This document shows, piece by piece, positions 1-64,000 of a stretch of DNA of 64,000 nt (positions within the stretch are counted from its first letter, which is position 1; each line of letters opens with the position of its first letter). Location of the stretch: positions 248,001 to 312,000 of the forward strand of contig NZ_QFWH01000004.1 in assembly GCF_003149375.1 (NCBI RefSeq), in the 5' to 3' direction. Under the pieces are notes generated by a model. That model ran no database searches. It was given only the letters and a program-made list of their open reading frames with translations, and was not told where the DNA came from. The position numbers were made by a program, and so were the translations under genes. The DNA comes from Vampirovibrio chlorellavorus (GTDB taxonomy: Bacteria; Cyanobacteriota; Vampirovibrionia; Vampirovibrionales; Vampirovibrionaceae).

Positions 1-362
1 ACGAGAAGAACCATCCGGCCACTCGGGTGTTTCAGGCTTTGCGCATTGAAGTGAACGATGAACTGGGGAGTCTGCGACGCTTTTTGGAAAGCGCGCCGTC
101 TTTGCTGGCCCCCGGGGCGACGCTGCTGGTGATCAGTTTTCACTCGCTGGAAGATCGCATTGTGAAAGACTTTTTCAAAACCCAGAGCCGGGATTGCATT
201 TGCCCGCCCCGCCTGCCCATTTGTCAATGCGGTCACCGGGCTACCTTCAAGCTCCCCAAAGGCAAGCTCCCCAAAGGGCAGCCTTTTGTGGCCAGCCCCG
301 AGGAGCTGAAACTCAATCCCCGCGCTCGCAGCGCCAAGTTGCGGGTGGCCGTGCGGATTTGA
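1..362 (+). CDS. rsmH: 16S rRNA m4C1402 methyltransferase RsmH, C-terminal part
   Basis: The frame is open from the window edge and reads [20 protein letters not shown], a conserved RsmH stretch. It continues through [15 protein letters not shown] and a cysteine-containing tail ending in [11 protein letters not shown] before TGA at 360-362. RsmH methylates N4 of C1402 in the ribosomal P site using SAM. Only the last 120 or so residues are present; the N-terminal SAM-binding part lies before base 1. In many bacteria rsmH opens the division/cell wall cluster, but here the next gene is on the opposite strand, so the usual ftsL/ftsI genes do not follow. Confidence 0.93.
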
Positions 363-380
363 CAGGCGGCTTGCTGCTTG

Positions 381-1832
381 TCAGCTCATCAAATCGTAGA
401 TGATCCAGCCGAAGATGGTGCGGGGCGGCTCATTGGGATTCAACAAATCCTGAATTTCCGCTTGCCCGGTACGGGTGGTGCCATCCATCCAGTTGCGATG
501 ATCCATGCCGGCAAACAGGCGGGTGTTACTGTTTCCCTTCAGTTTTTTGAGGGTTTCCCATAATTTTTCCGTGGAAATGGCCACCCCTTGCTGGGTAGAG
601 ACGTATCGGCCCAGCCACAGGGTACTGCTAATGGGGCTGATCCCGTCGTTGAACATCATCATGGAGATTCTGGCAGGGGTTTGCGCTGTCTGGGCAGAAG
701 CCTGACTTTCGGACGGATTTACGGCGGGTATGAGTGGGGCGGATTTGCGGTTTTTGTCCGCGATGGCCAGCATGGCGTGATTGGCAGGCGGATCGTGGAC
801 TACCTGATTGACCGTATTTACGGGGTCGGCCTTGGCGGGCGCTGCCTCGGGGAGGGGGCGCCCCGTGGCCAGCGGCAGTTTGGCAATGGTGTGGCGCACC
901 ACGGAAAACAGGACATTCCGCCGGAAGAGGTTACCCACCAGCACTTTTTCCTTTGGCGTCTGGGCGGTGTTATCCAGCTTTTCAGCGATCAGGGCAGGGT
1001 CCACTTCCAGCCCAAAGTAGCTGCCGTATGTGACGAATCGTTTTTTATTGGCCAGCGCGTAGTCCTTGCTGCTGATTGCGGTGGCGCTTTGGGCCAGTTG
1101 CTCCGCTGGAAGGGCCCCATCAAAATTATCCCAGTGGAAGTCCTCCTTGAAGCTGGGGTACAGCTTTTTGGTGATGCCATAGGCCAGCCGCTGCCCCATG
1201 CGCACCAGGGACAGGCGAGACTCTGTTTTGACCTGCCGCCGCACCCAGTCCGGGTTGGCCAGCGGCGACCCGTGAAATGGCGTGGCAATGGTAATGACTT
1301 CATCGGTGTGATGATCCAGGTAGGGATCCTGCATGGCGTTGCGGGTTAGTAAGCCGCCTTCGCTGTAAGCCAGTATCTTGATGGGTTTTTCCTGATGGCT
1401 CTCGATAAAATGCCGCAGGGTCAGCTTCAGGTTGTTGCTGATGTCTGGCACGCTACGGCTGCTATCGTAGTGGTACAGGTAGATTTTATAGCGCTTCATC
1501 AGGGCGGCGTCCCGGTTGGCCACATCCAGAAAGCGTTCCCAGTTAAATTCCGTTCCGGCGGAGGCCCCAATCCCGTGGATTAAAATGAGGGGGGTTCGAT
1601 TCCCCAGTGGGGAGGTGTCATAGGCATTCAGGCCGCTGCGAACCTCTTTCTGAAGTACCTGGGCGTTTACCTGTGCCTCTTGCAGCTTAATACCAGCCCC
1701 AGTCGGTTGATAAGTCCGTTGGGCTGCGGCCTGCGGCGGCGCAACCAGACCGGTCAATAGCGCTCCCAGGCACAGCAGGGACAGGCAGCAGTGAACAGCG
1801 GCGCGTTTACGCCTTAAAACATAACAATCCAA
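381..1832 (-). CDS. Secreted alpha/beta hydrolase (lipase/esterase-like)
   Basis: The reading frame is open upstream to a TTG at 2024, but a signal peptide (RRKRAAVHCC followed by a hydrophobic run and PPQAAA) begins about 70 residues in. I therefore prefer the in-frame TTG at 1832, preceded by an AGGTG-like site. After the signal come LILIHGIGAS (oxyanion region) and AYSEGG, a nucleophile elbow with Ser at the usual place but Ala-Tyr before it and Glu after it. ITIATPFHGSP is typical of PGAP1/lipase-like hydrolases that act on esters. The C-terminal 200 residues match nothing I recognise. Substrate unknown. It converges on rsmH with an 18 bp gap. The start is uncertain. Confidence 0.7.
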   Translation of the reverse strand: MDCYVLRRKRAAVHCCLSLLCLGALLTGLVAPPQAAAQRTYQPTGAGIKLQEAQVNAQVLQKEVRSGLNAYDTSPLGNRTPLILIHGIGASAGTEFNWERFLDVANRDAALMKRYKIYLYHYDSSRSVPDISNNLKLTLRHFIESHQEKPIKILAYSEGGLLTRNAMQDPYLDHHTDEVITIATPFHGSPLANPDWVRRQVKTESRLSLVRMGQRLAYGITKKLYPSFKEDFHWDNFDGALPAEQLAQSATAISSKDYALANKKRFVTYGSYFGLEVDPALIAEKLDNTAQTPKEKVLVGNLFRRNVLFSVVRHTIAKLPLATGRPLPEAAPAKADPVNTVNQVVHDPPANHAMLAIADKNRKSAPLIPAVNPSESQASAQTAQTPARISMMMFNDGISPISSTLWLGRYVSTQQGVAISTEKLWETLKKLKGNSNTRLFAGMDHRNWMDGTTRTGQAEIQDLLNPNEPPRTIFGWIIYDLMS

Positions 1833-2084
1833 GCGAAAAACACCTATCGTTTCTGGAGGAACCTGACAAAAACCGGTCGCAGGAAACGGAGAGAGACCCT
1901 CACTCAATGAATCTGTCAACCAAATCCGTTTGTTCTCTAAGTATAGTCGAGATTTTACGACGTCGCCCCGGTTAAATAACCGAGGTATTAAGATTATATT
2001 AAGATATCTGTCGTCGAAATTCAAGTATTTTTGTATAAAACAATCATTTAGATCCCGCGTTTGGGTTTCTCCCGGGGAATACTC

Positions 2085-3458
2085 TTATTCCAACAGGGGT
2101 TTTCCCTTGGTCTCAGCGCCAAATAGGGCCGCTCCCACCGAGGCCAGATAGGCCAGGGCGAATAAAAAGGCGGCCACGCCATAATCGGAGAGGGAGGCGT
2201 TTCCAAACCAGTGGGCCCCCAGCTGCTGCTTGCTGATGAGTTGAATGAGATCCCCCACGTAGAACACGGCGATGGCCGTGGTCAACCGGCCCACATTCAG
2301 GCAAAAACCGGTGGCGGAGGCCCGGATGAGCGTGGGAAACAGCTCTGGCAAGTAAATGTACATGGCCGCCTGAATCAGGCCGATGAAGTAGCCCAGCAAG
2401 GCCGTTTGCCAGTAAATGGCCGATGAGAAGCTGGTATTGGTCAAAAACAGTAAGCCAGAGGCCAGCAGGCAGCCCAGCGAGGACAGAATAATGGTGCTGC
2501 GTCGGCCCAGCCAGTCGCAGAACAGGCCCGCCATACTGCATCCCACCACAGCGGCGACGCCCTGGTACATGGTCACAATGCCCCGCTCCGCGCCGGTACC
2601 GCTGGTTTGTAGCAAGTCCTGCACCCACAGGGGAATCCAGGCCAGGGAAGCCCAATACCCCACCAGCAGCCCACCGAAGGCCAGTCCCCCGACAAGCAGG
2701 CTTTGGGCATGGGCAGGCTGGAACAGGGCCTGCCAGTGGGAGGCGGGTTTTTCCGCTTGCAGGCTGCGCTCTTTTGCCTCCAGCCACCGATCCGATTCTT
2801 TCAGGGAGGTTCTGAGGAAAATGACCAACAGGGCGGGCAAGGCCCCAATCCAGAAGGTGGTTCGCCAGTCCTGAAAAAGGGTGTTGATGGAGCCTGCGAT
2901 AAAAACTCCCGCCTGATAGGAGGTGATAAGCACCCCAATGGCAATGGCTCTGGAGCGGGCGGGCCAGACTTCGGTTAAAAACGTGGAGATACTGACCAGC
3001 TCACCACCAATGCCCAGGCCGGTCAGAAAACGGCAGACGGCCAGTTGTTCCCAGTTTTGGGCGAATCCGGCTAGCCCTGTAAATAGGGCGTATAGCAAAA
3101 TGGAAAAGACCATGGAGCGCACCCGGCCCAGTTTGTCTCCAATCACCCCGAACAAAATGCCTCCGGCCATCCAGCCCAACAGAAAGATGCTGGTGACGTA
3201 GGAAGCAATAGGGCCAATGACGGATTTGTCCGTGCTGCCGGTCAACTCCCCAATGGCGGTGGGCATGGCCACGGACATCAGGGTGGAGTCCATCCCGTCG
3301 AAGATGCCGCCCAGCCAGCACCCTACAAATACCAGCCAGTGATACCGGCTAATGCCCTCCAGCCAACCGGGTTGATCCTTTTGGGGGGACGACTCCGGGG
3401 CGGGCTCTAATGATGAGGATGCTTGCGGGTTATTTTGCGGGTTTTCCGTATGGTTCAC
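2085..3458 (-). CDS. MFS transporter, sugar/organic acid:proton symporter type
   Basis: 457 residues with about 12 hydrophobic segments. The loop GVIGDKLGRVRSM between TM2 and TM3 is the major facilitator signature (GxxxDxxGRR), and a related motif, FCDWLGRRS, occurs in the second half. GGIFDGMDSTLMSVAMP in TM1 resembles the aromatic acid/sugar symporter subfamily, which has an Asp in TM1. The start is GTG at 3458, preceded by an AAAGG-like site. The first 30 residues are polar and Pro/Ser-rich. It stands alone on the minus strand, and its substrate cannot be read from the sequence. Confidence 0.82.
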   Translation of the reverse strand: MNHTENPQNNPQASSSLEPAPESSPQKDQPGWLEGISRYHWLVFVGCWLGGIFDGMDSTLMSVAMPTAIGELTGSTDKSVIGPIASYVTSIFLLGWMAGGILFGVIGDKLGRVRSMVFSILLYALFTGLAGFAQNWEQLAVCRFLTGLGIGGELVSISTFLTEVWPARSRAIAIGVLITSYQAGVFIAGSINTLFQDWRTTFWIGALPALLVIFLRTSLKESDRWLEAKERSLQAEKPASHWQALFQPAHAQSLLVGGLAFGGLLVGYWASLAWIPLWVQDLLQTSGTGAERGIVTMYQGVAAVVGCSMAGLFCDWLGRRSTIILSSLGCLLASGLLFLTNTSFSSAIYWQTALLGYFIGLIQAAMYIYLPELFPTLIRASATGFCLNVGRLTTAIAVFYVGDLIQLISKQQLGAHWFGNASLSDYGVAAFLFALAYLASVGAALFGAETKGKPLLE

Positions 3459-3955
3459 TTCCGGTGCCTTTCTCCATCAGGGCCTTGATAACGGGCCCGG
3501 CCAACGCTTTTTGTAAAAGGGAATCAATCAGTTCCTTGGGCCAGTTTTTGGCGGTAAGGGCTGACCGACTGAGGATAGTGCAATTGTTTTGGCCCAGTCA
3601 ATGCAATGAACAGGCCGGTTCGCCTGCGGAAGCGCCGCGCCTGCCTGCCTGATTTTGGGGTGTCTTTTTCACACTTCCGTACCGGGAACCTCTGGCACTT
3701 GCCAGAACCCTGTTTTTCGATCATATTGTTTGCCAAGGAAATGTCTAGCCTGAATGAGCCCCTTGCCACTTCGTTGCAATTACTGAATCGTAATAGCTGA
3801 ATTGTAATAAGATAAAAGAGGCGCCCTTTTCATTGCCGTGTTCTTGCGCTTGAGACACTGTGTGATCAATCCCCTCTTTCCACGGCGCGGGCCTGCATTT
3901 CTGAATTTGTGCCATAGTGTTAATTCGTCAGTCAAAATTGGAGCGTTAGTCACCG
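3459..3955. other. Intergenic region, about 500 bp
   Basis: This gap separates two divergent genes and must hold both promoters. It contains AT-rich stretches near 3770-3815 and 3905-3935, but I see no clean -35/-10 pair. Short open frames here lack ribosome sites and recognisable content. The only translation signal is GGAG at about 3940, some 12 bases before the ATG at 3956. Confidence 0.5.
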
Positions 3956-5572
3956 ATGCCCTTACCGAAAGTAGCCTATTTTTCGATGGAGATTGCCATT
4001 GATCAGTCTTTACGTACCTATTCGGGGGGCTTAGGGTTTCTGTCCGGAAGCCATATGCGTTCCGCCGGGCATTTGAATTTGCCCATGGTGGGTGTGGGCG
4101 TTCTTTGGGCTGAAGGCTATGGCGATCAGCAAGTGGGCGCCGATGGTAACGTGGAAATCGTCTACGTAAAGCGTCAGTACCCTTTCCTGAAAGACACCGG
4201 TATTGTGGTGGAAGTGGAAATTTACGGCCAGCCGGTCAAAATCAAGGGATTGCTGCTGGAGCCTGAAACATTCGGCACGGTGCCCATTTACTTCTTAACC
4301 ACCGATCTCCCCGAAAATACCCCGGAACATCGTAGCTGGACCGATAAGCTATACGATGGCGACGAGCGCATCCGGGTGGCCCAGGAGATCATTCTGGGGA
4401 TTGGCGGCTTGCGGGTGCTGAAGGCTGCCAAGGAAAACTGTGATCTCATTCACCTGAACGAAGGTCACGCCTTGCCCGCCGTATTTGAATTGCTGGAAGA
4501 CTTCAACGGCGACCTGGAGCGGGTGCGGCACTCCACCGTATTCACCACCCACACCCCGGTGGCCGCTGGCAACGAAACCCATAACGTCCACTTGCTGGCC
4601 GAAGCGGGCTTCTTTGGCAAAATGCCGGTGCAGGAAGCCATCCGTCTGGGCGGAGAAGACTTTTCCCTGACTGTCGCGGCCCTGCGCATGAGCCGCCTGG
4701 CCAATGGGGTTTCCCAGCTGCATGGGCTGGTGGCCAACAACATGTGGCACTGGGTAGACAATCGTTGCCCCATTATCGCCATTACCAACGCCACCAACCT
4801 GCAATACTGGCAAGATCCCCGCTTCCTGAATGTGGAAGATCCCGATTGCCTGTTGGACATCAAGCGGGAAATGAAGGTTGAGCTGTTTGATTACATTAAG
4901 CAAACCACGGGTAAGCAATTCGATCCCGATGTGCTGACCGTGGTCTGGGCCCGTCGCTTTACCGAATACAAGCGTCCGGCCCTGATTTTGCAGGATTTGG
5001 AGCGCATTAGAAAGCTGTTCAACGAAAAGAAAATCCAGCTGATCTACGCCGGTAAGTTTCACCCGAAAGATACCACGGGTCGTCAAATCTTCAACGAAGT
5101 GCTGGCCCTGTCCCGTGAGATTCCTGAAATTGCCGTCCTCACCGGCCCCGGCTACGAGCTGGAGCTCAGCGGTTTGCTCAAACGGGGCGCCGATGTGTGG
5201 TTGAACACGCCGGTTCGTCCTCTGGAAGCCTCCGGTACTTCCGGTATGTCCGCCAACATGAATGGGGCCATTCACTTCTCCATTTACGATGGCTGGGCCG
5301 TGGAAGGGACCTTTGACAATATCAACGGGTACCTGATTCACGAGAAAAATGGCGACGCCATGGAGTACCTGAATGTGGAAGATCGCCACCAGCAGGATTA
5401 CGAAATCATGATGCGCATTCTGGAGAACGAGATTATCCCTACGTACTACAACAACAAAAAGCAGTGGGCCAATCTCATGATTCACGCCATCCGCACGTCC
5501 CAAAGCTACTTCGACTCGGATCGTATGGCCATCGAGTATTTTGTGCGCCTGTACAAATCCATTGAGATTTAA
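3956..5572 (+). CDS. Alpha-glucan phosphorylase homologue (GT35 short form) lacking the PLP lysine
   Basis: 538 residues, collinear with short alpha-glucan phosphorylases. It has VAYFSMEIAIDQSLRTYSGG at the N-terminus, FTTHTPVAAGNETH, the RRFTEYKRPALIL catalytic-site motif, AGKFHPKD, and GADVWLNTPVRPLEASGTSG near residues 412-431. GT35 enzymes phosphorolyse alpha-1,4 glucans to glucose-1-phosphate and hold pyridoxal phosphate on a lysine in GTSGMK. Here that codon is TCC, giving Ser432 (GTSGMSANMNGA). The surrounding fold residues are intact, so this is a true substitution and not a misread frame. It may be a phosphorylase-derived enzyme with other chemistry, or a glucan-binding regulator. 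GGAG lies 12 bases upstream of the ATG. No other glycogen genes are adjacent. Confidence 0.85.
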   Translation: MPLPKVAYFSMEIAIDQSLRTYSGGLGFLSGSHMRSAGHLNLPMVGVGVLWAEGYGDQQVGADGNVEIVYVKRQYPFLKDTGIVVEVEIYGQPVKIKGLLLEPETFGTVPIYFLTTDLPENTPEHRSWTDKLYDGDERIRVAQEIILGIGGLRVLKAAKENCDLIHLNEGHALPAVFELLEDFNGDLERVRHSTVFTTHTPVAAGNETHNVHLLAEAGFFGKMPVQEAIRLGGEDFSLTVAALRMSRLANGVSQLHGLVANNMWHWVDNRCPIIAITNATNLQYWQDPRFLNVEDPDCLLDIKREMKVELFDYIKQTTGKQFDPDVLTVVWARRFTEYKRPALILQDLERIRKLFNEKKIQLIYAGKFHPKDTTGRQIFNEVLALSREIPEIAVLTGPGYELELSGLLKRGADVWLNTPVRPLEASGTSGMSANMNGAIHFSIYDGWAVEGTFDNINGYLIHEKNGDAMEYLNVEDRHQQDYEIMMRILENEIIPTYYNNKKQWANLMIHAIRTSQSYFDSDRMAIEYFVRLYKSIEI

Positions 5573-5599
5573 GCCCCGCTTCTTTGGCGGTAAACAGGA

Positions 5600-5605
5600 T
5601 ATAAT
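5600..5605 (+). promoter_or_regulatory. Candidate -10 box upstream of ftsEX
   Basis: A perfect TATAAT lies 44 bases before the ftsE ATG in the 77-base gap after the phosphorylase-like gene. No convincing -35 sits at 16-18 bases, so the assignment is weak. Confidence 0.3.
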
Positions 5606-5649
5606 AAAACTTGATCCTTCTTGCGTTGTTGCCGGGAAGCCATTGAAGC

Positions 5650-6324
5650 ATGATTAAATTTATCAACACCACCAAGCGTTACGGCAATACTTATGCGCTG
5701 AACGACGTGAGTTTTGAGATCGAAATGGGCGAATTCGTCTTTTTCGTGGGATCTTCCGGTGCCGGTAAATCCAGTATTATGAAGCTGATTTACCGGGAGG
5801 AAATCGCCACCTCTGGCACTGTTCTGGTGGGTCGGGTGGATATTTCAAGACTCAAGCCGGATCAGGTGCCCAAGCTGCGTCGTCGCATGGGCATTGTGTT
5901 TCAGGATTTCAAATTGCTGCCCGGCCAGACGGTGTTCGATAATGTGGCTTACGTACTGAGGGCCTTGGGCGTGGGCCCTACGGAAATCCGCAAGCGTGTG
6001 CTGGGCGCTTTAAAAGTGGTGGGCCTGATCGACAAGGTGGACGCCTTCGTCGAGGAATTATCCGGTGGGGAGCAGCAGCGGGTGGGCATCGCCCGAGCCA
6101 TCGTGAACGGCCCCTCTCTGGTGATTGCCGATGAACCCACTGGAAATCTGGACCCCACCAACTCCATGGAGATTATGAACCTGTTGGAGCAGATCAATCA
6201 GCGCGGCACTACCATCCTGATTTCTACGCACAACCACCAAATCGTCAACCAAATGCGCAAACGGGTGATTACCATGCAAAATGGGGAATTGATTCGCGAT
6301 GTGCATGAGGGCGTCTACGAATAA
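5650..6324 (+). CDS. ftsE: Cell division ATP-binding protein FtsE
   Basis: 224 residues, the normal length. Walker A is GSSGAGKS at 34-41, the Q-loop is FQDF near 85, the ABC signature LSGGEQQR is near 137-144, and Walker B is LVIADEPTG ending around 165. FtsE pairs with the membrane protein FtsX. In known systems the ATPase transmits a signal across the inner membrane to peptidoglycan hydrolases during division. ftsX follows after 17 bases, so the two are an operon. FKLLPGQTVFDNVAY is typical of FtsE as opposed to transport ATPases. Confidence 0.95.
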   Translation: MIKFINTTKRYGNTYALNDVSFEIEMGEFVFFVGSSGAGKSSIMKLIYREEIATSGTVLVGRVDISRLKPDQVPKLRRRMGIVFQDFKLLPGQTVFDNVAYVLRALGVGPTEIRKRVLGALKVVGLIDKVDAFVEELSGGEQQRVGIARAIVNGPSLVIADEPTGNLDPTNSMEIMNLLEQINQRGTTILISTHNHQIVNQMRKRVITMQNGELIRDVHEGVYE

Positions 6325-6341
6325 TTGTTGAAGGAGCGTCG

Positions 6342-7217
6342 ATGAGCTCTCATTTCATGGACAATATGGCCACCGAAATCCGCATTACCACCCGGATTTT
6401 GCAGGAAACCTGGGGTGGCATGACCCGTACCGGCTGGATGAACCTGATTATTATTGTGACCATGGCCTCCATCCTCAGCATTTTTGGCACGTTGTCCGTT
6501 TTTGTGCTGGAAACCCAACTGTTTGTTGAAAATATCGGCTCGGCCCTCAAAATTTCCGTCTACGCCAAGGACAACGTGGATGTCACCGACGTTCAGGCTG
6601 AAATCATCGCGTTGTCCACGGTGAAAAGCGTGGAACTGGTGACCAAGGAAGAGGCCTGGGATGATATGAAAAAGAATTACCAGGTGCCGGACATTCAAAA
6701 CCCCCTGCCCAACACCTTCCACGTGCAGGTGAAAGATCAGGAGCAGATTAAGCCCACGGTAGCCAAGCTCAAAACGCTGGACGGGGTAGAGGAAGTGAAC
6801 TACGCCAAAAGCGTTCTGGATAAGCTGCAAGGGGTGTCTCGCTTAACGTCAGCGGTGGGACTGGCCGTTAGCATCTTTTTGGGGACGCTGACCTTTTTTA
6901 TTATCAGCAATACCATCCATTTGCTGATTGAGGCCCGTGGCCGGGAAATCGAGATTATGCGCATGATGGGCGTGGGCAACTGGTACATTCGGTTGCCGTT
7001 TTTGCTGCAAGGCGCATTTTATGGCCTGGTGGGCGCTTCCATCGCCCTGGTGCCGTTGATGGCCGTCAATCACTACATCTCTTTGCTGTTTAACTACTTC
7101 CAGTTTTCCACCAGCAATTACAGTTCCGGGGTGGTCACGCTGGTATTATTCCTGATGGGCGTGATCGTGGGCAGTGGCGGTGCTGCCGCGTCCACCCGCA
7201 AGTACCTGAGAATCTGA
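6342..7217 (+). CDS. ftsX: Cell division protein FtsX
   Basis: 291 residues with FtsX topology. A first membrane segment lies at about 27-50, followed by an extracytoplasmic domain of about 110 residues (SALKISVYAKDNVDVTDV onward). Three C-terminal membrane segments follow, with a cytosolic loop EARGREIEIMRMMGVGNWYI that matches the FtsX/MacB permease motif. AAGGAG lies 8 bases before the ATG. It forms the membrane partner of FtsE. The 283 bases after the gene contain no recognised feature before the flavodoxin start. Confidence 0.94.
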   Translation: MSSHFMDNMATEIRITTRILQETWGGMTRTGWMNLIIIVTMASILSIFGTLSVFVLETQLFVENIGSALKISVYAKDNVDVTDVQAEIIALSTVKSVELVTKEEAWDDMKKNYQVPDIQNPLPNTFHVQVKDQEQIKPTVAKLKTLDGVEEVNYAKSVLDKLQGVSRLTSAVGLAVSIFLGTLTFFIISNTIHLLIEARGREIEIMRMMGVGNWYIRLPFLLQGAFYGLVGASIALVPLMAVNHYISLLFNYFQFSTSNYSSGVVTLVLFLMGVIVGSGGAAASTRKYLRI

Positions 7218-7500
7218 AACGTGTGCCGTTGCCGCCACGGGGTGAAAGGCTTGCTGAAACCGGAATGATGACTTATGATTTTTGCGGATCACCCGATTCA
7301 AACAACAGTCGCATGGCCGTTTGGGGTGATTCTGAAAAGGCACTCCGCCGTGTCGAAAGCCGGGTGTGACCCGCCTGTACCTTTGTTTAAACTTCCCTCC
7401 CCCAGTTGTGGCAAATAGGATAAAAGTCAGTCAGTACGGATCAGACGCAGTTTCGCATATCGCAGTTTTTAATGTAGCCAATCAGCAGGATGAATTTGTA

Positions 7501-8337
7501 ATGAGTACGCCCAAATCTCACGAACAAAACGCAAACACCCCCACAGAGGCTGGACAGTCCGGTTTGGCTTTCTGGTATCTTCAGTACTGGCCTGCGATCT
7601 TGGTGGGTGTCCTGCTCAGCATGGCCATTATGGGCATGGGTAGCCCTCAGATTCCTGCTTTCCTCATCTGGTTGCCCCCCTTTGTGGCACTGGTGTTATT
7701 GCTGATCGCCATCGTTTCTGCCCCGCGTGCAAAAAAACCTCAGGAAACCCCTTGGGAAAAGCGGGAGCGGGAAGCAGCCGAGCGCCTGCAATCAACTGTG
7801 GCGCCTCAGGAATCCGCTCAGACCCCCGTGGCTGCTGAAGCGGCAGCCCCGGTGGAAGCAGTGGCCGAAGCAGCGCCCGCCGCTGAAATGGTGGCTGGCG
7901 ATGTGGATGTGCTGGTGCTGTGGGGTTCTGAGACCGGAACGGCCCAAGGCTTGGCCGAGATGACCGAAAACCGCCTGAAAGAGGCCGGTAAAACCGCACG
8001 GGCGGTCAGTATGGCCCAAGTCAAGCTGGAACAACTGCCCGGCTTTAACAAGGTACTCATCTTGACCAGCACCTGGGGCGATGGTGAGCCGCCGTCCAAC
8101 GGGATCGATCTGTGGGAAGCCTGCCAGAAGAAGACCGTGGATATGAGCAAAACCGGATTCAGCGTGCTGGCGCTGGGCGACACCGCTTATCCCGAATTTT
8201 GCAAATGCGGCAAGGACTTTGATGGTTTCCTGGAAAAAATGGGGGCCAAGCGCATCTATCCCCGAGTGGATTGCGATTTGAACTACGAAGCCAATTACGA
8301 GAAGTGGTTCACCGGGGTGCAACAAGCGCTGGGTTAA
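7501..8337 (+). CDS. Membrane-anchored flavodoxin-domain protein
   Basis: The frame is open further upstream, but I place the start at the ATG at 7501, which has AGGA 10 bases before it; this gives 278 residues. Two membrane segments (about 29-45 and 52-73) are followed by an Ala/Pro/Glu linker (about 75-133) and a complete flavodoxin-like domain (135-278). FMN-binding loops are GSETGTA at 142-148, TSTWGDGEPPSN at 189-200 and LGDTAYPEFCKCG at 226-238. The domain most resembles the FMN part of CysJ/cytochrome P450 reductase-type diflavin enzymes, but the FAD/NADPH part is absent. It probably passes electrons at the inner membrane; its partners are not encoded nearby. Confidence 0.82.
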   Translation: MSTPKSHEQNANTPTEAGQSGLAFWYLQYWPAILVGVLLSMAIMGMGSPQIPAFLIWLPPFVALVLLLIAIVSAPRAKKPQETPWEKREREAAERLQSTVAPQESAQTPVAAEAAAPVEAVAEAAPAAEMVAGDVDVLVLWGSETGTAQGLAEMTENRLKEAGKTARAVSMAQVKLEQLPGFNKVLILTSTWGDGEPPSNGIDLWEACQKKTVDMSKTGFSVLALGDTAYPEFCKCGKDFDGFLEKMGAKRIYPRVDCDLNYEANYEKWFTGVQQALG

Positions 8338-8365
8338 ACGGACTCTTTTTTCATTGTTATGCAAG

Positions 8366-8394
8366 CGGCTCCTGATACTTCGGGAGTCGTTTTT
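8366..8394 (+). terminator. Rho-independent terminator after the flavodoxin gene
   Basis: CGGCTCCTG pairs with CGGGAGTCG (nine pairs, two of them G-T) across a short loop and is followed by TTTTT. It lies 29 bases after the stop codon. Confidence 0.7.
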
Positions 8395-8560
8395 GCTTGG
8401 CCCCGGTTTTTTTACAGCGGATTCTTTGAGCCCAAGGGTTCTGCTTGAGGGTGAACTTTGTTTTTGTTATGGTTTACTACGTGTTGCACACTCAAGTTGA
8501 CTTGCTTAAAACTAAACCAAAGTAAATCAGGATCTAAAGAAGGTTGGCTAGAAACGTCTG

Positions 8561-9964
8561 ATGACTACCACTGCTCCCCCCCGCAAGGTGTACCTGGAAA
8601 CGCTGGGCTGCCAGATGAACTTCAACGATTCTGAAGTGATGCTGGGCTTGCTGAAAACCGAGGGCTTCGAGCGGGTAGAGAATCGGGAGCAGGCCGATTT
8701 GCTGATTGTGAACACCTGCCAAATTCGGGGCTCGGCTGAAGACAAGGCTTTTAGCTATCTGGGGGCATGGGGCAAGCTGAAGGCCAGGAACCCACGTATT
8801 AAAATCGCCATGGCCGGCTGTGTTTCTCAACAGAACAAGGAAACCATTTTCAAGCGGGCCCCTTACGTGGACATCGTTTTCGGTACCCAGAACATTCATG
8901 AGCTGCCCGAACTGGTTCGCAAGGCGTTTAACGGGGAAAACAACATTCTGGCTGTGGATCGTCAAAAGCCCCGCAGCACTTACGATTACATTAACGATGT
9001 GGCGCCTGTGCGGGAGAGTGACATTTCCGCCTGGGTCACCATCATTGAAGGCTGCGACTATTTCTGCACCTACTGCGTGGTGCCCTACACCCGGGGCCGT
9101 CAAATCAGCCGTTCCCCGGAATCCATTATCCGGGAAGTGCTGAACCTGGCCGCCCATGGCTTTAAGGAAATCACCCTGCTGGGCCAAACCGTAGATTCTT
9201 ACGGCAAGGACTTTGAGGATCGTCAATACGGACTGGCCGAATTGCTGGAAGAGCTGAGCGAGATTGCGGGCATTGAACGTATTCGCTTTATGACCTCTCA
9301 CCCGCTGGATTTGAATGACCGCATTATTCAGGCCGTGGCCGATCTGCCCAAGGTCATGGAGTACATCCATATCCCCATGCAGGCCGGTGATGACGAGATT
9401 CTGGCCCGCATGAAGCGAGGCTATACCGCTCAGCAGTACTACGATTTGGTACATAAAATTTACGATAAGGTGCCCAACGTGGCCGTCAGTGGCGATTATA
9501 TCGTGGGTTTTCCCGGCGAGACCGAGGCCCAGTTTCAGCGCACTGTGGAATCCGTGGCCTTATCGGGCATTCATAACGCCAACACCGCCGCTTATTCACC
9601 TCGCAAGCAAACGCCTGCGGCCATTTGGGAAGCCCGTGGGGAAGAAATCCCTGAGGCGGTCAAAGAGGAGCGCTTGCAGATCCTGATTGCGGCCATTCGG
9701 GAGCAATCGTTCAAGATGAATCGCCCTTACCTCAACCAGACCGTGGAAATCCTGGTGGAAGGCAAGAGCAAGCGCAACCCCAGCCGACTGACGGGTCGCA
9801 CCCGCACCAACAAGGTGGTGAATTTCGACACGCCGCTCAGCGAAGACGCTCTGGTGGGCCAGTTGGTGTCCGTGAAAATTACGGAAGCCTTGCCCTTCTC
9901 CCTATTGGGCGAAATGGTGGGCCCCGATCCGCTGCACGTTCCAGATGGCATGCAAACGGTCTAA
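8561..9964 (+). CDS. miaB: tRNA-2-methylthio-N6-isopentenyladenosine synthase MiaB
   Basis: 467 residues. The N-terminal methylthiotransferase domain carries three cluster cysteines: C17 in LGCQMN, C53 in NTCQIR and C87 in AGCVSQ. The radical SAM motif CDYFCTYC gives C165, C169 and C172. A TRAM domain forms the last 70 residues. MiaB adds the methylthio group to i6A37 of tRNAs that read U-starting codons. AAGAAGG lies 15 bases before the ATG. RGRQISRSPESIIREV and the length fit MiaB better than RimO or MtaB. Confidence 0.95.
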   Translation: MTTTAPPRKVYLETLGCQMNFNDSEVMLGLLKTEGFERVENREQADLLIVNTCQIRGSAEDKAFSYLGAWGKLKARNPRIKIAMAGCVSQQNKETIFKRAPYVDIVFGTQNIHELPELVRKAFNGENNILAVDRQKPRSTYDYINDVAPVRESDISAWVTIIEGCDYFCTYCVVPYTRGRQISRSPESIIREVLNLAAHGFKEITLLGQTVDSYGKDFEDRQYGLAELLEELSEIAGIERIRFMTSHPLDLNDRIIQAVADLPKVMEYIHIPMQAGDDEILARMKRGYTAQQYYDLVHKIYDKVPNVAVSGDYIVGFPGETEAQFQRTVESVALSGIHNANTAAYSPRKQTPAAIWEARGEEIPEAVKEERLQILIAAIREQSFKMNRPYLNQTVEILVEGKSKRNPSRLTGRTRTNKVVNFDTPLSEDALVGQLVSVKITEALPFSLLGEMVGPDPLHVPDGMQTV

Positions 9965-10030
9965 AAGCGCGCAATCCCACAGTGAACAAAAGATCATGAC
10001 ACCACAAGAGAGGCAAGAGGAGACAGAGGC

Positions 10031-10585
10031 GTGAAGCAGACGGCGCGGGCGTATGTGGCCTTGGGCAGCAATATGGGAGAACGGGCGGCGCAGGTGCGGC
10101 AAGCCTTGGGGCTTTTGCAGGCTCACAGCGCCATACGGTTGCGGCAAATTTCCCGCTTTTTTGAGACCGAGCCGGTGGGTATTCGAGAAGCCCGAGACCC
10201 TCAGTGGTTCGTGAACGCCGTGGTGGGCATTGATACCGAATTTACCCCTGAGGAGCTGCTGAACGTGTGCCTGTCCATTGAACGCCGTCTGGGCCGCAAA
10301 CGGGACTTAGAGGCCCCGGTGGAGCCGGGTGTTTACACTTCTCGGACCATGGATATCGACATTCTGTTTTACGAGGACCGGGTCATTGACGAGCCCAGCC
10401 TGACGGTGCCTCATCCCCGCATGCATCAGCGCAGTTTTACCTTGCTCCCCATGCTGGATATCGCTCCCCAGTGGCTGCATCCGGTTTTGGGTCAGACCAT
10501 GCAAGAACTTTACCAGCAATTGGATCACACCCAGAGCGAACCCGGGCCCACCGATCAGCCTGCCTTGACCGCCGCGACCGTTTGA
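10031..10585 (+). CDS. folK: 2-amino-4-hydroxy-6-hydroxymethyldihydropteridine pyrophosphokinase (HPPK)
   Basis: 184 residues from a GTG start, with AGGAGA 9-10 bases upstream. HPPK landmarks are YVALGSNMGERAAQVRQAL, FETEPVG, PQWFVNAVVGIDT, RTMDIDILFYEDRVIDEPSL (Mg/ATP-binding aspartates) and PHPRMHQRSFTLLPMLDI. The enzyme transfers pyrophosphate from ATP in folate synthesis. The last 25 residues, rich in Pro, Thr and Gln, extend past the usual end. folP and folB, common partners, are not adjacent. Confidence 0.92.
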   Translation: MKQTARAYVALGSNMGERAAQVRQALGLLQAHSAIRLRQISRFFETEPVGIREARDPQWFVNAVVGIDTEFTPEELLNVCLSIERRLGRKRDLEAPVEPGVYTSRTMDIDILFYEDRVIDEPSLTVPHPRMHQRSFTLLPMLDIAPQWLHPVLGQTMQELYQQLDHTQSEPGPTDQPALTAATV

Positions 10586-10605
10586 GTCCTCTATATTTTT
10601 TCGCT

Positions 10606-10632
10606 CCACTCCACTCCACTCCACTCCACTCC
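10606..10632. repeat. Five-base tandem repeat (CCACT)5
   Basis: Five perfect copies of CCACT followed by CC, starting 21 bases after the folK stop. A T-rich stretch precedes it. This is a simple repeat in an untranslated gap; a change in unit number would not shift a reading frame. Confidence 0.85.
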
Positions 10633-10644
10633 CTGTCTTACTAT

Positions 10645-10752
10645 TTGTCATTCCCGCGCAGGCGGGAATCCAGAGTTCGATTGTAGGGTAAGCATTTTTT
10701 GGCAAAGACGCACTTCTATAAACTGGATTCCCGCCTGCGCGGGAATGACAAG
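10645..10752. repeat. Inverted pair of ATTCCC-N8-GGGAAT palindromes
   Basis: The left unit (10647-10673) is TGTCATTCCC, then GCGCAGGC, then GGGAATCCAG. The right unit (10723-10750) is its exact reverse complement. Each unit is itself a palindrome with the format ATTCCC-N8-GGGAAT. About 50 bases lie between them. Similar pairs occur near 20367 and 56767, so this is a dispersed family. It sits between the convergent 3' ends of folK and mutS2 and could fold as a large hairpin in RNA from either side. Confidence 0.9.
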
Positions 10753-10766
10753 TTTGAAGGTTTGTT

Positions 10767-13199
10767 TTAGCTGGCCAGTTCAATAATGGTCTTACCGTCG
10801 CCCCCCTGGGTGGCCTGCGCCGGGTAATAGCGCTTGACGTAGCTGGAACCGGATAAGTACTGGCGGATTTGCTTTTTCAGCGCCCCGGTGCCTTGTCCAT
10901 GCACAATGGCTACCGCCTGATAGCCCGCCATCATGGCTTCATCCAGAAATTTTTCCACCTGAAGCAGGGCGTCATCAGCCCGCTGTCCCCGCACATCACA
11001 GCTCAGACTGGGGTCCAAGGGCTCATCCAGAACCGAGGCCCCTTCATCCACCCGCTTTTTGCGTTCTAAGTGCTTGGCTTTAGGCTGCTGCTTTTGAGGG
11101 AGTCGGGATTTGTAGGGACGCTCCAGATCCGACACCGGCACGGTCATCCGCAGGATGCCCACTTGCAGGGTCACTTCTTTAGAGCCACTATCAATGGCAA
11201 TAATCTCTCCGGTCACTTCCAGTTGGCGGCTGGTCACCGTTTCGCCCAGTTTTAAATCCGAAACTTTCAGACGAACCACATCGCCAATGCTTTCCCGACT
11301 CTCGAAAAAGGCCTCATCCGCCTTTTTGCCCATGGCTTTCAGTTTACCCGCCATTTTTTCGGGATACTTCACCTGCCCTTGAAGGGCGGCCTTACGCATT
11401 TCCTTTAACTGGTTTTCCAGATCGTGAATGCGGCTTTTCAGGCTGGTTTGGAACTGCTTGAGAGTCTGGCGCTTGTCCGCTTCCAGCTTTTGCCGCTCGA
11501 ATTCCAGCTTTTCATAGGTTTCCTGCGCTTCCAGCCGGTAGGAACGGGCCCGTTGCAGTTCCTCTTCCAGTTGTCGATTTCTGGTTTCCAGTTCTTGCAG
11601 CAACTCGGAGGATTCCCGGGCCGGGGCGCTCAGCCCGGCTCTGGCCCGGCGGATGACGCTCTCCTTGAGGCCCAGTTTTTCGGCGATGGTAATGGCGTTG
11701 CTGGCCCCGGGCACCCCAATCATCAGGCGATAGGTGGGGCTGAGGGTTTCGGCGTCAAACTCAACACTGGCGTTCACAAAACCCGTGTGCTGGTGGGCAT
11801 CCAGCTTCAGTTCGCCCAAGTGGGTGGTGACGATGGTTAAAGCGCCTTTTTGGTAAAGCTCATCCAGCACCGCTTTGGCCAAGGCGGCCCCTTCGGCGGG
11901 GTCGGTTCCGGCGGCGATCTCGTCAATCAGCACCAACCCATAACGCAAATCGGTTTCATCGGCCAGAAATGACTTTAAACGCTGGATATGGGCGGAAAAC
12001 GTGGACAAACTCTGGGCGATACTTTGCTGATCGCCAATATCCACCAGTACGTTGGTAAACAGGGACATACGGGACTGCTCGCCCACGGGTAGATGCAATC
12101 CGGCCCGCAGCATGCAGGCAAACAGGCCCACGGTTTTCAGCAGTACGGTTTTGCCCCCGGTGTTGGGACCGGTGACCACCATGGTGCGATCGCCGGTAAG
12201 GCCCAACTGAATGTCATTGGCCACCACGGATTTGAGCGGATCTTTGCGGGTTTGCAGCACCAACAGGGGATGCCGGGCCTGTTTGAGATCGATTAACTGC
12301 TCGCTCTGAATCAGAGTGACCGGATTGGCGTTCAGCAGGCGACTCAGGCGCGCGGCAGCCAGGCGGCGATCCAGTCTGCCCAGCGCCGATACCAGCGCTT
12401 CGAGCGCTTCCCAGTGGCCGTGCAGGTACAGGGAAATCTGCTTGAGAATGCGCTCAATCTCTTTTTGCAAATCGGCTTGTAGACCTTGCAGGGCGTTGTT
12501 CAGGGTGACCAGAATCTGCGGTTCTATGTAGACGGTTGAACCGGTGGCCGAGGCCCCGTGGATGACCCCCGGTAGCTTGTTTTTATATTCGGCTTTCACC
12601 GGGAACACCGAGCGACCATCTCGTTCGGTGACAATGGCGCTTTGCAGGGCCTGGGCGAAATCCGGGTTTTGTAAAAAGTGCTGGATTTTTTGCTGCATGG
12701 CCTGCTTCTGGTGGCGCAGCTTTTGGCGCAGGCTGAATAGTTCCGGGCTGGCCGAATCCTTGATGTTGCCGTCAGATTCCACCAAATTTTGCAGGTAATC
12801 CAGCACATCATCCGGAATGACGGACTCGTTCAGCAGGTCTGAGAGGTAATCTAGCTGGTTTTCACTGCGCAAGCCCCGAGCGAAGTGCCGAATCAGGCGT
12901 CCCCCCAGATCCACCACCCGCATGGTGGCCCGAATTTCCTGCAGGTTTAAAAAGCCTTCTTTGGCCAGCCGTTTTACCACCGGGTTGATATCGGGCAGCA
13001 GGGTATCGCTGATGACATCCCCATGGCGAATGAGCAGGGTCTTGAGGCCTTCCACCTCCTGCTGGTGCTGGATGATGGCATCGGTGTCTGCGAAAAAAGG
13101 CTGAGCTTCCCACTGCTGAATGCCATACGGCGTTAAGCACTCCTGAAGCAATTGTTCAAAAAGCGCGGGCCATTCCAGTAAATCAAGCGAATCCTGCAT
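10767..13199 (-). CDS. mutS2: Endonuclease MutS2 (MutS family ATPase with Smr domain)
   Basis: About 810 residues. The ATPase core has Walker A TGPNTGGKTVLLKT and LVLIDEIAAGTDPAEGAAL as Walker B. A long coiled coil (ELETRNRQLEEELQRARSYR and after) interrupts the core C-terminal region. The C-terminal Smr nuclease domain has DVRGQRADDALLQVEKFLDE and VAIVHGQGTGALK. The mismatch-binding N-terminal domain of MutS is absent, as is normal for MutS2. Known MutS2 proteins limit recombination or rescue collided ribosomes. A TTG at 13217 is also possible, but the ATG at 13199 overlaps the upstream gene by only 17 bases. Confidence 0.94.
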   Translation of the reverse strand: MQDSLDLLEWPALFEQLLQECLTPYGIQQWEAQPFFADTDAIIQHQQEVEGLKTLLIRHGDVISDTLLPDINPVVKRLAKEGFLNLQEIRATMRVVDLGGRLIRHFARGLRSENQLDYLSDLLNESVIPDDVLDYLQNLVESDGNIKDSASPELFSLRQKLRHQKQAMQQKIQHFLQNPDFAQALQSAIVTERDGRSVFPVKAEYKNKLPGVIHGASATGSTVYIEPQILVTLNNALQGLQADLQKEIERILKQISLYLHGHWEALEALVSALGRLDRRLAAARLSRLLNANPVTLIQSEQLIDLKQARHPLLVLQTRKDPLKSVVANDIQLGLTGDRTMVVTGPNTGGKTVLLKTVGLFACMLRAGLHLPVGEQSRMSLFTNVLVDIGDQQSIAQSLSTFSAHIQRLKSFLADETDLRYGLVLIDEIAAGTDPAEGAALAKAVLDELYQKGALTIVTTHLGELKLDAHQHTGFVNASVEFDAETLSPTYRLMIGVPGASNAITIAEKLGLKESVIRRARAGLSAPARESSELLQELETRNRQLEEELQRARSYRLEAQETYEKLEFERQKLEADKRQTLKQFQTSLKSRIHDLENQLKEMRKAALQGQVKYPEKMAGKLKAMGKKADEAFFESRESIGDVVRLKVSDLKLGETVTSRQLEVTGEIIAIDSGSKEVTLQVGILRMTVPVSDLERPYKSRLPQKQQPKAKHLERKKRVDEGASVLDEPLDPSLSCDVRGQRADDALLQVEKFLDEAMMAGYQAVAIVHGQGTGALKKQIRQYLSGSSYVKRYYPAQATQGGDGKTIIELAS

Positions 13200-14253
13200 A
13201 GATTCTGATTGTCTCAATGACAGCCTCTGGCTGCAAGTCTTTCATGCAGGCAAAATCATGGCGGCAGGGCTTGGCCAAATCGCAGGGGCGGCAGGCCAGC
13301 GATCGCTGCACGATGCGGCTATTGGGCGGCCCCCACTTCAGGGCGTTCATGGGGCCAAACAGGGCCACCACCGGCACGCCGGTAGCGGCAGCCATGTGCA
13401 GGGTGCCGGAATCCACCCCCACCACCAGATTCATCTGTTTCAGGAAGGCCATGCTTTCCAGCAGGGAAAATTGTCCGCAGTGAATATGCACCCGCTTGCG
13501 ATAGGCCGACAAAACATTCGCTTTCAGGGCCTCATACAGGGGCCCATCGGAGGGAGCGCCCAGGCAATGCACGTGGCAGTCCTTACGGGTTAGCAGCCAT
13601 TCCACCAAGTGTCTAGCGTGGTCACTGGGCCATTGCTTGGCGATGTTCGAGCTGGTGAGGTGCACCACCACGTGTCGCTTGGCAGAGGGATCAGCGGCTT
13701 TAATATCCGCCAGCACTTGCTCCGCCTTGCTGGTTTCCGCATCGCTCCACCAGCTTTCCAGATGGCTATCCAGCACCGGAATATTGGCCGCCTCCAGCAG
13801 GGAGAGAAAGCTGTCCACCTCGTGATCGTGCTTGCGGTAGGGCACGGCCCGGGTCAGCAACCAGCCCCGTCCTTCCGTATTGAAGCCGATGCGCTCCGGG
13901 ATCCCCGCCAAAAAGGCCAAAGCAGCGGACGAAAAGGAGCGCTTCAGCACAAAAGCGGTATCGTAGTGGCGCTTCCGTAGCAGATTTACGTAATGCCAAA
14001 AGGATTGGGGGCGTTCCGCCCGGTTTTCGTAGCGATGCTTGCGGGTGGTATCAAACCACAGCAGTTCATCGATATAGGGGCAATCCCGTAGCACTTCCCC
14101 GGAGTTGGGGGCCACCAGCATATCAATCCGGGCGTCCGGGTAAGCGGCCCGCAGGTTGCGCAAAAAGGGCACCGACAGCAGGGTGTCCCCGATAAAGCGA
14201 TAGCGAATGACCAAAATTTTACGGCGGGGCTTAACGGCGGGAGGATGGGACAT
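13183..14253 (-). CDS. Glycosyltransferase family 9 (ADP-heptose:LPS heptosyltransferase type)
   Basis: 356 residues. The N-terminal motif KILVIRYRFIGDTLLSVPFL and the C-terminal nucleotide-sugar region GVDSGTLHMAAATGVPVVAL followed by FGP are characteristic of GT9. The cysteine-containing segment SLACRPCDLAKPCRHDFACM occurs in many heptosyltransferase-like proteins. The enzyme probably adds a heptose or related sugar to the lipopolysaccharide core at the inner membrane. Its start overlaps the end of lpxK by 23 bases and its end overlaps mutS2, so the three genes are one transcript. Acceptor and sugar cannot be decided from sequence. Confidence 0.9.
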   Translation of the reverse strand: MSHPPAVKPRRKILVIRYRFIGDTLLSVPFLRNLRAAYPDARIDMLVAPNSGEVLRDCPYIDELLWFDTTRKHRYENRAERPQSFWHYVNLLRKRHYDTAFVLKRSFSSAALAFLAGIPERIGFNTEGRGWLLTRAVPYRKHDHEVDSFLSLLEAANIPVLDSHLESWWSDAETSKAEQVLADIKAADPSAKRHVVVHLTSSNIAKQWPSDHARHLVEWLLTRKDCHVHCLGAPSDGPLYEALKANVLSAYRKRVHIHCGQFSLLESMAFLKQMNLVVGVDSGTLHMAAATGVPVVALFGPMNALKWGPPNSRIVQRSLACRPCDLAKPCRHDFACMKDLQPEAVIETIRIYAGFA

Positions 14254-15394
14254 GTCCGGCTCCTGCGTGGGGATGTTTGTGCAACTGGGTCAGAAATTCA
14301 TCGTAAAACCATCGACCATCCAGCAAAGGAACCATTTGCAGGGTGTAGACCCGCTCCTGAATGGCTGGGGGCAGCAGTGTACGCACTTTGGTCAGGTCTT
14401 TATCGGTGGTCACCAGCATGGGGTTCTGGGCTTGGGCGGTTTGGGCCAGAATCATCAGCTTTTCCATATCGGCGGCGGTATAAACATGGTGATCTTCAAA
14501 CTGCACGTGCTGCATCACGGTGAGTCCCAAGCTCCTCAAGTCCTGTTCAAACTGGCTGGCCTGGGCGATAGCGGAAAAGGCGATGACCGGGCGTTGCTTC
14601 AGATCTTCAATGGCGATGTTGTGGCTTTTCAGAGAGGTAAAATCGCCCATGGGCCGTAGTCCGGCGGGCTGAAAGGGTACTGGCAGAATCTGGATGGGCG
14701 ACTTTGGCGGAATGGGCCCAAAGCGCTGGCTCCAGCCTTGCACGGTTTTCAGGGTGGCCTCGGTCACGGTTTTGGTGATAAAGATCACATCGGCCCGGCC
14801 CAGCTCGGAGAGTGGCTCCCGCAGAGGGCCCGCGGGCAGTAGCTGGTGGTTGCCCAGCAACTGGTGCCCGTCCACCAGCAGAATGTTCATATCCCGCTCC
14901 AGTTGAATGTGCTGGAAACCGTCATCCAGAATGACAAAGTCGGGGCGGTAGTCTCGCAGGGAACGTTGTAAATTCTGCACCCGGTTTTTACCCACAATCA
15001 CAATGGCTTCGGGTACCTGCTCCTGAATCAGGTAAGCCTCGTCCCCGTAGGCGGGATTTAGTGCCCGAGCGTAATCCACCGGCTGCTCCGCGCCATAGCC
15101 ACGAGACAGCACGACTACGGTTTTACCGCTTTGCACCAGCCCTTTGGCCAGGGCAATGACAATCGGGGTTTTGCCAGTGCCGCCGGTGGTCAGATTGCCC
15201 ACGCTAATCACCGGCACGGGGGCCTGATAGGACTTGAGCAGGCCGTACTGGTAGGCCAGTAATCGGCATTGAACCCCCACTTTGTAAAACCAGCCCAGAG
15301 GCAGCAGGGGTAACAGCCAGAGGCTCAGCGAGCCACCGGGGCGGTAGTGTTGGCGGGTCATCCAGAGTTTGAAGGACTTCAACACGATGATCAT
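14231..15394 (-). CDS. lpxK: Tetraacyldisaccharide 4'-kinase LpxK
   Basis: LpxK phosphorylates the lipid A precursor at the inner membrane. Visible landmarks are a hydrophobic N-terminal anchor (LWLLPLLPLGWFYKVGVQ), VPVISVGNLTTGGTGKTP (P-loop), VVVLSRGYGA, PDFVILDDGFQHIQLERDMN and LVTTDKDLTKV. The open frame runs up to 15493, but the first 33 residues are not LpxK-like. I choose the ATG at 15394; the ATG at 15361 is also possible. Its presence implies a lipid A outer membrane. The next gene is a heptosyltransferase, consistent with lipopolysaccharide assembly. Confidence 0.93.
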   Translation of the reverse strand: MIIVLKSFKLWMTRQHYRPGGSLSLWLLPLLPLGWFYKVGVQCRLLAYQYGLLKSYQAPVPVISVGNLTTGGTGKTPIVIALAKGLVQSGKTVVVLSRGYGAEQPVDYARALNPAYGDEAYLIQEQVPEAIVIVGKNRVQNLQRSLRDYRPDFVILDDGFQHIQLERDMNILLVDGHQLLGNHQLLPAGPLREPLSELGRADVIFITKTVTEATLKTVQGWSQRFGPIPPKSPIQILPVPFQPAGLRPMGDFTSLKSHNIAIEDLKQRPVIAFSAIAQASQFEQDLRSLGLTVMQHVQFEDHHVYTAADMEKLMILAQTAQAQNPMLVTTDKDLTKVRTLLPPAIQERVYTLQMVPLLDGRWFYDEFLTQLHKHPHAGAGHVPSSRR

Positions 15395-15509
15395 TCCTGG
15401 GTTGAAATGTGGTGGCGACCAGACCGGGTGGTGTTCAGGCCCGGCAGGTGGGCGATTGAATTTGCTTTCAAACTGATCACAGGCCGCACACAAGCATTAC
15501 AATGGTTTT

Positions 15510-16265
15510 ATGGACAATTATTATGGCCGATTATCGACCACAAAACAACAATACAAGGAACTAGTCCATCAGTCGAAAGACCTTTTGGAACGTCAATTAA
15601 TGGCCCTTCGGACCTCATTTTCCTGTGAAGCCTGTGATGAGAACGGGCAGACGACGCTGGATGAGGCTATTCAGCCATGCCATCGGGGGTGTGGTTACAC
15701 CGGCTGGCAACAAGAGGCCTTGCGGATTCTGGAAACGGATTTGGGCGCGGAAATTTTGCAGCGCCTTCAGCAGATTAGTGCCTATCGGGAACAATTTGCC
15801 TGCCACTTATGTGGGGCTTGCTGTCGCTTGGCCAGTCAGGACGCTGATTATGCCACCTTACGCCAGCGGGCTGAAGCCGGGGATGACTTTGCCCGCCAGT
15901 TTACCAGTGTGTTTTTGCCTTACGCCTCCCGAGCAGCGGCCCGGGAAAAGGCTCCGGAGCTGGTGGCGGCCGTTCTGGCGGAAACGGTGGAAGAACCCGA
16001 GGGGGCGGAGCGGGTGTTCTTTTACCATTGCCCGTACGTGGGGGAAGACAATCGCTGCACGGTTTACGGCACCGAGAAACGACCGGGCATTTGCCAGAGT
16101 TATCCGGAAACGCCGCTGGTGTTCATTCAGTCCCAATGCGCCTGGCAACCGTGGAAACAGGAAACACACCCGCAAACCCTGATGGCCCATGCGCTGCTGC
16201 AAGTCAGTGAGTCCCTCCGTCAGCGCTTGCAATGGGCCCTGGAAGGGCGGCCGGGCGTCGGCTAG
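15510..16265 (+). CDS. YkgJ-like cysteine cluster (zinc/iron-chelating) protein
   Basis: 251 residues. The family core is CHLCGACC (C98, C101, C104, C105), followed about 75 residues later by CPYVGEDNRCTVYGTEKRPG and CQSYP, the pattern of the UPF0153/YkgJ metal-chelating domain. Four more cysteines (C39, C42, C57, C61) in the N-terminal part could form a second metal site. Function in this family is not established. It is transcribed away from lpxK, and its last four bases overlap the convergent transglutaminase gene. Confidence 0.72.
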   Translation: MDNYYGRLSTTKQQYKELVHQSKDLLERQLMALRTSFSCEACDENGQTTLDEAIQPCHRGCGYTGWQQEALRILETDLGAEILQRLQQISAYREQFACHLCGACCRLASQDADYATLRQRAEAGDDFARQFTSVFLPYASRAAAREKAPELVAAVLAETVEEPEGAERVFFYHCPYVGEDNRCTVYGTEKRPGICQSYPETPLVFIQSQCAWQPWKQETHPQTLMAHALLQVSESLRQRLQWALEGRPGVG

Positions 16266-19200
16266 GGGTTGGATAAGACCGCGGGGAGAATGGATTTTCG
16301 GGCGGCGTTGGGGTTCTTTGTGTCTTGAGCTGTCTTTTCCAGTTTACCCTGGGGCTTACCCAACGGTTGGGAGACCGCCTGCAGGCCTTTGAAGCGCTCC
16401 AGCGTTTCCGTCAGTGGGTTCCAGCCAGCCTCTGCGGTTACCCCTTCAAACTCCCCCTGCGGAATGTGTTCATAGATACTCTGAAGGGCCTGCCGCTGGG
16501 CCAGATCCAGTTGGGCCATGTGCGCCATTCGCTGACTGCGGGCCGTCATGACTTTTTTCAGGGTTGCCTCGGAAAACAGACCGTTGTCACTCAGCCCCTC
16601 GTTGATGAGGTGTAAGAGAATCCGCTGACTTTCCAGCTCGTGGTAGCGTAGCTGGTTGAAGCGGGGCGGGGTCGGTAGCTGGGCGATTTGTTGGTAGACC
16701 TTGCCAATCTCCTGAAAGTTAGCCCCTTGCCGCTGAATATGATCCCGGATACTGTTTACCAGCGTCAGGTTAAACGGCGAGCTTTCTTTCAAGGGCCTCA
16801 GGCTGGGTTCATCGTCCAGTATCAGGGCGCGTGAAATTTTTCCCTTCAGTCTGAAGAGTTGCACCAGATAATCATGTTCATCCGGGGTGAGCTTCATTAA
16901 TGCGGGCGGTTTTTTTCCGTTGACCTGCAGTTGCTCCATCAACCGGCGCAAGCCAGTGGCGGCCCTGTAATGGCCCGAGTCAGCGGCGTAGGCTTTTTGA
17001 TAGTAATCCAGCGCCTGGGCGTCCCGGCCTTCCTCTTCGGCCACTTGGCCCAGTGTGGCCAGGGCATTCGGGTCGTTGGGCAAAATCAGCAGGACCGTTC
17101 GGGCCTCGTTTCGGGCCAAGGCGTTATTCCCGGACAGGAACAGGGCCTGAGCTTTGATCCAGCGGGCTTTTCCATTCAGCGGATCGCTTTGCAGCACCCC
17201 TTCTGCCAGACTCAAGGCTTCCGTGGCCTGATTGTTATTCAGGTAATAGTCCCCCAGTGCCAGACTCAGCGCCGTTCGCCCGGTCTCACTGGCGGTCACC
17301 CGAATGCCGCTTTTCAGGGCGCCTTCCGCTTTTTGCCAGTACGATTTGGACTTTTCAAGGCTGAGGGGTGGCTTTTGCCACAAGGCCTGATCGGCCAGAC
17401 GGGCGTAAACCTCATACAGCACGTGATGGGCACGCCCCTGCTGTGAATTGTGGGAATCCAGAGTCACAGCGCGCTGGGCGGCGCTCAGGGCCGGGCCATA
17501 CTGACGCTTCCGCATAAGGTAGTGGGCTTTTAGGCGATTGGCCGTGGCATTATTTTCGGCCAGCGACCTGATCGGCCCGAAGTGTTTGTCCAGATAGTCC
17601 CAGTCCAGCTGGGTTAAGGCGGCTTCATAGGCCGATAGTATCGCTTCAGTGTTCCCCGGCTGAAGGGTCAGGGCATTTTGGAAGGCCTGACGGGCTTCGC
17701 TCATGGTTTGAGCCTGCATGAGCCCCTTGCCCATCAGCAGCCAGCCGGTGGCGTCCCGTCGGTTTTTAGCCAATCGGCTCTGCGCGCTGGCCATCCATAA
17801 CTTGCCCCGCAATGTACTGACCCAGGGCTTACTGCGGGCAAAGGCCCTGCCGGAGAGGGTGTTCAGGGCCTGTTGATAGGCTTTTAGGGCTTCATCCGGC
17901 TTTTGGTTCTGTAGGGACAAATCGCCCAGTAGCTCGGCGCTCTGGAAGTCCTGCGGGTTCAGAGCTAGGGCCCGACGGAGGGCATCCATGGCCTTGGGGC
18001 CGGAACAGCTTTGCCCCAGTGCTTTGTACAATACCGCAGAAGAAGATGCTGCCTGCTGTCGGGTAAAGGCCTCTATCTGTTGGCAAGTGGCGGGCTGAGG
18101 GATCTGGTAAGCCCCGGCCAGGGCCTGTTCCAGACTTTCGGCCACAGCGGCGGACAGGTTCTCCCGAGGCATAACCGTATCCATCCAGTCCGCCACCAAG
18201 GGGGCCAGTGCGTTATCCTTGCTTTCAGCCTGGGTAAAGGCCTGTTGGGCCAGTGGGTATTGACCTACCGCCACCAGTTTTTCCCCCAGCTGGAACAGGG
18301 CCACCGGGTGGGTTGCCTTGGACAAGGCTTGCTGAAAATAGGAACGGGCCTGCTGGGTTTTCCCGGCGGCCTGTGCTTCCACCCCACGGGTAAAAAGGCC
18401 TTCGGCGCTATTGGCGGAGAGATCTTTGGGGGGCGGGGTGACCCGGTAATGCTGGATGGCTTGTTGAGACAGGTTCTGAATATCCACCCGATGGATGTCG
18501 GTGGGCTCAATGGCCAGATGGGTTACCCCCCCCTTGGGCTCCACTTTCATCACGCTTTGGGCCGAGGCAAGGGCCTGTACCACATCCACCCGGATTTTAC
18601 CCATCAGGCTGCTGACCCGCTCGGTCAGGCGCAGTAAATCTTCCGAGGCCGTGAGGGCGCTGTCGGCCAGTTTGATGTGGGTGGCATCGGGGATCGGTTC
18701 CGGGCTGGTGGGGTCCAGAGCCACCCAGTCCCCGCTTTGGGCGGTGCCAATGTAGGCTTCCGTCCACATGTGAAATACAAATTTCCCCAGATCCGAATCC
18801 TCGTCCGGCAGATAAATCAGGCCAATGGCCACCCGGGCGGGAATTCCGGCTGAGCGCAGCAGGGAGGTCAGCAACACCGCATGCTCGGTGCAATCGCCTT
18901 TTTTGCTCTCAAAGGTCTCTTTGGCCGTGGCAAAGCCCACGCTGAAGTCCTTGTTGGCAATGTTCTGGTACACCCATTGCTGTAGCTTTCGGGCGGCGTA
19001 ATACGCCCGATTTTCCGGGCCAATGACCCGCAAAGCGGTTTGATCCAGTTCGGGGTCATACACCTGCAGGTAAGGGGTGGCTTGCAGGTATCGTTTGTCA
19101 AAGCGGGTGGGAAAGGTGGCCAGAGAATTGGCCGGTTCTTGCTGGCGAACCCGCAAATACACGGCAGCGGGATCCGTGGAAAAGTCTATGGAAGCGAAAT

Positions 19201-20149
19201 CAGAGGGGAAATCGGCTTCGGGAGCCGTGATGACCTGCTGGTACAGGGTGTTGGGCAGCAGCGTCTTCAGGTCCAGAGTCTCTCCCTTGATTGAACTCAG
19301 TTTGAACAGGGCATGGGTGGTGGTACGAGGCTGGGGAATGGCATTGCTCATAATGGTGGCGGCTTGTATCAGATCCACCGTCTGCCGATCCATGGCCTGC
19401 ACTTCCCGCTGGGAGGCATAGACCATTTCCAGGCCGGACTGGCTGCCCAGCGATTGCGATTTGTACAGTTTGCCCTGCTCATCCCGCCATTCGTAGATTT
19501 TTTGTTGTTTACTGGCCGGATTGCTGAGTTCAAACTTGCGGACCGGTTTCACTTCTCCGGTGGCCAAGGCCAGCTTTTCCCGTTGCAGGGGCTTGACCGT
19601 GGTATTGACCACTTGCGGCTGCACGCCCAGATGCAGGGTTTGGTAGTTGAACTGGCTACCCGCCTTGTCCTGATAGTGCTGGCGGTACACCTGCTTGATT
19701 TTTTCCCCGCCGGGGAACAGAAAATTTTCTCGGGCGATGGGAGCCTGAGCTACACTGGCTGTGTTTTCTCGCACCAGTCGCACATCAATGCCGTCCTCAT
19801 CCAGCTGGCCGTTGGCCTCCAATAGGGCCTCATCGCCCAACGTGTACCGGTAGCTGAAGCTGACCGCCTCGTGCGTGTGCGGGCTTTCCACGAACCGGCT
19901 GATTGCGTTGACCTCAAAAGGGCTGCCCTGCCTGCTGAAATGGTTGACGTGACTGACTTCGGTCACCGTGTTGTCCGGATTATCCGGGGCCGGAAAACTG
20001 TGAATGCCCACTTTGCCAATGGCTTGCCCGTTGGCTTTTAACGTGTACCAGTCGGTTTCTGCCCAAACCGACAAAGGCGTGGCCAAACCCGTCCATAGGC
20101 TCAGGGACAGGGCAATGCTCGCATGAAAAGGGCGATAGGGCTTGGGCAT
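16262..20149 (-). CDS. Large exported transglutaminase-like protein with TPR repeats
   Basis: 1295 residues. A signal peptide (ASIALSLSLWTGLATPLSVWA) is followed by a beta-rich N-terminal region. Next comes a transglutaminase/cysteine protease-like core with a complete triad: Cys420 in KKGDCTEHA, His460 in FHMWTEAY and Asp479 in WVALDPTSP. From about residue 570 onward there are many tetratricopeptide-type repeats, for example AAGKTQQARSYFQQALSKA and ALATLGQVAEEEGRDAQALD. The architecture suggests a periplasmic or outer-membrane-associated peptide-modifying enzyme on a protein-binding scaffold. Substrates are unknown. It is transcribed alone; the gap before it holds only repeats. Confidence 0.82.
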   Translation of the reverse strand: MPKPYRPFHASIALSLSLWTGLATPLSVWAETDWYTLKANGQAIGKVGIHSFPAPDNPDNTVTEVSHVNHFSRQGSPFEVNAISRFVESPHTHEAVSFSYRYTLGDEALLEANGQLDEDGIDVRLVRENTASVAQAPIARENFLFPGGEKIKQVYRQHYQDKAGSQFNYQTLHLGVQPQVVNTTVKPLQREKLALATGEVKPVRKFELSNPASKQQKIYEWRDEQGKLYKSQSLGSQSGLEMVYASQREVQAMDRQTVDLIQAATIMSNAIPQPRTTTHALFKLSSIKGETLDLKTLLPNTLYQQVITAPEADFPSDFASIDFSTDPAAVYLRVRQQEPANSLATFPTRFDKRYLQATPYLQVYDPELDQTALRVIGPENRAYYAARKLQQWVYQNIANKDFSVGFATAKETFESKKGDCTEHAVLLTSLLRSAGIPARVAIGLIYLPDEDSDLGKFVFHMWTEAYIGTAQSGDWVALDPTSPEPIPDATHIKLADSALTASEDLLRLTERVSSLMGKIRVDVVQALASAQSVMKVEPKGGVTHLAIEPTDIHRVDIQNLSQQAIQHYRVTPPPKDLSANSAEGLFTRGVEAQAAGKTQQARSYFQQALSKATHPVALFQLGEKLVAVGQYPLAQQAFTQAESKDNALAPLVADWMDTVMPRENLSAAVAESLEQALAGAYQIPQPATCQQIEAFTRQQAASSSAVLYKALGQSCSGPKAMDALRRALALNPQDFQSAELLGDLSLQNQKPDEALKAYQQALNTLSGRAFARSKPWVSTLRGKLWMASAQSRLAKNRRDATGWLLMGKGLMQAQTMSEARQAFQNALTLQPGNTEAILSAYEAALTQLDWDYLDKHFGPIRSLAENNATANRLKAHYLMRKRQYGPALSAAQRAVTLDSHNSQQGRAHHVLYEVYARLADQALWQKPPLSLEKSKSYWQKAEGALKSGIRVTASETGRTALSLALGDYYLNNNQATEALSLAEGVLQSDPLNGKARWIKAQALFLSGNNALARNEARTVLLILPNDPNALATLGQVAEEEGRDAQALDYYQKAYAADSGHYRAATGLRRLMEQLQVNGKKPPALMKLTPDEHDYLVQLFRLKGKISRALILDDEPSLRPLKESSPFNLTLVNSIRDHIQRQGANFQEIGKVYQQIAQLPTPPRFNQLRYHELESQRILLHLINEGLSDNGLFSEATLKKVMTARSQRMAHMAQLDLAQRQALQSIYEHIPQGEFEGVTAEAGWNPLTETLERFKGLQAVSQPLGKPQGKLEKTAQDTKNPNAARKSILPAVLSNP

Positions 20150-20366
20150 TGATGTAATCCGGTTGCTGGGGGCTGTTCCGTTCCTGCAATACCCTCAGCT
20201 TAGCGAATTTCATCCAATCCGCCATCCGAAGGATGGAGGAGCCGATGCTTTGACCGTCTTCATACTGCTTTTGCGGCATTGAGAATTAATAGTGTTAAAC
20301 AGGATTATCCCAAGACGTGCTACTCAGGTCTGACATCTTTATTTTGCTTTCTTTTTCAGGCTGCTA

Positions 20367-20490
20367 TTTGTCATTCCCACGAAAGTGGGAATCCACTGAA
20401 CGGGGCAACGCCCATCCAGCAATCAAAAGAGAGGCGTCAATCAATCCAACTGACAGGCAGCATGGATTCCCACTTTCGTGGGAATGACCA
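20367..20490. repeat. Inverted pair of ATTCCC-N8-GGGAAT palindromes with conserved interior
   Basis: The left unit 20367-20395 reads TTTGTCATTCCC, ACGAAAGT, GGGAATCCA; the right unit 20463-20488 is its reverse complement. The interior ATCCAGCAATCAAAAGAGAG recurs, inverted, inside the pair near 56765-56888. The interior as well as the ends is therefore shared, as expected for a small non-autonomous mobile element. It fills most of the 377-base gap between the transglutaminase and GH9 genes, where I see no gene. Confidence 0.88.
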
Positions 20491-20526
20491 ATCGGACGCC
20501 GGGGAATCATTGACGTTTTTTAAAAA

Positions 20527-22389
20527 CTATTTGCCACCTTTTTTGGCCGGACGCAAGCGCTCCGGGGCCAGTTTAAAGTTGAGCGGGCTGTTGGGATCTC
20601 CGGATTTCTCTTTGTCGCCTTGAGGGCCACTGTTGTAGGCGTCATTCAGGGCGGCCAGCACAAAAGCCAGACTGGCGTTGTTCAGGATGCGGCTTTCGTT
20701 GGAGCCGGTGGCCTTGGCCTCATCCACGTAACTGCGCGCACCGAGGCCTTTGGGTGTGCTGCCATCGGTGGCTCCCTCGTTGGGGCCATCCACCAGCAAG
20801 CCCGGAACGACTTTATCCATGACCTGAGACCAGCGGTGGGCCGGGTACTTCACGGATTGTCCTTCCATGCCTGTGATATAGGTCATGGCCAGGGGGTTCA
20901 TCCCGTAGAAATAGGTCACACTGCGGCTGGCCGCCTGCCGGTAGCTGATGTCCCCACTCAGCCTATAGGCGCTGAGCAACAGGGCAATGCGCTCCGCGAT
21001 TTCCGGGTTGGAGCCCTCCCCGAACTGGGAGAGCCCGGTACTGTAAATATCCGCTTGCATACTGGCTTTCAGGCCATCCGCCAGACGCAGGATATTGTTT
21101 TTCAGGGAATTGGCCACCGTGGCGTCCTGATTTTTGGCGTAGAGCAGGTAGTTGGTGATGCCCAGTATGGCCGGGTTCATCCAGGTGAAGCGTTGCAGGG
21201 GCACGTCCCCCACGTGGGTCAAAAAGTAGCGATGATACGGCTCTTTGCCGGTACTGATGTACAATTCCGCGGCGGCCCACAGCCGGTAGGGCAGATCGCC
21301 CTTGGCTTTGGGCGTCAAAAATTCCCCGGAACCGGAAAAATCGATGTCTGAGCGCTGGTAAATCACCCCGGGATGGCTTTCCAGAAAGCTCCAGGCTTTT
21401 TCGGCCGCCCGTAAGGCTTTCACGCTGTAGCCCAAATCGATTGACTTGAAATCCCGCACGGCCATAGCGAATACGGCGGCGGCGCTGGCGGTGTCCTGCG
21501 TGGTGATGCCGTAAACATAGCGGGTTTGCTCATCGTCGGTGGGGCCCACTTTGCCCGGCCATTTTTTGCCAGCCACCTTGCGATAGAAGGAGCCATCCTT
21601 GCGTTGCATGGTCAGCAGCCACTCCAGCCCGTTTTTCACTTCGTGGTGCAGGTCATCGGTGACCCCATAGCCGGGCTCAAACAGGGGATAATCCATACGG
21701 AAGTATTGAAAGGCCTTGGGGCCCCACTCGTGCATGGCCATCAATCGGGCTGCGGACAGGGCGGTGGACGTTACGTATTTCGCGTAATCGCTGCCGTTGT
21801 GCCAGCCGCCCACCACGTCCAGGGTTTCTCCCAGGCTGAGGCGGGGGGTGTTACTCTCTTCCAGTTGCTCGGCATCCCGCAGGTGGCAGGCACCCCGGTA
21901 AATTTTCAGGACGCGATCCTCGATTTCGCTGCCGCAGCGCTGAAAGTAGAAGCTGCGCACCACCGGCTTCAGGTTGTCCCAGTAGAGATAGTCGTTGATC
22001 TGGACGGGTTTGGATTTCACATCGCTGCCTTCCACCCGTAATTCGTAGGTACCGGGCAACTGAAAGTCGGAAAAGTCCAGCAGCAGGTTCTTGGTGCCGG
22101 GGCCTTGCTGGGTTTCATCCTGAAAAGCCTGAATGTTATCCACTTTATAGACGGTGGCCCCCAGCAATACCGGAAATTTGGGATTGCGTTTGGTGGGGTC
22201 AAACAGCACCACTTCAATTTTTTGATCTTCGGGGACATCTTCCAGAATGGCCACTTTGGCCCCTTGAGGATGATAGCCGATGGCCGACTGGCGGAAGGCC
22301 ATGGCAGCGGCGTCGGGAATCAGGCTGATGAAAGCGGACAGGGTAAAAACGGCAAAGGCACAGGCCTTTCGGGTCAGAAATGGGGACAT
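20527..22389 (-). CDS. Glycoside hydrolase family 9 protein with N-terminal Ig-like domain
   Basis: 620 residues. A signal peptide (about 1-29) is followed by a CelD_N-type Ig-like domain (about 32-130) and an alpha/alpha barrel with GH9 landmarks. These are GGWHNGSDYAKYV around 195-207, HRWSQVMDKVVPGLLVDGPN, and NESRILNN with the general acid candidate Glu565. In GH9 enzymes the first motif is normally DAGD, whose two aspartates position the water nucleophile. Here it is N198-G-S-D201, so the second Asp is kept and the first is Asn. Substrate may be a beta-glucan or amino sugar polymer. Activity is uncertain. Confidence 0.8.
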   Translation of the reverse strand: MSPFLTRKACAFAVFTLSAFISLIPDAAAMAFRQSAIGYHPQGAKVAILEDVPEDQKIEVVLFDPTKRNPKFPVLLGATVYKVDNIQAFQDETQQGPGTKNLLLDFSDFQLPGTYELRVEGSDVKSKPVQINDYLYWDNLKPVVRSFYFQRCGSEIEDRVLKIYRGACHLRDAEQLEESNTPRLSLGETLDVVGGWHNGSDYAKYVTSTALSAARLMAMHEWGPKAFQYFRMDYPLFEPGYGVTDDLHHEVKNGLEWLLTMQRKDGSFYRKVAGKKWPGKVGPTDDEQTRYVYGITTQDTASAAAVFAMAVRDFKSIDLGYSVKALRAAEKAWSFLESHPGVIYQRSDIDFSGSGEFLTPKAKGDLPYRLWAAAELYISTGKEPYHRYFLTHVGDVPLQRFTWMNPAILGITNYLLYAKNQDATVANSLKNNILRLADGLKASMQADIYSTGLSQFGEGSNPEIAERIALLLSAYRLSGDISYRQAASRSVTYFYGMNPLAMTYITGMEGQSVKYPAHRWSQVMDKVVPGLLVDGPNEGATDGSTPKGLGARSYVDEAKATGSNESRILNNASLAFVLAALNDAYNSGPQGDKEKSGDPNSPLNFKLAPERLRPAKKGGK

Positions 22390-22472
22390 AAGATGCTTCA
22401 GCCTCTGGCAACCAACACAGTGGAACCATCTTAGGCAAGATGCCCCACCCTGTCAAAACGCAGGCATTAACT

Positions 22473-23480
22473 TTATAAAAATTTATGCCTTAAACCTTTA
22501 CCGGTTGAAGCGCCTCTGAGCTTCGGATCATTATCATTGATCCATTCTTCATCGCTTTCTTCACCAGCACGAGCAATTTCATTGTAATCTTCTTCGAGCT
22601 GGTTTAATGCTTTCTCCATAGCACACTGAAAAGGGGCTACTACTTCAATTAATTTACAGGTAACTGGTTCACGCTCAAGTAAGTTAGTTTTGAAAACCGA
22701 ATCCATAAAGCACTTGGCAAGCCCTTCTGTAATAAGTAAAGGAATTGTGCCAATTACCTTAACTGGCAAAGTAACTTTATTTACAAAAAAATCATTTTTT
22801 TTCAGTTCTTCAGTATCTTTAGCGGGTTCTGAGGAAGAACTAGGGCCTTCAGCAGCCCATCGAGCACTCTTAGCCTGTTTCATATATTGTTTGGCTAATG
22901 TGGTATCACCCTTCATCTTTGCAGCGATTGCAGCTCGTCTATAAGCTCTCGCCTTCTGTGTTTCCGCAGAGGTTTCCGTGAGCGAAAGTAACATTTTTTC
23001 TTCTGCAAAATTGTAATAATGTCTTTTGTCAGCTGCGTGTTTTGCGTTACTTAAAAATTGATCTCCCACGAAAAAGTTTTGTGAGGGGCCAAATTTTCTG
23101 ACTTTGGCATATCTTTCTTTATCGGCGACTAGGAATTTATCTAATTTATTTAAACCCCATCCTGCTGCGGTAGCAGCAGCGTCACTTTCATCAAGAGCGC
23201 CATCCCATGACGAACCTTCACCGGATCCAAACAAAATACTTTTTCTACTAAAAACATCGTTTTGAGGGCCGTATGGATTGGGACCCACATACTTTAAGGG
23301 GCTTGGTTGATTGAGGGAAGCCGGGGCTGAATTTTTTTGCTCTTTTAGCTTTCGAGACAGGTAACCCGTCGACATGGTGGCTAAAAGTGCTGTCGGTAAG
23401 CTAGCGCCACTACCTGCTGACAGTCCAGCCACAAAGGATACCGGTGAAAAGTGAAAGTTGTTCGTAGAATTACTACTCAT
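22473..23480 (-). CDS. Hypothetical protein, AT-rich orphan
   Basis: 335 residues that I do not recognise. The N-terminus is Ser/Gly/Ala-rich (FVAGLSAGSGASLPTALLAT), the middle contains an Ala/Lys helical stretch (AYRRAAIAAKMKGDTTLAKQ) resembling a single TPR-like hairpin, and a hydrophobic segment VKVIGTIPLLITEGLAKCF follows. The C-terminus is acidic. The gene is visibly richer in A and T than its neighbours and no ribosome site is obvious. It is flanked upstream by a repeat element. Recent acquisition is likely. Function unknown. Confidence 0.6.
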   Translation of the reverse strand: MSSNSTNNFHFSPVSFVAGLSAGSGASLPTALLATMSTGYLSRKLKEQKNSAPASLNQPSPLKYVGPNPYGPQNDVFSRKSILFGSGEGSSWDGALDESDAAATAAGWGLNKLDKFLVADKERYAKVRKFGPSQNFFVGDQFLSNAKHAADKRHYYNFAEEKMLLSLTETSAETQKARAYRRAAIAAKMKGDTTLAKQYMKQAKSARWAAEGPSSSSEPAKDTEELKKNDFFVNKVTLPVKVIGTIPLLITEGLAKCFMDSVFKTNLLEREPVTCKLIEVVAPFQCAMEKALNQLEEDYNEIARAGEESDEEWINDNDPKLRGASTGKGLRHKFL

Positions 23481-23612
23481 ACTTTAAAAACCCACAATCG
23501 TTAAATGACTTAATCTATTACTACTACAAAAACTATCAATCGGCGAGTTTAAAAATCCTCTATTAATAGTTGTTATCTTTAACAAAAAAATACGGGTAGG
23601 CAAAGGCACAAA

Positions 23613-23697
23613 GCGCGGGGAGGTCTGGAGGGGGGACAGGGCTTGCCCTGGACTCTGTCCCCTCTCCAGTGGGGTCTAAGGGGCAACGCCCCTTAAA
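23613..23697. repeat. GC-rich double-hairpin repeat, copy A
   Basis: The sequence holds CTGGAGGGGGGACAG and its near-inverse CTGTCCCCTCTCCAG around a short centre, then a second hairpin AAGGGGCAACGCCCCTT. About 85 bases, roughly 90% the same by eye as copy B at 57031-57116. A partial third hairpin-like GGAGCAACGCCCCT follows at 23711. It lies in the 261-base gap between the orphan and the GGDEF gene, where no gene is seen. Confidence 0.85.
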
Positions 23698-23741
23698 AAA
23701 CTGGCGCTAAGGAGCAACGCCCCTGAAAGGAAAGTCACAGC

Positions 23742-24644
23742 TTAAAGCGTGGGGACAATTTCACTGAACAGGCACACCCGGGGTAGATCATCCGCATCCG
23801 CTTTGCTGTGGTACAGGGCATGCCGCCCATAGCGCATTAGGGTGTCGGCATCCTCACACCGGGCATCTCTCAAGGGATAAGACACGATTCCCGCGCTGAC
23901 CAGCACTTCTTCGGTGTAGCCGCCCTGCTGAAACACCTGTGTGTTCAGTGTTGTCACCATGCGGGCAGCCAGGGTCCTGGCACCGGCTTCCGTGCTTCGG
24001 GGCAGCAAAATGCCGATTTCATCATCCCCTATGCGGGCCATCACATCCTCATGCCGAATCATGCCGATGATCTGCTCCCCCAAAAATCGCAACAGAGCGT
24101 TCACAAACTGGTAGCCATAGCTATCCAGATATATTTGATAACAATCCAGCCCCAATACCATTAGGGAGAGTTCCGCCTGATGGCGCTTGGCCAGGGACAA
24201 CTCTCCGGTGAGACGGCTCATAAAGTACGGGCGGCTGAACAGGTTGCTCACCTCATCCCGCTGGGCGGATTCCGACAAGGCAGCCAGCAACTCTGCCTGA
24301 CGGATGGCCCCACTCAAGCTGTTCAGCCACTCAAAATCGCTACCCGTGGCGGACACCCAATGGCAGTCGATGTCCAGAACAGGCAATGGGGCGTCGTGGC
24401 TGGCTGCGGGCAAAAGTCCAATCAGGGCGGTGGCCGCTCGGGCGAACCGACATCGCTCTAACAGGGCCGTCAGCTCGGTCAGCGGCAAATCGGAGAAGAT
24501 GACCGCCTGTGGGGCGTCCCATAACTGCTCCAGCAAGGCCGCTTCAGAGTTCGGCGTTTTGATGGGGAATCGATCACCCACGAGCGTGGTTAATCGGGCC
24601 CTGAACGCTTCTGGCTGTTGGCATAGCAGGTAAATTTCTGTCAT
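23742..24644 (-). CDS. Degenerate GGDEF-domain protein with N-terminal receiver-like region
   Basis: 300 residues. The first 120 look like a degenerate receiver-type domain (PQAVIFSDLPLTELTALLER). A GGDEF domain follows (DEVSNLFSRPYFMSRLTGEL, then LGLDCYQIYLDSYGYQFVNA). The active-site loop, normally GGDEF, reads GDDEI at 206-210. GG(D/E)EF is needed for diguanylate cyclase activity, so cyclic-di-GMP synthesis is doubtful; a GTP-sensing or structural role is possible. It follows the FlaG-like gene on the same strand after 70 bases and may share its transcript. Confidence 0.75.
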   Translation of the reverse strand: MTEIYLLCQQPEAFRARLTTLVGDRFPIKTPNSEAALLEQLWDAPQAVIFSDLPLTELTALLERCRFARAATALIGLLPAASHDAPLPVLDIDCHWVSATGSDFEWLNSLSGAIRQAELLAALSESAQRDEVSNLFSRPYFMSRLTGELSLAKRHQAELSLMVLGLDCYQIYLDSYGYQFVNALLRFLGEQIIGMIRHEDVMARIGDDEIGILLPRSTEAGARTLAARMVTTLNTQVFQQGGYTEEVLVSAGIVSYPLRDARCEDADTLMRYGRHALYHSKADADDLPRVCLFSEIVPTL

Positions 24645-24714
24645 GTTTACTATTATAAAGCGCTTTTCCGCCCGGGGTGAAGCAGGAGCGAATGGGTGGG
24701 TGGATATTATGGAT

Positions 24715-25272
24715 TTAACCGCTTAAATCGGTTAGCAGGCCCGCATAACGCTCCAGTTTATCCGACAGGCGGGCCAACTCCAGCGGTGTTATTTGCAAAA
24801 TAAGCTCTTCCGAGGGCAACGCCACCAGTTCCACCATCCCGGTCAAGGCATTCAGGCGAAATTCGTAGCGCTTGCCCGTTTCCAGAGAGACATTCATAAG
24901 GCCCCGCATTTTGGCGAACAATCGAATCTGCTCGGCCTCCTCTTCGGAGAACGCTTCGCCCTGCTCGTCCTTGTCCTCCTCGGCCTGTTCCCGACGGCGT
25001 TCTTCTTCCAGAGCCTTGATGGCTTCTTCGCTGGACAGTTTTTGAATCAGCGGCTTACCCGCCTGTTCCGCACGGGCCAGATTTCCCGCTGTGTAGGGAT
25101 TCAGCGGGTCGGTGTACGGATTGACCTGAGCGGGTCTGGGTAAGCCTTCAAATCCCATGGTTTGAGCGCTCTCTGCATTTGGGTCATCTGTGGGATACGC
25201 TGCTACTTGTATCTTCTCGGCGGATCGGCTAAATTCTTTAGGATAAGTATTCACAATTGATACAATTCCCAT
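24715..25272 (-). CDS. Hypothetical protein with FlaG-like C-terminus
   Basis: 185 residues. The first 75 are Pro/Asn-rich and low complexity, followed by a charged helix (EEAIKALEEERRREQAEEDK). The last 60 (YEFRLNALTGMVELVALPSE, then LILQITPLELARLSDKLERY and AGLLTDL) follow the FlaG pattern in which a beta strand pair precedes a conserved I-x-P-x-E stretch and a short helix. FlaG proteins modulate flagellar filament length. No flagellar gene is present in the window, so the assignment rests on pattern alone. Its ATG shares a CATG with the divergent gene at 25271. Confidence 0.5.
   Translation of the reverse strand: MGIVSIVNTYPKEFSRSAEKIQVAAYPTDDPNAESAQTMGFEGLPRPAQVNPYTDPLNPYTAGNLARAEQAGKPLIQKLSSEEAIKALEEERRREQAEEDKDEQGEAFSEEEAEQIRLFAKMRGLMNVSLETGKRYEFRLNALTGMVELVALPSEELILQITPLELARLSDKLERYAGLLTDLSG
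25238..25266 (+). promoter_or_regulatory. Candidate promoter for the 25271 gene, leaderless geometry
   Basis: TTAGGA (25238-25243), a 17-base spacer and TACAAT (25261-25266) precede the ATG at 25271 by four bases. The expected transcription start would fall at the start codon. The -35 is poor (3 of 6). Confidence 0.35.
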
Positions 25273-25693
25273 GGATTTTGCACTGTATCACATCCTCACC
25301 CAACAACTGTCACCGTCTCCCGATCTCTCACTGGTAAAGCAAGGACAATTGCTGCCTGAAGAATGGCCCGTGGTGCTGGAGAAAATTTCCACGTTTCGCA
25401 AGAAAGTGCAGTTTTTCACCATCACCGACGGCAAAACGCCCTTGATCTGCTATTCCAGCGTGCCGGATCTCTACAACCGCATCACCGCCACCGAACTGGG
25501 GACCATCATCCATTTGCTGGGGGCCCGCACGGTCTTTGATCAGCAGCATCGCTGTTATGTGCTGCATATTGAGGACTTTGTCACCCTGAAGCAGTACGAC
25601 GAGCATCTTCGGAGAATTCGAGAAGCGGAAGCGCGACGTCTGGCTGATTTGGCTGATGAGATGGCCGAGTATCACCGCACCCATCGGGACTGA
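25271..25693 (+). CDS. Hypothetical protein upstream of nadD
   Basis: 140 residues, no family recognised. It starts MDFALYHILTQQLSPSPDLS, has a central hydrophobic segment (TELGTIIHLLGARTVFD) and ends in a charged helix (LRRIREAEARRLADLADEMA). No ribosome site precedes the ATG, and a -10-like TACAAT is only four bases upstream, so the mRNA may be leaderless. nadD follows after 8 bases, so co-transcription is likely. It is not RsfS, a common nadD neighbour; I see no RsfS motif. Confidence 0.62.
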   Translation: MDFALYHILTQQLSPSPDLSLVKQGQLLPEEWPVVLEKISTFRKKVQFFTITDGKTPLICYSSVPDLYNRITATELGTIIHLLGARTVFDQQHRCYVLHIEDFVTLKQYDEHLRRIREAEARRLADLADEMAEYHRTHRD

Positions 25694-25701
25694 ACCGCTT
25701 T

Positions 25702-26334
25702 ATGGCAAAAGCCCCCGGCGTCTGTTTTTACTTCGGGACGTTTAACCCCATTCATAACGGCCATCTGATGGTGGCGCAATCCGCTTTAAGCCAGTTTGGG
25801 CAGAGGCTTGGCTTTGAACGGGTGGTGTTTGTGCCCGCTGGCAATCCCCCTCACCGGTATCAGGAGCCGGATTTGCTGGAAGCTACCCTTCGCTTGGAAA
25901 TGGTGCGGCGGGCTACGGCGGATAATGCTGCCTTTGCGGTGAGTGACGTTGAAATAGGGCGTCCCGGCAAAAGTTACACCGTGGATACCCTGCAAGCCCT
26001 CACTCAGCAGTACGCACTGCCACAGCCGGTTCCCTTGATCATTGGGGCCGATGCGCTGGCTCAGCTGGCAACCTGGCGTCAGCCGCAGCGGCTGGTAGAA
26101 ATGGTCCACTTTTTACAGGCTCCTCGTCCGGGCTTTGACCTCGTACGGCAAATCAACCTGAATGGCGAACTGGCGCCCCTGGGCACATCTCCCATTGATA
26201 TGCCGCCGCTGGGTATTTCTTCCAGCTGGATTCGCCAGACGCTGGCCACAAGCCCCACGGGGGCTGAGGGGCTGCGCTACTATCTGCCCGCCCCGGTCCT
26301 CCAGTTTATTCGGTGGAATGGGCTGTATACGTAA
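25702..26334 (+). CDS. nadD: Nicotinate-nucleotide adenylyltransferase
   Basis: 210 residues, normal length. The nucleotidyltransferase motif GTFNPIHNGH lies at 12-21 (family GGTFDPxHxGH, with Asn replacing Asp), VFVPAGNPPHR binds the nucleotide, and ISSSWIRQ near the C-terminus is the ISSTxIR signature. SYTVDTLQALTQQY is a further NadD landmark. The enzyme adenylates nicotinate mononucleotide in NAD synthesis. It lies in tandem with the small hypothetical gene upstream. Confidence 0.92.
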   Translation: MAKAPGVCFYFGTFNPIHNGHLMVAQSALSQFGQRLGFERVVFVPAGNPPHRYQEPDLLEATLRLEMVRRATADNAAFAVSDVEIGRPGKSYTVDTLQALTQQYALPQPVPLIIGADALAQLATWRQPQRLVEMVHFLQAPRPGFDLVRQINLNGELAPLGTSPIDMPPLGISSSWIRQTLATSPTGAEGLRYYLPAPVLQFIRWNGLYT

Positions 26335-26432
26335 ATTTATCTTAATTTTGGGGTTCAAGGGCTCAACTTTGGGGAAAGGCTGCCGATACGAAAGAGGATC
26401 GTGTTGAGCCATAACCAGTGGGGTTTTCTGAG

Positions 26433-26858
26433 ATGACAATCCAATGTTCCCGCCTCGTCAAACGCCAGGCCTTACGGGGGCAGAATCTGGTGGAGCTGGT
26501 TCTCACCTTGCCCTTTATGCTCATCCTGATCTTTTTCATTATCGACTCAGGACGGGCCTGGATGGCCTATGAAAGCGCCAAGATGGCCGTTCGCGACGCT
26601 GCTTACACCGCCTCTATCTTTCAAAACCCGGAAGTGGGTCAAAGGCAGTTGAACGTGAAAATAGTGTCCAGCGGTCTGAAAGGTTCCGGCACGGTGACTC
26701 AGGTGCCCAATCAACACGCTTATCGGGCCAGTATTCAGGTGGAATTTACACCGCTGTTCGGAGAACTGGCCATTCCCACAATCTCGGGCCCCATCCGCCT
26801 GTTGCCGGGCGCTATTCCCATTTCCTACTCCAACGTCACCGATGTGGCCCTGTATTGA
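26433..26858 (+). CDS. TadE-like minor pilin / pseudopilin
   Basis: About 141 residues from the ATG at 26433; a GTG at 26418 is an alternative. GQNLVELVLTLPFMLILIFF followed by IIDSGRAWMAYESAKMAVRD is the TadE/TadG N-terminal helix, with the conserved Glu after the cleavage region and an Ala-rich continuation. The rest is a small beta-rich extracytoplasmic domain. TadE-like proteins belong to tight-adherence (Flp) pili. No other tad genes are in the window, but a separate prepilin gene is present at 60506. Confidence 0.75.
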   Translation: MTIQCSRLVKRQALRGQNLVELVLTLPFMLILIFFIIDSGRAWMAYESAKMAVRDAAYTASIFQNPEVGQRQLNVKIVSSGLKGSGTVTQVPNQHAYRASIQVEFTPLFGELAIPTISGPIRLLPGAIPISYSNVTDVALY

Positions 26859-26865
26859 AAGCCCT

Positions 26866-27345
26866 CTAGTGTCCCTTGGTGCTGCGGGTCTCCTCCACGG
26901 GGTGCTGCTTGCACATGGCAAACACTTTTAACTGCACGTCCACAATGTCAAAGCCCCGGTTCTGGGCCAATGATTCAGCGAATTCCATGATCACATCGCT
27001 TTCAAACTCTTCGGTGGTGCCGCAGTCCAGGCAAATAATGTGATGATGCGGCGATTTGGGGTTTCGGGCCAGCTCATAATGCTTGTGGTCTTCCGCAAAG
27101 TCCAGTTCCCGCAGTACCCCCAGAGAGGCCAGCAGTTTTAGGGTACGGTAGGACGTCGCCAGGCTGATATCGGAGTTTTCCAGGCGCAGGGTTTTTTGCA
27201 GCTCCTCCGCGCTTAAATGCTCGCCTTCGGGCAGCTCGTAAAACAAATCCAGAATTTTTTCCCGCTGTGGGGTCAGCCGAAACCCTTTTTGGCGAAGGAT
27301 TTCGGACAGCTCTGCTCGGCTTTGTATGGTGGGGGTGTCAGTCAT
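26866..27345 (-). CDS. Fur family transcriptional regulator
   Basis: 159 residues. The winged helix contains GFRLTPQREKILDLFYELPE and the recognition-helix region SLATSYRTLKLL. The metal-binding half has HHHIICLDCG (H100-H102, C105, C108). The C-terminal structural zinc pair, usually CxxC, is C145-K-Q-H148. Fur family members repress iron, zinc or peroxide genes when metal-loaded; which metal applies here cannot be told. It converges on the TadE-like gene with a 7-base gap. Upstream on the minus strand there is a TATATT-like box near 27390. Confidence 0.88.
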   Translation of the reverse strand: MTDTPTIQSRAELSEILRQKGFRLTPQREKILDLFYELPEGEHLSAEELQKTLRLENSDISLATSYRTLKLLASLGVLRELDFAEDHKHYELARNPKSPHHHIICLDCGTTEEFESDVIMEFAESLAQNRGFDIVDVQLKVFAMCKQHPVEETRSTKGH

Positions 27346-27518
27346 CAGTCAGACGCGTTTCTTTTTCTGTCTATTTTTTTGTAGAATATACCACAGGCCT
27401 TAAATTTTAGAATACCATCGGGCCCGGGGCAAATGGCCTTGGCCAAGAACCCGCCATTTGTTAGCGCTTTGAGCGATCACCCTGATTTTATTGCAAGCAA
27501 TCCATAAAGGCACCCGCC

Positions 27519-27710
27519 ATGCACGCTGAGCCCCTCCTCCTCTTCATCAATCTGGGAGTCCCGGAACTCTCCATCATCGTTTTGCTGGTTCTAATCCTGT
27601 TTGGCCCCGGCAAGTTACCCGGCGTCATGAAGTCTCTGGGAGACGGGGTGCGCCAGTTCAAGGACGCAGCCAGCGGAGACGCCGCCAAAAAGGCCGATAA
27701 GAACGAGTAA
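27519..27710 (+). CDS. tatA: Sec-independent translocase component TatA
   Basis: 63 residues. A single N-terminal membrane helix (PELSIIVLLVLILFGPG) is followed by an amphipathic helix with the TatA hinge FGPGKLPGVMKSLGDGVRQF and a Lys/Asp-rich tail. TatA forms the pore for folded proteins together with TatC, which is encoded about 10 kb away at 37395. No TatB is seen in the window. The gap to fur holds promoters for both genes. Confidence 0.9.
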   Translation: MHAEPLLLFINLGVPELSIIVLLVLILFGPGKLPGVMKSLGDGVRQFKDAASGDAAKKADKNE

Positions 27711-27781
27711 ACCGTTCCGGCGTCTGTCCACCGGGTGAACCCGGGCGGAAGCCCTCAGGCAGGTTTTCAAAGAGACTCCTA

Positions 27782-27787
27782 TATAAT
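27782..27787 (+). promoter_or_regulatory. Candidate -10 box of the AsmA-like gene
   Basis: A perfect TATAAT about 22 bases before the ATG and 34 before an in-frame GTG. The -35 region (GCAGGT to CAGGTT) is poor. Confidence 0.35.
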
Positions 27788-27808
27788 GAAAAGCGTCGGC
27801 ACTGAAGG

Positions 27809-30800
27809 ATGGGGATCACAGTGAAGTCATCGACCCAGCGAATTGTCCTGTTGGCGCTTTCCATCGGCATCGCCGGTTACGCTCTGCTTAAATTCGTGCC
27901 GACCCTGGTTGATACCGCGGCCATCAAGGCTCAAATTGAGGACGGGCTGCACAAATCCACGGGGGTGCATTTTCGCATCAAGGCCCTCACCCTAGAGGGC
28001 ACCCTCTTTCAGGGGATTCAGGCGCACCTGAATACCACGGCCATTACCGATATCCAGCATCACCCGCTGGGGCATATTGAAAACATTACGGTGCAGATTC
28101 GCTATTTGCCCCTGCTGACCCGCCAGACCCCGGAAATCGCCAAAATCCATCTGAATCACGTCTTTATTCCGGTGGGTCAGTACAGTCTGTTCAAGTCGCT
28201 CAAGCTGAAGCTGATCAAGCCTCAAAAAACGGGCTTCCTGAATCCTGCCGAACTCAAGGACGCTGAACTGCTGCTGACAGACTATCTGGTGGAGGATCGC
28301 AGGCCCGCTCCCGTCAGTCGAATCGATTTCCCGGGCATACAACGCTTTCGCATCGAAGGCAAGGTATTATCCCTGCGGCACCTGGAGTCTCGGCGTCCTT
28401 TATCGTTACAGGCCCAGGGGCAATTGGCCTACTTGGGCGGACTTCCCAAGTCGTTCAGCGCCCCGCTTTACCGGATAGCCCCCTATCAACTGTTTGTGGA
28501 GGTTCCACAGTCCGTCACCCAGCCAAAGCATGTGTTTGGGCTGACCGATTTGAGCCGATTGAAACTGACCCTGGGGGGGCCACGGGTCCCTGTTTCCTTT
28601 AGCTACCGATATGATCCCCGGCAACAGGCGGAAGCGCAGTTAAAAAGCCAGGGGATGAATTTGGCTCAGGCTCAGGCGTTGGTGTTTCAGTTGGCCAACA
28701 CCCTTGGCCCGCCCCTGCCTACCCTGCCCTATCGGTTGACCGGCGTGGTCCGCTCCGATGCCCGCTTTCATGTATCCGTAAAGCCAGAGACCCTGGCGCT
28801 GCGGCGCGCCCAAGGCACGCTGAATTTCAGGCAAATGGCGCTCTATCGATTGAATCACCTGAAAACGCCCTTATTGAATGCCCTTAAGGGGGAGGTCCGT
28901 CTGAAGGGCGACAAAATAGAGGTTCACGACGGGGCCTTACTGGCTCAGGGCTTGCCCTTGCGTTTTTCAGGCGGGTATTGGTTGAATAGTCAGCAAGTGC
29001 GGGCCGTGTTGTTTGGGCGAAACCTGAACCTGGAGGCTGTGACGGATAAGGCGATTCGCTGGGGTTTTCCCGCCTCGGCCCTCAAGGGCCGCACCGTGCG
29101 AGGGGGGCTTGATCTCAGTGTTTATCTCAGTGGGACTTTGAGCAAGCCTCAGTATAAGGGGCTGCTGGTGTTGCGCAACGGTGCTTTCTCCGATGCCGGG
29201 CTGGGTATTCAGGCTCAGCAGCTACAAGGCCGACTGGCCTTTGACGGGCAGGGTCTGACGACGCCAAGTGTGGCTTACACCGGGCGACTCCTGATTCCGC
29301 AGGGTCGACTGGCTTCAACCCGGCAGGGCATCACCGTAGAACAGTTTCAGGGGAATGTGGATTTCAGCGGCAAAGCCCATCCCTCCTCCGGGCAGGTCAG
29401 TTTACCGGATTTGCGCGGGGTGCTGGCCTTTCAGAAGGGACGTTATCAGAATCCCCAACACCCAATACCGGTCACAGGCTTGCACGGTACCCTTCACTTG
29501 CTGGGGCAGTGGATTCAGCTGGATGACATCCGGGGTACGCTGGGCGGGGCTGTTTTCAAGGCCCAGGGCAGGCTGGCCACCAGTTTAAGCCAGTACCAGT
29601 TGCACCTGACCGGCAATGATATCGATATTCCCCGTTTGCACCGGGAGGTGCTGGCCAAACTGCCGGAAGTTCAGCCGCTGGCTGACGTGATAAAACCATA
29701 CAGTGGCATCGCCAACCTGAACATGACCATCCAGACCGGCTTGCAACTGGCTGGATCGCTGGATGTCAAATCGCTGGCCCTGCAAACCGCCGACGCGAAC
29801 AGTCCCCTTCAGGCACCCCACCTGGCCTTGCGGTTTAAAGGGAACACGCTAACGCTGGCGGACTCCACCCTGCTATACGGTCCGCTGGCAGCCCGGGTGG
29901 GTGGTACGGTCAACACCGGGGGCGTCTATAATCTACACCTGAACACCGATCCCGTTCCGGTGGCCTTTGTTCGTGAGCAGCAGCCCTTGCTGGAGACGCT
30001 GAGCGGAGTTGATCTTCCCGAAATCTGGAATGCCGCCGGGGATTTCAGTCTGTCGGGCACGTTCAGTAACCGGCAAAAACGCCTGACGGCTCAGTTCAAT
30101 CAGGCTGGCCTGTCCTGGGCGGGTGGGGATTTCCCGTTGTACGACCTGAACGGTGGTATCCAGTATCAGCAGCAGGGCACTGGCATTCCCACGCTGCAAA
30201 GCGAAAACGTGACTTTCAGGTACGGCAACTCTCCCATGAGCTTGACGGTAAAGCAGGATCAGGCTTTGCAGGCCGAGTTAAAAGGTCAGCTTTCCGACCT
30301 GCTGGTGAACCAGTCGCTGGTGAGCCCGCAAAGTAACGCCACCCCGTATCAGGCCATGCCCTTTAAAATCAACGTGAATGGCAAGCTGGTGGCTTGGCCC
30401 GGCCAGCCCGGTTCCGGTAAAAATGATCTGGAATCCACTGTTTTTGTGGGCCTCAGCCAGAATTTCCGGGAAGCCTATTCTGGGGGCCAGTCTCCCGCTT
30501 CGGGGATGGCCCAGACCGAGGGGGCCGCCGCGGGTGCGGGGCATTCTTCCGCGCAGTCTTCTACGCCAACGTCTTCGCCCAGTCAGGACAGCGCCCCCGA
30601 TATCTTGGGAGATGCCTCTATACGGGATGCCTTACGGAATCTCAATGCCATTAACGCCGCCAACACGGCCTTGGGGGCCGCTACCAATACCGTGGACAAA
30701 GTCCGCCAAACCGTGGGTAAAAGTCTGGATGTGGGGTGGAGTACCCTGAAAAAACCGGGCCAGTTTATCACCCAAAAGCTGCTGGAAAAACCCCATGAAT

Positions 30801-32395
30801 CGGTAGAAACGCAGGCCCTGGAACCCAGTAAACTCCCTGAGTCCTTTCGAATGGAAAAGCCCCCGTTGGAGGCACTTCAGGAAGATAGCGGCCGGGCTTT
30901 TCTATACGGGCAATTCAAGCTGACGGGCAACGAGTTGCGCCTGAAGCAGGCCAATTTGCACCTGTTTGACGGGGGCGATATTGTGGCCGAAGGCAGCCTG
31001 CAACAGCTGGATCAGCCCGAACAGTCCCCCTACCGTTTGCATTTGGTCACTGTACCGGAAATCAATCTGGCTGGCATTAGTCAGGGAGCGATGCAAAACA
31101 GCTTCTTCCAGGGGGCTAAAGGCACCCTGGGGGCCGATTTGACCCTGTCAGGCGGCGGGGAGAACCCTCGGCAGCTGAACGGCTGGTTGGCCGCCAATCG
31201 GTTGGAGGTTCCCTACTTAACCTTGCAGGATATTACGGCGCGTCTGGATTTTGCCGGGGAGACGGCCAATATTGATGTTCCCAGTTTTAAAGTGCCGGGG
31301 GTCACGGCCCGCCTGACGGCCCGTTCCGAAAACGTCTTTGAAGTTCCGGTACCTCTGGAAGCGGTCAGCGTGAATGGCAGCTTTGTCAGTATCGAGAGTC
31401 TGGGCGAATTTAACAATACCATCGTCAAGCCCATCCTGATTGATCAGGTGGCCCACAATTACCTGCGGCCCTGGCAGCAGGGCGATCCGACCTCCGCCGT
31501 GCAGTTCCGGGACGGCGATTTACTGGTGGATGAAGTCATTTACCAGAACGTTATTTTGAGTAATTTACGCAGCAAACTGTCCCTGAATGGCAACAGCTTT
31601 CTGGAGCTGACCGATACCCGGCTGGATGCCGCCGGGGGGCAGGTCAACGGCTATCTGTCCCTGAGCCCCAACGAGAACAGCTTTACCACCCTGGAGCTGA
31701 ACGCCAACGGGGTGAAGGCCAACGCCTTGACCAAGGCCTTGCTGAATGTCACCAACCAGATTTTTGGGGACCTCAGCGGGACGGTTCGCTTTACCACCTT
31801 TGGGCAATCCGATGTGGATATGCAAAAGAACGCCAACGGAACGGTCAGCCTGAAGGTTACCAATGGCCGCTTGCCAGCCATTGCCAAGGTAGAAACCCTG
31901 TTGGCCACGGCCAACGTATTCCGGGGCGGGGTGTTGGGCCTGAACCTGAATAACCTGTTCCGTTCCCTGACGTTTTACGATAGCAACTACTTTGCCGAAC
32001 TGAGTGGGGACATGCTGATTAACAACCAGATTTTGTACACCCAGAACCTGGTCAGCGATGGGGTGAATCTGGACTTGCTCATTCAGGGCAGTTTACGCAT
32101 GGACAACGGGAATGCCAACATGCTGATTAACGGGCGCATGAGCCAGGATATCGCCGGAAAACTGGGCGCTTTCGGTAATTTAAGCCTGGGACGTCTGCTG
32201 AGTTATGTGCCCGCTTTGGGCAATCTGGGGGAACATCGACCCGGGTTGCTGGGCTACATCCCGGGAGTGGGCTATGTACCCGGTTTTGGGGGGCCCGCCA
32301 GAAAATTCAATCGTTTTCAGGTGCGGCTGGTGGGTCAGCCGGATGACCCTGATGCCATTCGTGATTTCCGCTGGATTCGCTCTCAAAATCTGTAG
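27809..32395 (+). CDS. Very large AsmA/TamB-like inner-membrane protein
   Basis: 1528 residues. An N-terminal membrane anchor (IVLLALSIGIAGYALLKFVP) is followed by the AsmA-type start (GLHKSTGVHFRIKALTLEG) and a long beta-rich body with repeated inner/outer strand patterns. A Ser/Pro/Gln/Ala-rich linker breaks the body near residues 890-935. The last 350 residues resemble the AsmA C-terminal domain (ANGTVSLKVTNGRLPAIAKV). Such proteins bridge the envelope and are thought to move phospholipids to the outer membrane. AAGGAT lies just upstream; the GTG at 27821 is better spaced and may be the real start. Confidence 0.8.
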   Translation: MGITVKSSTQRIVLLALSIGIAGYALLKFVPTLVDTAAIKAQIEDGLHKSTGVHFRIKALTLEGTLFQGIQAHLNTTAITDIQHHPLGHIENITVQIRYLPLLTRQTPEIAKIHLNHVFIPVGQYSLFKSLKLKLIKPQKTGFLNPAELKDAELLLTDYLVEDRRPAPVSRIDFPGIQRFRIEGKVLSLRHLESRRPLSLQAQGQLAYLGGLPKSFSAPLYRIAPYQLFVEVPQSVTQPKHVFGLTDLSRLKLTLGGPRVPVSFSYRYDPRQQAEAQLKSQGMNLAQAQALVFQLANTLGPPLPTLPYRLTGVVRSDARFHVSVKPETLALRRAQGTLNFRQMALYRLNHLKTPLLNALKGEVRLKGDKIEVHDGALLAQGLPLRFSGGYWLNSQQVRAVLFGRNLNLEAVTDKAIRWGFPASALKGRTVRGGLDLSVYLSGTLSKPQYKGLLVLRNGAFSDAGLGIQAQQLQGRLAFDGQGLTTPSVAYTGRLLIPQGRLASTRQGITVEQFQGNVDFSGKAHPSSGQVSLPDLRGVLAFQKGRYQNPQHPIPVTGLHGTLHLLGQWIQLDDIRGTLGGAVFKAQGRLATSLSQYQLHLTGNDIDIPRLHREVLAKLPEVQPLADVIKPYSGIANLNMTIQTGLQLAGSLDVKSLALQTADANSPLQAPHLALRFKGNTLTLADSTLLYGPLAARVGGTVNTGGVYNLHLNTDPVPVAFVREQQPLLETLSGVDLPEIWNAAGDFSLSGTFSNRQKRLTAQFNQAGLSWAGGDFPLYDLNGGIQYQQQGTGIPTLQSENVTFRYGNSPMSLTVKQDQALQAELKGQLSDLLVNQSLVSPQSNATPYQAMPFKINVNGKLVAWPGQPGSGKNDLESTVFVGLSQNFREAYSGGQSPASGMAQTEGAAAGAGHSSAQSSTPTSSPSQDSAPDILGDASIRDALRNLNAINAANTALGAATNTVDKVRQTVGKSLDVGWSTLKKPGQFITQKLLEKPHESVETQALEPSKLPESFRMEKPPLEALQEDSGRAFLYGQFKLTGNELRLKQANLHLFDGGDIVAEGSLQQLDQPEQSPYRLHLVTVPEINLAGISQGAMQNSFFQGAKGTLGADLTLSGGGENPRQLNGWLAANRLEVPYLTLQDITARLDFAGETANIDVPSFKVPGVTARLTARSENVFEVPVPLEAVSVNGSFVSIESLGEFNNTIVKPILIDQVAHNYLRPWQQGDPTSAVQFRDGDLLVDEVIYQNVILSNLRSKLSLNGNSFLELTDTRLDAAGGQVNGYLSLSPNENSFTTLELNANGVKANALTKALLNVTNQIFGDLSGTVRFTTFGQSDVDMQKNANGTVSLKVTNGRLPAIAKVETLLATANVFRGGVLGLNLNNLFRSLTFYDSNYFAELSGDMLINNQILYTQNLVSDGVNLDLLIQGSLRMDNGNANMLINGRMSQDIAGKLGAFGNLSLGRLLSYVPALGNLGEHRPGLLGYIPGVGYVPGFGGPARKFNRFQVRLVGQPDDPDAIRDFRWIRSQNL

Positions 32396-32427
32396 GGTCT
32401 GCTGGCAAAAACTACTCTTGCCTGTTC

Positions 32428-32457
32428 TTGAAATGTAAACTTTATATAACATATATA
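32428..32457 (+). promoter_or_regulatory. Candidate promoter for the small protein/protease pair
   Basis: TTGAAA (32428-32433), an 18-base AT-rich spacer and TATATA (32452-32457). It lies about 137 bases before the small gene's ATG in the gap after the AsmA-like gene. Confidence 0.35.
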
Positions 32458-32593
32458 AGAAATACCTTCAGTTCCGTGAGCGATGCGCCGAAAGGAACAC
32501 CGTAAGGTAAAAGCAGAGTGCAGCCAGAACAATAGTTGGGGCAGGCTCATCCCTTCTCGCATTATCAACCGTGGCAATCGCCAGGAGTGCATT

Positions 32594-32785
32594 ATGTCCA
32601 CACGTCCAGCGCAATCCCCCTCGCCAAAAAAGGTATCCGCTAAACGGGCCAGCAAGCTGGCCGGGCCGATCCACGCCAATCTGTTCAATATTTTCGACGA
32701 GTTCACCGGGATCATTTCCGGAGAGCTGAAGTCGATGAATCTGGAGCAGTTTGAAGCCGAAAATCCCCCAAAGCCTTCCTCGTAG
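32594..32785 (+). CDS. Small hypothetical protein preceding a metalloprotease
   Basis: 63 residues from an ATG with AGGAG 6-7 bases upstream; the longer frame from 32483 has no such site. The N-terminal 25 residues are basic and Ser/Pro-rich (SPSPKKVSAKRASK), then comes a possible amphipathic helix (ANLFNIFDEFTGIISGELKS). The protease gene begins 13 bases after its stop, so the two are probably co-transcribed. Family unknown. An inhibitor, chaperone or substrate of the protease are all possible and none is shown. Confidence 0.5.
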   Translation: MSTRPAQSPSPKKVSAKRASKLAGPIHANLFNIFDEFTGIISGELKSMNLEQFEAENPPKPSS

Positions 32786-32798
32786 TAGTTCGTTGACG

Positions 32799-33488
32799 AT
32801 GAACATTCCTCCGCAGTCCCGGCAGCCCCAGTCCACAGGTCAGCCCCCCCTGTCGCTGTCGGTGGGTCATTTCAGGCTGGAAAACCTTCGCCAAAGCATC
32901 GAGCAAAACCCGCTGGCCGCCCTCAACGCACTGGGTGCCTGGCGGGGAGATTCCATACAGAGCCCAGCGAAAGCGGTACGCTGGCCCCTGGAACAGATGC
33001 CCCTCAGCGTTTGGCTCCCCGCGTCCCCCGTGTCTGTTAATCAGGGCTTCCCTAGCCCGCCATCCCTGTTTGCCGCCCTGCGCCAGTGGGAGACGGTGAC
33101 CGATGGCCTGATTCGCTTCCGGCTGATGGATATTAATACCGAAACCGCCGAGCAGGCCCACATCGCGTTTGGCTGGGCCCAAGAGACAACCAAAGGCCGG
33201 GATTACGAGGTGGGCCACGCCAACCGGGAGGTACAGGGCAGCCGTATCCGCCGGGTGACCATTACCCTGATTCAGGATCCCTTGATTGACGGGCACCTCT
33301 CTATCGCCCAGAGGCAGTCTCGCTTGCTGGCCACCGTGCTGCACGAAACAGGTCATGCCTTGGGGCTGGAGCATTCAGAAAACAGTCAGGATGTCATGTT
33401 CTACCGGGGGTGGCGTCGGGAGCAATTGAGTCATGGCGACATCCGGCGGATTCGCGAGCTTTACCAGCAGGGGCGCACTCAGGCCTGA
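32799..33488 (+). CDS. Matrixin-type zinc metalloprotease without signal peptide
   Basis: 229 residues. The zinc motif HETGHALGLEH gives H182, E183, H186 and H192, followed by a Met-turn (DVMFYRG). The upstream region PSLFAALRQWETVTDGLIRF and HIAFGWAQ follow matrixin (M10-like) order. Members are normally secreted, but the N-terminus here (MNIPPQSRQPQSTGQPPLSL) is polar and has no signal peptide or membrane segment. It may act in the cytoplasm, leave by another route, or be autoinhibited by the 70-residue N-terminal region. The start is the ATG at 32799; the longer frame begins with TTG inside the previous gene. Confidence 0.82.
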   Translation: MNIPPQSRQPQSTGQPPLSLSVGHFRLENLRQSIEQNPLAALNALGAWRGDSIQSPAKAVRWPLEQMPLSVWLPASPVSVNQGFPSPPSLFAALRQWETVTDGLIRFRLMDINTETAEQAHIAFGWAQETTKGRDYEVGHANREVQGSRIRRVTITLIQDPLIDGHLSIAQRQSRLLATVLHETGHALGLEHSENSQDVMFYRGWRREQLSHGDIRRIRELYQQGRTQA

Positions 33489-33556
33489 GGGATTCTCTGG
33501 CATAAACGCTGCCGGGAAGTGTTGCCAAACGTCGACACCCGCCGGATGAGTGCCCC

Positions 33557-33898
33557 TTAACGGTGCGTCCGTTGGTGGACATCGGGCGTAATATATACCG
33601 GAGAATCCGGATCGCAGAACAGCTCGTATAACAGGGAATCCGGCTCCAGGTCACTCAAGGCCCAGCGATTAAAGCGATAGCGCTTGGGGGTCATGCTGAC
33701 GGGTTGGATTAAATGATTTTCTTTTAAGATCCGCAGCTTTTTTTTCACCGTTTCTAGCCGGTAATTCAGTTTACGGGCCAAATCCGCCGCCGAGGGCAGG
33801 GTATCCTCCAGCATTTCCCCTTGCTGGTAGGCGTCCGTTCCGGCCAGAATCTCTCGGGCCAGATGGGTAAAAATCTCGGGTTCACTTGGGCTGGGCAT
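33557..33898 (-). CDS. Small winged-helix DNA-binding protein
   Basis: 113 residues from the ATG at 33898. LPSAADLARKLNYRLETVKK followed by KLRILKENHLIQPVSM has the helix-turn-helix and wing-like spacing of GntR/MarR-type domains. The C-terminal part (ALSDLEPDSLLYELFCDPDS) is acidic. No effector domain is present. TATAAT ends six bases before the ATG, so the message may be leaderless. It converges with the protease gene 68 bases away, and could regulate it or itself; this is conjecture. Confidence 0.6.
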   Translation of the reverse strand: MPSPSEPEIFTHLAREILAGTDAYQQGEMLEDTLPSAADLARKLNYRLETVKKKLRILKENHLIQPVSMTPKRYRFNRWALSDLEPDSLLYELFCDPDSPVYITPDVHQRTHR

Positions 33899-33904
33899 AC
33901 TTTC

Positions 33905-33932
33905 ATTATAACGCCAGCCCCCGCCATCCAAA
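33905..33932 (-). promoter_or_regulatory. Promoter of the winged-helix gene, leaderless geometry
   Basis: On the minus strand TTTGGA (33927-33932), a 16-base spacer and a perfect TATAAT (33905-33910). The ATG begins at 33898, seven bases beyond the -10, exactly where transcription would start. No ribosome site can fit. Confidence 0.55.
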
Positions 33933-33970
33933 CGGCTCAGCTACCTGGAGCTGTTAGAAGGGCCGCCCGG

Positions 33971-34918
33971 CTACTCGTCATCATCCGGGGTGCGATGATC
34001 AAAAATCTTCACCACTTTCACCGGCTCCGAGGCGACCTCTACTGCAGGGGTGTTGGGCGTGGCCGACGTTGTGGCGGTCGGTGGGGTTTTATTGGTGTTT
34101 TTGGCGGGTGGTGCGGACTGTGTCTGCGGTTCCGGCTTTTCCGGCAAGGGTTGTCGTTTTTGCTTGTCGGTTTCCCGCTTCAGGGCTTTTTCCAGCTTGC
34201 GGACTTTGGCGGAGGCGGGTTTCTGAGGGCGCTCAAAAGGACGCACATTCTCGGCTGGGCCAGAGCGCTTGTCCCGTTTGGTGACGGGACGTAAAGTGCC
34301 CGCCCGGCCTGAGTTTCCGCTGCGGGAGGCAACCGGTTTGGCTCGGCCGGTATCCGCACCCCGGTTGCTGGTGGGCGTTCGACTGGCTGCTTGACGCTTG
34401 GCCGGGGTTTTGTCGGACTGCCTGAGTTGGGCTTCTTTCCAGGCTCGCCGCCACAGACCTTCCAGTCCGTAATACTGCCCTGCCCTGCCCCAGCGTAGGC
34501 CAGCGATGGTGACTATCAGCAAGGCGCTCAATCCCAGTAGGGCCGGATTGCTTTGGGGGGCAATCAAGAGCAAATTGAGGGCCAGAAACAGGGCCAGCCA
34601 ACTGGTCAGGGAAATCCCCACACCCAGCACAAAACTGCCCCCAATCAGCATTTCCAGATCGATCACGGTGCGCAGCACGGCGTTAAAATGGGGCAGAATC
34701 AGGGTGCGCAAAAAGTCCCCATACAGGGGTAGTGGATTGTTGATGGCCCAGGTTTGCCACTGGGCCTGCCAGTGCTGGGCCAACTGGGGATGGTTGAGCT
34801 GGTACTGTCCCACCAGTAGAAATCCCAAGCCCACGGAGACCCGCAACAAGGCCAAGGCCTGATGATCCCGGGGGCCGGTGGATAGGGCTCGGCTCAACTG
34901 CCGCAGGGCCTGAAGCAT
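33971..34918 (-). CDS. DoxX-like membrane protein with long basic, proline-rich tail
   Basis: 315 residues. The first 170 hold four or so hydrophobic segments in DoxX/DoxD order (LLRVSVGLGFLLVGQYQLNH, LEMLIGGSFVLGVGISLTSW, LALFLALNLLLIA, LLIVTIAGLRWGRAGQYYG). The remaining 145 residues are Lys/Arg/Pro/Thr-rich and probably disordered, ending in an acidic HRTPDDDE. DoxX-family proteins are small quinone-linked membrane proteins. The tail is far longer than usual and may bind RNA, polyanions or a partner. It is divergent from the DUF4127 operon. Confidence 0.62.
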   Translation of the reverse strand: MLQALRQLSRALSTGPRDHQALALLRVSVGLGFLLVGQYQLNHPQLAQHWQAQWQTWAINNPLPLYGDFLRTLILPHFNAVLRTVIDLEMLIGGSFVLGVGISLTSWLALFLALNLLLIAPQSNPALLGLSALLIVTIAGLRWGRAGQYYGLEGLWRRAWKEAQLRQSDKTPAKRQAASRTPTSNRGADTGRAKPVASRSGNSGRAGTLRPVTKRDKRSGPAENVRPFERPQKPASAKVRKLEKALKRETDKQKRQPLPEKPEPQTQSAPPAKNTNKTPPTATTSATPNTPAVEVASEPVKVVKIFDHRTPDDDE

Positions 34919-35158
34919 GATCCAAAATTAACTCGCTCTCTGGGGGACGGCATTATTATAACCGATACAACCGATTCCCCGGATTCCCGATTCCCCATTC
35001 GCCGTAAGGAGCCCCCCTCCGAAAGGGCAAAACGTCGGCCCGCTGTAGTCAGACGACGGTCTGTATTAGAATAGGGGGAGGTTCTGGAGATCCCTTGTTT
35101 TCGGATCACTGATTTCGGACTGTTGGTGTCGTTATCCGCCTTCGGCGTTGGAACAGAT

Positions 35159-36613
35159 ATGCCTTTCTCCCACAAACGTGTTTACCTTATTCCCCTGGAT
35201 AGCCGTCCGGTTTGCTACGATATGCCCAGGCGTCTGGCGGCAGCGGCAGGACTAGAGCTGGGTATGCCCGCCCCCAATTTGTTGGGGCACCTGAAAAAAC
35301 CGGCCAATTTCAAAACGCTGTCCCGCTGGGTGAAAAACCACCTGTTTGAAAACGATCCCCTGATCGTGGCCCTGGATACCATTGCCTATGGTGGCCTGAT
35401 TGCTTCCCGGGTGAATGAAGATCCGCTGGAGACCTTGCAGCAGCGGGTGCAAAGTTTTTTTCAGCAAATTAAAGTGGATGCCTGCTACGCGTTTTCCTCC
35501 ATTTTGCGCATCCCCAACTACAATTTTGACGAGGAAGAGCCCGCATACTGGAACCAGTACGGGCAAGCCCTGTACCAGTATTCCGCCCAACTGCACGAAG
35601 CCGGACAGGCGGAAGCGGGAGACATCCCGGAGGCGGTGCTGAGGGATTTCATGGATCGCCGGGAAAAGAATTATGCGCTGAACGAGAGCTACCTGAGCCT
35701 GCTGTTTGAGGGTAGCCTCGATTATTTGACCTACTGTCAGGATGATACCGGCCCCTTTGGGCTGAATGTGCTGGAGGCCCAACACCTGAGCCAGCAATTG
35801 CAGCAGCGTAAGCTGGAGAACGCCCACATCCAGACCGGGGCTGATGAGGTGGCTGCCTGCATGCTAGCCCGCTGGATGGTGTTGCAACACGCTGAACCCG
35901 TTAAAGTGTACCCTTTCTACAGTTCGGAAGCCGGTCGCCATCTGGTGGCCAAGTTTGATGGGCTGCCCATCGAGACGGTGGTGGAAAAGGCCATTCGGGC
36001 CTGCGGGGCGCAGGTGGCGAAAAGGTCGGCGGAGGCTGATTTGTGGGTCATGGTGCATACCCCGGAAGAACGTCAAGGCGATCATTGCAGCCGGGAGCAG
36101 GCCCAGCTCCAGCCCGAGCAGTGGGATGAAGTGCAAAAGGTATTGCAAAAGGCCTTGCAGTTGGGTAAGCCCATTGCCCTGGCCGATGTGGCCTACGCCA
36201 ACGGGGCCGATCCCCGCTTGATGGACCGGCTGGTGTCTCAGTTTGAGGATTTAACCGGCCTGTATGGCTACGCCGCCTGGAACACCCCGGGCAACGCCAT
36301 CGGCACCACCGTGGCCATGGGCCTGATTCGGCTGATGGCGGAGCGGCAGAACACCTTTAACGCACAGGCTTTCTGCCAGCTTATGCTGATTCGTTTGGCT
36401 GATGACTGGTTGTATCAGGCGGATGTGCGGCACACCGTGCGGCAGAGTATGAACGGCAACGCCCACCGGCAAGCGCCGGATGAAACCCTGCTGAACGTGC
36501 TGATGGCCGATGGCCTGTTTCTGCTGAAAAACCGGCTGGGGCTGGAAAAGCAGTCCGTCCACTGTCGTTATCCCTGCCAGCGTACCTTTGAAATTGAAGT
36601 GGGCCTGAAATGA
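35159..36613 (+). CDS. DUF4127 family protein
   Basis: 484 residues from the ATG at 35159; the frame is open from 35123. KRVYLIPLDSRPVCYDMPRR near the start matches the family's YLPLDxRPVN motif, and ALDTIAYGGLIASRVNED and DVAYANGADPRLMDRLVSQF are further family regions. DUF4127 proteins have no proven function; many occur in Gram-positives and environmental phyla. There is no signal peptide. Its stop overlaps the next start as ATGA (36610-36613), so translation with the rRNA/tRNA methyltransferase is coupled. Confidence 0.78.
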   Translation: MPFSHKRVYLIPLDSRPVCYDMPRRLAAAAGLELGMPAPNLLGHLKKPANFKTLSRWVKNHLFENDPLIVALDTIAYGGLIASRVNEDPLETLQQRVQSFFQQIKVDACYAFSSILRIPNYNFDEEEPAYWNQYGQALYQYSAQLHEAGQAEAGDIPEAVLRDFMDRREKNYALNESYLSLLFEGSLDYLTYCQDDTGPFGLNVLEAQHLSQQLQQRKLENAHIQTGADEVAACMLARWMVLQHAEPVKVYPFYSSEAGRHLVAKFDGLPIETVVEKAIRACGAQVAKRSAEADLWVMVHTPEERQGDHCSREQAQLQPEQWDEVQKVLQKALQLGKPIALADVAYANGADPRLMDRLVSQFEDLTGLYGYAAWNTPGNAIGTTVAMGLIRLMAERQNTFNAQAFCQLMLIRLADDWLYQADVRHTVRQSMNGNAHRQAPDETLLNVLMADGLFLLKNRLGLEKQSVHCRYPCQRTFEIEVGLK

Positions 36614-37392
36614 GCCTATCCAGTCAGCCCCTCAGCCAGAAATTAATCAAGGACACCGCCGCCCTTCAGCAAAAAAAGCACCGGGACGCTGAAGGCTTGC
36701 TGCTGGTGGAAGGGCGTCATCCCATTGAAGAGGCCCACAAGGCTGGCTTGACCTTGCGGCACTGGTTTATTTTGGCGGACGCTCCGGCAGAGAGCCTGCC
36801 CAAGGAGAGCTTGCCGAAGCCCCCGTTCGAGGTTAATGCCCAGCAGATGGGCAAGTTGGCCACCACGGCGTCTGTGCCGCCCTGTCTGGCCGTGTACGAA
36901 GCGCCTCCAGAAAACAAGGCCTCTCTGGTTTTGGGAGATTTTGTGGTGGTGCTGGATGGGGTGCAAGATCCGGGCAATGTGGGCACCCTGATTCGTTCCG
37001 CGCTGGCCTTTGGGGCCGATGCCCTCATACTGACCCATGACAGTGCCGATCCTTACAACCCCAAGGTCATTCGGGCCTCCGCCGGACTGGTATTCGCCCT
37101 GCCCTTGGTTGCATTGTCTCCCAATGCCCTGTTGTCCCAGTTGCAGCAACAAGGACACGTTATATGGGCCACCACCGGCCATGGCGGTGCTTTGCCCTAT
37201 CGTCAGGCCGATTTCCGGGGACGCTGCGCCCTGGTGTTGGGTAATGAGGGCCGTGGGGTCAGCGATGCCTTTCTGAATCATCCGCAGGCTCATCGCCTGA
37301 TCATTCCCATGCAAGCTGCCGTAGAGTCCCTGAATGTGGGGATTTCCGGCTCCATTGTACTGGCTGAGGCCGCCGCCCAACGAGGATCATAG
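36610..37392 (+). CDS. TrmH/SpoU family RNA 2'-O-methyltransferase
   Basis: 260 residues. The N-terminal substrate-binding domain has EGLLLVEGRHPIEEA. The knotted SPOUT domain has the three motifs VVLDGVQDPGNVGTLIRSA (motif 1), VLGNEGRGVSDA (motif 2) and IIPMQAAVESLNVGISGSIV (motif 3). These enzymes methylate a ribose 2'-OH in rRNA or tRNA with SAM; the exact base cannot be predicted. It is the middle gene of the DUF4127-trmH-tatC operon, and tatC starts three bases after its stop. Confidence 0.9.
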   Translation: MSLSSQPLSQKLIKDTAALQQKKHRDAEGLLLVEGRHPIEEAHKAGLTLRHWFILADAPAESLPKESLPKPPFEVNAQQMGKLATTASVPPCLAVYEAPPENKASLVLGDFVVVLDGVQDPGNVGTLIRSALAFGADALILTHDSADPYNPKVIRASAGLVFALPLVALSPNALLSQLQQQGHVIWATTGHGGALPYRQADFRGRCALVLGNEGRGVSDAFLNHPQAHRLIIPMQAAVESLNVGISGSIVLAEAAAQRGS

Positions 37393-37394
37393 GG

Positions 37395-38210
37395 ATGGAC
37401 GATCCAGTCACGCCCCCTCAATACTTTGAACGCTCTGGCACCGATCCTGGCCTGACTGTCTCCGCTTCCCTGCCTGAGGTGGTTTCGTCGGAAGCCCCCA
37501 TCGACTGGGCTTCACTGAGCATGCCTATGGTGGATCACATCACGGAGCTGCGCAATCGGATTTTAATTTCGGCGGGCACACTGGCTCTGACGCTGGGTGT
37601 GGGGTTTGTCTACGCTTTGCCCCTCATTCAGGTGTTTCAGGGCATGGCCCCCGCCAACATTCGTTTTGTGCAGCTGGCCCCCGGCGAAGTGTTGATTTCC
37701 AGCCTGCGGGTGTCGTTTTATGTGGGCTTTGCCCTGGCCCTGCCGGTGATTTTATACCATGTGCTCCGCTTTGTGCTGCCTGGCCTGACGGATCGGGAGA
37801 AGGGCATGGTCACCGGGTCCATTATCGGGGGCACCCTGTTGTTTCTGGCGGGGCTGGTGTTTGCCTACTACTTTGTGGTGCCTTCTGCGCTGGGGTTTCT
37901 GGTGGATTACGGGCAAAGCGTGGCCCAAACCCAACTCAGCATTGAGAGCTACATTGGTTTCTGCTCCGGCTTGCTGTTTATGACCGGGCTGATGTTTGAG
38001 TTGCCCATGGTGCTGTTTTTGCTGTCCTTTACCGGGTTGGTTACTTCCGAGAAGCTGATTCGGGAGTGGCGCTGGGCCATTGTGCTTATTTTCATCGTGG
38101 CGGCCATTGTCACCCCCACCCAGGACCCTTTTTCCATGAGTCTGGTGGGTCTGGCCATGGTGGCCTTGTATGGGCTGAGTATTCTGCCCATTAAATGGGT
38201 CGGACGCTGA
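37395..38210 (+). CDS. tatC: Sec-independent translocase component TatC
   Basis: 271 residues with six membrane segments. The TatC start motif is MVDHITELRNRILISAG, here preceded by about 40 extra polar residues. Further landmarks are LRVSFYVGFALALPVILYHV, FVLPGLTDREKG (the conserved cytoplasmic loop) and FELPMVLFLLSFTGLVT. TatC recognises twin-arginine signal peptides and works with TatA (27519). The stop codon is followed by a terminator at 38286. Confidence 0.93.
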   Translation: MDDPVTPPQYFERSGTDPGLTVSASLPEVVSSEAPIDWASLSMPMVDHITELRNRILISAGTLALTLGVGFVYALPLIQVFQGMAPANIRFVQLAPGEVLISSLRVSFYVGFALALPVILYHVLRFVLPGLTDREKGMVTGSIIGGTLLFLAGLVFAYYFVVPSALGFLVDYGQSVAQTQLSIESYIGFCSGLLFMTGLMFELPMVLFLLSFTGLVTSEKLIREWRWAIVLIFIVAAIVTPTQDPFSMSLVGLAMVALYGLSILPIKWVGR

Positions 38211-38285
38211 CCGTTCTGGCTGCTATTTTGCAAGCCGGTCAATGGGGTAATACGGACTGGGTAAACACTAGCTGCCCAGTTAATT

Positions 38286-38306
38286 GAGACGGCAGCGTCT
38301 TTTTTA
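38286..38306 (+). terminator. Terminator after tatC
   Basis: AGACG-GCAG-CGTCT hairpin followed by a run of T. It lies about 76 bases after the tatC stop and would end the DUF4127-trmH-tatC transcript. Confidence 0.6.
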
Positions 38307-38359
38307 TACCCTGCTCCATATTGCGGCCTTTGGCCCAAACTCGGAAGGAGGGAATACGC

Positions 38360-38917
38360 ATGCGTCAACCATTTCACTTTGACCCACAGAAAATCGAGCA
38401 TGTCTCGGGAATTTTCAGTTCCACCATTCAGCTGAACGAGGCCTTGGACAGTCTGGAACGGCTTGGGCTGGGTAAGGATGTCAGCCTGTTGATGAGCGAA
38501 GAAACGCGCTCTTACTATGGGGAGGAGCCCAGGCACCCGGTCCACGGGGTGGAAGGCTTTACGCACAGTAGCAAATTGCCTGAGGGAGCGGCTACCGGTG
38601 GACTAACCGGGGGACTGCTGGGCGCCATTCTGGGTGGATTGACCACGGTCGGCACCATCTTGATTCCCGGAGCCGGTTTGCTGGTGGCTGGGCCGTTGAT
38701 TGGCCTGTTGAGCGGCGGGGCCTTGGGAGCCGCGGCGGGCAGCCTGCTGGGAGCGCTGGTGGGAGCGGGTATTCCCGAAACGGAAGCCAAATTTTACGAG
38801 GACTCCCTGAAACAACCTGGAAATGCGCTGCTGATAGCCCATGTGCCCAAAAATATGGTGCCTGACGTGAAGGATATTTACCGCCACTGCGGGGTGCAGT
38901 CCCTGAAAGTGGGTTAA
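38360..38917 (+). CDS. YflT-like general stress protein with glycine-zipper segment
   Basis: 185 residues from an ATG with AAGGAGGG 7 bases upstream. The N-terminal part (IFSSTIQLNEALDSLERLGL, then VSLLMSEETRSYY) resembles the heat-induced YflT/GSP17M domain. It is followed by a Gly/Ala-rich double membrane hairpin (GGLTGGLLGAILGGLTTVGT and SGGALGAAAGSLLGALVGAG) with small-xxx-small repeats. The C-terminus returns to a soluble fold (FYEDSLKQPGNALLIAHVPK). Such proteins appear under stress; biochemical role unknown. Confidence 0.72.
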   Translation: MRQPFHFDPQKIEHVSGIFSSTIQLNEALDSLERLGLGKDVSLLMSEETRSYYGEEPRHPVHGVEGFTHSSKLPEGAATGGLTGGLLGAILGGLTTVGTILIPGAGLLVAGPLIGLLSGGALGAAAGSLLGALVGAGIPETEAKFYEDSLKQPGNALLIAHVPKNMVPDVKDIYRHCGVQSLKVG

Positions 38918-39220
38918 GGGCCATACTGGCCACTGGGCCCAGCGGATCACCGGTGAGAACAGGGCCTTGAGTTCTGGCCATTAACGACTCAAACATACCT
39001 ACCAACGCAAATCGCAGGGCAGTCCGGCATGGGGCTGTCCTGTGCGGGTTTGCAGGGGGGGCAGGAACCTGATGGACTTGTCGAAAGGCCCTGCCGAGCC
39101 TCGTTGATGACTGGGGCGATCAATTTCCCGGAACGGACTGGTTTTATTTTTATATCACTTTTATACCGGTTCGACGCGACTGCCTTTTCTGGTCGCTGTC
39201 GATTGTTACGAGGGCTTTTT
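38918..39220. other. Intergenic region, about 300 bp
   Basis: An open frame runs through it into the next gene, but it lacks a signal peptide and ribosome site. A T/A-rich stretch (39141-39170) may hold a promoter for the secreted protein gene. I see nothing else. Confidence 0.45.
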
Positions 39221-40369
39221 ATGCGCGGATTTCCTTCCATTTTTCCATCGGTTTTGTTGACATTGGTGGCTGTCTGGTTGGTCGGCGCACTGCCTGCCCT
39301 TTCCCAGCAGGCCGATGACACTTTTTTCTTCCCTCGGGAAGCGTTTGTGCAGATCAACCCCACCTTGCCCAACTCCCGATTGAACTTTGATGACGACTCT
39401 CAGGAATCCTGCTGCGCCAAGGATTACTCGGCTTCCGGCCAGCCCGTGGCTTCGCCCGCTCAAAGTCTGGCCCCGGTGGAAAATGACGCCAGTCGGGCCA
39501 GAAGTGCCTCACCCCTTGCCCGTTCCGAGTTTGAGCGGGCCAATCCTCGCTATCAGGAAAACCTGACGCCCGCCTCTCTGGTTTCCTGCGAACGGTTTGC
39601 CCAACTGCCGGAGCTGGCCGCCAACATGCCCAATGCTGGCGCGTTCGGGGACAGAAGCGGTAAGAACACTTTGCCGATTGTCTCCCACAGTACCAACGTG
39701 TCCCATCGTCCCGGTGTGGAGTACTTCTCCGATCCCCGGTTTACCAACACCAGCGATTTCCACATAGAAACCATCGGCGGTAACAGCCAGTTGCGTTTGC
39801 AGGATGTGCGCAGCTATTCCGTCTGCATGGCCCGGGGCAACAACGTGGCCATGGTGGCCAACACCGAGGACGCCTCGCTGATTACCTACAATGGCAGCGA
39901 TCACCTTTACCTGTCCGGGAATAACATCAATATGTTCACCCGCACCGGGGCCGGAGAAGACCTGATTGAACTGTATCAGGCCAGCCCCTCCGAGACCGGC
40001 AGTACGTTTACGGCCTTCAATATCTATAAAACGGCCATCAGCGGTGGATCTGATACGGACACGCTGGTGTTCAAGGGAACCCCGCCGGGTACCAAGTGGT
40101 GTCACATCGGTGGCTACCGCATGTACGGGGAATACTTCTACGTGGTGGAGTTTGCCCTGCCCCCCAGTGTGACTGAAGGCCCCCGTCGCCAGCGGGTCAA
40201 CATTGGCCAATCCGTTGAGTACGTTACGATCAAAGGCAAAAAGTACCTGTTGAATGACTTTCTGGTGCATGGCGATCCGGTGGATACCATCGCTCGCAGC
40301 ATTCCCATTGGCGATCCCCTGCCCCGGGTGGCCATTCGCCCCTCTGCCCCTAATTTCAGGAATCGTTAA
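39221..40369 (+). CDS. Secreted protein with degenerate RTX-like turns
   Basis: 382 residues. The ATG at 39221 begins a clear signal peptide (SIFPSVLLTLVAVWLVGALP then ALSQQ). The frame is open from 39029, but the extension is not signal-like. After a Ser/Ala-rich region with a CC pair (QESCCAKD) there is a beta-rich part with turns of Gly-x-x-x-Asp type: YNGSDHLYLSGN, TGAGEDLIEL and GGSDTDTLVF. These are loosely like RTX (GGxGxDxUx) calcium turns. Cysteines near the end (KWCHIGGYR) may form disulfides. Probably extracytoplasmic. Family not recognised. Confidence 0.62.
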   Translation: MRGFPSIFPSVLLTLVAVWLVGALPALSQQADDTFFFPREAFVQINPTLPNSRLNFDDDSQESCCAKDYSASGQPVASPAQSLAPVENDASRARSASPLARSEFERANPRYQENLTPASLVSCERFAQLPELAANMPNAGAFGDRSGKNTLPIVSHSTNVSHRPGVEYFSDPRFTNTSDFHIETIGGNSQLRLQDVRSYSVCMARGNNVAMVANTEDASLITYNGSDHLYLSGNNINMFTRTGAGEDLIELYQASPSETGSTFTAFNIYKTAISGGSDTDTLVFKGTPPGTKWCHIGGYRMYGEYFYVVEFALPPSVTEGPRRQRVNIGQSVEYVTIKGKKYLLNDFLVHGDPVDTIARSIPIGDPLPRVAIRPSAPNFRNR

Positions 40370-40648
40370 CGCCCCGCCCCGTTCTGGTGGGAAGCGTTCA
40401 AACGGTCACCAACCTCTGGCCCGGCGCGCAAACCCGATTTTTTGATTGACCGTCTCGGGCATTTTTGTTGCACAATTGGGTTTCGTTAACCTCGGGTCTG
40501 CTTTATGTCAAGCTGCCCATCATTGGCGTTAATTACTGACTGGGGCTGAATAACCCAGTCGCCTTGACTGATTCGCTATCCCCTTTTATTCTCGACTTCT
40601 TTTTAAATACTTGTTTCATCACCACTCAACCACAGGATTCATTTTCAA

Positions 40649-41281
40649 ATGATGCGTAGTGCTAGCCTGCCCATGCCCATTCTTTCCGCTCGGGTTAATC
40701 ATGCCAGTCCGGAAAGTTTCCACGAGTCCCTGCCCAAGGCTGATTCCCAGGAAAGGGAGCGTCTGTGGGGCAGCCTGACCCTGCAAAAATTCATTCATGA
40801 AGCCCCTGTTGACGCGTTGGCACCAGAAGATGTCTGGGCACCCAGCGTCAAACCGGCTCCGGTTTCGCAGGTCTCGAAGGACAAGCCCGCAGCGCTTTCT
40901 CAGGCTGCCAGAAAAGATGCCATAAACCGGGATTTGCGCATTCTGGGTAACCCCTTTGCACGGGCCAAAACCCGGGAGTTGATCCGGGAAAACCCGGATA
41001 CCCCCTTTGAGGCACTCTCTCAAGTGACCCTGGGTGGGCTGTCCGAGGCGGGGCTATCGCATCTGGTTCATCGGGATCTGGCCAAATTGACCCTGAACCG
41101 TAAAAAACCGGCCCAGCGAGATCCTGCCATCCGAGCGGCAGATTGGATGGAGCGCCCCAGGCATCATGGCCCCTCTCGTTTTCAGCAAGAATTTTTAAAG
41201 CGACAACAAGAAGCAGAAGAGCAAGCCCAGCACATAGAGACCTTGCGACAGGCCTTTAGCAGGTTAAAGCTCAACGATTAA
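40649..41281 (+). CDS. Hypothetical protein, charged helical
   Basis: 210 residues, unrecognised. There is no signal peptide or membrane segment. It is rich in Ala, Arg, Glu and Gln, with a long C-terminal helix (FQQEFLKRQQEAEEQAQHIE). The middle has a conserved-looking segment (FEALSQVTLGGLSEAGLSHL). It lies in a 279-base gap and begins ATGATG. Its last 11 bases overlap the convergent purK. Confidence 0.5.
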   Translation: MMRSASLPMPILSARVNHASPESFHESLPKADSQERERLWGSLTLQKFIHEAPVDALAPEDVWAPSVKPAPVSQVSKDKPAALSQAARKDAINRDLRILGNPFARAKTRELIRENPDTPFEALSQVTLGGLSEAGLSHLVHRDLAKLTLNRKKPAQRDPAIRAADWMERPRHHGPSRFQQEFLKRQQEAEEQAQHIETLRQAFSRLKLND

Positions 41282-42410
41282 GACGTTCACGGGCCTGTTT
41301 GGCCAGCTGAAAAGCGGCATCCACGGAGTCGCCTAAGGTGGTTAGGTGGCCCATTTTACGACCGACTCGGGCTTCTTGCTTGCCGTACAAATGCAAGTAC
41401 ACCGGAGACCGGGCCAAAGCGGACTGCCAGTCAGGTTCTCCGTTAGCCCATAAATCCCCCAGCACATTGGCCATAGCCGCTGGCTGGCGCAAAGCGGGGT
41501 CTCCCAGGGGCAAGCCGCAGACCACGCGCAATTGTTGCTCAAACTGATCGCATACGGCGGCCTCAATGGTGTAATGCCCGGAGTTATGAGGCCGGGGGGC
41601 CAGCTCATTCACCAGTAACTCCCCTTGCCGGGTGATGAAAAATTCCACGCACAGCAAGCCCCGCATGTTCAGGGCTTCCATGATGCGTTGGGTAATCTGA
41701 AGGGCCTGCGCTTCAATCGTCTCAGAAATTTGGGCCGGGGCCAGGGTGAAATCCAGAATATGATTCCGATGCCGATTTTCCACCGGACGATAGGCTTGAA
41801 ACGTCCCGTCCTCGGCCCTTGCGGCAATGACTGAAATCTCCCGCTCCAGGTCCAAAAAGCGCTCCATCACGCAGGCTTGCCCGGCGAAGGCTTCATAAGC
41901 GTCCAGCGCTTGGGCTTCGCTTTCCAGACGAACCTGCCCTTTGCCGTCGTAGCCAAAGCCAGCGGTCTTCAGGACGGCAGGCAACCCCAGCTGAGTCATG
42001 CCCGCTTGCAACTCCTGAAGATTATTGACGGGGACAAAGGGCACCACTGGGATGCCCAGATCGGATAAAAACTGTTTTTCCCGCAAACGGTGCTGGGTGA
42101 TTTCCAGCACGTGCGGCTGGGGGTAGACCGGCACCTCCGGCTGCAAGGCGGCCAAGGCCTGTACCGGAATGTTTTCAAACTCAATGGTCACCACATCCAC
42201 GCCTTGGGCAAAGTGCTTCAGGGCGGGTAAATCGGTGTAGTCGGCGGCGATTTCCAAGTCAGCCACTTGCCCGGCCGGGGTGTCACGCTCGGGAGAAAAG
42301 ACGTGCACCCGGTAGCCCAATCGTTTGGCGGTGAGGGCCAACATGCGGCCCAATTGACCGCTGCCTAAAATGCCTAAGGTGCTGCCGGGTAAATGAACGG
42401 AAGCGGTCAT
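41271..42410 (-). CDS. purK: 5-(carboxyamino)imidazole ribonucleotide synthase PurK
   Basis: 379 residues. The N-terminal motif [20 protein letters not shown] binds substrate and [10 protein letters not shown] follows. The ATP-grasp core has [43 protein letters not shown] and the C-terminal [14 protein letters not shown]. PurK carboxylates AIR using ATP and bicarbonate; PurE then moves the carboxyl group. It overlaps purE as ATGA, the usual purEK order. Confidence 0.95.
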
Positions 42411-42931
42411 ACCGGCAAATGTCGCCCCTGTAGGACGGTTTCGGTCTGTTCCTGCCGATAGCGGGTTAGTTCCTCCCGCAAGGCCGGGTGAGTGTTTGCC
42501 AAAACAGCCACGGCCATCAGGGCGGCGTTAATGGCTCCGGACTTGCCGATGGCCATGGTTCCCACGGGCACCCCGGCAGGCATTTGCACAATGGACAGCA
42601 GGGAATCCATGCCATTGAGGGCCTGGCTTTGTATGGGCACACCCAGAACCGGCACCAGGGTCTGGGCGGCGGTCATGCCCGGCAAGTGGGCGGCCCCACC
42701 GGCCCCGGCGATAATGACCTGAATCTTCCGCTCCTCCGCCTGAGCCGCGAACTCGGCCAGCCACTGAGGCGTCCGGTGGGCCGATACCACCAGGCACTCG
42801 TGCGGTACGTCAAAGCGGTTCAGCATTTCGTGGGCATGGCGCATGGTTTCCCAATCGGACTGGCTGCCCATAATAATGGACACCAGCGTCTTGTTCGGGG
42901 CTGTTTCAGGAGAGGAAGCGGAAGTATTCAT
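42407..42931 (-). CDS. purE: N5-carboxyaminoimidazole ribonucleotide mutase PurE
   Basis: About 174 residues. Landmarks are [26 protein letters not shown] (catalytic His), [14 protein letters not shown] and [21 protein letters not shown] chose the ATG at 42931; two TTG codons lie just upstream and a poor AGGA site fits either. It follows osmC after about 28 bases and overlaps purK, so osmC-purE-purK form one transcript. Confidence 0.95.
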
Positions 42932-42959
42932 GGTCAAAATCAAGGTCCTTAATTTGGGC

Positions 42960-43397
42960 CTAGTGGGCGGCTTGCAGCAATTTAGCGCTCAGTTTGATTT
43001 GCGGGCCAGCCAGAGCCTTGGAAATGGGGCAGCCTTTTTTGGCGGCTTCGGCTTGCTCGTGGAACTGTGCCTCGTCAATGCCGGGGATTTCGGCTTCGGT
43101 TTCCAGCTCGATGGTGGTGATTTCAAAGCCTTCGCCCACTTTTTCCAGATGTACTTTGGCCACGGTGTGAACACGGGTGGGGTTGAAGCCAGCCTTGCTC
43201 AGGCCAGCGGACAAAGCCATGGAGAAGCAGCCAGCGTGCGCGGCGGCAATCAACTCTTCCGGGTTGGTGCCGGTGCCGTCTTCAAAACGGGAGGGGAAGG
43301 AGTAGCTGCCTTTGAAAGCGCCGCTGCCCAGTTCAACCGTCCCTTTGCCTTCACGCAGGTTGCCTTGCCATTCGGCCTGTGCGGATCTCATTACCAT
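42960..43397 (-). CDS. OsmC/Ohr family peroxiredoxin
   Basis: 145 residues. The two redox cysteines are C57 ([11 protein letters not shown]) and C123 (KGCPISKAL). The N-terminal [12 protein letters not shown] and [20 protein letters not shown] match the OsmC subgroup rather than Ohr. These proteins reduce organic peroxides. AGGAGAG lies 8-10 bases before the ATG. It is the first gene of the osmC-purE-purK run, an unusual partner for purine synthesis. Confidence 0.9.
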
Positions 43398-43524
43398 AAT
43401 CTGTCTCTCCTCTCGGGATGCTAACGGCCCGATTTTAGTACGAATGCGCCTATATAGATAGGGCAGACCGCAGGGATTCTATTGGGTGGATTGATGGGGC
43501 TGTAGATTTAGGGCGGAAATCTCA

Positions 43525-43554
43525 TTGAGATTCGTTTGGCCTTTCTGCTATACT
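43525..43554 (+). promoter_or_regulatory. Strong sigma70-like promoter of the ACT gene, leaderless geometry
   Basis: TTGAGA (43525-43530), an 18-base spacer and TATACT (43549-43554). The ATG at 43562 follows after seven bases, so transcription should start at or one base before the start codon. Confidence 0.65.
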
Positions 43555-43561
43555 CTAGCGC

Positions 43562-44104
43562 ATGACAAAAGCAGTGATTAGTGGTATTGGCCCGGATCAA
43601 CCGGGCATTGTGGCGGCAATCGCCGACATCCTCTATAAACGGGGATGCAATATTGTGGACTCCACCATGACCCGGCTGGCCAACGAGTTCGCCGTGATTC
43701 TGATTATTAACGCTCCCAACTCGGTGCGTTTCCCGGATCTCAAGGCCGAATTCGCCACCCTGGAAGAGAGCCACAACATGACCGTGGTCATCAAGCCCAT
43801 TCCCGACAACATCGGTATGGACTTCCACAAGCCGGAAAATCCGTACATGATCTCTGTGGCCGGACAGGATCAGGCGGGCATTACCTACAAAATTTCGCGC
43901 AAATTGGCCGAAATGGACATTAACATCACCGATTTGAACGCCCAGTGCATTCAGGGCGATGAAGGCCCGGTTTACATCATGATGGTCGAAATCGATATTC
44001 CCAATTCTATGGCGGTAGGCTCCCTGCAAAAGGAAATTCAGGAAATCGCTCGGGAAATTGGTCTGGAAATTCAGTTACGCCCCCTGGAAGCCGTGGCCCT
44101 GTAA
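43562..44104 (+). CDS. Two-ACT-domain protein, GcvR-like
   Basis: 180 residues made of two ACT domains. The first (about 1-80) has VISGIGPDQPGIVAAIADIL and the second (about 95-175) has ISVAGQDQAGITYKISRKLA. ACT pairs of this kind bind amino acids and act as regulators; GcvR, the glycine cleavage regulator, is the closest known type. There is no DNA-binding or enzyme domain. No ribosome site precedes the ATG. def starts 14 bases after its stop, so this gene leads an ACT-def-acs-pyrE run. Confidence 0.82.
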   Translation: MTKAVISGIGPDQPGIVAAIADILYKRGCNIVDSTMTRLANEFAVILIINAPNSVRFPDLKAEFATLEESHNMTVVIKPIPDNIGMDFHKPENPYMISVAGQDQAGITYKISRKLAEMDINITDLNAQCIQGDEGPVYIMMVEIDIPNSMAVGSLQKEIQEIAREIGLEIQLRPLEAVAL

Positions 44105-44117
44105 GCAACGGTACTGT

Positions 44118-44747
44118 ATGAGCGTTCTGAAAGTCTTGAAATTCCCTCACCCTATCCTGCGGGAGAAATGCGAGCCGGTCATCAGTTGGGATAACCGCTT
44201 GCAGAAGCTGATTGATGATATGACCGAGACCATGTACGCCGCTTACGGCTCGGTGGGCTTGGCCGCCTCTCAGGTGGGAGAAACCACCCGCCTGATTGTG
44301 CTGGACACCAGCAGCAAAACCACCCGTGAAGACTACAAGGTACTGATTAACCCTACCATTGTGGAGGCTTCCCGGAACAAGACCATGCGGGAAGGCTGCC
44401 TGAGCTTCCCTGAGTATCTGGCCAACATCAAGCGGGCCACCAAAGTTACCTTTACGGCCTTTGATCGGCACGGGGAACTGAAGACCTACACCGTGCAAGG
44501 GTTGGAGGCCATTGCCATTCAGCACGAGATTGATCACCTGGACGGGGTGTTGATGATTGATCGCATCAGTTCCCTGAAAACGGACTGGATTCGTCGCCAA
44601 CCCAAGGGAGAAACCGCCCTGGAGTTTACCCAGAACACCCCCACCGGTAACACTTATGTGGAGCCGTCAGCAGACCCGCCTTTGGTTCTTCAATCCGCGC
44701 TGGCCGCCCCCATGAGCGACCCCAACCGAGGGTCCTTGCCCTTGTGA
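44118..44747 (+). CDS. def: Peptide deformylase
   Basis: 209 residues from the ATG at 44118. The three deformylase motifs are GLAASQVG (47-54; the first Gly/Ala of the usual GxGLAAxQ), EGCLSFPE with Cys94, and HEIDHLDG with H136, E137 and H140. It removes the formyl group from nascent proteins and uses a metal bound by Cys and two His. A roughly 40-residue tail extends beyond the usual end. Its stop overlaps the next gene as GTGA (44744-44747). Confidence 0.93.
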   Translation: MSVLKVLKFPHPILREKCEPVISWDNRLQKLIDDMTETMYAAYGSVGLAASQVGETTRLIVLDTSSKTTREDYKVLINPTIVEASRNKTMREGCLSFPEYLANIKRATKVTFTAFDRHGELKTYTVQGLEAIAIQHEIDHLDGVLMIDRISSLKTDWIRRQPKGETALEFTQNTPTGNTYVEPSADPPLVLQSALAAPMSDPNRGSLPL

Positions 44748-46333
44748 ACACCCGCTCCCCTGCTACCACCAACCTGGCCCGCTGTATTTTTGAGGCGGCG
44801 GAACGCCGACCCGAACACCCGGCCTTAATGGGACGTGGCGGGGTTCTGACCTATGCGGCGTTGGCCCAAAAAATAATCGCTCTGGCGGGGGCCGTGGAGC
44901 AACTGGGCTTGCAAGCCGGCGATCGGGTGGCCTTGTTGTTGTACAACACGCAGGCCTTTGCCGTGGCCTATTTTGCCCTGCTCAGTCTGGGCATTGCTGT
45001 GGTGCCGGTCAATACCCGCCTGACCGCCAGCGAGATTGACGTCATTCTGGAAGACGCTCAGGCCAAGCTGTTGATCAGCTCGCTGGAGTTTTTTAACACC
45101 ATTACCCACTTGCAGGCGGATTGCTTGCAGGGCTTGGTGCTGGATACCGAGTTGCTGGCCAGTGAGGAGGAATTGGACCCGTTGTTGGATGCCTTTCCCC
45201 TGGGCTGCGCCTTGTATCGCTGGAACGAATTGCTGGCCCGCAAACTGGAACCCCGGGAGCCTTTGCCCTATGCGCTACCCGGTCAGACCCCGGCGGCCTT
45301 GATATACACCTCGGGCACCACCGGGAAGCCCAAGGGGGTGATTCTTAGCCATCGCAATATTGAGGCGGACGCTCAGGCCAACGTTGCGGTTATCGAAGCG
45401 GTTCCCGACGATCGCTTTATTACCATCTCCCCTTTGTTTCACGTGTTTGGGCAAACCAACATTCTGGTATCGGCCATGATGGCGGGCGCCACCGTGGTGC
45501 TGGTGCGCAAGTTCAGCCCCAAAACGGTGCTGGAGACCATTGAGCGCCATCAGGTGACCTTTATGGCCGCTGTGCCCACCATGTACCTGATGATGCTGAC
45601 CCACCTGCGGGAAAAACGCTTTGATTTGTCATCCTTGCGGGTCTGCCACTCCGGGGCGGCCCCCATGGCCGTGGATACCTTCCACGAGGTGGAACAATAC
45701 TTCGGGGCCCCGGTGCAGGAGGGCTACGGCTTGTCGGAAGCCTCCTCCATTGTTTGCTCCAACCCATTGCATGGCCCCCGAAAACCGGGCTCGGTGGGGC
45801 TTCCCTTACAAGGTGTACAGGTCAAAATCCTGCGGGAGGATGATACGGAAGCCGCCGTGCGTGAAATCGGCGAGCTGTACGTGCAAGGCGAGATTGTCAT
45901 GCAGGGGTATCACCAGCGCCCGGAGGAAACGGCCAAAAGCCTGCGCCCATTCCCGGATGGCACTTGGCTGAAGACCAAAGATCTGGGCTACAAGGACGAG
46001 GACGGCTATATTTACATCGTGGATCGCACCGATGATCTGATCAATATTGGCGGAGTGAAGGTCTATCCCCGAGAGATTGAAGAGGTGCTGTTCAAGCACC
46101 CGGCGGTGCAAGCGGTGGCTGTGACCGGGGTGCCTTCCACCCTGCATCATGAGGCCATCAAGGCCTTTGTGGTCACCAAAGTGGAGCAAAGCTGCACTAA
46201 AGAAAGCCTGATGGAGTTTTGTCGTCCGCATCTGGCGGATTTTAAAATACCCAAGCATTACGAGTTCGTGGAGGCTATCCCTCAGGGGGCTACCGGTAAA
46301 ATCCTGCGCAAAGACCTGCGCCGGGATATTTAA
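44744..46333 (+). CDS. Long-chain fatty acid/acyl-CoA ligase (AMP-forming)
   Basis: 529 residues, a complete ANL-family enzyme. The AMP-binding loop is YTSGTTGKPKGVILSHRN, A5 is GYGLSEASSIVC, A7/A8 is TKDLGYKDEDGYIYIVDRTD and the catalytic lysine motif is GATGKILRKDLR. The enzyme activates a carboxylic acid to acyl-AMP and then acyl-CoA. Sequence around IVDRTDDLINIGGVKVYPRE suggests a fatty-acid type. It starts with GTG overlapping def and its stop touches the frame that leads to pyrE. Confidence 0.9.
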   Translation: MNTRSPATTNLARCIFEAAERRPEHPALMGRGGVLTYAALAQKIIALAGAVEQLGLQAGDRVALLLYNTQAFAVAYFALLSLGIAVVPVNTRLTASEIDVILEDAQAKLLISSLEFFNTITHLQADCLQGLVLDTELLASEEELDPLLDAFPLGCALYRWNELLARKLEPREPLPYALPGQTPAALIYTSGTTGKPKGVILSHRNIEADAQANVAVIEAVPDDRFITISPLFHVFGQTNILVSAMMAGATVVLVRKFSPKTVLETIERHQVTFMAAVPTMYLMMLTHLREKRFDLSSLRVCHSGAAPMAVDTFHEVEQYFGAPVQEGYGLSEASSIVCSNPLHGPRKPGSVGLPLQGVQVKILREDDTEAAVREIGELYVQGEIVMQGYHQRPEETAKSLRPFPDGTWLKTKDLGYKDEDGYIYIVDRTDDLINIGGVKVYPREIEEVLFKHPAVQAVAVTGVPSTLHHEAIKAFVVTKVEQSCTKESLMEFCRPHLADFKIPKHYEFVEAIPQGATGKILRKDLRRDI

Positions 46334-46410
46334 TGGCCGTCCTTGCCTCGCTCGACTCGCTTATTCACTTAGCCGCTCGGTTTTACCCTGAATTGACAAG
46401 GACATTCCCC

Positions 46411-46971
46411 ATGACTCACACCCAAACCATGCAAGATGAGTTGTTCCAGATTATCAAGCGCCTGTCTTTCAGGCGGGGAGATTTTATCTTGGCCTCCGGG
46501 CAACGCTCTAGCTACTATGTGGATTGTCGTTTAAGTACGCTGGATGGGCGGGGGGCTTATCTCATCGGGCAATTACTCTATGATCACCTGGTGAATCTGC
46601 ATCCCGATGCCGTGGGTGGGATGACCTTGGGGGCGGATCCCATTGTCAGCAGTATTTTGTACCGCAGCGCTGAAGTGGGCAAGCCCATGGCGGGCTTTAT
46701 CGTGCGCAAAGAGGCCAAGGGTCACGGCGCTGGCAACCAGATTGAGGGCAATCTCTCCCCCTGGATGCGGGTGGTGCTGGTGGAAGACGTGGTCACTACG
46801 GGCGGCTCCACGCTGAAAGCCATTGAAGCCATTCGAAAAGCCTACCCCAGTATCCAGATTGTGGGGGTGCTGGCCATTATCGATCGCAATGCCGGTGGCG
46901 CGGACGCCTTTAGTCGTCTTGGGATTCCGTTTCAGGCGCTGTACAACGTTCAAGCATTTCTTGAGGAATAA
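46411..46971 (+). CDS. pyrE: Orotate phosphoribosyltransferase
   Basis: 186 residues from the ATG at 46411, which has AAGGA nine bases upstream. The frame is open from 46333 (TAATG overlap), but the added 26 residues are unlike PyrE. Landmarks are FILASGQRSSYYVDCRLSTL, GMTLGADPIVSSI and the PRPP loop VVLVEDVVTTGGST. It makes OMP from orotate and PRPP in pyrimidine synthesis. The 3' end overlaps a convergent zinc-ribbon gene by 62 bases. Confidence 0.92.
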   Translation: MTHTQTMQDELFQIIKRLSFRRGDFILASGQRSSYYVDCRLSTLDGRGAYLIGQLLYDHLVNLHPDAVGGMTLGADPIVSSILYRSAEVGKPMAGFIVRKEAKGHGAGNQIEGNLSPWMRVVLVEDVVTTGGSTLKAIEAIRKAYPSIQIVGVLAIIDRNAGGADAFSRLGIPFQALYNVQAFLEE

Positions 46972-47293
46972 AACGCTGCCAGTTGCCATCCAGGTTGTGG
47001 ATGAACTGGTGGGCCGACAGAACATCGTCTTCGGTGATGGGATCAAACTCGGCCAGGCGCATTAATTCTTCATCGGTCAGTTCCGGATCGGGGAATGAAT
47101 GCTCATGCTGCGGGGTCTCCACGCCCACCATGGCCACCCCGTTCTGGGTTTCACAGTGGGTGCAGTAGACGTTGACGATGTAAATGCCCTCTTCCTGACG
47201 CAAGAGTTGAATATCTTCTGGCGTGAAGCTGTGTGAGCAAAAATTACAGCGCATGCGGCTAAAAAAGCTTTGGATCAGTTGGAAGGCATCCAT
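46910..47293 (-). CDS. Zinc-ribbon hypothetical protein
   Basis: 127 residues. Cys16-x2-Cys19 and Cys44-x2-Cys47 form a probable zinc ribbon (RCNFCSHSF and YCTHCETQN). The remainder is acidic, with LTDEELMRLAEFDPITEDDV and a C-terminal helical segment. Family unknown. The overlap of 62 bases with pyrE on the other strand is unusual; the true stop is clear in both frames. Confidence 0.65.
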   Translation of the reverse strand: MDAFQLIQSFFSRMRCNFCSHSFTPEDIQLLRQEEGIYIVNVYCTHCETQNGVAMVGVETPQHEHSFPDPELTDEELMRLAEFDPITEDDVLSAHQFIHNLDGNWQRFIPQEMLERCTAPETESQDD

Positions 47294-47399
47294 TATGCAC
47301 CTCTCGATCGTTTCTTGGGACGAGCGCGACTATCTCTTGATTATAGACCTTATTATGGGAATATAAAGGTGCTTTCATAAAAAAATAAGATTTGAGCTG

Positions 47400-47849
47400 A
47401 TGCCCACGCCCTCTGACTCTCCAAAACCGCTCCCCTTGCTGCATAGCATGGAATTGGACGTGAATATTTTTGATACGGACTGCTATGGGGTGATGTGGCA
47501 CGGCGCCTACACCAAATGGCTGGAAATGGGCCGGGTGAAGTTGCTGGAAGCTCAGGGCTATGCCTTCCCCAAGCCGGGCGACCCTGAAGGTTACGTGTTT
47601 CCCGTAGTAGAGCAAACCCTGAAGTACAAGCGATCCGCGCCATACGGGGACAAACTGGTCTTGAGTACCCGCTTGGCCGTGGAGGGCTACAAGCTGCTAT
47701 TCCTGCAAAATTTTCGCAGCCAGAACACGGATCAGGTGACGGTGGAAGCGGTGACCACCGTGGTGGTGGTGGATGCCCAGTGGCGGGTGCAGCGTCGTCT
47801 GCCAGAGGCCTTGAAGGTCATCATGGGGTTGTCGCCCGGCATAGCCTAG
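47400..47849 (+). CDS. Hot-dog fold acyl-CoA thioesterase (4HBT/YbgC type)
   Basis: 149 residues. FDTDCYGVMWHGAYTKWLEM followed by GR matches the 4-hydroxybenzoyl-CoA thioesterase motif (D-x-D-x-x-G-x-x-x-H), with Asp25 or Asp27 as the likely catalytic acid. It hydrolyses acyl-CoA or acyl-ACP; substrate unknown. Upstream at 47340-47390 the sequence is AT-rich and may hold a promoter. Confidence 0.8.
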   Translation: MPTPSDSPKPLPLLHSMELDVNIFDTDCYGVMWHGAYTKWLEMGRVKLLEAQGYAFPKPGDPEGYVFPVVEQTLKYKRSAPYGDKLVLSTRLAVEGYKLLFLQNFRSQNTDQVTVEAVTTVVVVDAQWRVQRRLPEALKVIMGLSPGIA

Positions 47850-47905
47850 TTTGAAAAAGTCTTTGATCGCTTGGCTAAAGCCTGCTGTGGGTCTGTATGC
47901 CGCCT

Positions 47906-49243
47906 TTAGCCGGGGAATGCGGGAGTGTCTAAGGCATGCTGGTAAGTGCTGCCCTTATGCTCGGTTTTATCCCACCGAGTGCGACGCTGTTTTTGCCACA
48001 GCACTTTCACCATAATGCCAAACACCAGCGGAATCCATAAAATGGTGAGATACACCGAGGTGACCGCCGTCCACTTGAGGGCTTCCCACAAAGGCGGGCG
48101 GTTGAAGCGAATGATGGCCACAATAATGGCCGAAGCAATGCCCAGACAAAAAATGGGAATGACCAACAGCGAGGAAATAATGCGGGTGGAGGTGGGATCG
48201 GCCATGACAACCCCCCAGCCCAGCTGAATGAGGTCCAGGACCAGCCACAGGGGCAGCAAAAATTCCAGAAAGTAGGCCACCATATCCAGGGTGGTACGCA
48301 AGGAGGCCTTGCGGGAGCGGAGCAAGGGGCCTGCGTATTCCAGATACCGGAACAGGGTGCCTTCCGTCCAGCGACGCCTCTGTTTGAGCAAGCCGCCAAA
48401 CTCTACAATGCCTTCCTCAAAGACCGGCACCTTGTGGGCAAAGCGAATATCCCAGCCCTCAATGTGCAGGCGGGTGGACAGATCGAGATCATCAGTCAGG
48501 GTGTTCACGTTCCAGCCGTTGACTTCCTCAAGGGCTTCCCGTTTCACCAACTGGCCGTTTCCGCGCAGTTCTACTGCGCCTCGCACACTGTCTCGGCCAT
48601 ACTGAAAGTGGGAGTCCAGTGAATACTCATAGTTCTGGCATCGGGTGAGCCAGTTTTCATTGCCATTGGCGATGATTTTACGGGCTTGAACGGCCCCCAC
48701 GTTCTCATCGGCCAAAAAGGGCACGATGCGGCGCAGGAAATCAGACTCTACGTAGGCATCCGCGTCAAAAACACAGATAACTTCCCCATCGGTCAGGGTC
48801 AACGCCTCGTTCAGCACGGCAGGCTTCCCGGGGATGGCGTCGGCGGGGCGCAGGTGATAGCGGAAAGGCAGGGGCAGCGTTTCCCCCAGTCGGGTCAGGA
48901 TGGCCGGGGTTTGATCGGTACTGCGATCATCCATGATCAACAGCTCGTAATCGGGGTAATCCAGCTTCAGCAGGTTGTAAATGGTGTTTTCAATAACCAC
49001 CTGCTCGTTGTGGGCAGAAATAACCACGGAAACCCTGGGCAGATAGTCCAGATTGAGGGGTTTGGGACGTTTGGCTTCCATGCGCTTGTGGTGAACCATG
49101 GCCAGCGTCATCAGCCAGGTGTAGAGGATCATGAACACCAGCAACAGCACAACGGATGAAAGGCGCGGCATGACCTTTCCGGTCAGAAAGACCACCAGCC
49201 AAATCACGGCAATCATACTCAGGAGAAGGATTTTTTCTTTCAA
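47906..49243 (-). CDS. Processive-type family 2 glycosyltransferase (PgaC/cellulose synthase-like)
   Basis: 445 residues. Two N-terminal membrane segments (about 5-48) are followed by a GT2 domain: VSVVISAHNEQVVIENTIYN, LLIMDDRSTDQTPAIL, CVFDADAYVE (DxD), TDDLDLSTRLHIEG and QRRRWTEGT, the processive QxxRW motif. Three or four C-terminal membrane segments complete it. Such enzymes polymerise or add sugars at the inner membrane. It is downstream of a GT28-like transferase and an MFS gene on the same strand. Confidence 0.87.
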   Translation of the reverse strand: MKEKILLLSMIAVIWLVVFLTGKVMPRLSSVVLLLVFMILYTWLMTLAMVHHKRMEAKRPKPLNLDYLPRVSVVISAHNEQVVIENTIYNLLKLDYPDYELLIMDDRSTDQTPAILTRLGETLPLPFRYHLRPADAIPGKPAVLNEALTLTDGEVICVFDADAYVESDFLRRIVPFLADENVGAVQARKIIANGNENWLTRCQNYEYSLDSHFQYGRDSVRGAVELRGNGQLVKREALEEVNGWNVNTLTDDLDLSTRLHIEGWDIRFAHKVPVFEEGIVEFGGLLKQRRRWTEGTLFRYLEYAGPLLRSRKASLRTTLDMVAYFLEFLLPLWLVLDLIQLGWGVVMADPTSTRIISSLLVIPIFCLGIASAIIVAIIRFNRPPLWEALKWTAVTSVYLTILWIPLVFGIMVKVLWQKQRRTRWDKTEHKGSTYQHALDTPAFPG

Positions 49244-49317
49244 GAGATTTTCCTGCCTGCTTCTAAACCTGATTTACTGTAACGATAATACCCATTCCAA
49301 TCCCTGTATCGCCTTTA

Positions 49318-50514
49318 TTAATAGGCGGACAACCGATGGGCAAACTCTTTGAGGTGTTCGGCGGCCCGACGAGCGCCATGAATCTCTGCCGCCATTGTAG
49401 CAAACTCTCGGGTGCGAGTCTCAAACTCCGGATCGCCCAATAACCGTTCGATGTTGGCGCACAGCGCCCGTTGGGAACTATCGCTTAACGCCTGATAGGA
49501 CATGGTGAGCGACACGCCCAGTTCCAACATGCGGCTGGCGTTGTTTTCCTGCTCAATCTGCTGGCTGTCGGGCACAATCAGGGAGGGTTTGCCCAGCGTT
49601 AGCAGCTCCATGGCTGTGCTGTGTCCGGCCTGAGTAATGACCAGATCGGCGGCCTTGAAGTAGGGAGCGGCCTCCTTGACGAAAGGATGAATCTGGGCGT
49701 TTTCCGGCACGTTGGCGGTGGTAAAGCTGGAGATGATCATGAAATCCAGGTGGCTCATGCACCGGGCCGCCTCGATAATGGCGTCGAACAAGGGACGTCG
49801 GTATTCGTGCCCGCCCAATGAGGCCACAATCAAGGGCTTGTCGCTGGGCTTGGCGATGGCTTGCACTTCATCCGCCTGCCAGGCCACCAGAGGGCCCACA
49901 AAGCGGGTACGCTTCTTGACCTGATAATTATCGGAGAGATTGGGCAGGCAAACCGTATAAGGCGGGCTGAAATCCGGAATCAGAATCTCTTCGGCGCTGG
50001 ATAGCCACAGCTTCATCACCCACTCGAAGGAGCGGCCAAACAGCTTGACCAGTGCGGAATCCCGCTCGAAAAAGGGGTAAAAGGCGCTTTGGTTGGTCAG
50101 CACAATGCAGGGAATGTCCAGTCGTTCCGCGGCCAGAACCGGGGCAATGCGACCATCGGCCACCACCAGGGTGACGCCGTGGCGCTTGATGATGTCCATT
50201 TCTTCTTGCACAATCTGGTTCAGCCCCAAGGCTCGGGCCGGGTTGTTCAGGATGGTCTTGCCGACGTCAAAGTGCCCTTCGGAGCCCACGAACTTGACCT
50301 CCTGAGCCACTTCCACGCTGGGGTAGTCGTAGGAACGGATGCGCTCCAGGGCGTAACTGTAGGAAGCCAGCAGAATATCGCTGGGTTTGAAGTGTCGGGC
50401 AATGGCCAAGGCACGGCTGGAGTGGCCATACCCCTCGCTGCTCACCGAGAAGTACACTTTGTCCCGCAGTTGGGGCACATTCTTTTTTCGCTTACCAATT
50501 TGCAGCAAAGACAT
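49318..50514 (-). CDS. MurG/UDP-glycosyltransferase-like glycosyltransferase
   Basis: 398 residues of GT-B type. The N-terminal glycine motif is SSEGYGHSSRALAIARHF; the C-terminal half has IVASLGGHEYRRP, PFVKEAAPYFKAADLVITQA and GHSTAMELLTLGKPSLIVPD, the donor-binding pattern of GT28. The product is probably a glycolipid or glycan; sugar unknown. Its start overlaps the end of the MFS gene by 23 bases, showing translational coupling. Confidence 0.82.
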   Translation of the reverse strand: MSLLQIGKRKKNVPQLRDKVYFSVSSEGYGHSSRALAIARHFKPSDILLASYSYALERIRSYDYPSVEVAQEVKFVGSEGHFDVGKTILNNPARALGLNQIVQEEMDIIKRHGVTLVVADGRIAPVLAAERLDIPCIVLTNQSAFYPFFERDSALVKLFGRSFEWVMKLWLSSAEEILIPDFSPPYTVCLPNLSDNYQVKKRTRFVGPLVAWQADEVQAIAKPSDKPLIVASLGGHEYRRPLFDAIIEAARCMSHLDFMIISSFTTANVPENAQIHPFVKEAAPYFKAADLVITQAGHSTAMELLTLGKPSLIVPDSQQIEQENNASRMLELGVSLTMSYQALSDSSQRALCANIERLLGDPEFETRTREFATMAAEIHGARRAAEHLKEFAHRLSAY

Positions 50515-51916
50515 GTGATTTTTCGGCCTTCAATCGGTTATACAGTCCCAATACCCCCAATAATAGCATCGGTATCCCAATTAACAGAAACATGGCCCCA
50601 ACGCCCACTTGCTCTACAGCCAGACCGGCTACCAGCACCGGCAAGGTGGAGGAGGTGCTTAAAATGGTGAACTGAACCCCAAACACTTTGCCCCGCTTGT
50701 CTTCCGGGATGAGTTCCTGTAAGAGAGCCTGTAAGGGAATGGCGATAAAGGCGGCTCCCACGCCCATGATGATTGACAGGGCATAGGTGTAGACCATGCG
50801 GGCGGTGAAGCGCACCGCAGCCAGCTCAAACCCGCCACTGAGGAGCTGGGGTAGGTAAATGACATGGCCCTTCATGGAGAGAAAGCGCACCAGGGTCAGC
50901 AGTACCAGGCACAGGCCCACGCTTAGAAATCCGCTGTAGACCATCACCCCACGGCGGGCGTGGTGGAAGGAATGTCCCACCCAAAAGGCGCCCAGGGCCA
51001 TGCCCACCCCGCTGAAGGCGATGATGTAGGCAAACTTCTGGGCGGCCACCTGCGGATCTTCAAACAGGTAGGTTTTGGCGAAGCTGATGAACAAAATGCA
51101 CAGGGCCACCATGGCAGAAAACAAGGTGGCCAGCTTCAGCATGGCGTTGCGCACAATGGGATGATCGCCGATATAGCGCAGGCCGTCCTGAATCTCATGC
51201 CCAAACCGGGCAAAGGCCTCTTTCATGCTGGCTGCTGGCGGGCGGCCGTCTTCTTCCAGCACACACAGGGGCGGGGTTTGCACAAAGGCCAGCGACAGGC
51301 TGGCGGCCAGAAACAGCCCGGTGATGGCCCAATGCACGTTGTTCAGGGAAAACAGGTTGATCAGCGGATCGCCGAGGGCAAAGCCAAAAATGACCGCCAC
51401 CATCATGGTGGTGGTAAACAGGGAGTTGGCCGTCAGCAGCGAGGACTTGCTGACTATGGTGGGAATGGTGGCCGCTTCCGCGGGGACAAAAAACTGGGTG
51501 GCCGCTGATATGAGGAAGGCCACATAGTAGATGGCCCAGCCTCCGGTGGCTTGCGCGGCCCAGGGAATGAGTGCTACCAGGGCGGCCCGCATCAGGTTGG
51601 TAGCCACCAGCACGGCCCGGCGGGGCCAGCGATCCACAAACACCCCGGCAATGGCCGTGAGTAAAATGGCCGGAATGGTGAAAGCGATGTAGAGAAAGCT
51701 GCTGTAGCGATCGCTGGGGCCAAAGTGGCTGACAATCAGGCTGATGAACACCACAAAGATAATACGATCGGCGATTTGGGAAAAAATCTGGCCAATCCAC
51801 AAGGCGAGAAAATTACGATTGGTCAGCACCACCCGGTAGCCTTCCCGGGCGGAAAGCGACGATTCGAGTGACTCGACTGATTCGGCAGGTGCGGTAGAGG
51901 GCGTTTGAAGCGGCAT
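50492..51916 (-). CDS. MFS transporter (MFS_3/exporter type)
   Basis: 474 residues with about 12 membrane segments. NRNFLALWIGQIFSQIADRI at the start and GVFVDRWPRRAVLVATNLMR are typical of the MFS_3 exporters. The first 30 residues are Ser/Glu/Pro-rich. The gene precedes and overlaps a glycosyltransferase, so the exported molecule may be a glycosylated product; this is inference only. Confidence 0.82.
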   Translation of the reverse strand: MPLQTPSTAPAESVESLESSLSAREGYRVVLTNRNFLALWIGQIFSQIADRIIFVVFISLIVSHFGPSDRYSSFLYIAFTIPAILLTAIAGVFVDRWPRRAVLVATNLMRAALVALIPWAAQATGGWAIYYVAFLISAATQFFVPAEAATIPTIVSKSSLLTANSLFTTTMMVAVIFGFALGDPLINLFSLNNVHWAITGLFLAASLSLAFVQTPPLCVLEEDGRPPAASMKEAFARFGHEIQDGLRYIGDHPIVRNAMLKLATLFSAMVALCILFISFAKTYLFEDPQVAAQKFAYIIAFSGVGMALGAFWVGHSFHHARRGVMVYSGFLSVGLCLVLLTLVRFLSMKGHVIYLPQLLSGGFELAAVRFTARMVYTYALSIIMGVGAAFIAIPLQALLQELIPEDKRGKVFGVQFTILSTSSTLPVLVAGLAVEQVGVGAMFLLIGIPMLLLGVLGLYNRLKAEKSHVFAANW

Positions 51917-52024
51917 TCCGGGTTTCCTGTCAAAAGCCCGCTTTCCAAAAGGAAAGCTAGGCCCACTGGGTTTACATATTGTACTGCAACTCCCCGGGCA
52001 AGCAAGCGGGAAGCGGGAGACGCC

Positions 52025-52876
52025 CTATTCGGCCAAAGGTGAGGCGGGGGACGACGGGGGGTGTGTTTCGGGCCTTACCTGCTCCGGTAGCGGGGTTTCC
52101 AATAAGTTTAAAACCAAATCGTAAGCGTGCATGCTCTTTTCCACGACTTTTTGGAAATAATAGCGCAGGAACTTCTGGGCTTTACAGAACTGAGGGGCTG
52201 TCCACTGCGGGTTTTGCGGATTTTGCAGCAGGCGCAGGGTACTGGTGGAGACGTTGACCCACTCATCACTATTCAGGCCTCCTTTGCCGAGGGTTTCGGC
52301 CTGGTGCTTGCGTCGTAACGCTGAGGTGGCCACGCCGCCCAGCTGCGGGGAAAAACTGTAGAACGGGGCTTCCCAATCCAGTGGCTGGCCGGTAAAAATA
52401 CACTCGGTGAGAATGGGATGGTAGCCTTCCGCCTCTAATAGATCTAACTGATACTGAATGCCCAGGGGGATGATTTGCGCTTCAGGGGCCTGATCCATCC
52501 GGTGCAGGGCGTTTTTGAGTTCGGCGTAAACCAGATGGCTGTCGGCTTCCCCGGCGGTTAAGTTGACCAGCTCGGCAAACAGCAGGGCGTAGGCCAGTTT
52601 GAGCAAGTCGGCACGAAGCCCCGGAAAACTTTCCCGAGGCTGGTACTGAATGAGCAAATCCAGACTTTTCCCTTTGGAGAGTTGCACCTCGCTGAGGTTG
52701 AGCAGCTGGCAAGCCCCCACCAGTTTGCTTTTTGGTTTTTTGACGCCCTTGGCGATGGCGGAGATGCGCCCGTGTTCTGAAGAGTACAGGTGCAGGATCT
52801 GATCGGCCTCCCCAAAGTCATAAGTGCGCAGGCAAATGACATCGGTGGTATAGGTTTTGGCGGCAATGGGGGACAC
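52025..52876 (-). CDS. recO: DNA repair protein RecO
   Basis: 283 residues. The OB-fold start TTDVICLRTYDFGEADQILH, then SSEHGRISAIAKGVKKPKSK and LVGACQLLNLSEVQLSKGKS, is typical of RecO. The helical second domain follows. The four-cysteine zinc site found in many RecO proteins is reduced to a single Cys (TECIFTGQP), as in several other lineages. RecO loads RecA with RecF/RecR. The 5' gap of about 270 bases before dnaE contains no gene. Confidence 0.88.
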   Translation of the reverse strand: MSPIAAKTYTTDVICLRTYDFGEADQILHLYSSEHGRISAIAKGVKKPKSKLVGACQLLNLSEVQLSKGKSLDLLIQYQPRESFPGLRADLLKLAYALLFAELVNLTAGEADSHLVYAELKNALHRMDQAPEAQIIPLGIQYQLDLLEAEGYHPILTECIFTGQPLDWEAPFYSFSPQLGGVATSALRRKHQAETLGKGGLNSDEWVNVSTSTLRLLQNPQNPQWTAPQFCKAQKFLRYYFQKVVEKSMHAYDLVLNLLETPLPEQVRPETHPPSSPASPLAE

Positions 52877-53149
52877 GGGAAACGCTCCTGCTTTGCGGGG
52901 CTAAGCCTCTGTTTCAATCTGGCTTGTCGATACAATCATACACGGGGCCAGCCGTGCGCATGAAGTCGAACGCATGCTTTTCCGCCGAGTATAAATGTCA
53001 CTGGGCAACCGTCGGTTAAAGATCGCTTAATAAGGGCGGCTTTTCCTTTACGCATCACCCTGCCCAATGGCACAATAGAAGGCCAGCGGATCTCCTCCGC
53101 GGTTTCTGGCAAGCCCCACCCCTTAAACCCCATCAGCAGAGTTGAGTTT

Positions 53150-56100
53150 ATGAGTACCGTCCGTCCTTTTGTTCACCTCCACGTGCATACCCACTACAGT
53201 ATGCTGGATGCGGCCACCCGGGTGCCGGATCTGGTCAAGATCGCCACGGCCAACAATATGCCAGCGGTGGCCATTACCGATCATGGGGTCATGTATGGGG
53301 CGGTCGAACTGTACAACGCCTGCAAAGGCGCTGGCATCAAGGCCATTATCGGGGCCGATATGTACGTGGTGGATGGGGATATTACCGATAAAAGCAGCCG
53401 CCAGCCCATGCACCAGTTGGTTCTGCTTTGCAAGAACGAGATCGGCTATAAAAATCTGGTTAAAATCGTGTCCCGTTCCCACTTGGAAGGCTTTTACTAT
53501 AAGCCACGCATCAACTGGGACATTCTCAAAGCCCACAGCGAAGGGCTGATTGCCCTCACCGGGGATTTGACCGGGCCGGTGGCCCGACCCATTTTGCGGG
53601 GCCATCTGGATGAGGCCCGGGAGCGGGCCCAGTTACTGCAAGGGATTTTCGGGGAAGATCTCTACATTGAAATCGTGGATCATGGGAAGGAACCGGAGTA
53701 CCGCTTTGCCGTAGAGGCGGTTAAAATCGCCCAGGAGTTGGGCATTGAGCTGGTGGCCACCAACGATACGCACTTCTCCCGACCGGGCGATGAGACCATG
53801 CACAATATCCTGCTGTGCATGCAGCAAGGCAAAACACTGGCGGAAAGTGGGTCTCGGGATATTTACGGGCCGCAGTACTACATTAAAAACGGCGATGAAA
53901 TGGCCAAGCTCTTTCAGTTTCTGGACGCCGCTGTTCGGGAGCGGGTGCTGGATAACACCCTGAAAATCGCTGACAAGATTGACTTCAAGATGAAGCAAGG
54001 GGAGTCCATTTTGCCGGACTATCCCATTCCCGAAGGCACCACGCTGGAGAGCGAGCTGGAGCGGGAAGTGATGGAAACCGCCCGGGAGCGCTTTCCTGAA
54101 ATTACGCCTGAGATTCAGGAGCGGCTGGACTTTGAGCTGCGCATTATCAACCAGATGGGCTTTCCGGCCTACTTTTTGATTGTGGCCGACTTTATCCGCT
54201 ACGCCCGGGAGCAGAACATCCCGGTGGGGCCGGGCCGGGGGTCCGCCGCAGGCAGCCTGGTGGCCTTTGTGTTGGGCATTACCGATATTGACCCCCTGGA
54301 GCATAATTTGCTGTTTGAGCGATTCCTGAACCCGGAGCGGGTCTCCATGCCGGACGTCGATATTGACTTCTGCATTGACCGGCGGGGGGATGTCATTGAG
54401 TACGTGCGCCGCAAGTATGGGGCCGACCGGGTTTGCCAGATTATCACCTACGGCACGCTGGCCGCCCGGGCCGCTTTGAAGGCCGTAGCCCGGGTCATGG
54501 AGATTCCCTTTGCGGAAAGCGACAAGTTGGCCAAGATGATTCCCTTTGGGCCTGCCGTCAAGCTGAAAGATGCTTTGGAAGACGGCATGGAGCTGAAAAA
54601 ACTGTATGACACCGACCCAAAGGTGAAAGAATTGGTGGATCTGGCTTTGGCGTTGGAGGGTACTGCGGTTAGTGTGGGTATGCACGCCGCCGGGGTGGTC
54701 ATTTCCAAGGACGCTCTGGATACCATTGTGCCGGTGCAGTTCACCAAGGACGGGCATGAGACCGGACAGATCGTCTCCCAGTATCCTATGGGGGATTTGG
54801 AGAAGCTGGGCCTGCTGAAGATGGACTTTTTGGGCCTGCGAAACCTGACCATCATTGATAACACCGTGCAAATGGTCAAACAAATCCGGGGAGAAGAGGT
54901 GGATATGCGCCACTTGCCGCTGGATGATCAGGATGTCTACGAGATTTTGACCGCAGGCGATACCGATGGCATTTTCCAGCTGGAATCCGGGGGGATGAAG
55001 GCCTTGGTGAAGGACCTGAAGCCGTCCGTGTTTGAAGATATTGGCGCCTTGGTAGCCCTGTATCGACCGGGCCCCCTCAATTCGGGGATGGTCAAGCAGT
55101 TTGTGGACCGGAAACACGGACGGGCCCAGGTGGAGTACAAGCACCCGGCTCTGGAACCACTACTGAAGGACACCTACGGCACCATCGTTTACCAGGAGCA
55201 GATCATGCAGATTGCCCAGTCGCTGGCGGGTTACTCGCTGGGGCAGGCGGACTTGCTGCGTCGGGCCATGGGAAAGAAAAAAGCGGAAATCATGGAGCAG
55301 GAGCGGGCCGGTTTTCTGGCGGGCTGCGAAAAAAATAATGTCGATTTGACCATTGCCAACGAGCTGTTTGACACCATGAGCGAGTTTGCGGCCTACTGCT
55401 TCAACCGGTCGCACTCGGCAGCCTATGCGCTGGTGGCTTACCAGACCGCTTTCCTCAAAGCGCACTATCCGGTGGAATATTTGTCGGCACTCCTCTCCAG
55501 CGTAAGCGGCGATTTGGAGAAGGTGCAGTTTTATATTTTGGCCTGTCGCAAAATGGGTCTTAAAATTCTCCCGCCAGATATTAATAAGTCAGGACAGAAT
55601 TTTACCCCCGATGGGGACAAAGCTATTCGCTTCGGCATGGCCACCATTAAAAACGTAGGCGTGGGCGTGGTGGAAAACATTATTGCCGCCCGCACGGAAA
55701 AACCCTTTGCCTCGCTGGAAGATTTTTGTGAGCGGGTGGATCCCAAGGTGCTGAACCGAAAAACCCTGGAGAGCCTGATTAACAGCGGAGCCTTCACCGA
55801 ATTTGGGATCTCTCGCAAGCAGTTGTTTGGCAATGTAGAAACCATGACCAATTACGCGGCCAAGTGTCAGGAGCAAAAAATTACCGGACAGGCCAGTTTG
55901 TTTTCTCTGCTGGGCGGCGATGATGAAGCCGGTGGGATAGGCGGTTTTGGCGGATTGATTTTATCCGGCGATCCGGCGGAATACAGCGACGAGGAAATTC
56001 AGCAACTGGAAAAAGAGCTGCTGGGCTTTTACGTGAGTAGTCATCCCCTGGATAGTTTGCTGGATAAATTGCCCATGATGACCAGCCATGCCATCGCCGA

Positions 56101-56602
56101 ACTCAAGGATTTCCCCGATGGGGTGGATGTGGTCATTGGCGGGTTGATTTCCAGCTTGCAAAAGAAAATCACCAAAACCAACCGGCCCATCTGGATTGGC
56201 AAGCTGGAAGATTTTTCCAGCGAGACGGAATTTGTCATGTTTTCCGATGCCATTGAGAAGTGCGGAGAGCGGGTGGCTGAAGGCAAGAAAGTGCTGATTC
56301 AGGGGCGCTTGCAATTCCGGGGGGATAATGGGGATCAGTTCAGTATTATCCTGAACGAAGTGCATCCGGTGGACGAGGTGCAACCCTTTCATCTGTTCTT
56401 TGACAGTGCGCCCAAGTGGGAAATCTTGCAGACCATTAGCACCATTTTGGTGAAGAATCGTGGGTTTAATCCGGTGATTCTGAACTTTAAAGATGGCACG
56501 AGAATTAAAGCGGGCACCAAGTTCTGGATTAATAACAATAACCGGGAGTTGGTGAAAGAAACGCTGGAGTCTCACTTCGGGCAGATTTTAAAGGTAGGTT
56601 AA
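53150..56602 (+). CDS. dnaE: DNA polymerase III alpha subunit DnaE
   Basis: 1150 residues, one piece. The N-terminal PHP domain has HLHVHTHYSMLDAATRVPDL. The catalytic palm aspartates are in PDVDIDF (Asp402, Asp404) and LKMDFLGLRNLT (third Asp). GPGRGSAAGSLVAFVLGITD, LYRPGPLNSGMV, YQEQIMQIAQSLAGYSLGQA and FNRSHSAAYALVAYQTAF follow in order. A helix-hairpin-helix and an OB domain (VVIGGLISSLQKKITKTNRP) lie near the C-terminus. It is the replicative polymerase subunit. The PHP His/Asp residues are retained in part. No intein or split is present, unlike many cyanobacterial DnaE. Confidence 0.96.
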   Translation: MSTVRPFVHLHVHTHYSMLDAATRVPDLVKIATANNMPAVAITDHGVMYGAVELYNACKGAGIKAIIGADMYVVDGDITDKSSRQPMHQLVLLCKNEIGYKNLVKIVSRSHLEGFYYKPRINWDILKAHSEGLIALTGDLTGPVARPILRGHLDEARERAQLLQGIFGEDLYIEIVDHGKEPEYRFAVEAVKIAQELGIELVATNDTHFSRPGDETMHNILLCMQQGKTLAESGSRDIYGPQYYIKNGDEMAKLFQFLDAAVRERVLDNTLKIADKIDFKMKQGESILPDYPIPEGTTLESELEREVMETARERFPEITPEIQERLDFELRIINQMGFPAYFLIVADFIRYAREQNIPVGPGRGSAAGSLVAFVLGITDIDPLEHNLLFERFLNPERVSMPDVDIDFCIDRRGDVIEYVRRKYGADRVCQIITYGTLAARAALKAVARVMEIPFAESDKLAKMIPFGPAVKLKDALEDGMELKKLYDTDPKVKELVDLALALEGTAVSVGMHAAGVVISKDALDTIVPVQFTKDGHETGQIVSQYPMGDLEKLGLLKMDFLGLRNLTIIDNTVQMVKQIRGEEVDMRHLPLDDQDVYEILTAGDTDGIFQLESGGMKALVKDLKPSVFEDIGALVALYRPGPLNSGMVKQFVDRKHGRAQVEYKHPALEPLLKDTYGTIVYQEQIMQIAQSLAGYSLGQADLLRRAMGKKKAEIMEQERAGFLAGCEKNNVDLTIANELFDTMSEFAAYCFNRSHSAAYALVAYQTAFLKAHYPVEYLSALLSSVSGDLEKVQFYILACRKMGLKILPPDINKSGQNFTPDGDKAIRFGMATIKNVGVGVVENIIAARTEKPFASLEDFCERVDPKVLNRKTLESLINSGAFTEFGISRKQLFGNVETMTNYAAKCQEQKITGQASLFSLLGGDDEAGGIGGFGGLILSGDPAEYSDEEIQQLEKELLGFYVSSHPLDSLLDKLPMMTSHAIAELKDFPDGVDVVIGGLISSLQKKITKTNRPIWIGKLEDFSSETEFVMFSDAIEKCGERVAEGKKVLIQGRLQFRGDNGDQFSIILNEVHPVDEVQPFHLFFDSAPKWEILQTISTILVKNRGFNPVILNFKDGTRIKAGTKFWINNNNRELVKETLESHFGQILKVG

Positions 56603-56610
56603 TTGTTTTT

Positions 56611-56705
56611 CAGGGGGGCGTTGCCCCCTGTGACCCCACAGGAGGGGGGACAGAGCTTTTCGCTCGTCCTGTCCCCCCTCCTGCCCCCCTCCTGCCCTCC
56701 CCTGC
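56611..56705. repeat. GC-rich double-hairpin repeat, copy C (inverted, divergent)
   Basis: The order is reversed relative to copies A and B: first the GGGGGCGTTGCCCCC hairpin, then CAGGAGGGGGGACAG and its inverse CTGTCCCCCCTCCTG. It starts eight bases after the dnaE stop. Confidence 0.75.
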
Positions 56706-56764
56706 AAAGAATATATTTTAATGTCGAAATGAAAAAAACAGTAAAACCTCCCCTGAGGCCTGAT

Positions 56765-56888
56765 TTGTCATTCCCGAGGAAGCGGGAATCCACGCTGTCT
56801 TTCACGTTTGTACTTATTTATTTCTCTTTTTTGATTGCTGGATCTGCGTGGCTCGGCTCAGCGGATTCCCACTTTCGTGAGAATGACA
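56765..56888. repeat. Inverted pair of ATTCCC-N8-GGGAAT palindromes
   Basis: Left unit TTTGTCATTCCC, GAGGAAGC, GGGAATCCA; right unit GGATTCCC, ACTTTCGT, GAGAATGACA (one mismatch). The interior contains the inverse of the ATCCAGCAATCAAAA string seen in the pair at 20367-20490. Confidence 0.85.
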
Positions 56889-56977
56889 AGAGGTTTGAGG
56901 CCTAAGGAAGGTAGGATAGGTTGGCACGATGGAATGGGGAAAGGTTTGTGGATGGTGGCGGATGCTTGGGCGTTTTT

Positions 56978-57005
56978 CTGGATTCCCACTTTCGTGGGAA
57001 TGACA
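56978..57005. repeat. Single ATTCCC-N8-GGGAAT unit
   Basis: CTGGATTCCCACTTTCGTGG then GAATGACA. It is the same unit as the right ends of the pairs, with a perfect palindrome. It may form a further pair with the unit at 56863-56888, but in the same orientation. Confidence 0.85.
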
Positions 57006-57030
57006 GCGCCATAACAAATTGAAAAGACAT

Positions 57031-57116
57031 GCGTGGGGAGGTCTGGAGGGGGGACAGGGCTTACCCTGGACTCTGTTCCCCCTCCAGTGGGGTGCAAGGG
57101 GCAAAGCCCCTTGAGA
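57031..57116. repeat. GC-rich double-hairpin repeat, copy B
   Basis: CTGGAGGGGGGACAG, its inverse near 57073-57087, then AAGGGGCAAAGCCCCTT. It closely matches copy A at 23613. With copy C it brackets the palindrome cluster, so the whole 56611-57116 gap is repeat DNA and no gene is seen. Confidence 0.87.
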
Positions 57117-57154
57117 AAGAAAAATCCCTATGCGTAGCAATGACAAAAAACTTT

Positions 57155-58999
57155 TTAACAAGCCATATCAATTGCAATTCGGGGACGCCAGGCCAGCCGC
57201 AAGGCGTTGAGAATGGCCAGCAGATCAATGGCTTCCTGCACCAGTGCCCCTTGCACCGGCGAGAGATAACCCAGGGCCGCCAGCCCCATGCCCAGCAGAC
57301 TCAGGACCATGCCCCCGATGGCGCATTGCAGGGCGATCCGGCGAAGCAGCAGGCTGATGTGCAAAAGCTCATCCACTTTGACCAGGGTATTTTCCAGGAT
57401 GACGGCCCCGGCAGCCTCACTGGTGACGCTGCTGTGTTGGCCAAAGGCCAGCCCAACGGTCGCGGTGGCCAGTGCGGGAGCATCATTAATGCCATCGCCC
57501 ATAAACAGGGTGGGAGCCAATGCCGTTTCCGCTCGAACGATAGCGACTTTTTGCTCGGGGGATTGCTCTGCTAACGTGTTCTGAATGCCCAACACCTCTG
57601 CGAGATAGGCCACTTCCGAAGCGCGATCTCCGGACAGCAGCAGGACTTTTTTAAAGCGGTGAGAGGGCCCCAGATGACCAATAAAGGAATGTCCCTCGGC
57701 ACGGGGGGCATCCCGCAGGCGAAATAGTCCGGCGTATTGATCGTCGCACAGTAGAACGCATTCCAATCCCGCGGCCACCGGCGGCAGGTTGGCTGCCAAT
57801 TGTGGCCAGAGTCGGTCAATTTTATGCCGGCTGGTCAAATGCCAGCGGTGTCCGTTGACCAGTCCGGATAGGCCCTGTCCCGGCTTTTCGGAGACTTCAC
57901 CGGCTTTGGGCAGGGGGAGGTTTTCCCGGGCTGCAGCTTCGAGAATAGCGGAGGCCAGTGGATGTTTGGAGTAGCGCTCCAGGCCAGCTGCCGCTTGCAG
58001 TAACGCCGATTTTTGAAAGGAAGGGGCTGGTAAAATTTCCGTCACGGCGGGTTTGCCATAGGTGAGCGTCCCGGTTTTGTCAAAAATAGCGGTTTGGCAG
58101 GTGGGTAAACGCTCCAGCACCACCGGGTCTTTAATAATAATGCCACGTTTGGCGGCCAGAGAAATGGCGCTGATGATGGTGATGGGAATGGCAATCAACA
58201 AAGGACAGGGCGTGGCAATGACCAGCACGGCCAGAAAGCGGACTGCCTCCCCGGTGATAGCCCAGGTAGCCAGTGCCAGCAGCAGGGCTACGGGCGTGAA
58301 GATGGTGCCGATCTGGTCTGCCAGGCGGCGCATGCTGGGGCGTTTCTGTTCGGCATCTTGCATCACAGTCATAATGGTGGCGTAGCGGGAGTCAACGGCC
58401 CGTTTTTCCGCCCGAATCACCAGAGCGGTTTCCCCGTTAATGGCGCCGGACAGGATGGAAGACCCCGGCGCCTTGTCTACCTGATAGGGTTCACCGGTCA
58501 GGTAGGACTCATCCATGCTCCCCTGACCCTCCAGCACCGTACCGTCCACCGGGGCGGTTTCATGGGGAAAGATCACCAGACGATCCCCAATGGCGATCTC
58601 GTCAAGGGCGACTTCCTCAATTTGCTCACCGGTCTGGCGATGGGCGACACTGGGCATCCGCTTGGCCAACGCCTCAAGGACAGAGGAGGCCTTGCGCAAG
58701 GCAAATTGTTCCAGGGTTTGCCCGCCTGCCATCATCAGGACAATCAGCGTTCCGGCCAGATACTCTCCCAGGGCCAGACTGGTCAGCAGGGCCAGCACGG
58801 CCAGAATATCGGCACCGAAGTCTTTCTTGAGCGTTTTCCTAAAGACCTGAAGGGTCAAGGGAATGGCGCTTATGGCCAAAACGGCCTGAAGCGGCAGCAG
58901 GGAGCAGGGGAGCCCCAGTCGCCAGAATAGCCCATGCAGCAATAACCCCACAAGGGTGATTAGGGTAAGTATCGCTGACCAGTGTGGAGAGGTTTTCAT
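57155..58999 (-). CDS. P1B-type heavy-metal ATPase with TPC metal motif
   Basis: 614 residues. There is no N-terminal HMA domain. Landmarks are the TGEPYQV actuator loop, the membrane metal motif ATPCPLL (T263-P264-C265-P266), the phosphorylation site DKTGT with Asp307, the P1B-specific HP in YSKHPLASAI and MGDGINDAPALATATVG. P1B pumps usually carry CPC or SPC; TPC is the hallmark of the P1B-5 group reported for nickel/iron efflux. Metal here unknown. It stands alone, next to a repeat cluster. Confidence 0.9.
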   Translation of the reverse strand: MKTSPHWSAILTLITLVGLLLHGLFWRLGLPCSLLPLQAVLAISAIPLTLQVFRKTLKKDFGADILAVLALLTSLALGEYLAGTLIVLMMAGGQTLEQFALRKASSVLEALAKRMPSVAHRQTGEQIEEVALDEIAIGDRLVIFPHETAPVDGTVLEGQGSMDESYLTGEPYQVDKAPGSSILSGAINGETALVIRAEKRAVDSRYATIMTVMQDAEQKRPSMRRLADQIGTIFTPVALLLALATWAITGEAVRFLAVLVIATPCPLLIAIPITIISAISLAAKRGIIIKDPVVLERLPTCQTAIFDKTGTLTYGKPAVTEILPAPSFQKSALLQAAAGLERYSKHPLASAILEAAARENLPLPKAGEVSEKPGQGLSGLVNGHRWHLTSRHKIDRLWPQLAANLPPVAAGLECVLLCDDQYAGLFRLRDAPRAEGHSFIGHLGPSHRFKKVLLLSGDRASEVAYLAEVLGIQNTLAEQSPEQKVAIVRAETALAPTLFMGDGINDAPALATATVGLAFGQHSSVTSEAAGAVILENTLVKVDELLHISLLLRRIALQCAIGGMVLSLLGMGLAALGYLSPVQGALVQEAIDLLAILNALRLAWRPRIAIDMAC

Positions 59000-59148
59000 C
59001 GGTGCATTATGTTATTGATATTTATTGTAGGAAGATTCATAGCGCAACGCTTTGATGTGATGTTAACACTTGGCCTTATGCGCCAAATTGACATTTTAGC
59101 CCAGAATCCTCACACCAGAAGGCCCCAATGGTTCATGCGCAGCTTGAC

Positions 59149-60006
59149 TTAATGAAACCGGCTCTTTTTAACCACTCCCCCTTCCACGTCCGAAAGGGTG
59201 TGCATCATGATAAAGGCGTTTTCATCGATGTCACGGGCGGCATTTTTAATTAATGCGATTTCAAGGCGGGTGACCACGCAGAAGAGAATATCCTGCGCCT
59301 CGTTGCTGGAGCCTCTGCGGCCTTGATATACCGTGACGCTGCGCTTCAGGTCCCGGACGATGGCTTGACGGATGGCTTCATTCTGGAGGGAAATGATGGT
59401 GATGCCAGTAAACTCTTCAAGCCCGTGCAGGATGAAATCAATGGTTCTGGAGGCCGCCAGATAGGTTAAAACCGAGTACAAGGCGGGCTCAACACCCAGA
59501 AAGAAAGCGGCAAACAGAAAAATAACGATATTGAGGATGAGAATGACGTCACCGACGCGCAGGATATGGGTGGCTTTGCTGATGAGCAGGGCGGCAATTT
59601 CTGTGCCATCCAGCACCGCCCCGCCCCGAATGGTGAGTCCAATGCCCGCCCCGATAAAAAATCCCCCAAAAATCGCGGTGAGCAGTTTATCCGGGGTGAC
59701 ATCGGGAAAGGTCACAAAGGCCAGACAAAGGGCCAGACCGGCAATCGCCAGGGCGCTTTTTACGGCAAAGCGCCAACCCATCTGGCGAAAGGCAAGCAGG
59801 ATAAAGGGCAGGTTGATGAGGGGAATCAGAATGGCCAGCGGGATGGAGAAAATTTTGGCCAGCAGCATGGAGACGCCGGTCACTCCTCCGTCAATGAAGT
59901 GGCTGGACAGCAAAAAGCCTTTTAGTCCAAAGGCGGCACAAAAAATACCGCCCAGAATCAGTAAAATATCTGTACCAAGCCGAACACTTCTGCTCATTTT
60001 CATCAT
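59149..60006 (-). CDS. YitT family membrane protein (DUF161 + DUF2179)
   Basis: 285 residues. Five or six membrane segments with LKGFLLSSHFIDGGVTGVSM and GIGLTIRGGAVLDGTEIAAL, typical of the YitT repeat. A cytosolic C-terminal DUF2179 domain follows (YQGRRGSSNEAQDILFCVVT). Function unknown, possibly transport. Start Met codons lie at 60006, 60003 and 59997; the first is used here. No partner gene is adjacent. Confidence 0.88.
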   Translation of the reverse strand: MMKMSRSVRLGTDILLILGGIFCAAFGLKGFLLSSHFIDGGVTGVSMLLAKIFSIPLAILIPLINLPFILLAFRQMGWRFAVKSALAIAGLALCLAFVTFPDVTPDKLLTAIFGGFFIGAGIGLTIRGGAVLDGTEIAALLISKATHILRVGDVILILNIVIFLFAAFFLGVEPALYSVLTYLAASRTIDFILHGLEEFTGITIISLQNEAIRQAIVRDLKRSVTVYQGRRGSSNEAQDILFCVVTRLEIALIKNAARDIDENAFIMMHTLSDVEGGVVKKSRFH

Positions 60007-60505
60007 TAGACCAACCTTCCGGGGATGTTTGGAGACCTTGCCGACCGAGTGACTGGACTCTTAATGGGCTCTATCGCTTCAACAATAGCACAGATACGCT
60101 GGGGGGGGCTGCCGAAGGGTGATTGGCAGGCGGCGTTTGCGAACGGGTTGCCCCCGCCTCAATCAGAAGCCTTACTTGCAGAAGCCTTTCTTGAAAGTCA
60201 TTCAATGACCCGGGTTGTTACAAAATATTAATTGTTTTACCGTAGTTCTAAACTTTTACAATACAGCGGTCGATAATATTAATTGTAATGCTCCCCTACT
60301 GTGTTATTGTTCTGAAAATACCTTGTTGAGGCTTTTTTCTGGGATGTTACCAGCGTGGGAATGATTAATTAAGCCAGGAACGTAATTTCAGCGTAAAGTC
60401 AGTGTATCCAGCCTCAATGGTTGGTTTTGGGAATATTGCGATATTAATGGTAGATAGACTGAGTTTAAAGAGTTCACCAGTCTCCCCACTCAGCCACAGG
60501 AGTTC
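60007..60505. other. Intergenic region, about 500 bp
   Basis: The last 250 bases are AT-rich and hold a possible TTGGTT / TATTAA box pair near 60420-60446. A 68-codon frame at 60025-60231 has no ribosome site and is not accepted as a gene. It separates the YitT gene from the prepilin gene. Confidence 0.45.
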
Positions 60506-61129
60506 ATGATGAAATTTTCAGGCATTGACAGATTCGTTAAGGGAATCCGGTCAGGCTTTACATTGGCGGAATTACTGGTTACCTTGCTCATTCTGGCTGA
60601 AATTTTTGTATTTACCATTCCCAAAGTGCTGGTTACCCAACGCAATCAACAGTACAACGCCCGGGCCAAAGAGGTGGCGGGCATGATTACGGGGGCCTAC
60701 CAGCAATTACAACTCAACGGCGGGCTCAGTGCGGCTACCAAAGGCAAAGATTTAACGCCCTACATGAACTTTGTCAGTGTGGATACCACCAGTTTCATTG
60801 ATAGTTTAGGTTCAGCGGCTTATTCGGAAGTCTGCAACAGTTCCATGCCCTGCTTGCGCTTACACGGGGGAGGGCTGTTGCGGATAGGAGTGCATGGTTG
60901 CTATTGTGAAGTTACGTTTTGGGGAACCAGCACCACGAACTATATTGGTTTTCAGTTTGATCCGGATGGCTTAGCCTTGGGTGGCACGAATAAAGATGTG
61001 ATTGAATTTGATCTTTTTTATAATGGGAGACTGACGACCCGAGGTGCAACGAGCGGCTGGATTCAATCTAGCGGTATGGCTACATCCTCTACCGCTCCAG
61101 ACTTTGATCCTGCCTGGTTCTCCTGGTAA
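60506..61129 (+). CDS. Type IV prepilin-like protein (N-methylation motif)
   Basis: 207 residues. The leader RFVKGIRSG is followed by FTLAELLVTLLILAEIFVFT, the type IV prepilin cleavage/methylation motif with Glu at +5. The rest is a globular domain with CNSSMPCLRL and HGCYCEV, so two disulfides are possible. AGGAG lies five bases before the ATG. It may be a minor pilin of a type IV pilus or a type II secretion pseudopilin. No other pilus genes are adjacent. Confidence 0.85.
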   Translation: MMKFSGIDRFVKGIRSGFTLAELLVTLLILAEIFVFTIPKVLVTQRNQQYNARAKEVAGMITGAYQQLQLNGGLSAATKGKDLTPYMNFVSVDTTSFIDSLGSAAYSEVCNSSMPCLRLHGGGLLRIGVHGCYCEVTFWGTSTTNYIGFQFDPDGLALGGTNKDVIEFDLFYNGRLTTRGATSGWIQSSGMATSSTAPDFDPAWFSW

Positions 61130-61375
61130 CAGTCGCCAGTCCGCTTTAAGGCACCCCTGCCCAGTGGCCTGCCTTTTGCCTGATTGCACAGGGCTCCCTG
61201 CTTGTGCATTGCGCAAAGGTACCTCCCTCAGGAGTGCCTGTGTAAAAGTATTACAGGCTTACTCGGCGGAGTCCTGTCTCTTCAGTTCATTTCCTTGTGA
61301 ATGGTGTGCGAATATTTGAAAAAAACTGCAGGTACAACCTGTTTTGGAAAGCCTCTTTACAACAGGACAGAATGC

Positions 61376-61402
61376 AAAAAACACCCGGAAAAGGGGTGTT
61401 TT
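61376..61402 (-). terminator. Terminator of the tRNA-Arg locus
   Basis: ACACCC and GGGTGT pair around GGAAAAG, flanked by A and T runs. On the minus strand it reads GGGTGT then TTTTT. It lies 17 bases past the CCA end of the tRNA fragment. It could also stop prepilin transcripts. Confidence 0.7.
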
Positions 61403-61418
61403 GAGAAGACTTAAAAAG

Positions 61419-61463
61419 TGGCGCGCTCGGAGAGATTCGAACTCCCGACCTCATGGTTCGTAG
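61419..61463 (-). pseudogene. tRNA-Arg(ACG) 3' fragment, probable attachment site
   Basis: On the minus strand the sequence runs CTACGAA (anticodon loop, anticodon ACG), CCATG (anticodon stem), AGGTC, a T-arm with loop TTCGAAT, CGAGCGC (acceptor 3' side), G and CCA. The 5' half (acceptor, D-arm, 5' anticodon stem) should follow immediately on the right but does not: upstream bases read GGGTCATC. The break lies exactly at the anticodon loop, the usual crossover for tyrosine integrases that use tRNA genes. Together with the native terminator, this is the displaced end of an integrated element. Confidence 0.8.
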
Positions 61464-61762
61464 GGATGACCCATGCTGATTGGCTTTCCAGGTTTTATAA
61501 GTCAATTTAGACCAAAAACAATATCTTTTTCAAATTTTATGTCACTCTGCAGGCCAATTTAGTGACGTATTTTCAAAAGCCAAGGCTGAAAACATTGATA
61601 GCATTTACATTTTAAACCATATTCTACAACCAGTTGATGACATCAAAGAGACATAACTGGAGCACATCTTAGACTGGCCCAGACACATCTTGCCTACAAA
61701 TGGCCCCCTATCAGACAAAAAATAGAATCAACTAGGTCTTTTTAAGAAAGGTTCTATATTTT

Positions 61763-62209
61763 TCAGGCCAGTAGACGGGGATAAAACTTCTTCAGCCAAT
61801 CCAGAACATCCTGGCGAAACGCTCCAAGCTCTTCCAATAATTCTGCCACGCCCGAGTTCGAAACAACACCCGCCCGCTCATACTCGGAGGCATTGCGCAT
61901 CTTCCGGCAATTATCCAGATAATGAATACGCGCTTTGGCATCACCACCCATGGTAAACCGCAGGGATTGGATGGTGATATAGTGATGTCCCACACTGGCT
62001 GAAGGCCGGTAGCCTGAAGCGTATAACAGAATCGTGGCTAGCTGCAGGGCCGCTTGATAAGCAATCGTAAACCGGTTATCTGGCGATAACGCTTCAATGG
62101 AAGCATCCCGGATGTTTCGCTCAATCGCTTGTAGCAATTGGGCCACTTCTTGCGAAGTGGTCTGGTGAGGTTTTAGTTTCCCCTCATTCAACCATTGCTG
62201 TAAACTCAT
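61763..62209 (-). CDS. HEPN-domain protein, partner of MNT nucleotidyltransferase
   Basis: 148 residues, helical. HEPN features are AYQAALQLATILLYASGYRP and the C-terminal RKMRNASEYERAG. In ribonuclease HEPN proteins a motif RX4-6H provides the catalytic His; here R105-N-A-S-E-Y110 puts Tyr at that place. It overlaps the upstream MNT gene by 26 bases. HEPN/MNT pairs form toxin-antitoxin systems in which MNT can adenylylate the toxin. Whether this copy is toxic is doubtful. Confidence 0.8.
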   Translation of the reverse strand: MSLQQWLNEGKLKPHQTTSQEVAQLLQAIERNIRDASIEALSPDNRFTIAYQAALQLATILLYASGYRPSASVGHHYITIQSLRFTMGGDAKARIHYLDNCRKMRNASEYERAGVVSNSGVAELLEELGAFRQDVLDWLKKFYPRLLA

Positions 62210-62774
62210 CCTGAGTTCCTTTTAACCAAATTTTTGGGGTTTCCATTAGCTCAATGGCAAAACGGTTTTGATCCTGAAGCCGCTGTCGGTAATCAGCTAC
62301 CGTCATGATAACAGGATTGAACTCCCGCTTCAGGTTATCCGTGCTATCCGCCATGGCCTGTGAGAGGCTTTTTAAGCTCACATCCCCCAGTAAAAACAAA
62401 TCAATGTCACTCTCAGCGGTGGCATTGCCTTTGGCTAGAGAACCAAAGATAAAGGCCAGTTTGACCTTTTGATCCAACGGCTCCAGCGCTACTTTTAAGG
62501 CCGTGGCCATTGCATCGGTTTTCAGAAAGGCCTGTTGCAGATCCTGAAAAGCCGGATGAGCTTGTTTAGCCTGATAATAGACCCGGTTCCCGCTTTTTTC
62601 TTGGGCAATCAAATCCGTTTTCTCAATGCGCCCTAGGGCATGCTGGACTTGCAGCAGGGAATGGCCGGTTGTTTCAGCAATTTCCCGCTGATAATAGCGG
62701 CTATCAGGATGTGTGAGAAACAGGCACAGCACATCCACCAGAACCGGGCTTGGAAACAGGGGCATGAGCGACAT
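62184..62774 (-). CDS. MNT nucleotidyltransferase with N-terminal winged helix
   Basis: 196 residues. Residues 1-70 form an ArsR-like winged helix (YYQREIAETTGHSLLQVQHA). Residues 105-130 carry the minimal nucleotidyltransferase motif: G111-S112, then D123 and D125 (IFGSLAKGNATAESDIDLFL). AAGGA lies nine bases upstream of the ATG. It leads the operon; the DNA-binding part suggests self-regulation through the palindrome at 62776-62792. It resembles MntA-type antitoxins with an added repressor domain. Confidence 0.85.
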   Translation of the reverse strand: MSLMPLFPSPVLVDVLCLFLTHPDSRYYQREIAETTGHSLLQVQHALGRIEKTDLIAQEKSGNRVYYQAKQAHPAFQDLQQAFLKTDAMATALKVALEPLDQKVKLAFIFGSLAKGNATAESDIDLFLLGDVSLKSLSQAMADSTDNLKREFNPVIMTVADYRQRLQDQNRFAIELMETPKIWLKGTQDEFTAMVE

Positions 62775-62775
62775 C

Positions 62776-62813
62776 GACTAACATCCTTAGTCTTTTGACC
62801 AATTTTATTAGTC
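62776..62813 (-). promoter_or_regulatory. Putative operator of the MNT-HEPN operon
   Basis: A perfect inverted repeat GACTAA-CATCC-TTAGTC (62776-62792) touches the start codon region. A further TTAGTC half-site lies at 62808-62813, 21 bases (two helical turns) from the first, directly after the -10 box. Confidence 0.55.
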
Positions 62814-62842
62814 ATTATGACATGCCGACTACAGACGCGCAA
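62814..62842 (-). promoter_or_regulatory. Promoter of the MNT-HEPN operon
   Basis: On the minus strand TTGCGC (62837-62842), a 17-base spacer and CATAAT (62814-62819). The expected start site falls inside the TTAGTC half-site region. Confidence 0.5.
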
Positions 62843-63183
62843 GCCTCAAGGTATATCAATCCATCTAGAAGGACGAGCCTTTGGCAGGGAAAACCCAATG
62901 GCGGCCCTTGGGGCAAGAAGGCAAACTCGAGCTTGACCTGCAGTCAGTCGCAAAACCCATCGCTTCGCAATGCTCCCTAATGTATGCGACACAGCAACTA
63001 AATCCGGTGGAAAGAAGGACGTTTGAAAGAGAGGAAAGCAACTAAAATCAGTCATTTAGTATAAGTGACCATTTCTGTAATACCCCATAGCTTTAGCAGT
63101 ATTGACTTTAAAACCATGCTCGACTAATCCAAAGTAACTATTTGGATTGACCAAAAATGGACACGCACATTTAACGTTCTCTC
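62843..63183. other. Non-coding or decayed DNA, about 340 bp
   Basis: Short open frames on both strands lack start signals and match nothing I recognise. The AT content rises after 63040. It may hold the vanished 5' part of the ATPase pseudogene. Confidence 0.4.
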
Positions 63184-63518
63184 ACTGCCGCGATTCAGGA
63201 AGCCAGTGCCAGTATTAAAGTACTGCTCCTGACTAGCTCACAGCAATACAACAGGCCAAAATTTCACAGAATCCCTCGCTGGACGTTTAACTATTGCTAC
63301 TTCAAGGTATTACATTTGCTGAAGAGGAAGGGCGCGTATAGGTTTTGCCGTTTCTGCCGGATCTGGAACGATTAAAGTTACGATAGGAACAGGCAAAACC
63401 ATTGACCTTACCAGAGGTTTACCACAAAATCTGGCGCGGCTCTTATCCAGATATGGAGGTACAGGACAGTAAAACTGAGGACACTTCTAAGGTCAAGACC
63501 ACGCCAAAGGAAATATAG
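63184..63518 (+). pseudogene. Decayed AAA ATPase of the DUF4143 type
   Basis: Reading across frames gives VLLLTSSQQYN, then ESLAGRLTIA, then LQGITFAEEEGRV, then VLPFLPDLERLKLR, then LPEVYHKIWRGSYPD, in the order seen in DUF4143 ATPases (LTGSQQF..SLAGR..IWRGSYP). At least two frameshifts (about 63255 and 63302) and two in-frame stops (after EGRV and after LKLR) interrupt it. The Walker A part is absent. The final TAG is at 63516-63518. Confidence 0.7.
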
Positions 63519-63898
63519 CACTGCTACTCTTAGTTAAATCCCCTTGTCTGCAGAAAGGCAGGCGTTCACTCCACCCAAAAAGCTTTGCAACTTTCCGTAG
63601 TGCCTCTCTGGATAGAACCTGCCAAAAACTGAACCTCTGTTAGGCATCTTAGTCTGTAAGTAGACATTGATTTGATACAATAACTACCAGAACCAAAGAC
63701 CCCCAGCAATAATTTATCAACCGAAAGCAAAAACGGTTAGTGCTGAATTGTCCACCATGCCCTTTGAACTAGAGTCCATACGGTAACTTTGGGTTAGAAT
63801 TTTGGTCTTGACCCGAAAAGCCTACAAGGCGACGTGAGAAAATCGGGGTTCAACAGCTTGGCAAACCAAGCTCCTTGCAGCGGTAAAGAAATGAGAAT
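63519..63898. other. Non-coding or decayed DNA, about 380 bp
   Basis: I see no convincing frame. A minus-strand stretch near 63535-63615 reads as a short helical peptide (VLSREALRKVAKLFGWSERL), but it has no identifiable gene context. Confidence 0.4.
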
Positions 63899-64000
63899 CT
63901 GCTCTACTGAAGAATTATGAGGGCGGACATCATTGTAATCTTTTCGCCAAACTTCAACTTTCCCCTACGCCCCTAAAGACAAGAAGCAATCTTGATTCAA
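63899..64000 (-). pseudogene. IS3-family transposase (OrfB) C-terminal remnant
   Basis: The minus strand reads LNQDCFLSLGA, stop, GKVEVWRKDYNDVRPHNSS. This matches the end of the IS3-type integrase core (LNQHWFLSLEDA..KIEAWRxDYNxxRPHSSL). The in-frame TAG and loss of similarity after HNSS show decay. The rest of the gene would lie to the right of the window. Confidence 0.75.

Follow-up and report, generated by a model that had tools for sequence, protein, structure and literature searches.

CGTC-1 type REP pairs in Vampirovibrio chlorellavorus and a GIY-YIG nuclease as their candidate mobilising enzyme

REPs of the CGTC-1 family, whose form in Neisseria is dRS3, are found in many hosts (Di Nocera, De Gregorio and Rocco 2013, PMC3733652). 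According to the accessible portion of that paper, they occur mainly as head-to-head dimers, among which homodimers predominate, and rarely tail to tail, TGTC and CCTC are variants of the unpaired CGTC tag, CGTC repeats show no association with a transposase gene, and no RAYT is flanked by CGTC units. What forms CGTC REPs, dRS3 among them, is left open in the same portion.

By every feature tested, the palindromes of Vampirovibrio described here are CGTC-1 type REPs, and they add a further member to a family under which dRS3-like repeats are already in print. They share with the published units, as far as the accessible text of PMC3733652 describes them, the tag, the AT-led 8-bp stem, the 4-nt loop and the CCA tail, together with head-to-head dimers, common homodimers and the lack of a RAYT. 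That text does not name Vampirovibrio as a CGTC-1 host, and our literature search found nothing on palindromes in Vampirovibrio. A difference from CGTC-1 REPs as published there, without gene association, is that the Vampirovibrio units also bracket a nuclease gene.

The units have the ATTCCC-N8-GGGAAT format of Neisseria dRS3. NIME arrays of Neisseria also have dRS3-format units, whereas the Vampirovibrio units form isolated pairs and small clusters. The REPIN/RAYT system (REPtron) of GTAG REPs is similar in two respects, an inverted hairpin pair as non-autonomous unit and a version in which these hairpins enclose a gene. However, the tag is GTCAT instead of GTAG, the gene encodes a GIY-YIG nuclease instead of a Y1/HUH transposase, and Y1 protein is missing from the host-family genomes searched.

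REP units in the window

The window is the whole stretch of 64,000 nucleotides that was analysed (G000:C4:248001-312000), and the whole genome (G000), that of a non-photosynthetic cyanobacterium akin to Vampirovibrio, has 2.79 Mb. A pattern scan of the window for ATTCCC-N8-GGGAAT gave six exact units (10650, 10727, 20373, 20466, 56770 and 56982) and one unit with one mismatch (56865), compared with a mean of 0.33 and a maximum of 3 units in 100 shuffles of the window. All seven dRS3-format units claimed in the first-pass annotation were recovered, each no more than 1 base from the position given there. Orientation is head to head in all three window pairs (TGTCATTCCC..GGGAATCCA ... TGGATTCCC..GGGAATGACA). 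The features are as follows.

10646..10672, + strand: REP unit, forming the left arm of pair 1, made up of TGTC tag, 8-bp stem, loop and CCA tail
10673..10723, no strand: interior of pair 1, 51 bp, without gene
10724..10750, - strand: REP unit, right arm of pair 1, core identical to that of the left arm
20369..20395, + strand: REP unit, left arm of pair 2
20396..20462, no strand: interior of pair 2, 67 bp, common (inverted) to pair 3 and the genomic pair L020
20463..20489, - strand: REP unit, right arm of pair 2, GGTC tag
56766..56792, + strand: REP unit, left arm of pair 3, with core GAGGAAGC
56793..56861, no strand: interior of pair 3, 69 bp, common to pair 2 and L020
56862..56888, - strand: REP unit, right arm of pair 3, decayed by 2 changes and with core ACGAAAGT
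56979..57005, - strand: lone REP unit beside pair 3, in tandem with the right arm of pair 3

Pair 1 lies between convergent genes for HPPK and MutS2, pair 2 between co-directional genes for a TPR/transglutaminase protein and a GH9 cellulase, and pair 3 between convergent genes for DNA polymerase III alpha and an E1-E2 ATPase. The MutS2-like protein beside pair 1 has 97% identity to that of Vampirovibrio chlorellavorus NCIMB 11383 (L016), and 99% identity over part of its length to that of a Vampirovibrio MAG (L018). Rfam gave no match in the window. Two other kinds of repeat were seen near the pairs. A short tandem repeat of CCACT (window ~10605-10632) lies directly left of pair 1 and is missing from the relative L018. 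A GC-rich repeat of ~100 bp has inverted copies on either side of the pair-3 cluster (window ~56606-56722 and 57030-57126), with further copies near L028, L032, L038 and L056.

Pairs in the genome and in related strains

Few copies genome-wide would have spoken against the first-pass annotation; in fact copies are many, with 41 exact places of ATTCCC-N8-GGGAAT in the genome against 1 of the reversed control pattern. Together with the window scan, these matches bear out its claim that the dRS3 format exists outside Neisseria. A looser scan of the stretches around the exact places gave 52 units, of which 50 were kept after the weak matches L021:3715 and L052:3763 had been excluded before pairing. 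Neighbouring units form at least 16 head-to-head pairs and 4 tandem arrangements, with 0 tail to tail, and 15 of the 16 head-to-head pairs are 104-129 bp long. Each unit is built from an unpaired 4-nt TGTC tag, an 8-bp stem starting with AT, a 4-nt loop and an unpaired 3-nt CCA tail; the tag is TGTC in nearly all units, and CGTC or GGTC in a few. The N8 core is not free sequence but consists of the loop flanked by the innermost 2 bp of the stem. In 36 of 44 units, the two outermost bases at either end of the core pair with each other, so that the stem reaches 8 bp and leaves a loop of 4 nt.

Facing units can pair along their whole length, and hence pairs 1 and 2 fold as single strands into long hairpins, with a 28-bp stem and z = -10.6 for pair 1 and z = -7.9 for pair 2; the decayed and mismatched pair 3 folds weakly (z = -2.8). 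Across the genome, 10 of the 16 pairs carry one and the same core at both ends (shuffle mean 2.8; 10 was reached in 1 of 20,000 shuffles). In the window, the earlier statement that N8 cores match within pairs holds for pairs 1 and 2 and fails for pair 3 (GAGGAAGC and ACGAAAGT). The accompanying idea that the two ends coevolve fits only these 10 of 16 pairs, and copying of whole pairs explains them at least as simply.

Read in inverted orientation, the interiors of 20369-20489 and 56766-56888 match at 72% over ~68 bp. The interior of the third genomic pair, L020, is 82-83% like those of window pairs 2 and 3. The common interior of pairs 2 and 3 noticed in the first pass is therefore real, is wider than was stated and extends to L020. 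With the units masked, no similarity was found between the outer flanks of pairs 2, 3 and L020. Since whole interiors are common and outer flanks are unlike, the copied thing looks like the pair itself. Head-to-head pairing and common interiors bear out the view of the palindromes as whole small paired elements.

Joined flanks of 15 sites (site 15 only partly) were searched in four genomes of the same genus, sites 3 and 6 being scored from distances alone. Both flanks were located in G006 for 11 sites, and the element is missing at 8 of these; one of the remaining three holds a REP pair and two hold other sequence of similar size. In G009, both flanks were located for 8 sites, 6 filled and 2 empty. 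Polymorphism between strains, the lack of which would have told against the first-pass annotation, is thus present. Alignment of five G006 sites upheld the absence of the element, but the segment lacking there is longer than the pair, and a clean target duplication is not evident at these empty sites. The small pairs behave as gene-less non-autonomous mobile elements. Different sequences also occur at or near these sites. The pair-1 site of V. chlorellavorus NCIMB 11383 (L016/L199), the strain that G006 probably represents, is one of the two with other sequence and holds a different insert with inverted ends ACTCCGGTAAAGTCCTCTCCTCCCCA, and a short repeat AACTCGCCGCACTCAAATAGTTGCAAAC in the right flank of G000:C3:244554-244659 (L035) has ~12 copies in the relatives G006 and G009.

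Empty sites bear on the question of whether the units, instead of being mobile DNA, are kept by host selection as transcription terminators, RNA hairpins or supercoiling elements. Strong hairpins are consistent with such functions, as are the positions of the window clusters, two of which are flanked by convergent genes and the third by co-directional ones. However, a relative whose genes stand in the same order lacks the element at most comparable sites, and distant sites have whole interiors in common, so that we leave this explanation only a small chance.

The first-pass annotation had also described dRS3 units as targets for phage and IS integration in Neisseria. Phage Nf1 uses dRS3 in this way there, and a unit of pair 1 does fit the Nf1 subtype pattern ATTCCCRCCTRCGCGGRAAK given in the accessible part of PMC3898611. 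For the units described here, this role was not borne out. IS110/Piv-type transposase (PF02371) was found in 0 of 5 family genomes, and no phage or IS is inserted at the inspected units or sites. Moreover, common interiors and pairing would stay unexplained by integration targets, and we consider this reading very improbable.

Many intergenic inverted REP pairs with a spacer are also the overall build of REPINs, which are moved by RAYTs, the Y1/HUH tyrosine transposases of GTAG REPs. However, PF01797 was found in 0 of 7 Vampirovibrio-family genomes while control genomes were positive, the tag is TGTC instead of GTAG, and the accessible part of Di Nocera et al. (2013, PMC3733652) reports no RAYT flanked by CGTC units. 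Identity with REPIN/RAYT was rejected because of the wrong tag and the lack of Y1 transposase in the seven family genomes, and there is hardly any probability left for RAYT-driven movement.

A GIY-YIG nuclease gene bracketed by REP units

One head-to-head pair, L043, differs from the others in its 316-bp interior, which encodes a GIY-YIG nuclease of ~97 conserved residues (G000:C6:113685-113975) inside an exact 27-bp inverted pair. The pair lies between sucC and sucD, names which are our reading of the translations. The protein matches PF01541 with an E value of 8e-16, and its alignment with relatives has invariant Y, R, H, E and N columns, which we take to be catalytic positions. No family was found for it in NCBIfam and PHROGs, and among solved structures only distant matches to UPF0213 and UvrC were found. 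No interior similarity was found between the small gene-less pairs and L043, and the small pairs are therefore not plain deletion products of the gene-bearing element. In G006, only a short spacer without the nuclease gene lies between sucC and sucD. The G003 copy was considered as an independent insertion, and this was rejected; the copies of G000 and G003 both follow sucC and are therefore not independent, with one event or a hot spot as the source. In G007:C19 (L204), the gap between sucC and sucD holds ~450 bp of unrelated sequence without a nuclease match.

Relatives of this nuclease occur in 94 of 386 Cyanobacteriota genomes. Flanking units were scored at 76 loci taken from ~117 places with E <= 1e-20, namely the best-ranked ones and six more; two of the 76 re-measure a neighbouring gene copy. 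The strict rule asked for GTCAT and then a hairpin with its outer 5 bp paired, at most 150 bp from the gene. Under this rule, inward tagged hairpins stand on both sides at 27 of 76 loci and on at least one side at 62, and counting either orientation raises these numbers to 41 and 72. Units facing outward on both sides were seen at 12 of 76 loci, because some hairpin types occur in both orientations. The gap between unit and gene end is mostly <40 bp on both sides. Many rule-failing loci carry degenerate units on inspection by eye, which were left out of the counts. Inward units on both sides were seen at 0 of 76 loci in a shifted-frame control, and tagged units at 0 of 28 control genes (0/14 UvrC/Cho genes and 0/14 genes of a weaker GIY-YIG subfamily). 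Of nine other short GIY-YIG genes in the host family, the one in G003 passes the rule.

Hairpin types differ in how closely they accompany the gene. At the level of genomes, the association is weak for the ATTCCC type, with the gene in 5/11 repeat-bearing versus 89/375 other genomes, and strong for the ATTGCGAG type (39/52 versus 55/334 genomes; Fisher p ~6e-17, kinship uncorrected). Nuclease clades were named by palindrome type, including ATTCCC, ATTGCGAG and ATCCTGAAC. On a tree of 93 nucleases, palindrome type changes 29 times compared with 57.2 times when shuffled, and 0 of 200 shuffles were as low; this tree has 92 columns only, near-copies inflate the clustering and palindrome types were lumped by hand. 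Single genomes (G363, G097, G101 and G131) hold several nuclease clades, each with a different flanking palindrome type. ATTCCC-type nucleases from Vampirovibrio, from a cyanobacterium, from Neisseria and from Aeromonas are placed close together on the tree in spite of their different hosts, with a putative fork joining them.

The nuclease–REP association is strong and crosses phyla; in three of them, GTCAT-tagged hairpins stand next to relatives of the gene. Plasmid-collection records with the nuclease gene numbered 33, and 18 loci were fetched. The strict rule holds on both sides at six of these 18, including Azospirillum, where the element is located between sufB and sufC, Aeromonas and Rhizobiaceae. 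Variants with GTCAC or GTCGC stand on either side of the gene at three Sphingobium loci and one Novosphingobium locus, and the Shinella HZN7 locus misses the strict rule by one change. Tagged palindromes stand near both ends at the Planktothrix and Spirosoma loci, where the rule does not hold, two Sinorhizobium loci have CTCAT-type palindromes, and the Photobacterium locus has an array on one side only. No palindromes were found at the nuclease gene of the Rhizobium K1/93 locus. In the literature available to us, we found no earlier mention of a link between GIY-YIG proteins and REPs.

Proposed role of the nuclease

Ssn nucleases of Neisseria and other bacteria are GIY-YIG single-strand nucleases, and the G000 protein has the same domain. 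Its N. gonorrhoeae homologue, which lies within a dRS3 array, has 54% identity to it and is a putative Ssn; we infer that the two names denote one protein. Ssn cuts single-stranded DNA at specific sites, and Ssn-like cleavage by the G000 protein is predicted from its sequence. A Neisseria GIY-YIG nuclease of the Ssn family was reportedly shown in 2025 to cleave single-stranded DNA at a repeat of the genome. Should this repeat be dRS3, recognition would already have been shown in Neisseria.

The same hairpins bracketing the nuclease gene in G000 and in unrelated bacteria suggest that the nuclease is the mover. Our main reading is that CGTC-1 REP pairs are non-autonomous elements with an Ssn-like GIY-YIG nuclease as their likely enzyme, to which we give a probability of roughly 0.55. 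According to this model, each unit would form a hairpin and leave its (T/C)GTC tag unpaired when a single strand is exposed, either as lagging-strand template or as incoming DNA. The nuclease would recognise its own hairpin type and nick near the tag at both ends, and the strand released in this way, whether or not it carries the gene, may then be re-inserted or recombined elsewhere. Recognition, cleavage and movement are each predictions here. More broadly, CGTC/GTCAT REPs including dRS3 may form a second REP world, whose mobiliser would be a family of GIY-YIG single-strand nucleases, each with one hairpin type, inside head-to-head pairs that jump between phyla, with the gene-less window pairs as non-autonomous partners; the chances for and against this wider proposal seem to us evenly balanced.

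The main rival to a mobilising role, which is our best guess, is passenger or homing-type behaviour. The GIY-YIG gene would settle at REPs as abundant and safe cut sites, and REPs would spread by recombination, transformation or an unknown enzyme. Repeat-rich genomes without the nuclease gene are consistent with this rival. For example, the 99% complete genome G006 contains 17 full units but lacks a strong gene of this type, its best match scoring 32.6 bits versus 159.7 in G000, and G105, G330, G022, G238, G057 and G081 likewise have repeats without a strong nuclease gene. The unlike interiors of gene-bearing and gene-less pairs also agree with a passenger, as does the position of the Neisseria copy in a large repeat array instead of one clean pair. 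However, the only three exact units of G136 all bracket its GIY-YIG gene, which has one in-frame stop; this genome has no other exact units, and the gene therefore did not pick among existing repeats there. In addition, units are close to both gene ends, and hairpin type follows nuclease clade, also between genes of one genome. A passenger is thus a good deal less probable than a mobiliser, and we regard it as unlikely.

With a nuclease gene bracketed by hairpins and a hairpin type that tracks nuclease clade, the origin of CGTC REPs becomes a testable question. If the mobilising role is true, the GIY-YIG nuclease would be a mobile-element enzyme convergent with RAYTs. Natural enzyme–hairpin pairs also offer a large set for reading recognition rules.

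The link was also followed from palindromes to genes by a motif-only search of viral contigs. ATTCCC pairs 321-350 bp apart were found in three contigs, and all three carry the nuclease gene, with 62.9-65.5% identity to Neisseria or Azospirillum copies. Pairs at gaps of 200-230 (4 contigs), 290-320 (2) and 400-430 (0) had no nuclease gene. As a separate observation, the GIY-YIG gene and palindromes on Planktothrix agardhii plasmid p1 (L182) lie between an MmeI-type restriction enzyme and DISARM drmA.

Follow-up and report, generated by a model that had tools for sequence, protein, structure and literature searches.

A displaced tRNA-Arg(ACG) half in Vampirovibrio chlorellavorus and a probable clade of tyrosine integrases split by their own integration

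Introduction

In the myxophage Mx8, integration alters the C-terminus of the integrase, and in ICEclc expression of the integrase needs a signal, the promoter Pcirc, which lies outside the gene and is brought beside int only in the circle. The Islander survey of tRNA-targeted islands recorded an anticodon-centred crossover in 2083 of 3919 islands, noted tandem arrays, and named the Mx8 and SSV integrases as extending across attP (PMC4383910). For the archaeal SSV-type integrases (SSV1, pTN3, pT26-2), a 2021 review calls the 'suicidal' kind exclusively archaeal; the pT26-2-type family uses 14 tRNA genes, and variable translations of att are tolerated (PMC8371274). In the ssrA islands of Dehalococcoides, integrase-less cassettes bounded by repeats of tRNA/tmRNA 3' ends are stacked with integrase-bearing ones (PMC3146451). 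Our literature search settled no bacterial precedent beyond Mx8.

The window analysed here is a stretch of 64,000 nucleotides, positions 248001-312000 of contig C4, which ends at 313937, in the 2.79 Mb genome G000 of Vampirovibrio chlorellavorus. A preliminary description of it had proposed that a tRNA-Arg(ACG) 3' half close to its right end marks the edge of an integrated element.

Results

The tRNA half in the window

The features of the window that bear on the junction are as follows.

53150-56602, plus strand: dnaE, the chromosomal anchor of the left side (a fliI-type ATPase comes directly after dnaE in genome G008)
60506-61129, plus strand: prepilin-like gene, the nearest chromosomal gene on the left side of the junction, with the same place left of the fragment in the sister genome G002
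61375-61404, minus strand: intrinsic terminator downstream of fragment 1, hairpin ACACCCC-TTTTC-CGGGTGT and T-run, read from the sequence
61419-61463, minus strand: fragment 1, the tRNA-Arg(ACG) 3' half from anticodon loop to CCA, a displaced att fragment identified by identity with C8:5891-5967
61464-64000, no strand: inserted DNA, which continues beyond the window as far as the end of the contig (C4:313937) and is unrelated to the tRNA 5' half
61763-62209, minus strand: 148 aa ORF, partner of the adjoining MNT gene (PADLOC PDC-M05B)
62184-62774, minus strand: 196 aa nucleotidyltransferase MNT, Polbeta/NTP_transf_2 (PADLOC PDC-M05A)

Read on the minus strand, positions 61463-61419 give CTACGAACCATGAGGTCGGGAGTTCGAATCTCTCCGAGCGCGCCA, the last 45 bases of tRNA-Arg(ACG) with CCA included, which are identical to the 3' end of the genome's own intact tRNA-Arg(ACG) at C8:5891-5967. 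The sequence right of 61463 is unrelated to the tRNA 5' half, and ARAGORN found no complete tRNA in the whole 64,000 nt. The preliminary description, an intact 3' half followed by a terminator with the 5' half replaced by unrelated DNA exactly at the anticodon loop, is thus borne out. A 40-base core of the fragment matches the 2.79 Mb genome at exactly three places, each time on the minus strand (the window, C8:4828-4867 and C8:5895-5934), and the reversed control pattern has no match in the same genome; fragment 1 is therefore not a chance match. The terminator shares 85% identity over 78 bp with the stretch adjoining the intact tRNA (C8:5818-5893). The original 3' end had been said to stay at this junction; the terminator beside fragment 1 need not be original, because most copies carry a different one.

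Where relatives have this site sequenced, the DNA of 61464-64000 is missing, and we infer that its 148 aa ORF is probably the HEPN-type half of a toxin-antitoxin pair. Contig C4 ends in an insertion sequence (IS) 4.5 kb right of fragment 1. Paralogues of the prepilin-like gene form a large family, with 42 matches in G004, 38 in G001 and 11 in G000. Between dnaE and a P-type ATPase, positions 56603-57161 hold palindromic repeats (translation SFPRKREST / CHSHESGNP) that resemble a REP element; Rfam 'miRNA' matches at 56.6 and 57.0 kb were rejected as hairpin repeats below the gathering score.

The integrase and the intact tRNA on contig C8

The two further core copies lie at the start of contig C8 in the same orientation as in the window; they belong to a second fragment (fragment 2) and, ~1 kb beyond it, to the intact tRNA-Arg(ACG) at C8:5891-5967 (ARAGORN). 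The predicted full tRNA whose last 45 bases repeat 61419-61463 thus exists, in the predicted orientation. At its start the contig carries genes for a phage replication initiation protein and a DnaB-like helicase, then one for a 383 aa protein outside known families and one for an integrase. The integrase (C8:3604-4893) is a 429-codon frame with HTH_17 and Phage_integrase domains (PF00589, E 4e-37); it adjoins fragment 2 and reads away from it, and so supplies the tyrosine integrase that had been expected next to a tRNA copy. A Doc-like toxin gene and a small Arc-like gene sit between fragment 2 and the intact tRNA, and the gene to the right of the latter we read from its sequence as a fliI-type ATPase, which has one universal paralogue in the order. 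The predicted far end therefore holds for the integrase and the intact tRNA, with the difference that fragment 2 and a ~1 kb Doc toxin-antitoxin cassette intervene. The phage genes on the sequenced ends of C4 and C8 are those for replication and integrase only; the structural and packaging genes of a complete prophage would have to lie in the gap.

As in the islands of Islander, an intact tDNA and a displaced downstream 3' fragment are present in the same orientation, here on contigs linked by synteny, with the island and a tyrosine integrase (C8:3604-4893) between the ends (PMC4383910). The sequenced length is at least 4.5 + 4.8 kb, excluding the gap, compared with the Islander range of 2-200 kb on one replicon. 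Unlike those islands, the array is composite, with a ~1 kb Doc cassette that lacks an integrase, and the att core falls within the integrase gene.

The same site in relatives

In G008, of the same family, dnaE (C13:115486-118893, plus strand) and the fliI-type ATPase (from 119032, plus strand) are 138 bp apart. G000 has dnaE to the left of fragment 1 and the ATPase to the right of the intact tRNA, and in G004 the dnaE side and the tRNA-ATPase block are on one contig with the block inverted. In the sister genome G002, one contig (C326) carries part of dnaE, the P-type ATPase, YitT, the prepilin gene, a tRNA fragment, Fic and hsdR, and another (C9) carries hsdS, hsdM, a fragment, a Doc cassette with 97% identity to that of G000, the intact tRNA and the ATPase. 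From the dnaE-fliI adjacency in relatives and the split of hsdR from hsdSM in G002, rather than from a sequenced junction, we infer that the right end of C4 joins the left end of C8 across an assembly gap caused by an IS, and the content of that gap is deduced in the same way. The IS at the end of C4 also stands at the ends of C3 and C10 and at the start of C4 itself. Since C4 ends in it 4.5 kb on, the distance to the second copy is not measurable.

Because the adjacency joins the contig ends in relatives, which place the C8 locus right of the dnaE side, the element foreseen to extend right to an intact tRNA and an integrase is present, as a composite array instead of a single element. The outcome named beforehand as refuting this reading, a relative with the truncated tRNA and no insertion, did not occur: G002, the only sister with the fragment, has inserted DNA. 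This DNA is a type I restriction system (hsdR / hsdS-hsdM) with SoFic (L119:7213-10430 and L118:1-2628), so that different cargo fills the tRNA-Arg(ACG) site in sister species, a restriction island in the case of G002. A direct empty site, with prepilin gene, tRNA and ATPase and no insert, was not found in four congeners.

In G001 the intact tRNA adjoins the ATPase and the left neighbours differ. An element of the same integrase clade occupies tRNA-Gly(CCC) about 750 bp after dnaE in this genome (L141:12079-13380), and the dnaE side has therefore been struck by more than one element. The tRNA-ATPase block inverted relative to dnaE in G004 (C7:71717-86354; L140, L120) has one end at a tRNA-anchored element. 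The small contigs C12-C14 of G000 were considered as fillers of the gap and none could be placed; from translations read by eye, C12 holds UmuDC, a transposase and a repressor, C13 holds sensor kinases and C14 looks like rRNA, and C12 and C13 share an IS end.

Other junctions and cassettes

Nine further 3'-half fragments (G000 C8, G002 C9, G002 C326, G004, two in G010, G047, G007 and the viral contig L165), of which those of G000 C8 and G002 C9 are the same junction by descent, begin in the anticodon loop or at its edge. The fragments of G047, G007 and L165 adjoin conventional integrases with start codons of their own, and a viral contig (L164) carries an intact tRNA-Arg(ACG) beside an integrase. 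Several unrelated integrases use this site; therefore the footprint as such is ordinary, comparable to that of known tRNA-targeted islands (PMC4383910; PMC9897764). The half-tRNA alone is textbook, and it is the integrase clade that is unusual.

The Doc cassette of G000 measures about 1.07 kb, with tRNA 3' halves on both sides and no integrase, and a 1.2 kb cassette containing a single DUF2971 gene occupies the matching position in G004. Such single-module cassettes of ~1 kb, flanked by tRNA-Arg 3' halves and lacking an integrase, lie by the intact tRNA at L039:4868-5890 and L118:2958-3963 (Doc) and at L120:2344-3535 (DUF2971). They resemble cis-mobilisable elements (PMC3146451).

The integrase frame runs through the tRNA

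A profile search of the order for integrases of the C8 type gave 37 matches in 10 of 18 genomes, and relatives in Vampirovibrio adjoin other tRNA genes. Fifteen full-length HTH-integrases of this clade in Vampirovibrionales lie directly 3' of tRNAs of ten kinds: Arg-ACG (fragment 2), Asp-GTC, Val-CAC, Gly-CCC, Glu-TTC, Pro-GGG, Pro-CGG, Ile-GAT, Ser-GGA and His-GTG. In 13 of the 15, the int frame is stop-free over the last 45 nt of the tRNA, the terminator and the sequence up to the HTH domain, whereas the other two frames over the same stretch are open in only 2 of 30 cases (Fisher P 1.3e-7, with the two other frames of the Arg copy taken as closed). Three copies (L175, L180 and L189) have no ATG, GTG or TTG between the tRNA and the HTH, and several integrated copies have internal GTG or TTG codons as possible translation starts. 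The frame used through the tRNA varies between elements; therefore it is an open frame that is kept and not a particular peptide.

Related integrases of another family in the class, located away from tRNAs (L221-L224, L169), have a Shine-Dalgarno motif and ATG directly before the HTH. The frame is again open through the tRNA in L225, a relative without the HTH that adjoins tRNA-Asn. Neither close relatives nor free forms of the integrase were found in IMG/VR, phages or plasmids, where the best matches reached about 25-30% identity, and viral, phage and plasmid collections yielded no circular form of the elements.

In G000 (C9:10052-12330), G014 (L190/L197, C33:12705-14652) and G007 (L194/L202, C5:4327-6274), two related tyrosine integrases converge, only one of which has the HTH. 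The spacing is about 365 bp in G000 and about 11 bp in the other two genomes, and the pairs possibly form a two-recombinase module. Motifs like AAAGTTCAACAT are repeated upstream of the HTH at int 5' ends (e.g. L166:4980-5070) and on far arms, and are candidate arm-type integrase sites.

Start codons at the far ends

For seven elements, spread over six contigs, the two ends are found on the same contig.

G007 C29: two elements in tandem, tRNA-Glu, 11.2 and 12.4 kb
G005: tRNA-Glu, 8.8 kb
G003 C10: tRNA-Asp, 10.2 kb
G014 C63: tRNA-His, 6.0 kb
G002 C230: tRNA-Val, 17.9 kb
G001 C16: tRNA-Asp, 11.4 kb

In all seven, a start codon (six ATG and one GTG with AAGGAGG) lies on the far arm, 20-51 bases ahead of the core and in frame with both core and int, and joining the two ends gives an ORF of 420-447 codons with 0 stops. 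The far-arm site GGTCAGGAG is present in four of the seven and the N-terminus MAK in five; the ribosome site is weak in G005 and G014. A Shine-Dalgarno-like motif with an in-frame ATG or GTG within 60 nt occurs at 3% of random positions. The att core is thus inside the int reading frame in 13 of 15 clade members and in the seven joined ORFs, and at sequence level the seven elements show the split frame itself, with integration parting the 5' end from the catalytic body, so that the far end keeps the start and the tRNA end the body.

On the element side of fragment 1 in the window no start codon is found in the int frame. The candidate role of this fragment as the start-bearing end of the C8 phage is accordingly unsupported, and it is possibly part of a different module of the array; for the window's element the split is therefore extrapolated from the clade. 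At fragment 2 on C8, the neighbouring Doc cassette provides an ATG in the int frame, 6 nt ahead of ACG, that lacks a good Shine-Dalgarno motif. The C8 integrase copy could therefore be expressed, its start perhaps restored by a tandem neighbour. In G003 C10, the reading frame from the far-arm start continues into the leader of the next element, but the copy there is frameshifted.

Discussion

We propose, with a probability of roughly 0.86, that a composite array occupies tRNA-Arg(ACG) with C4 and C8 joined, and that its integrase belongs to a clade whose genes span attP and whose integration separates the start from the body. Fragment 1 would be the displaced 3' half at the left of this array, which would run right across the assembly gap into C8, through the replication genes, the integrase with fragment 2, the Doc cassette and the restored tRNA to the ATPase. 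In the excised circle, translation would begin at the far-arm Shine-Dalgarno motif and ATG (MAK...) and pass through the tRNA 3' half and the terminator into the HTH and catalytic domains. Upon crossover in the tRNA, the ribosome site, start codon and first 6-17 codons would stay at the far end, and the integrase body would come to sit behind the tRNA and its terminator. Since attP, the tRNA 3' half plus terminator, would be translated within the integrase, each integration would remove the promoter, ribosome site and start codon. With the body in the lysogen behind the tRNA terminator and lacking a start of its own, the integrase would be made mainly from the circle, and excision would need a complete copy from outside. 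Integration therefore probably switches the integrase off and becomes difficult to undo until a complete copy is provided, although this expression switch, unlike the split frame, is deduced from the gene arrangement.

The clade could instead be made of ordinary tRNA-targeted islands in which the integrase starts at an internal GTG or TTG past the tRNA, the open frame and the far-arm ATG being coincidental. One or two open frames are common in tRNA 3' halves, and such codons do follow the tRNA in several integrated copies. However, the int frames are open far more often than the others (13/15 vs 2/30), L175, L180 and L189 offer no such codon before the HTH, and an in-frame start stands on every one of the seven far arms, mostly with the conserved GGTCAGGAG and MAK codons. 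We therefore regard coincidence as unlikely.

As to the locus itself, fragment 1 might be an old relic whose partner end was lost, with C8 located elsewhere in the chromosome. The contig gap and the missing int start arm at fragment 1 would fit such separate events, as would the observation that in the genus tRNA-Arg adjoins the fliI-type ATPase and that dnaE is directly joined to the ATPase only in G008. The adjacency in G008, the single contig in G004, the hsdR / hsdSM split across the same gap in G002 and the matching orientation of all copies speak against it, and we consider it improbable, slightly more so than the coincidental start. A tRNA-like fragment produced by random duplication or misassembly is barely credible: the assembly is in many contigs and C4 ends in a repeat, but the fragment lies 4.5 kb inside C4, G002 has one at the homologous place, and the other junctions break at the same anticodon-loop position, several of them beside integrases.

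The composite array and its att-spanning integrase can be set against the known systems. Like the SSV-type integrases, the clade has att inside the int frame, a variable translated att, a 5' part split from the catalytic body and many tRNA targets. It differs in its bacterial host and N-terminal HTH_17, and in that only the start site, a short leader and the tRNA half are split off while the HTH and catalytic domains stay together; this comparison rests on the published descriptions. Mx8 is likewise a bacterial phage whose integrase gene contains attP, but the clade here loses its start on integration. As in ICEclc, a signal for int is rejoined only in the circle, which here includes the start codon and first codons too. 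The stacked Dehalococcoides islands differ in using serine recombinases and tmRNA.

It is likely that Vampirovibrionales hold a clade of self-splitting tyrosine integrases that use at least ten tRNA genes and maybe re-form their genes in tandem arrays, as a bacterial counterpart of the archaeal suicidal integrases. The clade matters because self-disrupting integrases have been described only from archaea (PMC8371274). With several tRNA targets and complete elements to work from, an independent case in bacteria lets the evolution of one-way integration be tested, as well as target switching when att is part of the protein and the revival of genes by tandem neighbours. For this predatory lineage with few described phages, the junctions give precise boundaries of mobile elements, and they mark tRNA-Arg(ACG) as a hotspot for phage, restriction and toxin-antitoxin modules.
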